NCBI GenBank assembly: GCA_902763685.1
Contig: CACWTF010000005.1
Coordinates: 1 to 34,821, forward strand
Length of the DNA: 34,821 bases
Source: a methanogenic archaeon
Lineage (GTDB): Archaea > Thermoplasmatota > Thermoplasmata > Methanomassiliicoccales > Methanomethylophilaceae
Reading direction: 5' to 3'
The position numbers and the translations under genes were made by a program. This document shows, piece by piece, positions 1 through 34,821 of the stretch (positions are counted from its first letter, which is position 1; every line of letters begins with the position of its first letter). The notes beneath the pieces were generated by a model, which was given only the letters and a program-made list of their open reading frames with translations, had not been told where the DNA came from and searched no databases.

Positions 1-1
1 C

Positions 2-841
2 AAGGCCACCGAGGACCGCGATTCCATCGGCTGTGCCAAACTCGTGGTGTTCTGCAACCCCACCGACGACAACCCGTTCATGGCCGGAGCGTTCCACGGA
101 GTCACCGAGGGCGACAGGGTCATCAACGTCGGTGTCAGCGGACCCGGAGTGGTCAGGCACGCACTGTCCCAGATCCGCGGAGAGAACTTCGAGGTACTCT
201 GCGAGACCATCAAGAAGACCGCGTTCAAGATCACCCGTGTGGGACAGCTCGTGGCCAAGGAAGCATCCAAGAGGCTCAACGTCCCCTTCGGTATCGTGGA
301 CCTCTCTCTCGCACCCACTCCCGCCGTCGGCGATTCCATCGCGGATATCATCCAGGAGATGGGTATGGAGTACTGCGGAGCACCCGGTACCACCGCCGCC
401 CTCGCCATCCTGAACGATCAGGTGAAGAAGGGAGGAATCATGGCATCCTCGTACGTCGGAGGACTCAGCGGAGCATTCATCCCCGTCACCGAGGACAGCT
501 CCATGGCCAAAGCGGCCGAGATCGGGGCACTCACCCTCGAGAAGCTCGAGGCGATGACATGCGTCTGTTCCGTCGGACTCGATATGATCGCCATCCCCGG
601 AGACACCTCCGCATCCACCATCTCAGGCATCATCGCCGACGAGATGGCCATCGGAATGATCAACCAGAAGACCACCGCGGTCAGGGTCATCCCCGTCATC
701 GGCAAGAAGGCCGGCGACGAGATCGAACTCGGAGGTCTCCTCGGCAACGCCAAGATCATGCCGGTCAACCCCTACGGCTGTGCCGACTTCATAAACCGCG
801 GCGGAAGGATTCCCGCCCCCGTTCACAGTTTCAAGAACTGA
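2..841 (+). CDS. PFL family protein (DUF711/UPF0210), 5'-truncated by the window edge
   Basis: The open frame runs in from the left edge with no start codon, so the N-terminus is missing; family members are about 450 residues, so roughly the last 60 percent is present. It resembles the UPF0210/DUF711 family, which adopts a pyruvate formate-lyase-like fold but whose reaction is unknown. Glycine-rich stretches such as [10 protein letters not shown] and [15 protein letters not shown] and the C-terminal [15 protein letters not shown] are the recognisable parts. In many genomes this gene follows a small ACT-domain gene, which would lie outside the window. It stops with TGA and is followed at once by a strong hairpin terminator. 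Family assignment is fairly sure; function is not. Confidence 0.8.
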
Positions 842-844
842 AAC

Positions 845-881
845 GGCTGGCACAGAGATGTGCCAGCCCCTTACTTTTTTT
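845..881 (+). terminator. Hairpin terminator after the PFL-family gene
   Basis: A perfect 10-bp stem (GGCTGGCACA at 845-854 with TGTGCCAGCC at 859-868) starts 3 nt after the stop codon. It is followed by a short spacer and seven T residues at 875-881. The remaining 120 nt to the tRNA contain two further small hairpins (914-928 and 965-980) and no gene. Confidence 0.75.
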
Positions 882-1004
882 CGATAGTGTCGCCTTGACA
901 GAATGAAAGGAAGCCTGCATACGCAGGTTCGAAATTCACAAAAATAAGTGATAAAAGGTTGGTTTACCCCCTAAGGGGTAGAGAGTCTTCAAGGATGCGT
1001 TAGG

Positions 1005-1173
1005 TGGGGGCTGAGGGATTTGAACCCCCATAGGCGGGTTTCCACCACGGGAGGAGCTACCTCCCATGAAATTAATGAGTCATCGCTCCAGTTACTCATC
1101 ATAACTCAGCAAACTCATTCAAATCACGCTCATAACTGGAGCCCGCTAGTCTACCAGGTTAGCCTAAACCCCC
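1005..1173 (-). tRNA. tRNA-Trp (CCA) with a 96-nt intron
   Basis: On the minus strand the acceptor 5' strand GGGGGUU (1173-1167) pairs with AGCCCCC (1012-1006), with discriminator A at 1005. The next bases are CCT, so the 3' CCA is not fully encoded. The anticodon stem GCGGG (1146-1142) pairs with CCCGC (1038-1034), and the anticodon CCA lies at 1139-1137. The loop is interrupted by about 96 nt after position 37 (G1136), and exon 2 resumes at A1039. An imperfect bulge-helix-bulge can be drawn at the 37/38 site, the usual intron site of archaeal tRNA-Trp. It is the last gene of the minus-strand group tRNA-Arg, eL41, tRNA-Trp. Confidence 0.9.
1040..1135 (-). ncRNA. tRNA-Trp intron carrying a box C/D-like guide RNA
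   Basis: The intron contains a D'-like CTGA (1109-1106), a perfect box C/C' ATGATGA (1102-1096), a 10-nt antisense element (1094-1085) and a degenerate box D, ATGA (1083-1080). The antisense element pairs without mismatch to 1142-1133, that is, the end of the anticodon stem, the CUCCA loop bases and the start of the intron. Counting five bases upstream of ATGA places the guided nucleotide at C1139, the wobble base C34. Haloferax tRNA-Trp introns are known to guide 2'-O-methylation of C34 in this way. A degenerate box C (GTGATTT, 1127-1121) may complete the pair. The box D is not canonical CTGA, which is the main weakness. I found no target for the D' guide. Confidence 0.65.
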
Positions 1174-1199
1174 AATTAGTGGCACTGAGAGCGTCAGCG

Positions 1200-1307
1200 T
1201 CACTTCTTGCGCATCTTTGCTGCTCTCTTTCTTCTTCTCATTTTCTTCTTGCGCCATTTCCAACGCTGGTTACCGCGTTTCTTCCAGGCGCGTGAGCCTC
1301 TCTTCAT
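1200..1307 (-). CDS. rpl41e: Ribosomal protein eL41 (L41e), 35 residues
   Basis: A 36-codon minus-strand frame encodes a very basic peptide whose core RWKWRKKKMRRRKR matches the compact single-helix ribosomal protein eL41, which in yeast is only 25 residues. The start ATG at 1307-1305 is preceded by a purine-rich GAGGAAGG ribosome binding site and the frame ends in TGA. About 10 extra N-terminal residues precede the conserved core, so initiation could in principle be further in, but no ATG with a better site exists there. eL41 sits at the subunit interface in archaeal and eukaryotic ribosomes. Being this short, it is easily missed by gene finders. It lies between two intron-containing tRNAs and is probably co-transcribed with them. 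Confidence 0.85.
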   Translation of the reverse strand: MKRGSRAWKKRGNQRWKWRKKKMRRRKRAAKMRKK

Positions 1308-1352
1308 GATCCTTCCTCTGTTTTTTGCCTCAAGAGCAGACGGGGCTCTTGG

Positions 1353-1451
1353 CGGGCCCGTCGGGACTTTCGGTTCCTTATTAGGGGACTTTCGAACCCG
1401 AGGCGTCTGGCTTAGAAGGCCAGCGCTATATCCTGGCTAAGCCACGGGCCC
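1353..1451 (-). tRNA. tRNA-Arg (UCU) with an intron in the T-loop
   Basis: The acceptor strand GGGCCCG (1451-1445) pairs with CGGGCCC (1360-1354). The discriminator is G1353 and CCA is encoded at 1352-1350. The anticodon stem CTGGC/GCCAG (1423-1419 with 1411-1407) closes loop CTTCTAA, giving anticodon UCU (1416-1414). T-stem TCGGG (1401-1397) pairs with CCCGA (1365-1361), but 31 nt separate the two strands instead of 7. Removing 24 nt restores the canonical T-loop TTCGAAT, so I read this as an intron between positions 59 and 60, not a broken gene. A TATA-like TTTAAATC lies about 28 nt upstream. This tRNA reads AGA/AGG codons. Confidence 0.88.
1367..1390 (-). other. 24-nt non-canonical intron in the tRNA-Arg T-loop (59/60)
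   Basis: The junctions fit a textbook bulge-helix-bulge. T-stem TCGGG/CCCGA is followed by a 4-bp helix TTCG (1396-1393)/CGAA (1372-1369), flanked by 3-nt bulges AAA (1392-1390) and AGT (1368-1366). Cleavage after the second base of each bulge, as the archaeal splicing endonuclease does, leaves exactly TTCGAAT between the T-stem strands. The 10-mer CGAAAGTCCC occurs twice, once at each end, hinting that the insert arose by local duplication. Introns at 59/60 are known from some Thermoproteales tRNAs. Confidence 0.8.
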
Positions 1452-1475
1452 TGCAGTCTCCCCATCTACTGCTAT

Positions 1476-1485
1476 GATTTAAACC
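1476..1485 (-). promoter_or_regulatory. TATA-like element for the tRNA-Arg/eL41/tRNA-Trp cluster
   Basis: On the minus strand this reads GGTTTAAATC, centred 28-29 nt upstream of the tRNA-Arg 5' end. No other promoter-like element separates tRNA-Arg, eL41 and tRNA-Trp, so one transcript is plausible. Confidence 0.5.
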
Positions 1486-2064
1486 TTAGCACTTGAAAGC
1501 TGCGATCAAAGCCTCTCCCGCACGGTACTCCTCGATGTAATCGAAGAGAGATGTTCCGTTGACGATCAGGAGTACAGCCTCTGCGAGACAGATAATACCC
1601 AGGAGGGCGAGAACAGGCCACAGGTTGAGGATGAATCCCACCAGATCCGCAAGCTTCTCGATGAAGTTGAGGATCATGTAGACGAATGCTCCCGCGACGA
1701 TCGTAACGACGATCCTAGGGGTACCGTCAGCAAGCACTTCCCAGTCGCCGGTGAGGGTTCCCAGGTAGAGATATGTCGAAATCATCACGATGATAGCGGC
1801 GATGATCGCGATCTCGACCTTACGGAAAGGCCTGATGATCAGTGCGAACGCGGCAACGAAGATCAGTGCCGCATCGAAGGTGCTCCACTCCTTGTAGTAG
1901 AGAGCACCGGCCGCGACCACTCCGACACCGATGAGGAAACCGAGGACCATCAGGGCCTTGTATTTCCCAGAGTCCTTGTCCTTGCGATACGCAGCAACGA
2001 TCAGCAGAGCGATGAGTCCTGCAGCGAGCAGGACCGCTTCTGCGACTCCGAAATTGAATTCCAT
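1486..2064 (-). CDS. Small multi-pass membrane protein of unknown function
   Basis: The 192-residue product is almost entirely hydrophobic, with about six predicted membrane segments. The first covers roughly residues 5-25 and the last roughly 145-172. Charged connectors include YRKDKDSGKYK near residue 30. I do not recognise a family. The frame could be extended upstream to a GTG at 2103, but a TATA box at 2084-2092 lies inside that extension and about 24 nt before the ATG at 2064, so ATG 2064 fits a leaderless transcript. It ends in TAA, 35 nt before the tRNA-Arg 5' end. It appears to be a single-gene unit. Confidence 0.8.
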   Translation of the reverse strand: MEFNFGVAEAVLLAAGLIALLIVAAYRKDKDSGKYKALMVLGFLIGVGVVAAGALYYKEWSTFDAALIFVAAFALIIRPFRKVEIAIIAAIIVMISTYLYLGTLTGDWEVLADGTPRIVVTIVAGAFVYMILNFIEKLADLVGFILNLWPVLALLGIICLAEAVLLIVNGTSLFDYIEEYRAGEALIAAFKC

Positions 2065-2083
2065 ACGCACTAATCGTATTCCC

Positions 2084-2092
2084 CATATATAG
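2084..2092 (-). promoter_or_regulatory. TATA box of the membrane protein gene
   Basis: The minus strand reads CTATATATG, centred about 24 nt upstream of ATG 2064. This spacing predicts transcription starting at or next to the start codon. Confidence 0.65.
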
Positions 2093-2113
2093 GGCAACGG
2101 CACGAGTGCCCGG

Positions 2114-2929
2114 TCACTTCCAGAGGATCTTCCTCTCGTCGCGGGGGACCGTACGCCTGTACCTCACGCGGGGATGGCCCACGATGTACACCGCATACGC
2201 CTGGAGATCGGGGGAGATCTCGGGGAAGAACGACATGAACCTCTTGGGATCGTTCTCCGCCGCCTGGAGCATCCACCTGGAGTGGAAACCTCCGAGACCC
2301 ATGGCGAATGCCATGAGATCCAGCTGCTCGATCGGGATGATGGCGTCGATTGGGAAGCGTGCGAAGGCGACGATGATCTGCCTCCCTTCCCATGTGAACG
2401 GATTGTTGACCTCCTTCTGTCCGTTGTCCACGTATTCCACGAACTGTTTGAGACGGGGGTGTTCGTCGGTGTGGGAACGCAGGATGGATGCGAGGAGCTC
2501 CATGAACTGGGGGAAACGGTGGTCGATGACCGCGTACTCCACCCTCTGGGAGTTCTCCGCCGTGGGTGCATAGCGGAGGGTGGACATCAGGTCCCTGAGC
2601 TCATCCTCGGTGCACTTCCTGTCGAACCAACGCTGGCTGCGCCTCTGGCGGTACAGCTCGGCAAGGGAACCGGGGGGTACCGGGCATTTGTCGAAGATGG
2701 TCTCCACGCCCCCTTCGGGGGACTTCAGTCTGACTGCATCCTTGGGACATACCGATACACAGTGTCCGCAACGGAAACAGCTGTAGGCGGACTCGGTCTC
2801 GTGTACCTTCTTGTCCGTTCCCACGGCAAGGTGTCCGCGGATACAGACCTTCACGCACTGACCGCACCCTATGCATGAATCTGAGATTATCAGAGACTCT
2901 TCCATAATGATCGGGGTATGAATCATCAT
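2114..2929 (-). CDS. Ferredoxin-nitroreductase fusion protein
   Basis: Up to 271 residues. The N-terminal part holds two 4Fe-4S motifs (CIGCGQCVKVC, Cys 19/22/25/29, and CFRCGHCVSVCP, Cys 51/54/57/61). The rest, from about residue 90, is a nitroreductase-like FMN domain beginning RRSQRWFDRKCTEDELRDLM. Such proteins pass electrons from ferredoxin-type clusters to a flavin; the substrate is unknown. The start is uncertain: ATG at 2929, 2926 or 2905 are all possible and no clear ribosome binding site or TATA decides between them. Starting at 2905 would still keep both clusters. It is monocistronic and divergent from the symporter gene. Confidence 0.85.
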   Translation of the reverse strand: MMIHTPIIMEESLIISDSCIGCGQCVKVCIRGHLAVGTDKKVHETESAYSCFRCGHCVSVCPKDAVRLKSPEGGVETIFDKCPVPPGSLAELYRQRRSQRWFDRKCTEDELRDLMSTLRYAPTAENSQRVEYAVIDHRFPQFMELLASILRSHTDEHPRLKQFVEYVDNGQKEVNNPFTWEGRQIIVAFARFPIDAIIPIEQLDLMAFAMGLGGFHSRWMLQAAENDPKRFMSFFPEISPDLQAYAVYIVGHPRVRYRRTVPRDERKILWK

Positions 2930-3279
2930 CGATTGTTAAAAAAGTTGTTTTTTGCTAACGCCCGTTGATTCCCGCCGGCACGGGAACGCACCCTTTGAAG
3001 TTTTAAGAAAAGAAGTTCCGCCCGCAGAAAAATGGCGAAATGCGGGCAGATTGGAGGAGTGACTGGAAGTTTGCCGCTTCCTAAAGTACGATAGCGCGTC
3101 ACAGTATATAAAGTAATGGATATAGCATCCATCCATCAATTATCCAACATCATCTATCCGCAGCGATATAAGTGAGAACGGACACATTTCGGCCCTAGTA
3201 TACTGTCGAACCGAAAATCATTCCCGCGTGAACCATTATTAATAATGAAAGAGTTCCAAACCCAATTCGAGGTTTGTTA
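2930..3279. other. 350-nt divergent intergenic region
   Basis: No credible gene is visible. It holds a hairpin CCCGCA...TGCGGG (about 3031-3056), a TATATAAAG at about 3109-3117, a GATATAAG at about 3165, and the CATTATTAATAATG palindrome just before the symporter. The two inner TATA-like motifs on the plus strand are not followed by a start codon at the usual distance, so an unannotated short RNA or extra promoters are possible. Confidence 0.5.
3234..3247 (+). promoter_or_regulatory. Palindromic AT-rich promoter element upstream of putP
   Basis: CATTATTAATAATG is a perfect 14-nt palindrome containing a TATA-like TTATTAATA, about 38 nt before ATG 3280. It could be the TATA box, an operator, or both. 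A Shine-Dalgarno GAGGT at 3269-3273, 6 nt before the ATG, shows this gene has a short leader and is not leaderless. Confidence 0.55.
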
Positions 3280-4848
3280 ATGATAAATTACACCATCATG
3301 GCGGTAGTCCTGGTTTACTTCATCATCGTGATCGGAGTGGGCTACTTCTACTACCACAGATCATCGAACCTGTCGGACTACATTCTCGGCGGACGTACCC
3401 TCAACCCGTACGTGACCGCACTTTCCGCACAGGCTTCGGATATGAGCAGCTGGCTCCTTATGGGTCTGCCGGGAGCGATTTACGCCGCCGGACTCGGAGA
3501 GGTCTGGATCGGAATCGGTCTCGCCATCGGTTCCTACGCGGCCTGGCTCCTCATCGCCAAGAGACTCAGGGTATATACCGAGGTCTCCAAGAACTCCCTC
3601 ACCCTTTCCTCGTTCTTCTCCAACCGTTTCAGGGACGAGAAGGGATTCCTCAGGGATGTCAGTGCTATCATCATCCTTGTGTTCTTCACCATCTATGTCG
3701 CTTCGGGTTTCGTCGGTGCAGGAAAGGTCTTCACGATCATCCTGGGACTCGAGGAATCCGACAAGAACATCGCCATCATCGTCGCGGCACTGGTCATCGT
3801 CGCCTACACCTTCCTCGGAGGATTCAAAGCGGTCTGCTGGACCGACCTTCTCCAGGGTATGCTGATGGTCGTCGCCCTCGTCGTGGTCCCCATCGCAGCG
3901 GTCTTCACCATGGGCGGCTGGGGAGAGGTCACCTCCAACTGGGACGAGGTCTCCATCGAGGTCGCACACTTCACCGACCTGTTCTATGACGGCGGTGCAC
4001 CCCTTACGGTGATCACCATCGTATCCCTCCTCGCATGGGGTCTCGGATACTTCGGTATGCCCCACATCGTGGTCAGGTACACAGCCATCAAGAACCCCAA
4101 CGACCTCAAGATCGCCAGGCGTGTCGCCACGATCTGGATCGTCATCTGCCTAGCATGTGCCTGTCTCGTCGGACTCATCGGAAGGGCATGGGCACACAGC
4201 CAGGGTATCGAGACGGATTTCACCGGTACTGCTAAAGAAACCATCTTCATCGCAATGGCCGGTGCGATGTTCGCCACCGCCATCGCGGGAATCATCTACG
4301 CGGCCATCCTCGCAGCGGTCATGAGTACCGCGGACTCCCAGCTGCTCGTCGCTTCCTCCGCCATCTCCAACGACCTTTACAAGAGGTTCAAGAAGAAGGA
4401 GCCCGGACTTGACGACAAACAGCTCATGTGGCTGTCCAGGATCGTCGTGGCTGTGATCGCAGTCATCGCCGCGGCCATGGCACTCAGCGGAAACAACTCC
4501 ATCATGGATCTCGTATCCTATGCATGGGCAGGATTCGGTGCCGCATTCGGTCCGCTCGTCATCACCGCACTCTTCTGGAAGAGGGCCAACGCAAAAGGTG
4601 CACTCGCAGGAATGCTCGTGGGATTCGCCACGGTCATCCTCTGGAACACCTTCCTCATCTCCGGCGGAATCATCGGTGCGGGAGAGTACTGCCTGTACAA
4701 CACCCAGCTGTACGAGCTCGTGCCCGGATTCGTCTTCTCCTTACTCACCATCATAGGCGTCAGCCTGCTCACCGAGGAACCCTCCAAGGAGATCGTCGAT
4801 GAGTTCGAGACCTATGAGGAAGAGATGGAGAAACTCGCTTCCGAGTAA
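3280..4848 (+). CDS. putP: Sodium:solute symporter, PutP (sodium/proline) type
   Basis: The 522-residue protein has about 13 membrane segments and matches the SSS family of sodium-coupled symporters, closest in pattern to the proline carrier PutP. Residues A52-S57 (ASDMSS, followed by WLLMGLPG) correspond to the sodium site of helix 1. The conserved MSTADSQLLVASSAISNDLYK region follows near residues 348-368. ATG 3280 is chosen over an upstream TTG at 3274 because GAGGT (3269-3273) lies at ideal spacing. The C-terminal tail is acidic. Proline as substrate is an inference from family similarity. The gene stands alone and ends in TAA. Confidence 0.9.
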   Translation: MINYTIMAVVLVYFIIVIGVGYFYYHRSSNLSDYILGGRTLNPYVTALSAQASDMSSWLLMGLPGAIYAAGLGEVWIGIGLAIGSYAAWLLIAKRLRVYTEVSKNSLTLSSFFSNRFRDEKGFLRDVSAIIILVFFTIYVASGFVGAGKVFTIILGLEESDKNIAIIVAALVIVAYTFLGGFKAVCWTDLLQGMLMVVALVVVPIAAVFTMGGWGEVTSNWDEVSIEVAHFTDLFYDGGAPLTVITIVSLLAWGLGYFGMPHIVVRYTAIKNPNDLKIARRVATIWIVICLACACLVGLIGRAWAHSQGIETDFTGTAKETIFIAMAGAMFATAIAGIIYAAILAAVMSTADSQLLVASSAISNDLYKRFKKKEPGLDDKQLMWLSRIVVAVIAVIAAAMALSGNNSIMDLVSYAWAGFGAAFGPLVITALFWKRANAKGALAGMLVGFATVILWNTFLISGGIIGAGEYCLYNTQLYELVPGFVFSLLTIIGVSLLTEEPSKEIVDEFETYEEEMEKLASE

Positions 4849-4858
4849 ACACATTAAA

Positions 4859-4890
4859 CCGGCCCTTCGGGGCCATTCCCCTTCTTTGAA
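4859..4890 (+). terminator. Probable terminator after putP
   Basis: The hairpin GGCCC TTC GGGGCC (4861-4874) is followed by a pyrimidine-rich CCCCTTCTTTG. A second hairpin (about 4915-4930, CATGCC/GGCATG) serves the converging htpG gene. Confidence 0.5.
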
Positions 4891-4949
4891 AAATTACTGA
4901 AAAAAGACCCAGACATGCCGTGGGGCATGCCCGGGATTGGAGTTTTGGT

Positions 4950-6860
4950 TCAGATCATGCTGAGGACTAGGTCGGAATACTCGACGGGATCGTCGATGGG
5001 CTGACCCGCCATGATGCAGGCCTGGCCGTACATGACCCTGACGATCTTGGCAGCCTTGTCCTTGTCGGATTCGAATGCGGTCTTGAGCGAGTTGAACGCG
5101 TCCGACTCCGCATTGAGTTCCAGGACACGCTCGGCCTTGATGGCGCCCATTCCGTCGGCTCCGGGCATCTCCTTGAAGTATTTCTCCACCTCGAAGGTGA
5201 TGTTACCCTGGGTGCTGAGGAGGACCGCATGGTTCTTCAGTTTGTGCGAGATCTTCACGGCCGCGACCTTGTCGCCGAGGGTCTCCTTGGCGAAGTCGAT
5301 GAGGTCCTTGAATTCCTCATCCTTCTTCTCGGCCTCCTTCTTCTCGTCCTCGCTCTCGAGTCCGAGGTCCTCGGAGGTCACGTTGCAGAACTCCTTCTCG
5401 TTGTAGTTCCTGAGGGTACTGGTAACGAAGGTGTCGATCTCATCGGTGAACACCAGGACGTCGTAGCCCTTCTCGGTGACGGGTTCCACCTGGGGCAGCT
5501 TCTTGGCACTGGCGGTGTTGTCCGAGGTGACGAAGTAGATCTTCTTCTGATCCTCGGGCATGCCCTCCACGTACTGTGCCAGGGAGATGGATTTGTCCTG
5601 TTTGACGGAGGGGAAGAGGACCAGGTCCTTGAGGAGATCGGCCTGTGCCCCGTACTGGTCGACGACACCGTATTTGATCTGCTTGCCGAAGCTGGCGAAG
5701 AAGGTCTGGTACTTGTCGTTGTCCTCTTTCATCAGGCGTTCCAGGTCGGCCTTGATCTTCTTGGTGAGGTTGCTGCCGACGGCTTTCAGCTGACGGTCGT
5801 GCTGGAGGACCTCACGGGAGATGTTGAGGGAGAAATCGGGGGAGTCCACGATTCCGCGTACGAAGCGGAAGCAGTAGGGCAGCAGATCGGCACACTTGTC
5901 CATGATGAGTACGCCGTTGCAGTAGAGCTGCAGTCCAGGCTGGAAGTCCCTGGTGTAGAAATCGTAGGGGGCCTTGGAGGGGATGAACAGCATCGCTCTG
6001 TAGGTGACGTTTCCTTCCACGTTCACCCTGACGACGGATACGGGATCCTCGAAGTCGTGGAACTTGTCCTTGTAGAACTCGATGCATTTCGCATCGTCGA
6101 CCTCCGATTTGGATTTCTGCCAGATGGGGATCATGCTGTTGATGACCTTGTCGACCTGGGTGGTGACGTAATCCTTCTTTGGATTGCCCTTGTCGTCGAC
6201 CTCGCCGGTCTCCTTCCACTCGCTCTGGTCCACGGTCATGTGGATGGGCCAGCGGATGTAGTCGGAATACTTCTCGATGAGTCCCCTGAGCCTCTCGGTC
6301 TCCAGGAACTCGCTGTATTCCTCTCCGTCGGCGTCCTCCTTGATATGCATGATGACGTCGGTACCGACGGTCTCCTTCTCAGCGGGGGCGATGGTGTAAC
6401 CGTCGATTCCGTCGGACACCCATTCGTTGGCCTCTTCCGTACCGGCCGCTTTGGATATGACGGTGACCTTGTCGGAAACCATGAATGCGGAATAGAATCC
6501 CACTCCGAACTGTCCGATGGACTGGGAATCCTCTCCCTCCTCCACGGTCTTCTTGAACTCGAGGGTTCCGCTGTGTGCGATGTAACCGAGGTTCTTCTCC
6601 ATCTCATCGGCAGTCATTCCGATACCGTTGTCGGATACGGTGACGGTGCGTGCGTCTTTGTCGATGGATACAGTGATTTTGAGGTCGTCCTTGTTGACGC
6701 CGAGCGAGGAATCGCTGAGCGATTTGTAGTGAAGCTTGTCAATCGCATCGGATGCGTTGGAGATCAGCTCCCTCAGGAAGATTTCCTTGTGGGTGTAGAT
6801 GGAGTTGATCATCATGTCGAGGATGCGTTTGGATTCCGTTTTGAACTGTCTTTTTGCCAT
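4950..6860 (-). CDS. htpG: Molecular chaperone HtpG (Hsp90 family)
   Basis: The 636-residue protein has the normal length and domain order of bacterial HtpG. The GHKL ATPase contains E31/N35 in ELISNASDA, D77-G81 in DNGIGM and the lid glycines GQFGVGF at 116-122. A middle domain with the catalytic-arginine loop SLNISREVLQHDRQ and a C-terminal dimerisation domain follow. It uses ATP to remodel client proteins in the cytoplasm. Hsp90 is absent from most archaea, so acquisition from bacteria is likely, though codon use looks like that of neighbours and transfer is probably old. It has its own promoter region (TATATAAA at 6904-6911 or TTTATAG nearer the start) and converges on putP. Confidence 0.96.
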   Translation of the reverse strand: MAKRQFKTESKRILDMMINSIYTHKEIFLRELISNASDAIDKLHYKSLSDSSLGVNKDDLKITVSIDKDARTVTVSDNGIGMTADEMEKNLGYIAHSGTLEFKKTVEEGEDSQSIGQFGVGFYSAFMVSDKVTVISKAAGTEEANEWVSDGIDGYTIAPAEKETVGTDVIMHIKEDADGEEYSEFLETERLRGLIEKYSDYIRWPIHMTVDQSEWKETGEVDDKGNPKKDYVTTQVDKVINSMIPIWQKSKSEVDDAKCIEFYKDKFHDFEDPVSVVRVNVEGNVTYRAMLFIPSKAPYDFYTRDFQPGLQLYCNGVLIMDKCADLLPYCFRFVRGIVDSPDFSLNISREVLQHDRQLKAVGSNLTKKIKADLERLMKEDNDKYQTFFASFGKQIKYGVVDQYGAQADLLKDLVLFPSVKQDKSISLAQYVEGMPEDQKKIYFVTSDNTASAKKLPQVEPVTEKGYDVLVFTDEIDTFVTSTLRNYNEKEFCNVTSEDLGLESEDEKKEAEKKDEEFKDLIDFAKETLGDKVAAVKISHKLKNHAVLLSTQGNITFEVEKYFKEMPGADGMGAIKAERVLELNAESDAFNSLKTAFESDKDKAAKIVRVMYGQACIMAGQPIDDPVEYSDLVLSMI

Positions 6861-6903
6861 TTCATTCAGACTCCAGTTTATAGCATGGGATTGTTTATAC
6901 TTC

Positions 6904-6911
6904 TATATAAA
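6904..6911 (-). promoter_or_regulatory. TATA box of htpG
   Basis: The minus strand reads TTTATATA, centred about 47 nt before the htpG ATG, which would give a leader of about 20 nt. A second TATA-like CTATAAAC lies nearer the start at 6876-6883. Confidence 0.5.
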
Positions 6912-6956
6912 GATTTCACAACTAATGGTTCACATCAATCCCGATGCAGGAGGGAG

Positions 6957-8273
6957 TCAGATGCTGATGAAATTGCAGACGAAGATCAAGGCCACCAGGA
7001 CAGGACATACCCATCTAATCATGAAGGAATACAGCCGCTTCGTGACGAATCTGCCGCTGACCTCCACCTCGTCAGAGATGAATTTCGTTCCGACGACATG
7101 TCCGATGAAGACGCTGCTGAGGAACGCGACAATCGGCATGAGGAGGTTGTTGGACACGTAATCAAAGATATCCAGAAGATTCTTGCCGGCGATCTCAACG
7201 AAACTTAGCGGTCCGTATCCGAGGATGAGGATCAGACCCACGGCCAGCGAAGGGAGGAGTATGATGGTGGTGGCCCTGCGGCGGGAGATCCTGAAACTGT
7301 CCATCACGCTTGCGGATAACGCTTCGAGGATCGACACCGCCGAGGTGATGGCGGCGAACAGCAGCATGATGAAGAACATATTTGCCACGAAGATCCCGCC
7401 GGGCATGTCGGCGAAGATGTACGGGAGGGTGATGAAGACCAGCGACGCACCGCCTTCGATATCGCCGGAGAAGTGGGAGTAGGCCATCGGGATGATGAGG
7501 AAACCCGCCAGGATCGCTACCAGGGTATCGATGACGATGACAGAGACGGTACATTTCTCGATATCCTCCTCGCGGGACATGTACGACCCGTATGTGATTA
7601 GGATGGCCATGGCTATGGACAGCGAGAAGAACGCCTGTCCCAATGCAGCCGGGAAAGTGGAGAAGCTGAGACGGTCCGTGTCGAACGAGAGGTAATACAT
7701 AACCCCGTCCATCGAACCGGGCTGCATGAGCCCGTAGATTGTCAGTACCAGAAGGAGGACGAGGAATACGGGCATGAAGATCATGCTGCTCTTCTCGATA
7801 CCTTTGGTGACGCCCATGTATACCACGAACGCCACAGCGGCGATGAACACGAGGAATGCAACCACGGCTTCCCAGGATGCGGTGAAACTTCCGAACAGGT
7901 CAGGGTCGGCCATGTCAGCCCCCACGAGATATCCTGCCTGATATCCCACCAGCCATCCGCCGATCACGCAGTAGTACGGAAAGATTAGCAACGGCACCAG
8001 CACGCTGAGGACGCCGATGATCCTCGCTCTGCGGTCGAGGGACCCGTAGGCTTCCACGGGACTCTTCCTGGTACGGCGGCCGAGGGAGATCTCGGTGATC
8101 AGCATGGCCAGACCGAAGACGAGGACGATGACGATATAGATCAGAAGGAAGGTCCCTCCGCCGTTACCGGCGGCCTGGGTGGGAAACCTCCAGATATTGC
8201 CCAGCCCTACCGCGGAAGCGGCCGTGGCAATGATGAATCCCACCTTCCCGTTGAACTTCCCGCGATCGGACAT
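6957..8273 (-). CDS. Sodium-dependent transporter, NSS/SNF family
   Basis: This 438-residue protein with about 11 membrane helices has the family signature of the neurotransmitter:sodium symporters. Helix 1 reads ASAVGLGNIWRFP (residues about 19-31) and is followed by the GGGTFLL segment; these unwound glycines bind sodium and the substrate, usually an amino acid, in LeuT. The specific substrate cannot be read from sequence. ATG 8273 lies 26 nt from a TATA box, indicating a leaderless message. The stop lies about 100 nt from the htpG start, so the two genes are in the same direction but each has its own promoter. Confidence 0.92.
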   Translation of the reverse strand: MSDRGKFNGKVGFIIATAASAVGLGNIWRFPTQAAGNGGGTFLLIYIVIVLVFGLAMLITEISLGRRTRKSPVEAYGSLDRRARIIGVLSVLVPLLIFPYYCVIGGWLVGYQAGYLVGADMADPDLFGSFTASWEAVVAFLVFIAAVAFVVYMGVTKGIEKSSMIFMPVFLVLLLVLTIYGLMQPGSMDGVMYYLSFDTDRLSFSTFPAALGQAFFSLSIAMAILITYGSYMSREEDIEKCTVSVIVIDTLVAILAGFLIIPMAYSHFSGDIEGGASLVFITLPYIFADMPGGIFVANMFFIMLLFAAITSAVSILEALSASVMDSFRISRRRATTIILLPSLAVGLILILGYGPLSFVEIAGKNLLDIFDYVSNNLLMPIVAFLSSVFIGHVVGTKFISDEVEVSGRFVTKRLYSFMIRWVCPVLVALIFVCNFISI

Positions 8274-8294
8274 AGGGACCGATACTTAACATCC

Positions 8295-8303
8295 CTATAT
8301 AAT
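8295..8303 (-). promoter_or_regulatory. TATA box of the SNF transporter gene
   Basis: The minus strand reads ATTATATAG, centred about 26 nt upstream of ATG 8273. This is the spacing seen repeatedly at leaderless starts in this window. Confidence 0.65.
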
Positions 8304-8361
8304 CCCAAGGAAACTTCATAGTGTCGAACTGTGTCCGGTTCATGAATCATTGGAAAAATGG

Positions 8362-8434
8362 TGGACAGGGCGAGATTCGAACTCGCGACCTCTACAATGC
8401 CAATGTAGCGATCTTCCAACTGATCTACCTGCCC
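8362..8434 (-). tRNA. tRNA-Ala (GGC)
   Basis: This intron-free cloverleaf has acceptor GGGCAGG (8434-8428) pairing with CCTGTCC, including the G3:U70 wobble pair that identifies alanine tRNAs. The anticodon loop TTGGCAT gives anticodon GGC. The T-arm is GCGAG-TTCGAAT-CTCGC and the discriminator is A8362. CCA is encoded at 8361-8359 and is followed by five T residues that can end transcription. A TATA-like AAATAAAGG equivalent lies around 8461-8471. Confidence 0.95.
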
Positions 8435-8493
8435 GTTGGATGCCCAGAGATTGGCTTGGTGTAAATAAAGGTTTGCTATGAGGCAAAAAGAAC

Positions 8494-9900
8494 TCACTTG
8501 AGATCGGTGAGCCTGGTCTGATACCTGTGCTCCTCGCCCTCGATCTTGGTGGGGTATTTGGCGTTGACGCAGGCGAGGCAGAGATCCGAACCGGAGAGTC
8601 CGATGGCCTCGATGACACCTTCGATGCTGATATATCCCAGACTGTCCGCACCGATGATCTCCCTGATCTCGTCGACGGTGTGCTTGTTGGCGATGAACTG
8701 TTCCCTGTTCTTCATGTCTATGCCGTAGAAGCAGGGAGCGATGATGGGAGGGCTTCCCACACGGACGTGGACCTCCTTGGCTCCCGCATCCCTGAGCATG
8801 TGGACCAGTTTCTTGAGGGTGGTACCGCGGACGATGCTGTCGTCGATGATGAGGATCCTCTTGCCGTCGACGGTGCTCTTGATGGGAATCATCTTGTTGG
8901 AGACGGCCTTCTCCCTGGTGGCCTGGTCGGGCATGATGAAGGTCCTGTCGGCGAACCTGTTCTTCATGAATCCCTCTTCGTAGGGGATACCCGATTCGAT
9001 CGAGAATCCGATGGCGTGGGCACGTCCGGAATCGGGAATGGGCATCACCAGGTCCACATCCGCGGGATGTTCGCGGGCGAGCACCCTGCCGATGTTCTTC
9101 CTGACGTTGTAGACCTCGCAGCCGTCGATGATGGAATCGGGGCGGGCGAAGTAGACCCACTCGAAGAAGCAGTGTGCGTACGCACACCTGGTGGTAGGAG
9201 CGTAGGATTTGAAGGAGTCCTGGGTTATCTCGACTACCTCTCCGGGCATGACATCTCTGACGATCTCCCCGCCCAGCGAATATACCGCACTGGACTCCGA
9301 GCAGATCATGTATCCGTCGTCGAGCTTACCGATGATGAGCGGCCTGATACCGAGGGGGTCCCTGATACCGAACAGCCTGCCGTTGATCATGAGTGCCAGC
9401 GCATAGGCCCCGTCGATCTCCGACATGACCGCCTTGATGGCCTTCACGGGATCCTGGTCCTGACCCATGCGGCGGCTCAGGAGATTGATGATGAGCTCGG
9501 TGTCGGAGTCGGTCTGGAATACCGCTCCCTGACCCATGTACACGGTCTTGAGCTTCTGATAGTTGGTGAGGTCGCCGTTGTGCGCCAGTGCGATCATGCC
9601 GAAAACGGTGGTCATGGTCATGGGCTGGGCGTTCATGGCGCCCTTGCCGCCCGTGGTGGCGTAACGGACATGGCCGATTCCGACCTGTCCCTGAATGTTT
9701 TCGATACGCTCTTTGGGAAGAGCGATCTGGACCAATCCGGCGTCCTTGACGGTGTTGATAACGTTACCGTCGAAAACCGAGACGCCGGCACTGTCCTGTC
9801 CGCGGTGCTGGATGATCATGAGGGCCTTCTGCAAATCCGCGACAACGTTATGGCCGGCATTTATTCCGACCACGCCGCAGTAGTGCCTCGGGCCCGACAT
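8494..9900 (-). CDS. purF: Amidophosphoribosyltransferase (PurF)
   Basis: Catalyses the first committed step of purine synthesis, making phosphoribosylamine from PRPP and glutamine. The 468-residue protein starts MSGPRHYCGVVG, so Cys8 becomes the N-terminal nucleophile after removal of a short propeptide. The glutaminase domain is followed by the phosphoribosyltransferase domain with the PRPP loop IIDDSIVRGT at 351-360. C244, C390, C441 and C444 match the 4Fe-4S ligands of the Bacillus subtilis-type enzyme. The gene begins 9 nt after the eL37 stop, so the two are probably co-transcribed. It works in the same pathway as PurP near the right end of the window. Confidence 0.97.
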   Translation of the reverse strand: MSGPRHYCGVVGINAGHNVVADLQKALMIIQHRGQDSAGVSVFDGNVINTVKDAGLVQIALPKERIENIQGQVGIGHVRYATTGGKGAMNAQPMTMTTVFGMIALAHNGDLTNYQKLKTVYMGQGAVFQTDSDTELIINLLSRRMGQDQDPVKAIKAVMSEIDGAYALALMINGRLFGIRDPLGIRPLIIGKLDDGYMICSESSAVYSLGGEIVRDVMPGEVVEITQDSFKSYAPTTRCAYAHCFFEWVYFARPDSIIDGCEVYNVRKNIGRVLAREHPADVDLVMPIPDSGRAHAIGFSIESGIPYEEGFMKNRFADRTFIMPDQATREKAVSNKMIPIKSTVDGKRILIIDDSIVRGTTLKKLVHMLRDAGAKEVHVRVGSPPIIAPCFYGIDMKNREQFIANKHTVDEIREIIGADSLGYISIEGVIEAIGLSGSDLCLACVNAKYPTKIEGEEHRYQTRLTDLK

Positions 9901-9909
9901 TTGATCCCT

Positions 9910-10080
9910 TTACTCGTGGATTTTTGCCCAGCTGTAGCTTCTTATCCTTGCGGTCTTTCCGTATCCGCAAGAGGCACAGATACCCTTCCTGACGCTGTAA
10001 GAGCGCTTTCCGCACCTGCGGCAGGGGATGTGAGTCTTGTGTTTGTTGTGCCTTCCCTGAGCTGCTGTTCCTGCTCCCAT
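9910..10080 (-). CDS. rpl37e: Ribosomal protein eL37 (L37e)
   Basis: The 56-residue basic protein has the eL37 zinc motif (C20-x2-C23 and C35-x2-C38, in CRRCGK and CASCGYGK) and the typical start [18 protein letters not shown]. It binds 23S rRNA in the large subunit. ATG 10080 is preceded by AAGGAGA at good spacing. In many archaea the gene follows an LSm gene; here no LSm gene is upstream and purF follows 9 nt downstream. Confidence 0.97.
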
Positions 10081-10240
10081 TTTAATGTCTCCTTGTGATT
10101 ATATCCGTCCCGCGGACGGCTGGCTTACCGGAGTTTACCTTAATTCAAGGACTTCTCGATAGCCTTATCTGCATTGCCATACTGCATACACTATAAGAAA
10201 GTATCGAGCCCGTTTATTATATTATTAAGTATGAGCGGAC
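10081..10240 (-). other. Leader and promoter region of eL37-purF
   Basis: This 160-nt gap contains a hairpin CCGTCC CGC GGACGG (10105-10119) between the ribosome binding site of eL37 and possible TATA-like elements near 10139-10147 and 10191-10198. If the outer TATA (TTATAG on the minus strand) is used, eL37 has a leader of about 90 nt with this hairpin, unusual beside the many leaderless genes. No gene is visible. Confidence 0.4.
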
Positions 10241-11368
10241 TCACACGAAGGCTCCGATGGTGGGTGCGTCGAGACGGTCCATGTCGTAGAAGATGATGGC
10301 CTCCCTGATGCCTCTGGCCCCCATACCGGTACCGAAGAAGTGATCCAGCAGGGCTGCCCTCCACATCACGTCGAGCACCGAGGTCGCGAGGCTTCCGTAA
10401 TATGCGTTGGATAGGTCGTCCTCGTAATCGTTCTCGTTCATCATGTAGTAGACGCTGCCCAGGAAGCTGTCGCGGCCGTTGAGCACGGCGACGTAATCCT
10501 CCAGGACCTTCCTTCCGTCGGGTTCGAGGGGCTGGAGCTTCACCTCGCTGACATCGACGAATCCTTTGTGGTGGACTTCGCCGCGGTCGTCCAGCAGCAA
10601 CCATTCGATGACCTTGCCGTCCCTGTCCACCTGGAACAGGTTCCACGAGAGGTCCTCCGCACCGTACACGGGGAGATTGAACAGATCGTCGCTTGACAGC
10701 GAATCCAGGACGGTCTCGCCGGCGGCCTCGGAAAGCTCCTCGAGGCTGATCTTGGACTCCTTCTTGGCACCTGCGATGTTGACCTGTGCTTCCAGCTCAG
10801 CGAGGTCCAGCAGCCTTCCCAGGAACATGGGGTCGGTGAAATTGGAGAGGTTCTCGGATACGGACATGCGGATGGCGGAGGGATCGCCCATGACCCCGGC
10901 CTCGCGGGCGTATTCGTAGAACTGACGGTAGACCTCCCTGGCCTGGGGGAGGGCCTCGGCTATCCTGGAATCCGCATCGGATACCAGGCACTTGGCCTCG
11001 GTGAGGGCGTCGGGACCATTTCCGGTCCAGATGCCTCTGCAGGAGTAATCGAGTTCCACCTTCACGTGATCGGAAACGTAGATGTGGTAGGGGAACTGCC
11101 TGCAGTACGCGGTACGGTGGTCGTAGACCTTGCAGCGTCTGCCGCATTCGTTGAGGAAGACGCAGGAACCCTTGCCGTTCTTGAGTGCCAGAGCGAAATA
11201 CTGGTCGGGTCCGCGGCTCCTGACGAGGCACTTGGGGTGGTTCTTCTTGAAGAACGCCCTCTCCTCGGGCAGTACCTCCGGCTGGCAGAGGCAGCACATG
11301 CCGCATCCGTCAAGACATTCAGCCTTCTTACCGGTCACATCCGAATAATCAACTTCGTAATCAACCAC
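10241..11368 (-). CDS. YkgJ-family cysteine-cluster protein with a long unknown C-terminal domain
   Basis: The first 120 or so residues have the YkgJ/UPF0153 pattern: CLDGCGMCCLC (Cys 18/22/25/26/28), then SCVFLNECGRRCKVYDHR and AYCRQFPY, probably a metal or iron-sulfur site. Residues 130-375 form a further domain I do not recognise. Translation starts at GTG 11368, overlapping the end of pyrC by 8 nt, and a purine-rich GGGCAGGGA precedes it. It is the last gene of the get3 operon. Function is unknown; the overlap implies translational coupling to pyrC. Confidence 0.85.
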   Translation of the reverse strand: MVDYEVDYSDVTGKKAECLDGCGMCCLCQPEVLPEERAFFKKNHPKCLVRSRGPDQYFALALKNGKGSCVFLNECGRRCKVYDHRTAYCRQFPYHIYVSDHVKVELDYSCRGIWTGNGPDALTEAKCLVSDADSRIAEALPQAREVYRQFYEYAREAGVMGDPSAIRMSVSENLSNFTDPMFLGRLLDLAELEAQVNIAGAKKESKISLEELSEAAGETVLDSLSSDDLFNLPVYGAEDLSWNLFQVDRDGKVIEWLLLDDRGEVHHKGFVDVSEVKLQPLEPDGRKVLEDYVAVLNGRDSFLGSVYYMMNENDYEDDLSNAYYGSLATSVLDVMWRAALLDHFFGTGMGARGIREAIIFYDMDRLDAPTIGAFV

Positions 11369-12629
11369 AGATATCCCTGCCCAGCGGTTCTCCGCAGAAC
11401 TCTCCGTCTTTCACCTGTACCTGGCCCCTGATTATAACGGTGTCGGGGAACACGGCACGCCTGCCGTGGTACGGATTGAATCCCGCCTTGGAATGCAGTT
11501 TCCTCTGGTCGATGGTGCTGACCTTCCTCATATCGAAGAACAGGAAGTCCGCATCGTTGCCCACGGCTATCCTCCCCTTGTTCACGGAGAACCTGTCGCA
11601 GGGGTTCTCGGCACCCATCCTCACCGCCAGCTGCAGCGGGATGGTACCGTCCCTGACCATCTCCATGACCATCGGCATGGTGGTCTCGACACCGGGTATC
11701 CCTCCGGGAGCGGAATCGAACTCCTGGGTCTTCTCTTCGTAGGTGTGGGGGGCATGGTCGGTGCCGAACATGGTGATACGTCCTTCCCTGAACGCCTGGA
11801 ACAGTCCGTCGCGGGTCGCTTTGTCCCTGACCGGAGGATTTGTCTTGTAGAACGCACTGGTATTGCTGAGTGCATCGAAGGTGAGATGGTGCATGGTCAC
11901 CTCGGTGGTGAATCCCAGCTCGGTGGCCTGCCTGATCTGCTCTGCATTGGTGCAGTGGCAGATGTTAATCTTCACGCGGTCGCGGTATCTTGCCAGCCTG
12001 CGGAGAGCACTGTACTCAGCCTCGACGGGGCGGTTACGAAGATGGTCCTGGCAGCAGTTCTCCTGCACGCCGTGAGCTATGAGGTTGTCATCCTCCGCGT
12101 GGACGCTGAGGACCTTGCCGGTGCGGGCTATCTCCTCCATGACGGGTTCGATCTCCGCATCGTCGTTCATGAGGATGTTGCCGGTGGTGGATCCCATGAA
12201 CATTTTGAATGCTGGCACATGATGGGCCAACAGGTTCACGGGGCAGTTGGGGGTCACCGCTGCGAACACCCCGTAATCCACGAATGCCCTTCCCGACAGG
12301 ATGCGTTTCTTGTCCATCAGGGTCTGCACGTCGGTCACGGGAGGTTTGGTATTGGGCATGTCGAGGACGCAGGTCACGCCTCCGCAGGCGGCTGCGGTGG
12401 TGCCGGTGGGGAAGTCCTCCTTGTGGGTCAGACCGGGGTCGCGCATGTGCACGTGGGGATCCATGAAACCGGGGAGCACGGTGATGCTGGTACCGAGTTC
12501 GATGCGTTCCTCGCCGCCGGCCACATACTTCCCGACCTCGGTGATCTTCCCGTCGGTGACAGCCACCTCCGTGTAACGGAGTTCGCCGCCGACGTACATC
12601 CTGCCGCAGATTACCTGGTCAGGATTCAT
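11361..12629 (-). CDS. pyrC: Dihydroorotase (PyrC, class I)
   Basis: The 422-residue amidohydrolase closes carbamoyl-aspartate to dihydroorotate in pyrimidine synthesis. Metal ligands are visible in DPHVHMRDPG (H59 and H61, with substrate-binding R63), in SVHAEDDN and ICHCTNAEQ, and the catalytic Asp in MFGTDHAPHT; PNTKPP is the usual substrate loop. Hydantoinase-like relatives exist, but HVHMRDPG and GTDHAPH favour dihydroorotase. The start ATG overlaps the AMMECR1 gene by 11 nt, and the stop overlaps the YkgJ-like gene. Confidence 0.93.
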   Translation of the reverse strand: MNPDQVICGRMYVGGELRYTEVAVTDGKITEVGKYVAGGEERIELGTSITVLPGFMDPHVHMRDPGLTHKEDFPTGTTAAACGGVTCVLDMPNTKPPVTDVQTLMDKKRILSGRAFVDYGVFAAVTPNCPVNLLAHHVPAFKMFMGSTTGNILMNDDAEIEPVMEEIARTGKVLSVHAEDDNLIAHGVQENCCQDHLRNRPVEAEYSALRRLARYRDRVKINICHCTNAEQIRQATELGFTTEVTMHHLTFDALSNTSAFYKTNPPVRDKATRDGLFQAFREGRITMFGTDHAPHTYEEKTQEFDSAPGGIPGVETTMPMVMEMVRDGTIPLQLAVRMGAENPCDRFSVNKGRIAVGNDADFLFFDMRKVSTIDQRKLHSKAGFNPYHGRRAVFPDTVIIRGQVQVKDGEFCGEPLGRDICG

Positions 12630-13236
12630 CGATGGGTTTCCTCCTGATCTCGCCGTTGGGTTCGTCCTCGCCGAAGCATTCGCCCTGGAACCTCTCGAAT
12701 TCCAGGTTGGCGGTCTTCCAGGTGTTGGGACGCAGACCGGCCTTGATGCAGATGTTGTCCAGGTACTCGTCGATGCCCCATCCCTGTTCCACCGGGACCT
12801 GGGGGAGGAACAATCCGGAGGTGAGGATCATGTCCCCGTGGACCGCCCTGGCTATGAGACCGTCGGTACCGATGCGGATCTTGGACTTGAGCTCGTCGAG
12901 GGTCTTGTATTCTATGCGTTCGGGCTCCGTGAGGATGGTGACGTCGAACGTGCAATTCTTAGCTTCCTCCAGCGTCAGGGTGGGGAAGCGCGGGTCGTCG
13001 CGGACGGCCCTGGCTGCCAGGACCAGCGTACGGGACAGTTCGTAAGGCGGTTCGGGATAGCCTATGCAGGCTCTCAGCCCGCCTGACGGGTACTCGTTGA
13101 GGGTGACGAACGCTCCGGAATGGATATGACTGAAGGACTCGGGCAGCTCGGGCTCCGCTTCCTTCTCCTGGGTCCACGCTTCGGTCACCTCACGGGCGGC
13201 TCTGACCGCCCGGATCCCGTCGCTGTCGGAGATCAT
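12619..13236 (-). CDS. AMMECR1 domain protein
   Basis: The 205-residue protein spans a complete AMMECR1 domain: GAFVTLNEYPSGGLRACIGY near residues 42-61, DPRFPTLT near 81, and VEQGWGIDEYLDNICIKAGL in the last third. AMMECR1 proteins are conserved in archaea and eukaryotes, are often found fused with or beside MEMO, and have no proven reaction. The start ATG overlaps the previous stop in an ATGA, and its own end overlaps pyrC by 11 nt. Family is certain; role is unknown. Confidence 0.94.
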   Translation of the reverse strand: MISDSDGIRAVRAAREVTEAWTQEKEAEPELPESFSHIHSGAFVTLNEYPSGGLRACIGYPEPPYELSRTLVLAARAVRDDPRFPTLTLEEAKNCTFDVTILTEPERIEYKTLDELKSKIRIGTDGLIARAVHGDMILTSGLFLPQVPVEQGWGIDEYLDNICIKAGLRPNTWKTANLEFERFQGECFGEDEPNGEIRRKPIDES

Positions 13237-13955
13237 TTCTTCTCCTTCTTCACGGGAGTGATCTTGATGGGGCGGGGCTCCGCCTCATCCTTGGGAACAT
13301 CCGTGGGTTTCTTCCTGCATTCGGGGTTCTTGGCGCAGTACTCGCGGCTCCTGTTGAGGTCCGCGTTGGCGAAAGCGTTCTTCAGGCTGTCCGGGAGAGG
13401 TGCGGCCCTGACGAGGGCGTTGAGGGCCATCCAGAACTCCAGCCCTGCACCTACCACGTGCTTCTGGAACTGTTCGTCGGTGAAGGGGGAGAAGATCTCG
13501 TCGAAACCGTCGTTGAACATCTGCTTGGCATGTTCGCGGGACTCCTTCATCATAGCCCTGTCCTCCTCGTAACGGTCCAGGAACTCCTTCCTTCCGCGCC
13601 TTGCCATATCGCGGGCACGGTCGAAGCTCTCGGTCATCATGTCGTAGATGTAATCGGCCTGCTCGCGGGAATAGTTGCGGAAGTGGTCCCTGGCCTCCTC
13701 GAATGCCTCCTCGGTGCGTCCGCGGGCGTACTGGGCATCGTCATACAGGTCGTCCGCCTTCTCGAAGGCGGCACGCCTTGCCTTCTCGGCCTCGTATTCC
13801 AGACGCATCCTGCGTTCGAAGGCTGCACGCCTGACGGCCTCCGCCAGGTACGGATCCTCCGATGCGGTCCTCTGGGCGATGATCCTGTCGATCATCTCCT
13901 TGTTCTCCTCGTAGAACTTCTGGGTTTCTTCGTCCTTCTTCTTGTCTTCGCTCAT
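13233..13955 (-). CDS. Charged coiled-coil protein of unknown function, downstream of get3
   Basis: The 240-residue protein has no membrane segment and is extremely rich in Arg, Glu, Asp and Lys. Heptad-like helices cover about residues 5-150 (for example AVRRAAFERRMRLEYEAEKA). A less charged segment, EFWMALNALVRAAPLPDSL, lies near 175-195 and the tail is Lys-rich. I recognise no family. The ATG lies 1 nt after the get3 stop (TAAGATG) and its TGA overlaps the AMMECR1 start, so it is translated in lockstep with both. Position suggests a Get3 partner or adaptor, but nothing in the sequence proves it. Confidence 0.85.
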   Translation of the reverse strand: MSEDKKKDEETQKFYEENKEMIDRIIAQRTASEDPYLAEAVRRAAFERRMRLEYEAEKARRAAFEKADDLYDDAQYARGRTEEAFEEARDHFRNYSREQADYIYDMMTESFDRARDMARRGRKEFLDRYEEDRAMMKESREHAKQMFNDGFDEIFSPFTDEQFQKHVVGAGLEFWMALNALVRAAPLPDSLKNAFANADLNRSREYCAKNPECRKKPTDVPKDEAEPRPIKITPVKKEKK

Positions 13956-13956
13956 C

Positions 13957-15129
13957 TTACGGCCTCCTGAAATTGACGCAGAGACAATCGTCGCCGAATT
14001 CCGCTCCGAGCAGCTCGGCGTTGGCGAGTGTCATGGGCAGCGAGACGGTACGTCTCTGGCTCCCCACCTGCAGTATGATCGTGTTGTCCTGTCCCTTGTA
14101 CAGTTCTATCTGGTCCTGTTCCACGAACGGCATCTTGATCACGAGCTGATCGGTGCCGTCGTCGAGGGTCCTGAAATGCATGGGGCTCTCGGTGGAATAC
14201 ACCTCGATGGGATCCGAATCGCCGAATACCATGTCGGCGAGGTATTCCAGTTTGTCCCTGCCCCTCATCTCGGTCTTGAGCATGTAGGCGGTGAATATCT
14301 TCAGCGGATCGAACGATTCGTGGATGGCCTGCATGTAACCGCGCTGCTCCGCCAGCTTCTCGCGGAGGAACTCACCGTCGGCATCTTCCGGTATCACCTT
14401 GTTGATGATCAGGCATTCGACGTTCTTGTTGTAGAGTGACATGTATGCGTACGAACGGCGGGTCTCCATGATCGCCATGCGTTCCGGATTGAGCACCAGA
14501 CGGACGGTGGTGGTTTGCGGATCGTCAAGGATGGACTTGACCTCCGACATCTGGTCCTTCAGTTCCCCGATGGTCTTCATGACCTCCTTGGTGGGAAGCG
14601 GGAAATCCACGATCTTACCGATGGTGTAACGGGCGATGCCCATCAGCCTGTTGAAGATGGAGAATGCCCTGTCCAGGTACCAGTTGGAGACATCCGGGAA
14701 ACTCATGAGACGGAGGGTCTCTCCCGTGGGGGCGGTATCCATGACCACGACGTCGTAGGAATCGTTGTTCCTGAAGGTCAGCACATAGAGCAGAGCGGCG
14801 ACCATCTCCATACCGGGGAACACCGCCATCTCCTCCGCGGAGATACCGTCGATACCCTGGGAGACCATGAATGCGGACAGATAGTCCTTGATGGCGGTCC
14901 ACTTGGTCCTCAGCTCGTGGATGATGTCCAGTTCGAAAGCGTCGAGGTTGGGGGCGACGTTGATTATCTCCGGCCCGAGTTCCACTCCCAGGGAATCCCC
15001 GAGGGAGTGGGCCGCATCCACACTCATCACAATGGTACGGTGCCCTTTCTTGGCCAGTCTCAGTGCTGTCGCTGCCGAAACCGAGGTCTTTCCGACCCCT
15101 CCCTTACCGTTGTAGATGATCAGCCTCAT
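13957..15129 (-). CDS. Get3/ArsA-family ATPase with C-terminal Hsp20-like domain
   Basis: The deviant Walker A NGKGGVGKTS (residues 7-16), switch I-like DAAHSLGDSLG (38-48) and DTAPTGETLR (131-140) identify the ArsA/Get3 (TRC40) family. These proteins hand tail-anchored membrane proteins to the membrane or move arsenite. The 390-residue, single-ATPase form and the lack of arsenite-binding cysteines favour a Get3-like role. Residues about 315-390 look like the beta-rich ArsA-associated Hsp20-like domain. A short CLC motif lies near the C-terminus. It heads a five-gene operon, with a TATA box 27 nt before the ATG (leaderless). Confidence 0.9.
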   Translation of the reverse strand: MRLIIYNGKGGVGKTSVSAATALRLAKKGHRTIVMSVDAAHSLGDSLGVELGPEIINVAPNLDAFELDIIHELRTKWTAIKDYLSAFMVSQGIDGISAEEMAVFPGMEMVAALLYVLTFRNNDSYDVVVMDTAPTGETLRLMSFPDVSNWYLDRAFSIFNRLMGIARYTIGKIVDFPLPTKEVMKTIGELKDQMSEVKSILDDPQTTTVRLVLNPERMAIMETRRSYAYMSLYNKNVECLIINKVIPEDADGEFLREKLAEQRGYMQAIHESFDPLKIFTAYMLKTEMRGRDKLEYLADMVFGDSDPIEVYSTESPMHFRTLDDGTDQLVIKMPFVEQDQIELYKGQDNTIILQVGSQRRTVSLPMTLANAELLGAEFGDDCLCVNFRRP

Positions 15130-15151
15130 GATGTTACATTATCGTACGCGC

Positions 15152-15159
15152 GATATAAA
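15152..15159 (-). promoter_or_regulatory. TATA box of the get3 operon
   Basis: The minus strand reads TTTATATC, centred about 27 nt from the get3 ATG. It is the only promoter-like element before the five overlapping genes. Confidence 0.65.
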
Positions 15160-15194
15160 CAACAATCGGAACGGAAAATGAAGGGAAAAGTTGG

Positions 15195-15300
15195 TGTCGG
15201 GAGAGGGGTTCGAACCCTCGGCCTTCGGATTTCCCTGGTGAGGTCAGTTTTAACCTGAACCCTATGAGTCCGACGCTCTACCAGGCTGAGCCACCCCGAC
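15195..15300 (-). tRNA. tRNA-Met (CAU, elongator) with a 32-nt intron
   Basis: Acceptor GTCGGGG (15300-15294) pairs with TCCCGAC, with discriminator A15195 and CCA encoded at 15194-15192. The anticodon stem TCGGA/TCCGA closes CTCATA|A, with anticodon CAU at 15266-15264. Bases 15262-15231 form an intron at the usual 37/38 site. The bulge-helix-bulge is imperfect: C32-G, U33-G and C34-G pairs form, then an A-A mismatch, and the intron arm is closed by GGT/ACC. T-arm is GAGGG-TTCGAAC-CCCTC. A CAU anticodon can also belong to tRNA-Ile2, but an intron here is typical of elongator Met. TATA-like TTATAA lies 28 nt upstream. Confidence 0.9.
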
Positions 15301-15374
15301 GTTATTGGTTGCAATGACTTATCCATTATAAGTCTTGCGTGGGACCAGGCCGCGGTCCCCCATAAACGGTTTGT

Positions 15375-15400
15375 AAATGAAAGGGGCCAGAGGCCCCGTT
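15375..15400 (-). terminator. Terminator of rps3ae
   Basis: The hairpin GGGGCC TCT GGCCCC starts 8 nt after the stop on the minus strand and is followed by TTTCATTT. Confidence 0.6.
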
Positions 15401-15407
15401 AATGGTT

Positions 15408-16127
15408 TCACTCGGTCTTCTCTTCTGCGGGAGCCTCGGCGGGTTCCTCTGCAGGAGCTTCGACGGTTTCCTCGGCAGCGGGAGCCTCGGCGGGTTCCTC
15501 TGCCTCGATGATGGACTCGGGCTCGCCCTCTCCGCGTGCGAGGATCTCGGACTTGCGGATCTCGATCCTCTTGATGGGGATGATCTGGTGGCATGCCCTG
15601 GCGGTGTCCTTGGACATGTCGCCGGAGATGATCGCCTTGATGACGTCTGCGAGTTTGTTCTCGGCAGCGTAGGAGGTGAGGTAGTCCTTGATGGCGGCAC
15701 GCATTCCCTCTTCTTGGGATGCCTGGATACGCCTGTCTGCGATGGACATGGTCTTGAGCCTGAGGACGAAGCCGTCTGCGGTGGTCACGTCGACGACGTG
15801 GTCGGTCTTGGTCTTCTTCCTGCGGGTGAGCCTCCTGACGTGGTCAGAGGTGAGGTCGTGTCCCATGAACTCGGTCTTTGCCTCGTGTCCGTCGACCTCG
15901 CAGATCTTGAATTTTAGCTTGATGTGCATCTTGGAGAAGTCTCCGGTGAGGTCCTGAACGGTAACCTCTGCCTGCCTTCCGATGAGGAGCTCGGGCTCCA
16001 CTGCGGGGGACTCTCCGATGACGGTCTCGTTGAACATGCGGGGTGCGTGGACGTTGTACCACTCTTTTGCTTTCCACTTGTCCTTCGCCTTCTTGGTTGC
16101 GGAGTTGTTGGATCTGTTTCCTGCCAT
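15408..16127 (-). CDS. rps3ae: Ribosomal protein eS1 (S3Ae)
   Basis: The 239-residue small-subunit protein has a conserved core from KAKDKWKAKEWYNVHAP to ARACHQIIPIKRIEIRKSEIL. The last 40 residues are a low-complexity Ala/Glu/Pro extension (EAPAEEPAEAPAEE). ATG 16127 is preferred to the in-frame ATG at 16139 because the TATA box at 16149-16159 lies 27 nt from 16127 but only about 15 nt from 16139, which would then fall upstream of the transcription start. The gene is monocistronic with its own terminator. Confidence 0.96.
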   Translation of the reverse strand: MAGNRSNNSATKKAKDKWKAKEWYNVHAPRMFNETVIGESPAVEPELLIGRQAEVTVQDLTGDFSKMHIKLKFKICEVDGHEAKTEFMGHDLTSDHVRRLTRRKKTKTDHVVDVTTADGFVLRLKTMSIADRRIQASQEEGMRAAIKDYLTSYAAENKLADVIKAIISGDMSKDTARACHQIIPIKRIEIRKSEILARGEGEPESIIEAEEPAEAPAAEETVEAPAEEPAEAPAEEKTE

Positions 16128-16148
16128 GGATACGCCCATTTTCTTGTC

Positions 16149-16159
16149 CTATATAATAG
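16149..16159 (-). promoter_or_regulatory. TATA box of rps3ae
   Basis: The minus strand reads CTATTATATAG, centred 27 nt from ATG 16127, and decides the start codon. A further TATATAAA at 16266-16273 has no gene at the right distance on either strand. Confidence 0.65.
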
Positions 16160-16317
16160 ATTGGTAAAATGGAAATTTTTGTCACGATCGTTTTCGGAGC
16201 ATAGCCAGCATGTTGAATATTACCAATATTGTATAAATTATTCCTAAATGTATTGGTACCAGGTGTATATAAAGCTGACCCGATTGGAACCCTATGCTCA
16301 AGAAAGGCGATCGAGGA

Positions 16318-16350
16318 GAAAAATAAGATGTATGGGGGCCGGAGCCCCCT
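16318..16350 (-). terminator. Terminator of hdrCB
   Basis: The hairpin GGGGGC TCCG GCCCCC on the minus strand (16349-16334) is followed, after a short spacer, by TTATTTTT (16325-16318). Confidence 0.65.
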
Positions 16351-16371
16351 GAAGAGTTTGTGTTTCCCTTA

Positions 16372-17217
16372 TCAGAGCTTTACGGGAACCTTGTGGAGAG
16401 CGAGTCCGAGTTCTTCCTCGGTCATTCCCATTGCGATTCCGTAGAGCTGTGCGAGGTGGAGAACGGGGATCTCGAATCCGAGCTCCTTCTGTGCGGTGTC
16501 GAACTGCAGGTGGCAGAAGGGGCAGACATCGACGATGAACTGGGCGTCAGAGGCCTTCATGTTCTCGAGGTTGGTCTGGGTGAACTCCTTGGTGACGTTT
16601 CCGAATGCAGCCTTGAGACCTCCTCCGGATCCGCAGCAGAGCATGGGCTGCTTCCTGGGCATTGCCTGGCATCCGGTGGCCTCAACGAGGTCCTCGAGGA
16701 TGTGGGGTGCCTCTGCGTCGTCGAGTCCTTTGATGTCGGTGGGCTTCAGGAAGTGGCATCCGTAGAAGACTGCGATCCTGTACTCAAGGGCCTTGGAGAA
16801 GGTTGCCTTGATCTTCTCGATTCCGACCTCGTTGTAGAGGACTTCTGCGAAGTGGTAGACCTTGGTGGTTCCCTTGTACTCGATTCCGACCTTTGCGAGG
16901 ATCTCGTTGACTTTTGCGAGCTCCTCTGCGTTGTTGTTGAGCTCGTGGGCTGCCTCGAAGAGGGATCCGTAGCATCCGTTGCAGATGGTCATGATGGGGA
17001 GACCCATCTTCTCTGCAAGGGCGAGGTTCCTTGCGGCTGCAGCGAGCCAGGTGGTCTTGGAGAATGCTTTGATGACTCCGGGTGCGGGGCAGCAGGAGGC
17101 ATCGGTGAGGTCGACGAGCTCTACTCCGAGCTTGTCGAAGACGACACGGGTGGACTTCTCGATACCAGGGTACCTGAGAGGTGCGACACAGCCGAGGAAG
17201 AATGCGTATTTAGCCAT
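16372..17217 (-). CDS. hdrB: Heterodisulfide reductase subunit B (HdrB)
   Basis: The 281-residue protein has two CCG domains, each C-x-CC-x-CxxC: C10 with ASCCPAPG and ICNGCYGS, then FYGCHFLKP with LCCGSGGG and VCPFCHLQF. These bind the unusual cubane clusters that reduce the CoM-S-S-CoB heterodisulfide made in methanogenesis. ATG 17217 is used because AAGGAGTGA overlaps the hdrC stop just upstream; the frame could extend 3 codons. It lies 5 nt after hdrC. No hdrA or mvh gene is adjacent, so these subunits are probably encoded elsewhere. Related CCG proteins exist in non-methanogens, but length and pairing with HdrC fit HdrB. Confidence 0.93.
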   Translation of the reverse strand: MAKYAFFLGCVAPLRYPGIEKSTRVVFDKLGVELVDLTDASCCPAPGVIKAFSKTTWLAAAARNLALAEKMGLPIMTICNGCYGSLFEAAHELNNNAEELAKVNEILAKVGIEYKGTTKVYHFAEVLYNEVGIEKIKATFSKALEYRIAVFYGCHFLKPTDIKGLDDAEAPHILEDLVEATGCQAMPRKQPMLCCGSGGGLKAAFGNVTKEFTQTNLENMKASDAQFIVDVCPFCHLQFDTAQKELGFEIPVLHLAQLYGIAMGMTEEELGLALHKVPVKL

Positions 17218-17222
17218 GATAA

Positions 17223-17723
17223 TCACTCCTTCACGATGGCGTCGAACTTGACGGCATCAAAGATGGTCTTGAGGTCAGCCATTGCCTTCTCGTTGGCCAT
17301 GACGGTGGGGGGAACCTCGGGAAGTCCGAGCTTTGCCCTGGTGGCCTTGATGTCATCGTTGATGGCAAGGGTGTGTCCGAGGTTGTAGAGGTTGGTCGCG
17401 GTCTTCTTGTGGTTGGCGTTGATGTGGCCCTCTGCGACTGCGATGTTCCTGAGTGCGATGATGACGTCGACGATGGGGACGCGGCGGGGGCACCTCTCGA
17501 CACAGGTGTAGCAGGTGCTGCACATCCACAGCTCATCGCTGTTGATGATCTCGTCTTTCATGTCAAGCTGTGCCATGCGGACGAGCTTCCTTACCCTATA
17601 GGAGGTGCGCCTTCCGGAAGGGCATCCTGCGGTACAGGTTCCGCACTGGAAACAGAGTTTGGCGTCGGCTCCGCCGAGGGCGGCGAGCTGCTGTTCAAAT
17701 TCGGGGTTGTTTTTGAACTCCAT
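17223..17723 (-). CDS. hdrC: Heterodisulfide reductase subunit C (HdrC)
   Basis: The 166-residue iron-sulfur protein has two 4Fe-4S motifs (C24/C27/C30/C34 in CFQCGTCTAGCP, and C68/C71/C74/C78 in CSTCYTCVERCP). It carries electrons between HdrA and HdrB. It is the first gene of the pair. A Shine-Dalgarno GAGGAG lies 7 nt before ATG 17723 and a TATA box about 40 nt upstream, so the message has a short leader. Confidence 0.94.
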   Translation of the reverse strand: MEFKNNPEFEQQLAALGGADAKLCFQCGTCTAGCPSGRRTSYRVRKLVRMAQLDMKDEIINSDELWMCSTCYTCVERCPRRVPIVDVIIALRNIAVAEGHINANHKKTATNLYNLGHTLAINDDIKATRAKLGLPEVPPTVMANEKAMADLKTIFDAVKFDAIVKE

Positions 17724-17757
17724 AATTAACTCCTCGGAGTGTGAAAAAAATTTAGCC

Positions 17758-17768
17758 CTATATAATAG
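17758..17768 (-). promoter_or_regulatory. TATA box of hdrCB
   Basis: CTATTATATAG on the minus strand is identical over 11 bases to the rps3ae promoter element. It lies about 40 nt before the hdrC ATG. Confidence 0.6.
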
Positions 17769-17835
17769 AGAACGGTCAGACCCCTTAAGGAATAACCTGT
17801 AAGGTAAACCTAAATCTCACGACTTTCCAGGCATT

Positions 17836-18645
17836 TCAGTTGATGTGCCTAGCTTTCAGGGCGTTGACGAGCCTCATCACCGTCTTGTTCTCGGAACGGT
17901 AGACCGCGGTGATGGCGTGGCGGAGGACCTTGGGGTCCACCGCGCTCTTGAGCCTGAGACCCTTCCTCGTGAGCAGGAACTCGTCCACGAAGAAGCTCCT
18001 GTTGGAACCGAGCATCTCCGAGAGGGAATAGGTCTCCGCATCGACGGAATAGGGTTTGTTGAGGGTGTCCAGGAACATGAACGCCACCCTCTGTGCCCCG
18101 TATTTGTAACGGATGAAAGACGGGCCGTTGTCCACATAGACCATACCCATGTAGCCGATCTCCTCAGCGGAGTAGCCGTACTCGTCGATATCGAAAAGAT
18201 AGAGGGGATCGTCGATCAGGGCCATGTCCGCCAGGCCCTCGATCATCATCCTCGCGTTGTGGGCATCGTCGGATACGACGAGTTCCACGTCGGTCATCTT
18301 CAGGGAGGAGAACACCGACATCATCAGGTCCTCGGTGACAGGGCTGCATGCCACGGTGAACCCGCGGTCGTCGCTCACCCTCGCCTCGGCCGCCACGAAC
18401 ATGTCGGAGATCCTCTTCCCCGCAGGGGTGAGGACGGTGCCCATGGGAGTGGAGTGGGTGACCGCCTCCCCAGCGATGGCCTCGATGTTGGTGACGTAAC
18501 GGTGGATGACCGGCACGGATACGCCGAGCTTCTTCGCGGCCGCCGACATGCTGCCGGTCTTGCCGACGGCCCACAGTGCCTCCAGCTGACGGTTGGTGAC
18601 AGATTGGCCGTTGATGATCTGCTCGGTGCGTACCTTGATGTCCAT
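17836..18645 (-). CDS. HTH regulator with LysR/ModE-like DNA-binding and PBP-like domains
   Basis: The 269-residue protein begins with a winged helix-turn-helix (NRQLEALWAVGKTGSMSAAA, residues 18-37, then KKLGVSVPVIHRYV), similar to ModE and LysR N-termini. Residues about 85-265 look like a type 2 periplasmic-binding-protein sensor. Ligand is unknown. ATG 18645 fits ATTAAAT about 26 nt upstream; an ATG at 18678 would add 11 residues. It is divergent from the hydrogenase maturation protease across about 110 nt, so it may control it, itself, or both. Confidence 0.82.
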   Translation of the reverse strand: MDIKVRTEQIINGQSVTNRQLEALWAVGKTGSMSAAAKKLGVSVPVIHRYVTNIEAIAGEAVTHSTPMGTVLTPAGKRISDMFVAAEARVSDDRGFTVACSPVTEDLMMSVFSSLKMTDVELVVSDDAHNARMMIEGLADMALIDDPLYLFDIDEYGYSAEEIGYMGMVYVDNGPSFIRYKYGAQRVAFMFLDTLNKPYSVDAETYSLSEMLGSNRSFFVDEFLLTRKGLRLKSAVDPKVLRHAITAVYRSENKTVMRLVNALKARHIN

Positions 18646-18725
18646 CAGCCGTGACAAACCGTCTGGACATTTAATCATAGCGGGGATTTAGCCGTTTATG
18701 ATAACCCCCACCCAGCCCGCAAAGC

Positions 18726-18734
18726 GTTATATGC
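18726..18734 (+). promoter_or_regulatory. TATA box of the hydrogenase maturation protease gene
   Basis: GTTATATGC is centred 25 nt before ATG 18755, which supports that start over the longer frame from 18698. Confidence 0.6.
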
Positions 18735-18754
18735 AATCCGACGGATTGGCATAC

Positions 18755-19270
18755 ATGGCACTCAACGGACGCTTGGCAGTCATCGGCATCGGAAGCCCCA
18801 TCATGACCGACGATTCCATCGGCCTCCGCATATCGGAGAGCATCCAGAAACTCGGTATGCCCGACGTTGACTGTTTCCAGGAAGCGGTAGGCGGACTGGA
18901 ACTGCTCCCCCTCCTCAGGGGATACAGCTATGCGGTCATCGTTGATGCCATCCAGACCTGGAATTACGACCCCGGCACCATCCTCATCTTCGATGTGGCG
19001 GATTTCGAGTCCACCGTGCACGACGTACCCTCCCACGACATCAACGTGGCGACCGCCATCAAGATCGGTAGGGAGATGGACCCTGACACCATACCGCTGC
19101 AGATAAAATTCGTGGCGATGGAGATCAAGGACATGGCCACCATGAGCGAGGAGCTCACGCCGGAGGTCGCCGAGAGGCAGGAATCCGCCGAGAGGGCGGT
19201 CCTCCACGTCCTCGACCTTTTCAGACAGGACCGGGATCAGATCTCCAAGGACGAAGCGTCGAAGTCCTGA
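18755..19270 (+). CDS. Hydrogenase maturation protease (HycI/HybD/FrhD family)
   Basis: The 171-residue protein has the family opening GIGSPIMTDDSIG (residues 11-23). Candidate nickel ligands are D20, D64 (VIVDA) and H94 (SHDINVATA). Such proteases clip the C-terminus of the large subunit of a NiFe hydrogenase after metal insertion. The Asn of the usual GxGN is Ser here. The start at 18755 is set by the TATA box. No hydrogenase gene is present in the window. Its last 34 nt overlap the 3' end of the M16 peptidase gene on the other strand. Confidence 0.88.
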   Translation: MALNGRLAVIGIGSPIMTDDSIGLRISESIQKLGMPDVDCFQEAVGGLELLPLLRGYSYAVIVDAIQTWNYDPGTILIFDVADFESTVHDVPSHDINVATAIKIGREMDPDTIPLQIKFVAMEIKDMATMSEELTPEVAERQESAERAVLHVLDLFRQDRDQISKDEASKS

Positions 19271-20511
19271 ATCTTCTTGCTGCAGCGTCCCAGGACGGAG
19301 ATGTTCAGTGCATCGGCACGCAGATACTTCTCGGCAGCAGCCATCACCTCGTCCTCCGTGACCGAATCGATCATCGCGAGGGTGTCCGCGGTACTGCTGG
19401 CACTTCCGTGGGTCATGTAACCGACACACATGCTGTAGATCCTGTTGTCGGTGGTCTCGGCACCCCTTGCGACCGCTCCCTTCAGGAGGTTCTTGGTCCT
19501 CTCGAGCTCGCCCTTCTCGAGTCCGTTGCGTCTGAACTCGGAATAGGACCTGGCGGTCTCCTGGAGTGCCTTGATAACGTTCTTGCCGGTGCACGACATG
19601 GCGGCGGAGATGTATCCCGCATCGCTGTAGTTGTGACCGTTGCTGTAGATTGAGTAAACTAAAGCGTTCTTCTCGCGGACGTTCTGGAAGAGACGGGAAC
19701 TGGTACCGGCACCCATGACGGCACCCAGGACCTTGGCGGTGACGCGTTCCTTGGCGTCCATCCTGCCCACAGGGAATCCGAATCCGATGTTGATGTGCTC
19801 GGAGTTGTGGTCGGTACAGGTGTATTTCGCACCGGGCATCGCGGGGGAGGTCCTGCTGTTCACGACAGAGGCCTCCATGGGATCGAAGGTCTCCTCAGCC
19901 CACTCCGCGACCCTGGCGGGATTGATGTCCCCGGTGGCGAAGACGGCCAGACTGGGTCTGCCGTACCTCTCGTCGTAGTACTTCCTCAGGTCCCTGTGTG
20001 TCAGGGGCTTGACGGTCTCCTCGGTACCTCCCTCGTCGCGTCCCAGCTCGTTGCCGTCCCAGAGGTTCTCCTCGAAGAGGTCGTGGATGTAGGTCTCGGG
20101 CTCGGACTTCACCATGCTGAGCTCCTGGAGGACGATCTCCTTCTCCAGTTCGGTGTCCTTCTCGTTTATCAGGGGATTGGCGACGATGTCGCCGACCAGC
20201 TTCATGGCCACCTCAGAGGTCTCGGCCAGGGTGATGCCGTAGTAACCGGTCATCTCCTTGGCGGTGAATGCGTTGAGCTCCCCTCCAGCCCCCTCCATCT
20301 CCTTGGCCATCTCGAAGGAGTTGCGGGTCTTGGTCTCCCTGAACACGGTGTGCTCCAGAAGGTGGGAGAGACCGTAGATGCCGTCGTACTCGTCCCTCGA
20401 ACCCGTACGCACCGCTACGAGGAAGCCTGCACTGGCACTGTTGGGTACGCATTCGGTGATGACGGGGATGCCCGCCGCCGTCTTGGTGAGTTCGATGGGA
20501 TTGTCCTGCAT
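19237..20511 (-). CDS. M16 family zinc metallopeptidase
   Basis: The 424-residue protein has the inverted zinc motif H50-L-L-E53-H54, and the third ligand E130 is exactly 76 residues later (EIVLQEL). The C-terminal non-catalytic half contains GAGTSSRLFQNVREKNALVY. This is the single-length, PqqL/mitochondrial-processing-like class that degrades peptides or processes precursors. All catalytic residues are present. ATG 20511 is preferred because the longer frame to 20577 would start inside a TATA box. The substrate is unknown. Confidence 0.92.
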   Translation of the reverse strand: MQDNPIELTKTAAGIPVITECVPNSASAGFLVAVRTGSRDEYDGIYGLSHLLEHTVFRETKTRNSFEMAKEMEGAGGELNAFTAKEMTGYYGITLAETSEVAMKLVGDIVANPLINEKDTELEKEIVLQELSMVKSEPETYIHDLFEENLWDGNELGRDEGGTEETVKPLTHRDLRKYYDERYGRPSLAVFATGDINPARVAEWAEETFDPMEASVVNSRTSPAMPGAKYTCTDHNSEHINIGFGFPVGRMDAKERVTAKVLGAVMGAGTSSRLFQNVREKNALVYSIYSNGHNYSDAGYISAAMSCTGKNVIKALQETARSYSEFRRNGLEKGELERTKNLLKGAVARGAETTDNRIYSMCVGYMTHGSASSTADTLAMIDSVTEDEVMAAAEKYLRADALNISVLGRCSKKIQDFDASSLEI

Positions 20512-20573
20512 GCGACGGCCATGTTCAGGGTACGATAAGTACCTGTGCCTCTGTCGGAAACACGGCCTAACAA

Positions 20574-20583
20574 TCATATAATC
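20574..20583. promoter_or_regulatory. TATA box between the M16 peptidase and PAC2 genes
   Basis: TCATATAATC on the plus strand is centred 26 nt before the PAC2 ATG at 20604. The minus strand reads GATTATATGA and could start the peptidase message with about 40 nt of leader. A weaker TTATCG nearer the peptidase start is an alternative. Confidence 0.6.
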
Positions 20584-20603
20584 TCGAATCTATAGTCCCG
20601 CAG

Positions 20604-21413
20604 ATGTCAGAACCCAAGATCTTCTGGTACGAACAAAAGGAACTGAAGGACCCCGTAGCGGTCATAGGTCTGCCCAGCATAGGATTAGTGGGTTCCATCA
20701 CCAGCAGTTATCTGTCACGCGAACTGAAACTGCCAGTAGTGGCCGGGATCACATACCCCGACATACAGCAGTACAGCCTCCTCCAGAACGGCAACGCGTA
20801 TCCTCCCATCAGGATCTACGCCGGGCCCATCCCCAAGGCCAGGAAAAAGAAGAAGGCCGAATCCGCGGAGGGCGAGACCGCTGAGAAACCTCCGAAGGAA
20901 GAGCTGCCGAAGAAACGTACCAAACGCAGGGACATCATCGTCGTCACCTCTGAAGTGGCCGCCAAACCCGAATTCGTCTACGATTTCACCCTGGAGATCC
21001 TGAACCTGATGAGGGAGATGGGTGCGAGCGAGATCATCTTCGTCGACGGCATCCCCAACAACGACCCGGCATCGATGCTCATGGCCGCCTACTCCACCGA
21101 AAGGTCCAGGGCACTCCTGGAGGAAGCCGACATAATGGTCATGAAGGACGGTATCATCCGCGGGGTATCCGGAGTCGCACTGTTCCAGAGCAAGATCGAC
21201 GGACTGGACACCGTCTGTCTGATCTCTCCCGCAAGCCCCCAGATCCCCGACCCCCGCGCAGCGGCGGCGGTACTGGATCCGCTCTGCAGACTCATCCCCA
21301 GGCTGGACATCGATCCCTCGCCCCTGTTCAAGGAGGCAGAGGAGATAGAGAACAGACTCCGCGCACAGCAGATACAGCAAAACCTAACCAACGAAAACAA
21401 CCTCTACGGATGA
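20604..21413 (+). CDS. PAC2 family protein (archaeal proteasome-assembly-chaperone-like)
   Basis: The 269-residue protein shows the PAC2 fold signatures VIGLPSIGLVGSI (residues about 19-31), a conserved EIIFVDGIPNNDP segment, and RGVSGVALFQSKIDGLDTVC. The family is related to proteasome assembly chaperone 2, but the archaeal function is unproven. A Lys/Glu-rich insertion (about residues 77-112, containing ARKKKKAESAEGETAEKPP) interrupts the fold and is probably a flexible surface loop. The start is leaderless with TATA 26 nt upstream. It is followed 4 nt later by the arginine decarboxylase gene. Confidence 0.88.
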   Translation: MSEPKIFWYEQKELKDPVAVIGLPSIGLVGSITSSYLSRELKLPVVAGITYPDIQQYSLLQNGNAYPPIRIYAGPIPKARKKKKAESAEGETAEKPPKEELPKKRTKRRDIIVVTSEVAAKPEFVYDFTLEILNLMREMGASEIIFVDGIPNNDPASMLMAAYSTERSRALLEEADIMVMKDGIIRGVSGVALFQSKIDGLDTVCLISPASPQIPDPRAAAAVLDPLCRLIPRLDIDPSPLFKEAEEIENRLRAQQIQQNLTNENNLYG

Positions 21414-21417
21414 TCAA

Positions 21418-21894
21418 ATGGCCTGTCTAGTCCCCAAAGAATTCTTCATCACATCCGGATACGCGATAAGCCCCGTATCCGACCTCAACGCGTTCGATCT
21501 GGCACTCCTCAACGCACAGATATGCGAACAGAACCTTGTAGCTGTATCCTCCGTCATCCCCGACGGGGCCGTGGAAGTGGAGATCAAGCCCCTCCCCATG
21601 GGTGCGGTCACCTTCTGCGTCCTATCCCAGATGAGAGGATACTCCGGCGAGAACATCGCCGCCGGGATCGCCTACACCTACAGGAAGGACGGACACGGCG
21701 GATACGTGGCCGAGGGCCACCTCCACGGCAATGCCGCCGACCTGAAATACGAGCTCGAGAGGAAGATGAAGGAGATGTCCCGCATCCGCGGAGTGGAATT
21801 CGGAGAAATCAAGTTCCGCATCGAGGAGCTCTCGGTCCCCCAGGGAAGATACGGCTGCTGCATATCGGCACTCGTGTTCAGCGACTTCAGGTGA
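21418..21894 (+). CDS. pdaD: Pyruvoyl-dependent arginine decarboxylase
   Basis: The 158-residue proenzyme makes agmatine from arginine. Self-cleavage is expected between S44 and S45 in VAVSSVIPDG, turning S45 into the pyruvoyl cofactor. AISPVSDLNAFDLALL and PLPMGAVTFCVLSQM are characteristic. In archaea agmatine feeds polyamine synthesis and the agmatidine modification of tRNA-Ile2. It starts 4 nt after the PAC2 stop and ends 3 nt before the zinc ribbon gene, within one operon. Confidence 0.93.
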   Translation: MACLVPKEFFITSGYAISPVSDLNAFDLALLNAQICEQNLVAVSSVIPDGAVEVEIKPLPMGAVTFCVLSQMRGYSGENIAAGIAYTYRKDGHGGYVAEGHLHGNAADLKYELERKMKEMSRIRGVEFGEIKFRIEELSVPQGRYGCCISALVFSDFR

Positions 21895-21897
21895 GTC

Positions 21898-22326
21898 ATG
21901 TACGCCGTCGTATCATGCCCGGACTGCAAACGCTACCGCATAATCGACGCCGCAACCAAACAATCATCCTGCCCCTACTGCGGGACCAAGTCGGAGAACG
22001 CACTTCTGAGATTCTATTACAAGAGCGACGACCTGGAGATGGTCAGGGCGGCCCAGAACCAGCTGACTGGATTCACGGGCAGTACCGAGAAGAGGCACGC
22101 CTCCCCCGACACCGACCCCTATTCCACCCTCGAATACAGGTACGAGCACTGCCATTCCCTCGAGGAGAAGATGGACGTCCTCTCGAAAGGGCTCACCCAG
22201 GTCTACGGGGAATTCACCTTCGAGGACCTTGAGAAGATAGAGCCCAAACATGCGGAGAAGATGCTCAAGGCGATGCTGGTCAACGGTTACGTCCACGAGA
22301 CGAAGTACGGACGTTACACCGCCTGA
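21898..22326 (+). CDS. Zinc ribbon protein, DUF5817-like
   Basis: The 142-residue protein opens with MYAVVSCPDCKRYRIID, and Cys 7/10 and 25/28 (SCPYCGT) form a zinc ribbon, much like the archaeal DUF5817 proteins. The C-terminal part (about residues 85-142, with EEKMDVLSKGLTQVYGEF and KMLKAMLVNGYVHET) is helical and could be a winged helix, which would suit nucleic-acid binding. Function unknown. It is the third gene of the PAC2 operon. Its TGA abuts the TGA of the opposite-strand gene in the 6-mer TGATCA. Confidence 0.8.
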   Translation: MYAVVSCPDCKRYRIIDAATKQSSCPYCGTKSENALLRFYYKSDDLEMVRAAQNQLTGFTGSTEKRHASPDTDPYSTLEYRYEHCHSLEEKMDVLSKGLTQVYGEFTFEDLEKIEPKHAEKMLKAMLVNGYVHETKYGRYTA

Positions 22327-23040
22327 TCAGGAACGGTTCTTCTTGCCCTTGGCATTCATACGGTCGACCTCCTTCACCATCAGGACCACCTCCCTCTTGA
22401 AGGCGTACATCAGATAACCGGCGGAGACCGCCAGGCACATGAGGGATGCCAGGAGGAAGTAGGTGAAGTTGTCGACATTGTAGAGGGCGATCCAGAACAC
22501 TGCCCAGAAGATCACGTTGTAGATCATGGCCTGGACCGCGTACTGCATGGGGATGTGGCGGGCGATACCGTCGCCGACGGTCACACCCACGGAACTGAAC
22601 TGGAGGATCATCGAGAGCGAAAGGATGAGGAGGATGGCATAATCCCCCGCCCCCAGGGCACCGCCGAGCCTGTCTGCCGAATTGGCGATCCAGTAGATCA
22701 GTCCGGTTCCGGTGGTAGCTCCCGCTCCGAGTCCGAATCCGTATCCGTAGAAGATGCTGTCCGACTTGCCGCGGTAACGCTTCAGGTTCATGCAGACGAC
22801 CACCGCCATCACCTGGATGAGGGCATAGACGATCAGGGCCAGGATGTTCCCCATGATGTACGAGAACACCAGGAACATGATGGTACCGGCCACGAGTCCC
22901 ACCGCGAAAAGTATGAAGAAGGAGGGGTCGCTGAAATAGGAATATTCCGTTGCTGGGTATGTGTAGGGCCTCAGCATGACGTACATGAGCATCAGGGTCG
23001 GGATGAATGCCATGGCGACCGCGATGTAGAATATCTCCAT
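22327..23040 (-). CDS. Multi-pass membrane protein of unknown function
   Basis: The 237-residue protein has about seven membrane segments, a polar glycine-rich loop GYGFGLGAGATTGTG (near residues 100-114) and a Lys-rich cytoplasmic end KGKKNRS. It may belong to the PrsW/YhfC-like group of membrane proteins, but the catalytic motifs are not clear enough to claim this. A TATA box 25 nt before ATG 23040 indicates a leaderless message; that box sits just beyond the end of the PP-loop gene upstream. Confidence 0.78.
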   Translation of the reverse strand: MEIFYIAVAMAFIPTLMLMYVMLRPYTYPATEYSYFSDPSFFILFAVGLVAGTIMFLVFSYIMGNILALIVYALIQVMAVVVCMNLKRYRGKSDSIFYGYGFGLGAGATTGTGLIYWIANSADRLGGALGAGDYAILLILSLSMILQFSSVGVTVGDGIARHIPMQYAVQAMIYNVIFWAVFWIALYNVDNFTYFLLASLMCLAVSAGYLMYAFKREVVLMVKEVDRMNAKGKKNRS

Positions 23041-23060
23041 GGGAGTCCATCACTGAACAG

Positions 23061-23070
23061 ATATAAAATC
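23061..23070 (-). promoter_or_regulatory. TATA box of the membrane protein gene at 22327-23040
   Basis: The minus strand reads GATTTTATAT, centred 25 nt before ATG 23040. It lies immediately after the stop codon of the preceding gene. Confidence 0.55.
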
Positions 23071-23071
23071 T

Positions 23072-25099
23072 TCAACGGCAGCGGTTCCCGCCCTTCCTGC
23101 CGTCGGGACGGGGTCCGCGGGGACAGCACTTCCCCTTGTTTCCGGGGTGCTGGCTCTTTTGCTGCGGACGGGTACCGCAGGCCTGCGGGGCAGGTGCCGA
23201 CCTGCCTGCCATGATCTTGTCGTAGTAATGGACGACCATGCAGGATGTTTCGCATTTCCCGCAGGAGATGCACTTCTCCGGATCCACCTTCATGCCGCCC
23301 TTGATCCTTATCGCCTTGCGGGGACAGGCCTTCGCACATATCCCGCACTGTGTGCAGAGTTCCGCACGCAGCAGTGCCTTGACCGCCTTCTCGAAGGTCC
23401 TCTCGGCACCCTTCGCATCCTCCGCGGTAACGGATACCTGGCCTCCGCCGAACAGTCTGGCTCTGCCGGTCTTCATCTTCGCGAGGGCGATCTCGAACTC
23501 GGGAGAATACTTCACGTCGCCGACCGTCCTCAGGGCATCCTCCACATAGGCGAAGTCTCTGTTGCGGGGGATGGTGACGATGGCTTCCATCGAGTAACCG
23601 CCTGCGACACAGACGGATGCACCCTTCATCAGCTTCAGTGACAGACCGGAACCGTTCTTGGGTTCCATCTTGAGATCGAGACCTTCGGCCAGCTGCTTCA
23701 TCTTGGGCGGCAGCACCTTCCAGCGCCAGAAACCCATGTCGATGTACTCGGGAGGGAGACCGTTGCGTTCGGCGTACCTGTGCAGGTATTCCTCCCAGTC
23801 GCGGTACATGTCGGGGTGGATGCGGGAGGTGTTCCTCCATTCGCTGGCCAGACATGACGCACAGAGATAGCATCCGATACGCTCGAAATCCCTCTCGTAA
23901 AGGGGGTTGTAATCCAGTCCGCGCATCCAGATATATCCCCAGATCTCGGCGGCACACCAGTCCCTGACGGGATTGAGATTGATCTGGTTGGGGACGAAGG
24001 GGTTGCGGGTCACCAGTCCGGTGTCCGCACGCGAATACGATTCGAGGGAACGGTTGCCCTCGCTGGTTATGGTGCCGCTGGGGTAGGTCTTGGAGATCAG
24101 TTCCGAGATCGGACCGAGCTTGCAGACCTTGCAGCACCATCTGAAATCCTTGGCGGGAGGTCCGAAAGTGTCCACGTTGTCCCTGAACGCTGTGCCTGCC
24201 TCGGCGACATGAAGGACCAGACCGTTCTTCCTGGCGAAAGCCTCCACGTACTCCAGGGTCTCGGGGAATTCCAATCCGGTATTGGTGAAGAGAAGCTCCG
24301 GGTCCTTCACGGCACGGGCGGTTATGCCGTATGCCGCCAGAGAATCCTTGCCTCCCGAGAAGGAGACTGTCACGGGCTGCCTGCGTCCCTGGATGAACGC
24401 TTTGATCTCGTTGACGGAGGTCTTCTCCAGGGCCTTGAGATGGCCTGCGTTGCACTCTACGAAGGTGCTCCTGTCCGCATCGGGGGAAACGGGGAATCCG
24501 GAGGGAGCGTTCAGATCCCTCACACGGACCGCCTTCTCGGCATTCTTCAGTTCTCCGCTGGGAACCATGGATACTCCCGGACCGACCTTCTGGCCCTTCC
24601 TCAGGATGAGCGGTTCCTCCGCATCGAACTCGCCAATGGATTCAGATACGTTCTCCCCTGCCACGCCCTTGCCTTTCAGATGTCCCGAGACTCCGAATAT
24701 CCTCACGATGTTCTTGGTGGCCACGGGATCGAAGAGCTCGGCACCGGCCTGCCTGAGCTCGACCTTCAGACGGTCTGCGGCGATATCGAACCTCAGTACG
24801 CCGATGACGTTACCGTGTGCAACTATCTCGTCGGTACGGTCCTCGCCCGGGATCTTGTTGAAGAACACGGATTTGCCCTTGATCGGCTGGGCGGTGCCAA
24901 AGGCCTCGGTGAAGAGATCCTCCAGTATCCCGATGCTGTCCCCCATGCACGGGCGGATGTCGCCGGGACTGTTGATCTCGAACTCCCTGCCTTCCGAACC
25001 GCATCTGGAACATTTACTGCCCAGTAACAGAGTACCGCAGCGGTCGCACCATCTGCGGATCTCCTTCCCGTTCGCGATGTTCGTCCTAGCAGGAACCAT
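23072..25099 (-). CDS. Multidomain PP-loop (PAPS reductase-like) protein with zinc ribbon and ferredoxin domains
   Basis: The 675-residue protein contains, in order: a zinc ribbon (C18/C21/C30/C33); an RNA-binding-like (PUA-type) region at about 50-190; a PP-loop adenylating domain with SFSGGKDS at 246-253; extra cysteines in FRWCCKVCKLGP and GCYLCASC; two 4Fe-4S motifs (CTQCGICAKACP and CISCGKCETSC); and a Gly/Pro/Lys-rich tail with more cysteines. Such archaeal proteins are usually labelled phosphoadenosine phosphosulfate reductases. The zinc ribbon and PUA-like part suggest RNA or sulfur-transfer chemistry instead. ATG 25099 has a TATA box 26 nt upstream; a longer TTG start is unlikely. 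Confidence 0.88.
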   Translation of the reverse strand: MVPARTNIANGKEIRRWCDRCGTLLLGSKCSRCGSEGREFEINSPGDIRPCMGDSIGILEDLFTEAFGTAQPIKGKSVFFNKIPGEDRTDEIVAHGNVIGVLRFDIAADRLKVELRQAGAELFDPVATKNIVRIFGVSGHLKGKGVAGENVSESIGEFDAEEPLILRKGQKVGPGVSMVPSGELKNAEKAVRVRDLNAPSGFPVSPDADRSTFVECNAGHLKALEKTSVNEIKAFIQGRRQPVTVSFSGGKDSLAAYGITARAVKDPELLFTNTGLEFPETLEYVEAFARKNGLVLHVAEAGTAFRDNVDTFGPPAKDFRWCCKVCKLGPISELISKTYPSGTITSEGNRSLESYSRADTGLVTRNPFVPNQINLNPVRDWCAAEIWGYIWMRGLDYNPLYERDFERIGCYLCASCLASEWRNTSRIHPDMYRDWEEYLHRYAERNGLPPEYIDMGFWRWKVLPPKMKQLAEGLDLKMEPKNGSGLSLKLMKGASVCVAGGYSMEAIVTIPRNRDFAYVEDALRTVGDVKYSPEFEIALAKMKTGRARLFGGGQVSVTAEDAKGAERTFEKAVKALLRAELCTQCGICAKACPRKAIRIKGGMKVDPEKCISCGKCETSCMVVHYYDKIMAGRSAPAPQACGTRPQQKSQHPGNKGKCCPRGPRPDGRKGGNRCR

Positions 25100-25120
25100 G
25101 GCCACCAATCATTCACGTAG

Positions 25121-25128
25121 GATATAAG
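25121..25128. promoter_or_regulatory. Shared TATA element between two divergent leaderless genes
   Basis: GATATAAG (minus strand CTTATATC) is centred about 26 nt from ATG 25099 on the minus strand and about 28 nt from ATG 25153 on the plus strand. No other TATA-like sequence lies in the 53-nt gap, so one element seems to serve both directions. Confidence 0.65.
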
Positions 25129-25152
25129 GGAGACGATGGGCCCGGGTTTTTT

Positions 25153-25863
25153 ATGAAAGGCAACGATACCCCATGCATGGCAGGTCTCGACATAGAAAAC
25201 ATGAGGTATGCGACCACCGTCCCCAAGAGGTTCAGTCAGATCGAGCTCAGGGACATCGCGGTCTCCATCCTGGCCCTGTCGCTGGCGTTCCTGCTGATGT
25301 TCAGGAGCACCGACTTCGTCACTGCCTATTTCAAATTCTATCTGGGGGACCTATGGGCCGCCGGCATGTTCGGCATGATGGTGCTCATCGTGGTCCTCAG
25401 TTTCTTCACCCACGAGTTGGGACACAAGTTCACCGCCCAGAGGATGGGACTGTGGTCGGAGTACCGCATGTTCCCCATGGGACTGATCATAGCCGTCCTC
25501 ATGAGCATGTTCGGATTCCTCTTCGCCGCCCCTGGCGTGATCTACATCAGGGGATTCGTCGACAGGGAACAGGACGGTAAGATCAGCATGGCCGGACCCG
25601 CCACCAATATAGTCCTTGCGGTGGTCGGACTCGCCCTTGCCATGGCCCTCAACGGTCAGCCCCTCATGGTCCCGTTCTATCTTCTGTTCATCCTGAACGC
25701 ATCGCTGGCACTGTTCAATCTCCTTCCCTTCGGGATCCTCGACGGTGCCAAGATCCTCAGGTGGAACACAGCGGTCTGGACCCTGATGATCATCATCGCG
25801 GGTGTGCTCTTCGGTCTCAGGATGTTCGGTCTGCTCCCCACGTTCCAGTACACCCTGGGATGA
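25153..25863 (+). CDS. Site-2 protease family membrane metalloprotease (M50)
   Basis: The 236-residue protein has about six membrane segments with the zinc motif H87-E-L-G-H91 inside one, and the third-ligand motif LLPFGILDGAKI near residue 200. These intramembrane proteases cut transmembrane anchors of regulatory proteins. No PDZ or CBS domain is present, so it is a minimal form. It is divergent from the PP-loop gene through a 53-nt gap. The substrate is unknown; relatives that act as heat-tolerance or membrane-stress factors exist. Confidence 0.9.
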   Translation: MKGNDTPCMAGLDIENMRYATTVPKRFSQIELRDIAVSILALSLAFLLMFRSTDFVTAYFKFYLGDLWAAGMFGMMVLIVVLSFFTHELGHKFTAQRMGLWSEYRMFPMGLIIAVLMSMFGFLFAAPGVIYIRGFVDREQDGKISMAGPATNIVLAVVGLALAMALNGQPLMVPFYLLFILNASLALFNLLPFGILDGAKILRWNTAVWTLMIIIAGVLFGLRMFGLLPTFQYTLG

Positions 25864-25952
25864 CCTCTTTATACCCCGGCAGTACGCGTAAATCGCTAAA
25901 TAGGGCGTAAATCAATATCGTCCAACATTATTAACGCGCATGAGGTCATAAG

Positions 25953-26879
25953 ATGAAAGAGGCACTGATCGCACCCATCGCAGCCATCGTGGTCGTGCTC
26001 ATGGCATTCGGTACCATGACGGTCACGAGCGGATTCGAAGACAATATTCCCGGAGAATCCACGGATCCCGTTGACCCCGTTGATCCTGATACGGGAGTCA
26101 TATACGACGGAAACGGCGGCACCACGACCGGAGATGCAACGACATATGTGACTGAGAGCACCACGGTCATGGACAACATGTTTGCCTACGACGGGCATGT
26201 GTTCCTCTCCTGGAACACATCGAAGAACGGCTCGGGCACTGAGGTCGCATCGGGAACCACCGTCGAGGACGGGACCATCCTCTATGCCCAGTGGAAGACA
26301 CTCGCCAAACTGGACATCAAGTCCGTCCAGATGGCAGATTTCGCCAGTGTGAACCTGTATCTCCAGAGTGGGGACGACGAGAGCACCAGGACAGAGATCA
26401 CGGAAGCGGGAACATATTACCTTCCTGACACCGATCCGGTACTCGTAATGACGGACAAGACCGGTGCCGATGCTTACGCGCTCAACTCGCACGACGTGGC
26501 GTTCTACTACCCCGGCACATCCTGCTCCAAGCATATCGATGTCCAGGACAGCCATATCACGAGCATGACTGTTTCGGGTTCATCCGTATACAGGCACATC
26601 TCGTACACGGATACCGCCTATCCGCTGGTATTGACTCTGACAGGTTCGTCCACCAATGTGGACCTGCTCGTGTTCAATGGGAACGGTGCCACCACATCCG
26701 AGGACAAATCCACTGTCGTCATGAATGATGAGACGTCCGTACCTGCCAACATGTTCAACCCGCCCGCAGGCAAGGAGTTCTACAAGTGGAACACCGCGGC
26801 CGACGGAGGCGGTACCGACGTGGAGGTAGGTTCCACCGAGTTCCTGAACGGGATCCTCTACGCCAGATGGGTCTCCTGA
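25953..26879 (+). CDS. Secreted or membrane-anchored protein with two InlB-type repeats
   Basis: The 308-residue protein has an N-terminal hydrophobic anchor or signal (residues about 6-27), then a Pro/Asp-rich linker (STDPVDPVDPDTG). Two Listeria-Bacteroides (InlB B, Flg_new) repeats follow. The first runs from YDGNGGTT to ILYAQW at about residues 50-112; the second runs from FNGNGATT to ILYARW at about 240-306 and ends the protein. A beta-rich region lies between. Such repeats occur on surface proteins of gut microbes and are thought to bind partners. A Shine-Dalgarno GAGGT sits 6 nt before ATG 25953 and a TATA-like ATTATTAA about 22 nt upstream. There is no C-terminal anchor. Confidence 0.88.
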   Translation: MKEALIAPIAAIVVVLMAFGTMTVTSGFEDNIPGESTDPVDPVDPDTGVIYDGNGGTTTGDATTYVTESTTVMDNMFAYDGHVFLSWNTSKNGSGTEVASGTTVEDGTILYAQWKTLAKLDIKSVQMADFASVNLYLQSGDDESTRTEITEAGTYYLPDTDPVLVMTDKTGADAYALNSHDVAFYYPGTSCSKHIDVQDSHITSMTVSGSSVYRHISYTDTAYPLVLTLTGSSTNVDLLVFNGNGATTSEDKSTVVMNDETSVPANMFNPPAGKEFYKWNTAADGGGTDVEVGSTEFLNGILYARWVS

Positions 26880-26888
26880 AACTAAACG

Positions 26889-26926
26889 GAGCAGGGGGGC
26901 AACCCCTCTCCACTTGCATTTTTTTT
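26889..26926 (+). terminator. Terminator after the InlB-repeat gene
   Basis: The stem AGGGG/CCCCT (26893-26907) is followed by a run of eight T residues ending at 26926. Confidence 0.75.
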
Positions 26927-26928
26927 CT

Positions 26929-26962
26929 CAAAAACTGAAAAGTGACGGGGCAAAGCCCCGTC
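26929..26962 (-). terminator. Terminator of the FAD oxidase gene
   Basis: The perfect 8-bp hairpin GACGGGGC AAA GCCCCGTC (26962-26944) is followed on the minus strand by TTTT and then TTTTT. It sits back to back with the plus-strand terminator. Confidence 0.7.
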
Positions 26963-26974
26963 TGGATAATGGTT

Positions 26975-28414
26975 TCACTGGAATTCGGGACAGGGGTACC
27001 TGAGGTCCCTCAGAGGGGTGCCGGTCCACTGTTCGGCCTTTCCGGGGTTGAGTATGTTCTTGGGGTCGAAGGCTGCCTTGATGGCCTTGATGACCTCGAT
27101 CTCGGATTTCCTCTCGTCCTGGAAGTTGAGTGCCTTGGAGATTCCGACACCGTGCTCTCCGGTGACGGTTCCGCCCAGCTCGATGCACTTGGCGAAGATC
27201 TCGTTGACAGCTCCGAATCCCCTCTCCCACTCATCCTTCTTGGTGGGGTCGAGGACCATCTTGGTGTGGAGGTTACCGTCGGATGCGTGACCGTAGGTCG
27301 CGATGGTGACGTTGTACTTCTCGGCGGTCTTCTGGAAGAACTCGACTGCCTGGGGAACCTTGGACACGGGGACACCCATGTCGTCGGCAAGGGATACGGA
27401 TACGTAACCGGGCTTGAGGACGGACAGCGAAGCAAGGACGGATTTCCTTGCGTCGGTCCATTTGGCAATCTCCTTCGCGTCGAAGGAAGGGGTGACGGAA
27501 ACGGCCTTCTGGCTCTTCGCTACCTCCTCCACGATCTTGAGGTCCCTCTGGATGATCTCGTCGGTCTCTCCGTCGACCTCCACGATGATCAGTGCGTTGA
27601 CGTCGGGCAGAGGGTTGCCGCGGGCCTTGTTGACCGCATCGATGCTGATCCTGTCCATGAGCTCGCAGGAAGCGGGGATCAGGGGCTTGGCGATGATGGC
27701 GGAGATGCACTCTCCCGCATCGACGACGGAGTTGAACGCACAGAGGCAGGATGCGGACTTCTTGGGCTTGGTGGTGATCTTGAAGGTGATCTCGGTGATG
27801 ATTCCGAGGGTTCCCTCGGAACCGCACATCAGACGAGCGAGCTGGTATCCGGAGGAGTCCTTAATGGTGCGGGTTCCGGCACGGACGATGTCGCCGTTGG
27901 CTCTGACGAAGGTGAGTCCCAGGACGAAGTCCCTGGTGGCACCGTATTTGACCGCCCTCATACCGGAGGCGTTGGTGGAGACCATTCCTCCCACCTGGCA
28001 TGCCTCGGCGGAACCGGGGGAAGGAGGGAAGAAGAACCCGTATTTCGCGAGCTCGTTGTTGAGGTCGTTGTAGACACAGCCTGCCTCCACATCGACCCAC
28101 AGGTCCTTGACGCTGATGTTCCTGATCTTGTTCATCTTCTGCATGGCGACGACGATACCGCCCTTGATGGGTACGGCCGCACCGCAGAGACCGGTCCCTG
28201 CACCCCTGGGGGTGACCGGGATCTCGTACTTGTAGGCGATCTTCATGATTTCCGAGACTTCCTCGGTGGAGATGGGCTGGACGACTACCTCGGGGTCGTG
28301 GTGGTAGATGGATGAATCGAATCCGTAGGTGTAGAGCACGGCGGGGCTGGTGGAGATGCGGTCCTTTCCGACTACCTTCTCCAGTTCGTCGAGAATCTTC
28401 TGGTCGAGTGCCAT
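26975..28414 (-). CDS. FAD-binding oxidase, GlcD/D-lactate dehydrogenase type
   Basis: The 479-residue flavoprotein has the FAD-binding VTPRGAGTGLCGAAVP (residues 67-82), the VGGMVSTNASGMRAVKYG segment, and the C-terminal GYGHASDGN-like (here TYGHASDGNLH) and TGEHGVG motifs of the GlcD family, which oxidises 2-hydroxy acids such as glycolate or D-lactate. The electron acceptor is not encoded alongside; in related archaea such proteins can pair with HdrD-type iron-sulfur subunits. ATG 28414 is used because the longer frame to 28474 runs through the promoter (TTATAA at about 28444-28451). Confidence 0.92.
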   Translation of the reverse strand: MALDQKILDELEKVVGKDRISTSPAVLYTYGFDSSIYHHDPEVVVQPISTEEVSEIMKIAYKYEIPVTPRGAGTGLCGAAVPIKGGIVVAMQKMNKIRNISVKDLWVDVEAGCVYNDLNNELAKYGFFFPPSPGSAEACQVGGMVSTNASGMRAVKYGATRDFVLGLTFVRANGDIVRAGTRTIKDSSGYQLARLMCGSEGTLGIITEITFKITTKPKKSASCLCAFNSVVDAGECISAIIAKPLIPASCELMDRISIDAVNKARGNPLPDVNALIIVEVDGETDEIIQRDLKIVEEVAKSQKAVSVTPSFDAKEIAKWTDARKSVLASLSVLKPGYVSVSLADDMGVPVSKVPQAVEFFQKTAEKYNVTIATYGHASDGNLHTKMVLDPTKKDEWERGFGAVNEIFAKCIELGGTVTGEHGVGISKALNFQDERKSEIEVIKAIKAAFDPKNILNPGKAEQWTGTPLRDLRYPCPEFQ

Positions 28415-28443
28415 TGTTATCGCGCACCCATCCCCGCGCCCGC

Positions 28444-28451
28444 TTATAATA
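28444..28451 (-). promoter_or_regulatory. TATA box of the FAD oxidase gene
   Basis: The minus strand reads TATTATAA, centred about 33 nt before ATG 28414, so a leader of a few bases is expected. Confidence 0.55.
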
Positions 28452-28475
28452 TGTTGCCTCAGAGGGCGGGGCAAA

Positions 28476-28485
28476 CATATTTAAG
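28476..28485 (+). promoter_or_regulatory. TATA box of adk
   Basis: CATATTTAAG is centred 27 nt before ATG 28507. A GGGAGGT at 28488-28494 looks like a ribosome binding site but would lie upstream of the predicted transcript start, so it may not be used as one. Confidence 0.55.
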
Positions 28486-28506
28486 ATGGGAGGTTTAGCC
28501 TAGGCT

Positions 28507-29145
28507 ATGAAATCCATGATCGTACTGCTCGGTCCTCCCGGAGCAGGAAAAGGAACCCAGGGCGAAAAACTCCAGACCGAACTCGGCTATGTCAGGCTCT
28601 CCACCGGAGATATGCTCCGCGAGGCAGTCAGGAACGGAACCGAACTCGGAAAGCTCGCCAAGACCTACATGGACTCCGGAGCACTCGTCCCCAACGATGT
28701 CATCATCGGACTCATGAAGGACAAGATCCAGTCCCTCGGCAAGGTTCCCGGTATCATCTTCGACGGATTCCCCAGGACCGTCGAGCAGGCAGAGGCTCTC
28801 GACAAGGAGCTCGACGTGGACCTCGCACTCAACTTCGATGTCGCCGACGAGGCACTCATCGAGAGGCTGACCCAGAGGCGTTCCTGCCCCAACCCCGACT
28901 GTCAGGCGGTATACCACCTCGTCTACAACCCCCCGAAATGCGAGGGCAAATGCGACAAGTGCGGTTCTGAGCTCTACCAGAGGGACGACGACAAGGCCGA
29001 GACCGTCAAGAACAGGCTGAAGACCTACCACGAGAAGACTCAGCCTCTCGTCGACTACTACACCAAGGCAGGAAAGATCTGCACCATCCCAGGAATCGGA
29101 GACATCGACGAGATCTTCGCCAAGGTGAAGAAGGCCATCCAGTAA
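28507..29145 (+). CDS. adk: Adenylate kinase, zinc-LID type
   Basis: The 212-residue enzyme interconverts ATP, AMP and ADP. It has Walker A GPPGAGKGT (residues 9-17), the AMP-binding LSTGDMLREAV and DGFPRT (86-91), and a LID domain with C127, C132, C145, C149 and C152, four of which should bind zinc. This is the bacterial-like long form, distinct from the trimeric archaeal AdkA. ATG 28507 is used; ATG 28516 would shorten it by three residues. Confidence 0.96.
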   Translation: MKSMIVLLGPPGAGKGTQGEKLQTELGYVRLSTGDMLREAVRNGTELGKLAKTYMDSGALVPNDVIIGLMKDKIQSLGKVPGIIFDGFPRTVEQAEALDKELDVDLALNFDVADEALIERLTQRRSCPNPDCQAVYHLVYNPPKCEGKCDKCGSELYQRDDDKAETVKNRLKTYHEKTQPLVDYYTKAGKICTIPGIGDIDEIFAKVKKAIQ

Positions 29146-29155
29146 ACCTTTCACA

Positions 29156-29180
29156 GGGGCCTTCGGGCCCCGTCATTTTT
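29156..29180 (+). terminator. Terminator of adk
   Basis: The stem GGGGCC TTCG GGCCCC (29156-29171) starts 10 nt after the stop codon and is followed by GTCATTTTT. Confidence 0.75.
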
Positions 29181-29225
29181 CCAACCAAAACTATTAAAAC
29201 CATTAGAGAATTGAGGCGATTACAC

Positions 29226-29298
29226 AGCCCCGTAGTGTAGTGGTCAATCATCGGAGACTCTGGATCTTTGGACCTCAGTTCGAATCTGGGCGGGGCTA
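29226..29298 (+). tRNA. tRNA-Gln (CUG)
   Basis: This 73-nt cloverleaf has acceptor AGCCCCG pairing with CGGGGCT, discriminator A29298 and CCA encoded at 29299-29301. The anticodon stem GGAGA/TCTTT includes two G-U pairs and closes loop CTCTGGA, giving anticodon CUG. T-arm is CTCAG-TTCGAAT-CTGGG. No intron. TATA-like CTATTAAAAC lies 30 nt upstream. The A1-U72 pair fits archaeal Gln. Confidence 0.9.
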
Positions 29299-29339
29299 CC
29301 ACTTCTTCTAAAATTTCGATTGCTCCCGAAGGTTACGCT

Positions 29340-29711
29340 ATGACTATAACTCCGCTCTCCATCGCACTCGTCGCATTGGGTGGAGCCATCGGTGCCGTAC
29401 TGAGATTCACGGTCGGACAGTTCGTCGATTCCAGTCAGTTCCCGTGGGCGACGTTCGTCGTAAACGTCACTGGATCGTTCCTGCTGGCACTGATCACATT
29501 CTCGTTCACGGGACTGTCTGCGGAAACCCGCCTTTTCCTTTTCACCGGACTGTTCGGGGCATTCACGACCATGTCCACGTTCAGCCTCGAGACCACCCAG
29601 TTGCTGTTCGACGGGAAGACCCTGCAGGCCGGGATCAACATATTCCTGAACGCGGGACTCTGTGTCCTCGGTGCGATCCTCGGGAAATACGCAAGCGTGC
29701 TCTTCGCTTGA
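29340..29711 (+). CDS. crcB: Fluoride ion channel CrcB (FluC)
   Basis: The 123-residue protein has four membrane helices and the family motifs GGAIGAVLRF (residues about 14-23), NVTGSFLL and TGLFGAFTTMSTFSLE. It exports fluoride as a dual-topology dimer. The start is 38 nt after the encoded CCA of tRNA-Gln; TCTAAAATTT at about 29307-29316 lies 27 nt before the ATG, so it may have its own leaderless promoter rather than depend on the tRNA. No fluoride riboswitch fits in this short gap. Confidence 0.95.
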   Translation: MTITPLSIALVALGGAIGAVLRFTVGQFVDSSQFPWATFVVNVTGSFLLALITFSFTGLSAETRLFLFTGLFGAFTTMSTFSLETTQLLFDGKTLQAGINIFLNAGLCVLGAILGKYASVLFA

Positions 29712-29759
29712 TTCAAAAGGATAGGGCCGCCGGAGGTCCCGGACGGCCCGGTTAAGGTT

Positions 29760-30338
29760 TCAGAATTCGCTGCGGGTTCCGTCCACGATGTCCTTGAAGT
29801 AAGGCACCGCGTCCTCGGGTCCCCTGGCGATGAGGATGTCTCCGGCTTCCAGACGGCTGTTGCAGTTGGGACCGAAGATGTAGTCGTCCTCACGCCTGAT
29901 GGCAAGGACGAACATTCCGCTGTTGGTGGCGAGGGATACCTCTCCGAGCGACTTTCCGGCCAGGATGGAATCGGGTGCCACCTTGGCAAGACAGAGTGTG
30001 GTGTCGGAATCCCTGATGGACATGGCGAGAACAGGGTGCTCCGCCAGTCCCCTCACTACGACATCGGCGACGGATTTCGCCGCCTCGGCGATCTCCAGGA
30101 TGCTGACCATAAGACGGGTGGTGACGACCGCCCTTGCTACCTCATCGGGCATGGCACGGCTGACGTACGCGATCTCGTCCTGGATCCTCTCGGAGAGTTC
30201 CTCCATACGGTCGTTGAGGGCGATGACCTCCTCCGCGATCTCCACGTTGTCGTAGAGGAGAGATGAATATGCCAGATCCACCATCATCTCGGAGGTGTCC
30301 TTGAGTTCGAGGAACATGACTTCGAGTTTGGAGTTCAT
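29760..30338 (-). CDS. PhoU-like/RCK_C (TrkA-C) regulatory protein, second of the pair
   Basis: The 192-residue protein has a PhoU-like helical region (residues about 1-100, with LKDTSEMMVDLAYSSLLY) and a C-terminal RCK_C/TrkA_C domain (about 105-182, ending SRLEAGDILIARGPEDAV). RCK_C domains bind small ligands and gate cation transporters. Its ATG overlaps the preceding gene in an ATGA, so the two are translationally coupled and may form a heteromer. It is divergent from the MgtE-type transporter. A weak hairpin with TCCTTTT follows near 29716-29750. Confidence 0.9.
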   Translation of the reverse strand: MNSKLEVMFLELKDTSEMMVDLAYSSLLYDNVEIAEEVIALNDRMEELSERIQDEIAYVSRAMPDEVARAVVTTRLMVSILEIAEAAKSVADVVVRGLAEHPVLAMSIRDSDTTLCLAKVAPDSILAGKSLGEVSLATNSGMFVLAIRREDDYIFGPNCNSRLEAGDILIARGPEDAVPYFKDIVDGTRSEF

Positions 30339-31048
30339 TCGTCATCCTCCCCTCTGAGCTCTTCGGTGAGTTCCTCTTCGACACGCTGATCCTCTTCAGC
30401 CGCTTCCTCGGCGACATCCTCGGGAACGATCTCCTCGAAATCCCAGGGCTTCTTGCCGTAAGCGTATTCTGTCAGCAGGTCGGCACCGTCGTCGGTACCG
30501 CGGACCACCAGGTCGTCGTTGGCCCTTATCTTCATGTCGTCCTCGGGATCGTAGGTCCATCCGTGACGGTTCTTGATGGCGATGATCTTGCATCCGGTGT
30601 TGGCCTCGACCGCGAGCCTGCCGATGGTGTTGCCCACCATGGTGGACTCGTTCTTGACCCTGACCATACGGATCCTCTCGTCGGATTCCAGCAGGATGTC
30701 GGTGATGAGCGGCCTCTTCTCGGGAGGGAACCTGAGGAGGCTGACGATATCGGATGCGGCTCCGGAGATCCTGTCGGCGGCGGATGCCACCTCGAGCAGA
30801 CCGGACAGCTGCCTGGCGTCCTCCTTGGTCCTGCTGGAGAGCAGGGCCTTGTAACGGATGGCGAACTTCAGGTCGTCCATCTCGGTCTCCAGCTCGCGGA
30901 CCCTGTTGGCCATGTTATCGCTGTTGTACATCAGCGATGCATAGGCGAGATCGACGATGATCTCCGAGGTATCCTTCATTTCGGTGAGTAATTCGCGGAC
31001 GGACATGTCCACGTGGTCGAGTTTAGAAATATCATCGGAATCGCTCAT
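30335..31048 (-). CDS. PhoU-like/RCK_C (TrkA-C) regulatory protein, first of the pair
   Basis: The 237-residue protein is built like its neighbour: a PhoU-like region (LTEMKDTSEIIVDLAYASLM near residues 20-40), then an RCK_C domain (about 105-190, ending MKIRANDDLVVRGTDDGAD). It adds a very acidic C-terminal tail of about 40 residues. Shared segments suggest the two genes arose by duplication. Archaeal operons often place such pairs beside MgtE or potassium transporters, so a cation-responsive gate is likely; the ligand is unknown. Confidence 0.9.
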   Translation of the reverse strand: MSDSDDISKLDHVDMSVRELLTEMKDTSEIIVDLAYASLMYNSDNMANRVRELETEMDDLKFAIRYKALLSSRTKEDARQLSGLLEVASAADRISGAASDIVSLLRFPPEKRPLITDILLESDERIRMVRVKNESTMVGNTIGRLAVEANTGCKIIAIKNRHGWTYDPEDDMKIRANDDLVVRGTDDGADLLTEYAYGKKPWDFEEIVPEDVAEEAAEEDQRVEEELTEELRGEDDE

Positions 31049-31191
31049 TCGAGCACACTCCCGAGGGTGTCCGGGGCCTCCGTTAAGGCCGAACGCTGAT
31101 GACTATTAGGCAACTATGTTCACCTGTGGTAAATCTTGCTTCTGACGGATGTTACGCGGTCGCGCGTATATTATTCTGTGCCCGCACGTCA

Positions 31192-31200
31192 TTTATATAA
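31192..31200 (+). promoter_or_regulatory. TATA box of the mgtE-like gene
   Basis: TTTATATAA lies about 32 nt before an ATG at 31228 that opens a two-codon frame (ATG GTT TGA), and about 50 nt before the TTG start of the transporter. The rest of the 197-nt divergent gap (31049-31245) has TATTATTC and TTAACGG-like elements but no gene or recognisable Mg riboswitch. Confidence 0.6.
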
Positions 31201-31245
31201 CAAAGAAGTACCCCGCTCCGAAGTAACATGGTTTGAGGTGGTTTT

Positions 31246-32499
31246 TTGTCCGGTAGGTACGGCTCAGCAAAGGGATTCGCGAAGCGCAACCGCGCTGTCA
31301 TAACGATGGGTCTCTCTGCATTGGTCATCGCCGGAACCGCAGACCTGTTCGCCGGGATCCTCCAGGACCAGATGACCGGCTATCTCTTCGCCGGAATGAT
31401 GATCTTGATCTACTCCGCCATCGGCATGCGCGGGAACATCTTCGGTGCCATGGGAAGCAGGATCGGTACCGCACTGAACATCGGTACCTTCGAGATGAGT
31501 CTTAGGAAGGGTACCGTACTCCGTGCCAACGTGGAATCCGCGATCCTCTTGACTCTTGTAATGAGCATCGCCATGGGTATCACCACCTGGGTCTCCGCGG
31601 AGCTGCTATTCAGCGATGTCATGAGTGTCTGGGACTTCATTTTCATCTCCACGGTCGGAGGTGTCGTCGCAGGGGCCATCGTGCTCGGATTCAACATCCT
31701 CATCGCGTATGTGGGGAACAAACGCGAGTGGGACGTGGACAACATCACCGCACCGCTCATCGCGGCCATCGGGGATATCGTCACCATGCCCCTCATCTTC
31801 GCCGCGACCTGGATGTTCCTGCAGGTCGACGGAGGCCTCGATTACAGCGAGACCGTCATCATGGGGATCAGTCTGGCACTTATCGCGGTCACTGTTGTAT
31901 TCGCAGTTTATATCATGAAACGCAAGGTCAGCAGGAGGGACTTCAGCGGTGAGGCCAAACGTATCGTCGTGCAGTCCCTGCCCATCCTGATGATCTGCCT
32001 GATCTTCGAGATCGGAGCGGGAATCACCATCCAGAATCAGCAGGATTCGCTGGTGGAATACAGCGTGCTGCTCATCATGCTGCCCGCCTTCCTCAACCAG
32101 GGCAACGCCCTGTCGGGTATGCTCACCTCCAGGCTGTCCTCCATGATCCACCTCGGTACCCTCGAGGAGGGCTGGCTGCCCGGACGCGGGGCGTACGAGA
32201 ACTTCGGCATCATGTACATCTGCGCCATGCTGACCTTCCTGTACATCGGCATCATCTCCTATGCGGCGGCATTCATCACCGGCGGAGGCAGCAACGTATC
32301 CTTCGCCATCGCCATCGCGGTCATCATGATCGCAGGATTCCTGGCCACCACCATCCTCAACATCCTCTCCTACTATGTCGCGGTAGCGGCCACCAAGTTC
32401 GGACTGGACCCGGACGACCACTGCATCCCGATCACCTCCTCGGTGATGGATCTGCTCGGTTCGATGGTACTCGTGATGATCGTCGGTCTGCTCATCTGA
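31246..32499 (+). CDS. MgtE/SLC41-type divalent cation transporter, two-domain form
   Basis: The 417-residue membrane protein is a tandem of two MgtE transmembrane domains, as in animal SLC41 magnesium transporters. MRGNIFGAMGSRIGTALNIG in the first half corresponds to LNQGNALSGMLTSRLSSMIH in the second, and DNITAPLIAAIGDIVTMPL has the acidic residue expected near the ion site. It lacks the cytoplasmic N and CBS domains of bacterial MgtE. Translation starts at TTG 31246 because GAGGTG (31235-31240) sits 5 nt before it and no in-frame ATG lies nearby. The divergent PhoU/RCK_C pair probably regulates it. Confidence 0.9.
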   Translation: MSGRYGSAKGFAKRNRAVITMGLSALVIAGTADLFAGILQDQMTGYLFAGMMILIYSAIGMRGNIFGAMGSRIGTALNIGTFEMSLRKGTVLRANVESAILLTLVMSIAMGITTWVSAELLFSDVMSVWDFIFISTVGGVVAGAIVLGFNILIAYVGNKREWDVDNITAPLIAAIGDIVTMPLIFAATWMFLQVDGGLDYSETVIMGISLALIAVTVVFAVYIMKRKVSRRDFSGEAKRIVVQSLPILMICLIFEIGAGITIQNQQDSLVEYSVLLIMLPAFLNQGNALSGMLTSRLSSMIHLGTLEEGWLPGRGAYENFGIMYICAMLTFLYIGIISYAAAFITGGGSNVSFAIAIAVIMIAGFLATTILNILSYYVAVAATKFGLDPDDHCIPITSSVMDLLGSMVLVMIVGLLI

Positions 32500-32558
32500 C
32501 GCGCGCGTGTGCCCATACTTATTATAGGGCGAACGGCTACTGACCGTCAGGTATAATC

Positions 32559-33716
32559 ATGATCAGCAGAGATGAAGTGTTGGCAAATCTCGGCCGCTAT
32601 GACAAGAAGAACGCAAGGATCGGTGTTCTCGGATCCCACTCCGCACTCGACACCTGCGACGGTGCATACGAGGAGGGCTTCAAGACCCTTGCAGTGTGCC
32701 AGAAAGGTAGGGAGAAGACCTTCGACAGGTACTTCAGGTCCTACAACGACAGCAAGGGCAACCACCTCTGCGGATTCGTCGACGACACCCTTCTCGTGGA
32801 CAAGTTCGTCGATGTCATGAAGCCCGAGAACCAGAAGTTCCTGATGGACACCAACACCCTTTGGGTCCCCAACAGGTCCTTCACCTCCTATGTCGACATC
32901 GACTCCGTCGAGAACGACTGGAAGGTTCCCATGATCGGAAGCAGGAACATGCTCAGGTCCGAGGAGAGGGGAGAGGCCCGCGACTATTACTGGATTCTCG
33001 AGAAGGCCAACCTCCCGTTCCCCAAGAAGGTGGAGAAGCCCGAGGACATCGACGGTCTCACCATCATCAAGGTCCACCACGCACAGAAGAAGCTCGAGAG
33101 GGGATTCTTCACCGCGGTCTCCTACGAGCAGTACGTTGAGAAATCCCAGGAACTCATCAAACAGGGTGTCCTGACCCCCGACTTCGAGAAGCACGCCAGG
33201 ATGGAGCAGTACATCATCGGCCCCGTCTTCAACCTCGACTTCTTCTACGACCCCATCAAGGAGAACGGAGAGAAGGTGGAACTCCTCGGTATCGACTGGA
33301 GGTTCGAGTCCTCCCTCGACGGATACGTCAGGCTCCCCGGAAAACAGCAGGTGGAGCTCGAGAACGACGGAATCATCCCCGAGTACACCGTCTGCGGACA
33401 CAACTCCGCCACCCTCAGGGAGTCCCTCCTGGACAAGGCCTTTGAGATGGCAGAGAAATACGTCGCCGCATCCAAGACCCACTACGACCCCGGAATCGTC
33501 GGTCCCTTCTGTCTCCAGACCTGCGTCGACAAGGACCTCCACTTCTACATCTACGATGTAGCTCCCAGGATTGGGGGAGGAACCAACGTCCACATGGATG
33601 TCGGACACCCCTACGGAAACTCCCTCTACCGTACCAACATGAGCACCGGAAGGAGGCTCGCCAGAATGGTCAGGGAAGGAATCGAGCAGGACAGGCTGGA
33701 GGAAATCGTTTCATGA
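32559..33716 (+). CDS. purP: FAICAR synthetase PurP (ATP-grasp)
   Basis: The 385-residue archaeal enzyme uses ATP and formate to turn AICAR into FAICAR, replacing the formyl-folate step of bacterial PurH. Recognisable motifs are IGVLGSHSALDTCDGA near the start, VPNRSFTSY, RMEQYIIGPVFNLDFFY and the C-terminal YDVAPRIGGGTNVHM. A TATA box (TTATTATAG, about 32519-32527) lies 35 nt before ATG 32559. Its TGA overlaps the start of the next gene in ATGA. Confidence 0.96.
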   Translation: MISRDEVLANLGRYDKKNARIGVLGSHSALDTCDGAYEEGFKTLAVCQKGREKTFDRYFRSYNDSKGNHLCGFVDDTLLVDKFVDVMKPENQKFLMDTNTLWVPNRSFTSYVDIDSVENDWKVPMIGSRNMLRSEERGEARDYYWILEKANLPFPKKVEKPEDIDGLTIIKVHHAQKKLERGFFTAVSYEQYVEKSQELIKQGVLTPDFEKHARMEQYIIGPVFNLDFFYDPIKENGEKVELLGIDWRFESSLDGYVRLPGKQQVELENDGIIPEYTVCGHNSATLRESLLDKAFEMAEKYVAASKTHYDPGIVGPFCLQTCVDKDLHFYIYDVAPRIGGGTNVHMDVGHPYGNSLYRTNMSTGRRLARMVREGIEQDRLEEIVS

Positions 33717-34315
33717 ACGCATACGCAAAAAGGAACAGGCTCGCCGTCCTGCTGCTCGCTCTGCTGACTGTGTTCTCTGCCGGAGCGGTACTCGCATCCG
33801 ATGCATCCGAGGCAGACTCGTTCAATCCCAACGACATCAGTGCCTCGGGATTCAAGGAGGACAAATCCGGTACTCTGACCATACCCATCTCCACCGATGG
33901 ACCCAGGACCGTCACCGTTCTCGTCAAGGAGGAGGGCAGGACTCTCGTCGACAGGCTGTTCACGAATGTCGAGGGCGATGTTTCCCTCAAAGTCAGCTTC
34001 GAACTCGGCGTGGGTGACCACAATATCATCGTTACAGTAAACAACGGCGACGACATCAACGTAAGCAAATCAATCGAGATCTCTGTCGACGAAGATATCT
34101 GGTCCAACATCACTACCTACATCGCCATCGTCGTGGTCGCCATCGTCGTCATCGTCATCGTTGTGCTTTACATGCGTGCGAAGCCCAACAACAAACCCAC
34201 CACCACCTTCACCCAGCTGGAAGAAGAGAAGAAGGCCGCAGCCGCCGCTCCCGAGAAGGAGAAGGCAGCTCCCAAGACCGAGAAGATCAAATACACCAGC
34301 TCCAGAAGGAAGTGA
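33713..34315 (+). CDS. Membrane-anchored surface protein of unknown function
   Basis: The 200-residue protein has a signal peptide (LAVLLLALLTVFSAGAVLAS, residues 10-29), then a beta-rich ectodomain of about 100 residues resembling an Ig-like or CARDB fold. A single membrane helix follows (about 135-154, IAIVVVAIVVIVIVVLY), and then a Lys/Ala-rich cytoplasmic tail ending SSRRK. No family is recognised. ATG 33713 overlaps the purP stop by 4 nt (ATGA), so it is translationally coupled to a purine enzyme with no obvious connection. Confidence 0.85.
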   Translation: MNAYAKRNRLAVLLLALLTVFSAGAVLASDASEADSFNPNDISASGFKEDKSGTLTIPISTDGPRTVTVLVKEEGRTLVDRLFTNVEGDVSLKVSFELGVGDHNIIVTVNNGDDINVSKSIEISVDEDIWSNITTYIAIVVVAIVVIVIVVLYMRAKPNNKPTTTFTQLEEEKKAAAAAPEKEKAAPKTEKIKYTSSRRK

Positions 34316-34332
34316 ACACAAACCCATCTATC

Positions 34333-34358
34333 GGGGGCTTCGGCCCTCATCTTTTTTT
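34333..34358 (+). terminator. Terminator of the purP operon
   Basis: A GC hairpin GGGC TTCG GCCC, extended by weaker pairs, starts 18 nt after the stop codon and is followed by a run of seven T residues at 34352-34358. Confidence 0.75.
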
Positions 34359-34368
34359 CCACCTTGAG

Positions 34369-34383
34369 TATGACAGTTAGTAC
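34369..34383 (+). repeat. 15-mer direct repeat, copy 1
   Basis: TATGACAGTTAGTAC differs from copy 2 (34448-34462) by one base. The CAGTTAG core recurs at about 34422-34428. This may be an operator or an insertion scar. Confidence 0.5.
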
Positions 34384-34447
34384 ACGGTTCCTACTGTTTA
34401 TGCCATACCGTTTCCTGTTCTCAGTTAGCAGGTTTCTCTTCTGAACT

Positions 34448-34462
34448 TATGACAGTTCGTAC
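34448..34462 (+). repeat. 15-mer direct repeat, copy 2
   Basis: TATGACAGTTCGTAC starts 79 nt after copy 1 with one mismatch. Confidence 0.5.
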
Positions 34463-34783
34463 CTGATATCCGGGAATACGCCGTATCTGGGAACAAGATG
34501 ATGTCCAAAAGGGCCAATGATTAGAGAATTAGCTATCGGTCAAGGCAGATTTTCCTTTGTCTGGGTATGTGTAAACCGTAAGTGGGAACGAGGCCGGTAA
34601 CAATAGCAATACCAATATTCTGAAAACACGGAAGCACATCCGTGAATAGAGGCAATGCGACGTGGGCCCATGGAGAATCTCTTGGACAGGATACGTCTGA
34701 AAGAAGGCCCTGGTAAACGGTATTCTCAAATATATCTCAGAACTTCAGTTTCGGTCACTTTCGGCCATCTCCCCCTCTTAACC

Positions 34784-34790
34784 TTATATA
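34784..34790 (+). promoter_or_regulatory. TATA box of the gene entering at the right edge
   Basis: TTATATA is centred 27 nt before ATG 34814, the spacing used by most leaderless genes in this window. Confidence 0.6.
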
Positions 34791-34813
34791 CTCCGAGATT
34801 CTGGGAATATCCG

Positions 34814-34821
34814 ATGAAGAC
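34814..34821 (+). CDS. Start of a further gene, cut by the window edge
   Basis: Only ATG AAG AC is visible (Met-Lys). It is called solely because the TATA box lies at the leaderless distance. Nothing can be said about the product. Confidence 0.4.

Follow-up and report, generated by a model that had tools for sequence, protein, structure and literature searches.

A tRNA-Arg(UCU) gene with a predicted T-loop intron in a methanogenic archaeon and the occurrence of such introns in Thermoplasmatota

The tRNA-Arg(UCU) locus

The stretch analysed, here called the window, comprised 34,821 nt (positions 1 to 34,821 of contig CACWTF010000005.1, assembly GCA_902763685.1) from a methanogenic archaeon of the family Methanomethylophilaceae, order Methanomassiliicoccales, phylum Thermoplasmatota. 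A 99-nt pre-tRNA-Arg(UCU), conserved in the genus, was located on the minus strand at nt 1353–1451 and had, from 1451 to 1353, the layout GGGCCCG...CTTCTAA...TCGGG TTCGAA AGTCCCCTAATAAGGAACCGAAAG T CCCGA CGGGCCC G. Exon 1 (nt 1391–1451, 61 nt, tRNA positions 1–59) had the same 61 bases in most intron-bearing family members, and exon 2 (nt 1353–1366, 14 nt, positions 60–73) was delimited from the sequence and from intronless orthologues. Between them, after T-loop position 59, lay the 24-nt insert AGTCCCCTAATAAGGAACCGAAAG (nt 1390–1367), interpreted as an intron between positions 59 and 60. The anticodon UCU (DNA TCT, nt 1414–1416) was assigned by running ARAGORN on the spliced sequence. A TATA box-like TTTAAAT (nt 1477–1483, minus strand) was situated 26–32 nt upstream, a motif present in nearly all orthologues with or without the intron, and a 35-aa eL41-like ribosomal protein, so named from its sequence alone and useful as a synteny marker, was encoded directly downstream (nt 1200–1307, minus strand).

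The initial annotation had described this gene as a tRNA-Arg(UCU) with a 24-nt intron in the T-loop, and all of its coordinates proved correct. The T-stem strands TCGGG (nt 1401–1397) and CCCGA (nt 1365–1361) were, as it had noted, separated by 31 nt; taking out the insert gave the canonical T-loop TTCGAAT and a perfect tRNA of 75 nt, called tRNA-Arg(tct) by ARAGORN. The junction, TTCGAA/T between T-loop nucleotides 59 and 60, was the same in 17 natural intronless orthologues, in keeping with both the 59/60 site and the predicted cuts. Other kinds of intron were ruled out. The anticodon loop CTTCTAA was continuous, leaving no canonical 37/38 intron; group I and group II introns possess a ribozyme core of hundreds of nucleotides, and the insert had 24 nt with Rfam matches at the gene to tRNA only. 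Two further intron-bearing tRNA genes were present on the minus strand of the window. tRNA-Trp(CCA) (nt 1005–1173) had a large anticodon-loop intron (83 nt according to ARAGORN) that weakly matched archaeal C/D box sRNA families, an ordinary arrangement in archaea; an elongator-type tRNA-Met(CAT) (nt 15195–15300), mislabelled tRNA-Ser(cga) by ARAGORN, was interrupted at the canonical 37/38 site by roughly 34 nt of intron.

That standard searches could miss or mis-score the tRNA-Arg(UCU) gene, as had been anticipated, was confirmed: ARAGORN made no call for the unspliced gene, alone or in the window, and the Rfam tRNA model gave a truncated match of 31.1 bits, versus 62.6–63.3 bits for intronless orthologues. 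The genome (93.8% complete) gave 42 tRNA matches; read with ARAGORN and by eye, they included arginine tRNAs UCG, CCU and CCG but no second tRNA-Arg(UCU), and BLAST of the genome with the spliced form returned one gene. The gene at nt 1451–1353 is thus the only tRNA found in the genome that is predicted to read AGA, a codon in use in the long ORFs of the window (36 of 9670 codons). Missed by simple tRNA finders as it is, the gene might be taken for a decaying pseudogene with a random T-loop insertion; this is highly improbable, however, as AGA is used and the assembly has no other UCU tRNA, while the exons are almost constant over ten genera and the fold of the insert and the promoter are retained. 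tRNAs Asp(GUC), Tyr(GUA) and Arg(GCG) were also absent from the tRNA list of this genome (G000), for which assembly gaps or introns may account.

Precursor fold and splicing enzymes

The precursor could be folded into a strict bulge-helix-bulge (BHB), with the T-stem outside it and a short inner helix within the intron. Its 4-bp central helix was formed by TTCG of the T-loop (nt 1393–1396, positions 54–57) and CGAA inside the intron (nt 1369–1372), flanked by the 3-nt bulges AAA (5′ side, nt 1390–1392) and AGT (3′ side, nt 1366–1368), all on the minus strand. From this geometry, cuts are predicted between nt 1391 and 1390 and between nt 1367 and 1366, the product being that seen in intronless orthologues. 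In the inner helix (minus strand), GTCCC (nt 1385–1389) pairs with GGAAC (nt 1377–1373) with one C.A mismatch, and compensatory changes in relatives support the pairing. The same BHB had been proposed initially; its coordinates were verified, and it was retained in 29/29 distinct introns of the family and in 16/16 outgroup introns of the order. When the insert was shuffled, a four-pair central helix appeared in 3% of the shuffles.

The same anatomy was found again in a total of 79 distinct introns, in which 291 of 316 central-helix cells were paired in register, compared to at most 217 when the strands were slid by one. Three or more pairs stood at the start of the inner helix in 70 of the 79, whereas 500 shuffles gave 5.7 on average and never more than 15; these figures serve as a guide and give no probability, since the 79 sequences are kin and some distant introns were picked by a pattern that predetermines some of the 3′ side. 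Among five outgroup T-arms that were alike in length, both members of five pairs had changed, and the covariation score was reached by 0 of 500 shuffles. No inner-helix covariation above shuffles was detected in 17 equal-length family introns alone, and the signal came from cross-genus and cross-family comparison.

A single splicing endonuclease was encoded by the genome, as an ORF of 356 aa (L137:706–1776) containing PF02778 and PF01974 stretches, two of each, in one chain, that is, two N-terminal and two catalytic domains fused. Alpha'2-type endonucleases are homodimers of a chain in which two repeats are fused and catalysis is left to the C-terminal repeat. By domain layout, the 356-aa protein is a predicted tandem, alpha'2-type enzyme; its matches to chains of known type included A. 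fulgidus 1r0v/2gjw, and the catalytic Y, H and K were read by eye in its C-terminal half. Enzymes of the alpha'2 type have been described as narrow, taking the canonical BHB (PMC6379350), and the predicted fold of the window intron is a canonical BHB of the kind they accept. Within Thermoplasmatota, minimal BHB substrates are cut at 30°C by the homodimeric endonuclease of Ferroplasma (PMC8707768). A gene for RtcB ligase was also present in the genome (G000:C10:21986–23290, 574.8 bits).

In the proposed mechanism, the T-arm of the precursor would wrap the intron, T-loop TTCG pairing with intron CGAA between the two 3-nt bulges; the tandem (alpha'2-type) endonuclease would cut each bulge between its second and third base, freeing 24 nt; and the ligase, RtcB in archaea, would join A59 to U60, restoring the loop TTCGAAU. 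In the cell, the tRNA would presumably be cleaved, ligated and charged. In the red alga Cyanidioschyzon merolae, Pus4 is unable to modify U55 of tRNA-Ile(UAU) while the T-intron is present (PMC9602550). That intron similarly places a BHB in the T-loop, although it belongs to a eukaryote and is one of three in its tRNA; by analogy, splicing may precede T-loop modification in the window tRNA as well.

The tRNA might instead work unspliced with an enlarged T-arm, and the whole molecule does fold stably with the insert lengthening that arm. A T-loop of 31 nt would, however, be expected to abolish the T-loop/D-loop contact; moreover, the length and sequence of the intron vary freely outside the BHB and sister genera have exactly the spliced form, so that function without splicing is very hard to credit. 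The analysis showed the sequence, the fold, its conservation with compensatory change, natural intronless orthologues equal to the expected spliced form, and genes encoding the endonuclease and the ligase; the locus is very probably a functional intron-bearing tRNA-Arg(UCU) gene spliced at the BHB, its intron ancestral in the order and lost several times.

Relatives and history of the intron within the order

The initial annotation had suggested a search for the insert in related genomes. Within the genus, the gene was found in 10 of 14 genomes and had the intron in every one, the other four being drafts with no match to the gene. In the family, introns of 19–27 nt with differing sequences were present in genera g1, g2, g3, g4, g6, g7, g8, g10, g11 and g14, and the first 61 bases (exon 1) hardly varied across these intron-bearing members, while the intron varied in both sequence and length. 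In genera g5, g9 and g12 the same gene was intronless, all 17 copies examined reading TTCGAA followed by T and the T-stem, as in the predicted product. The eL41-like gene followed both forms in most loci with enough sequence, and TTTAAAT lay at about equal distance upstream; thus, intron-bearing and intronless forms represent the same locus. With the BHB held while intron sequence and length vary, and with exactly this segment missing from 17 orthologues, the comparison of relatives strongly supports the intron reading.

A 10-mer, CGAAAGTCCC, occurred twice, once at each end of the insert, as had been pointed out together with the proposal that the intron was born by local duplication. The repeat is present, but the proposed origin is not supported. 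The two copies were 22 nt apart rather than 24, so that simple duplication of CGAAAGTCCC would give a 9-nt loop; the CGAA portion must recur in any strict BHB at 59/60, TTCGAA being a palindrome; and the remaining bases of the 10-mer repeat were limited to the genus, the homologous introns of sister genera ending in CGAAAT, CGAAAA or CGAAAC and those of outgroup families likewise being without them. The intron is, moreover, older than the family. It has been suggested that insertion can generally be recognised by direct repeats close to the intron borders (PMC11782384), which would favour a recent origin in this lineage by duplication of CGAAAGTCCC; tested against the relatives, this was rejected as contradicted by the distribution, and we consider it most unlikely.

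In families f2, f3, f5 and f6 of the order, the same tRNA usually had both the canonical 37/38 and the 59/60 intron; family f4 had the 59/60 intron only, genus g30 of f6 the 37/38 intron only, and one f5 genome neither. In a tree of the endonuclease, intronless genera were nested among intron-bearing ones and the window's family adjoined the two-intron families. These placements point to a 59/60 intron ancestral in the order with several losses, the counts of which are rough as the tree takes in one protein from 29 of 43 chosen loci (a motif filter removed the others) and has weak inner branches. The 59/60 intron of tRNA-Arg(UCU) is best read as already carried by the order's common ancestor and as much older than the genus, and the canonical 37/38 intron as lost in the window's family.

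T-loop introns across Thermoplasmatota

Outside the order, genes for tRNA-Arg(UCU) with 59/60 introns were found in three families of its class (f8, f14 and f19) and in two families from other parts of the phylum (f37 and f60). Scanning named genomes gave at least 111 loci parsing as tRNA-Arg(UCU) with a 59/60 intron (111 of 119 among the matches listed), the labels among these matches including Methanomassiliicoccus, Ca. Methanoplasma, Ca. Methanomicula, RumEn M1 and M2, Ca. Lutacidiplasma and many Thermoplasmata MAGs. Eight of the 119 listed loci did not parse as tRNA-Arg(UCU): five with bacterial names, which look like chance matches, and three on archaeal contigs, with truncated or variant genes. 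Contig DBQY01000003.1 (L229:3624–3682), labelled Atopobium sp. UBA1382, had an archaeal tRNA-Arg(UCU) with the intron and is probably from a mislabelled bin.

Other tRNAs were affected as well. With a T-loop pattern applied to 13 genomes, 59/60 introns were found in about ten further tRNAs, those for Lys, Arg(CCG), Arg(CCU), Glu, Gly, Asp, Ser, Gln, Leu and others, the anticodons being partly uncertain where a second intron was present. The same pattern detected none outside the UCU gene in the window's genus (G000, G001 and G004). In the phylum-wide pattern search, a reversed control pattern also matched in some genomes; for this reason, matches not parsing as tRNAs (L181, L182, L188 and L189) were set aside. 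In f37 and f60 (L402–L408, L183–L186), many tRNAs had 59/60 introns, several of which started with TGCATG, as though copies had been passed from one tRNA gene to another. An f37 gene with the loop TTCA had TTGA in its intron, so that A57-U takes the place of the G57-C pair of TTCG genes. In f14 (L166–L175, L190–L209), which includes Ca. Lutacidiplasma, 23 of 26 introns had an A57 mismatch in the central helix, A57 lying opposite G or A in most genes, a relaxed motif; the f14 endonucleases were likewise tandem chains.

The initial annotation was right that 59/60 is a known intron site, but its picture of an oddity of this kind of methanogen was too narrow, the UCU intron being order-wide and 59/60 introns of other tRNAs phylum-wide. 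Whether 59/60 introns in the window's order and in other orders and classes were gained independently at one favoured site is a close question, with independent gains judged somewhat short of an even chance. Distant families have 59/60 introns in many tRNAs, so that a UCU carrier is in itself no sign of descent and phylum-wide inheritance of the UCU intron is conjectural, and intron sequences could not be aligned between orders; on the other hand, six families of the order have the intron in the same gene, which fits descent with losses, and several families of the same class have it in the same isoacceptor.

Position 59/60 is among the listed intron sites of archaeal tRNAs, and Euryarchaeota have been described as having single canonical introns and alpha4 or alpha2 enzymes (PMC4090602). 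Non-canonical introns have been described as a feature nearly confined to crenarchaea, the exceptions being three thermophilic methanogens of the Euryarchaeota (PMC3218864), and go with a broad-specificity heterotetrameric (alpha-beta)2 endonuclease (PMC4090602, PMC6379350). The 59/60 introns of Thermoproteales and other crenarchaea resemble the window intron in position, BHB geometry and size range, but are served by an (alpha-beta)2 enzyme, whereas the window genome, from a methanogen lineage, encodes a tandem alpha'2-type enzyme; canonical 37/38 introns share the strict BHB and the same enzymes and differ in position. Permuted tRNA genes of Thermofilum pendens and C. merolae also have their junction at 59/60 (PMC3218864), although the exon order of the window gene is normal. 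A recent report describes many non-canonical tRNA introns in the Asgard Atabeyarchaeia and Freyarchaeia (PMC11291895), likewise outside Thermoproteales but in another phylum. The default search of tRNAscan-SE 2.0 includes such introns (PMC8450103), and some 59/60 introns may thus sit unremarked in databases. The main text of a genome comparison of Methanomassiliicoccales does not mention tRNA introns (PMC4153887), and no paper describing the present distribution was found among open-licence literature.

The kind of intron and its position are thus already known, and what is new is their breadth in Thermoplasmatota, where such introns were thought nearly absent; how old and how widely spread they are there is the surprise. 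Tentatively, and with slightly less than even confidence, we suggest that the phylum may have an old class of T-loop (59/60) tRNA introns of its own, in about ten isoacceptors and with an alpha'2-type endonuclease, against the rule linking them to crenarchaea and (alpha-beta)2 enzymes; the f14 enzyme would also have to tolerate a relaxed motif. For annotators, a gene that scores about half under a general tRNA model and escapes ARAGORN means that genomes of the order can seem to be without an essential tRNA. One gene, moreover, provides a comparative series with both introns, the T-loop intron only, the anticodon intron only or none, making intron loss and the supposed coupling between endonuclease type and intron position directly testable. 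These findings correct the view of euryarchaeal tRNAs as carrying single, canonical introns.
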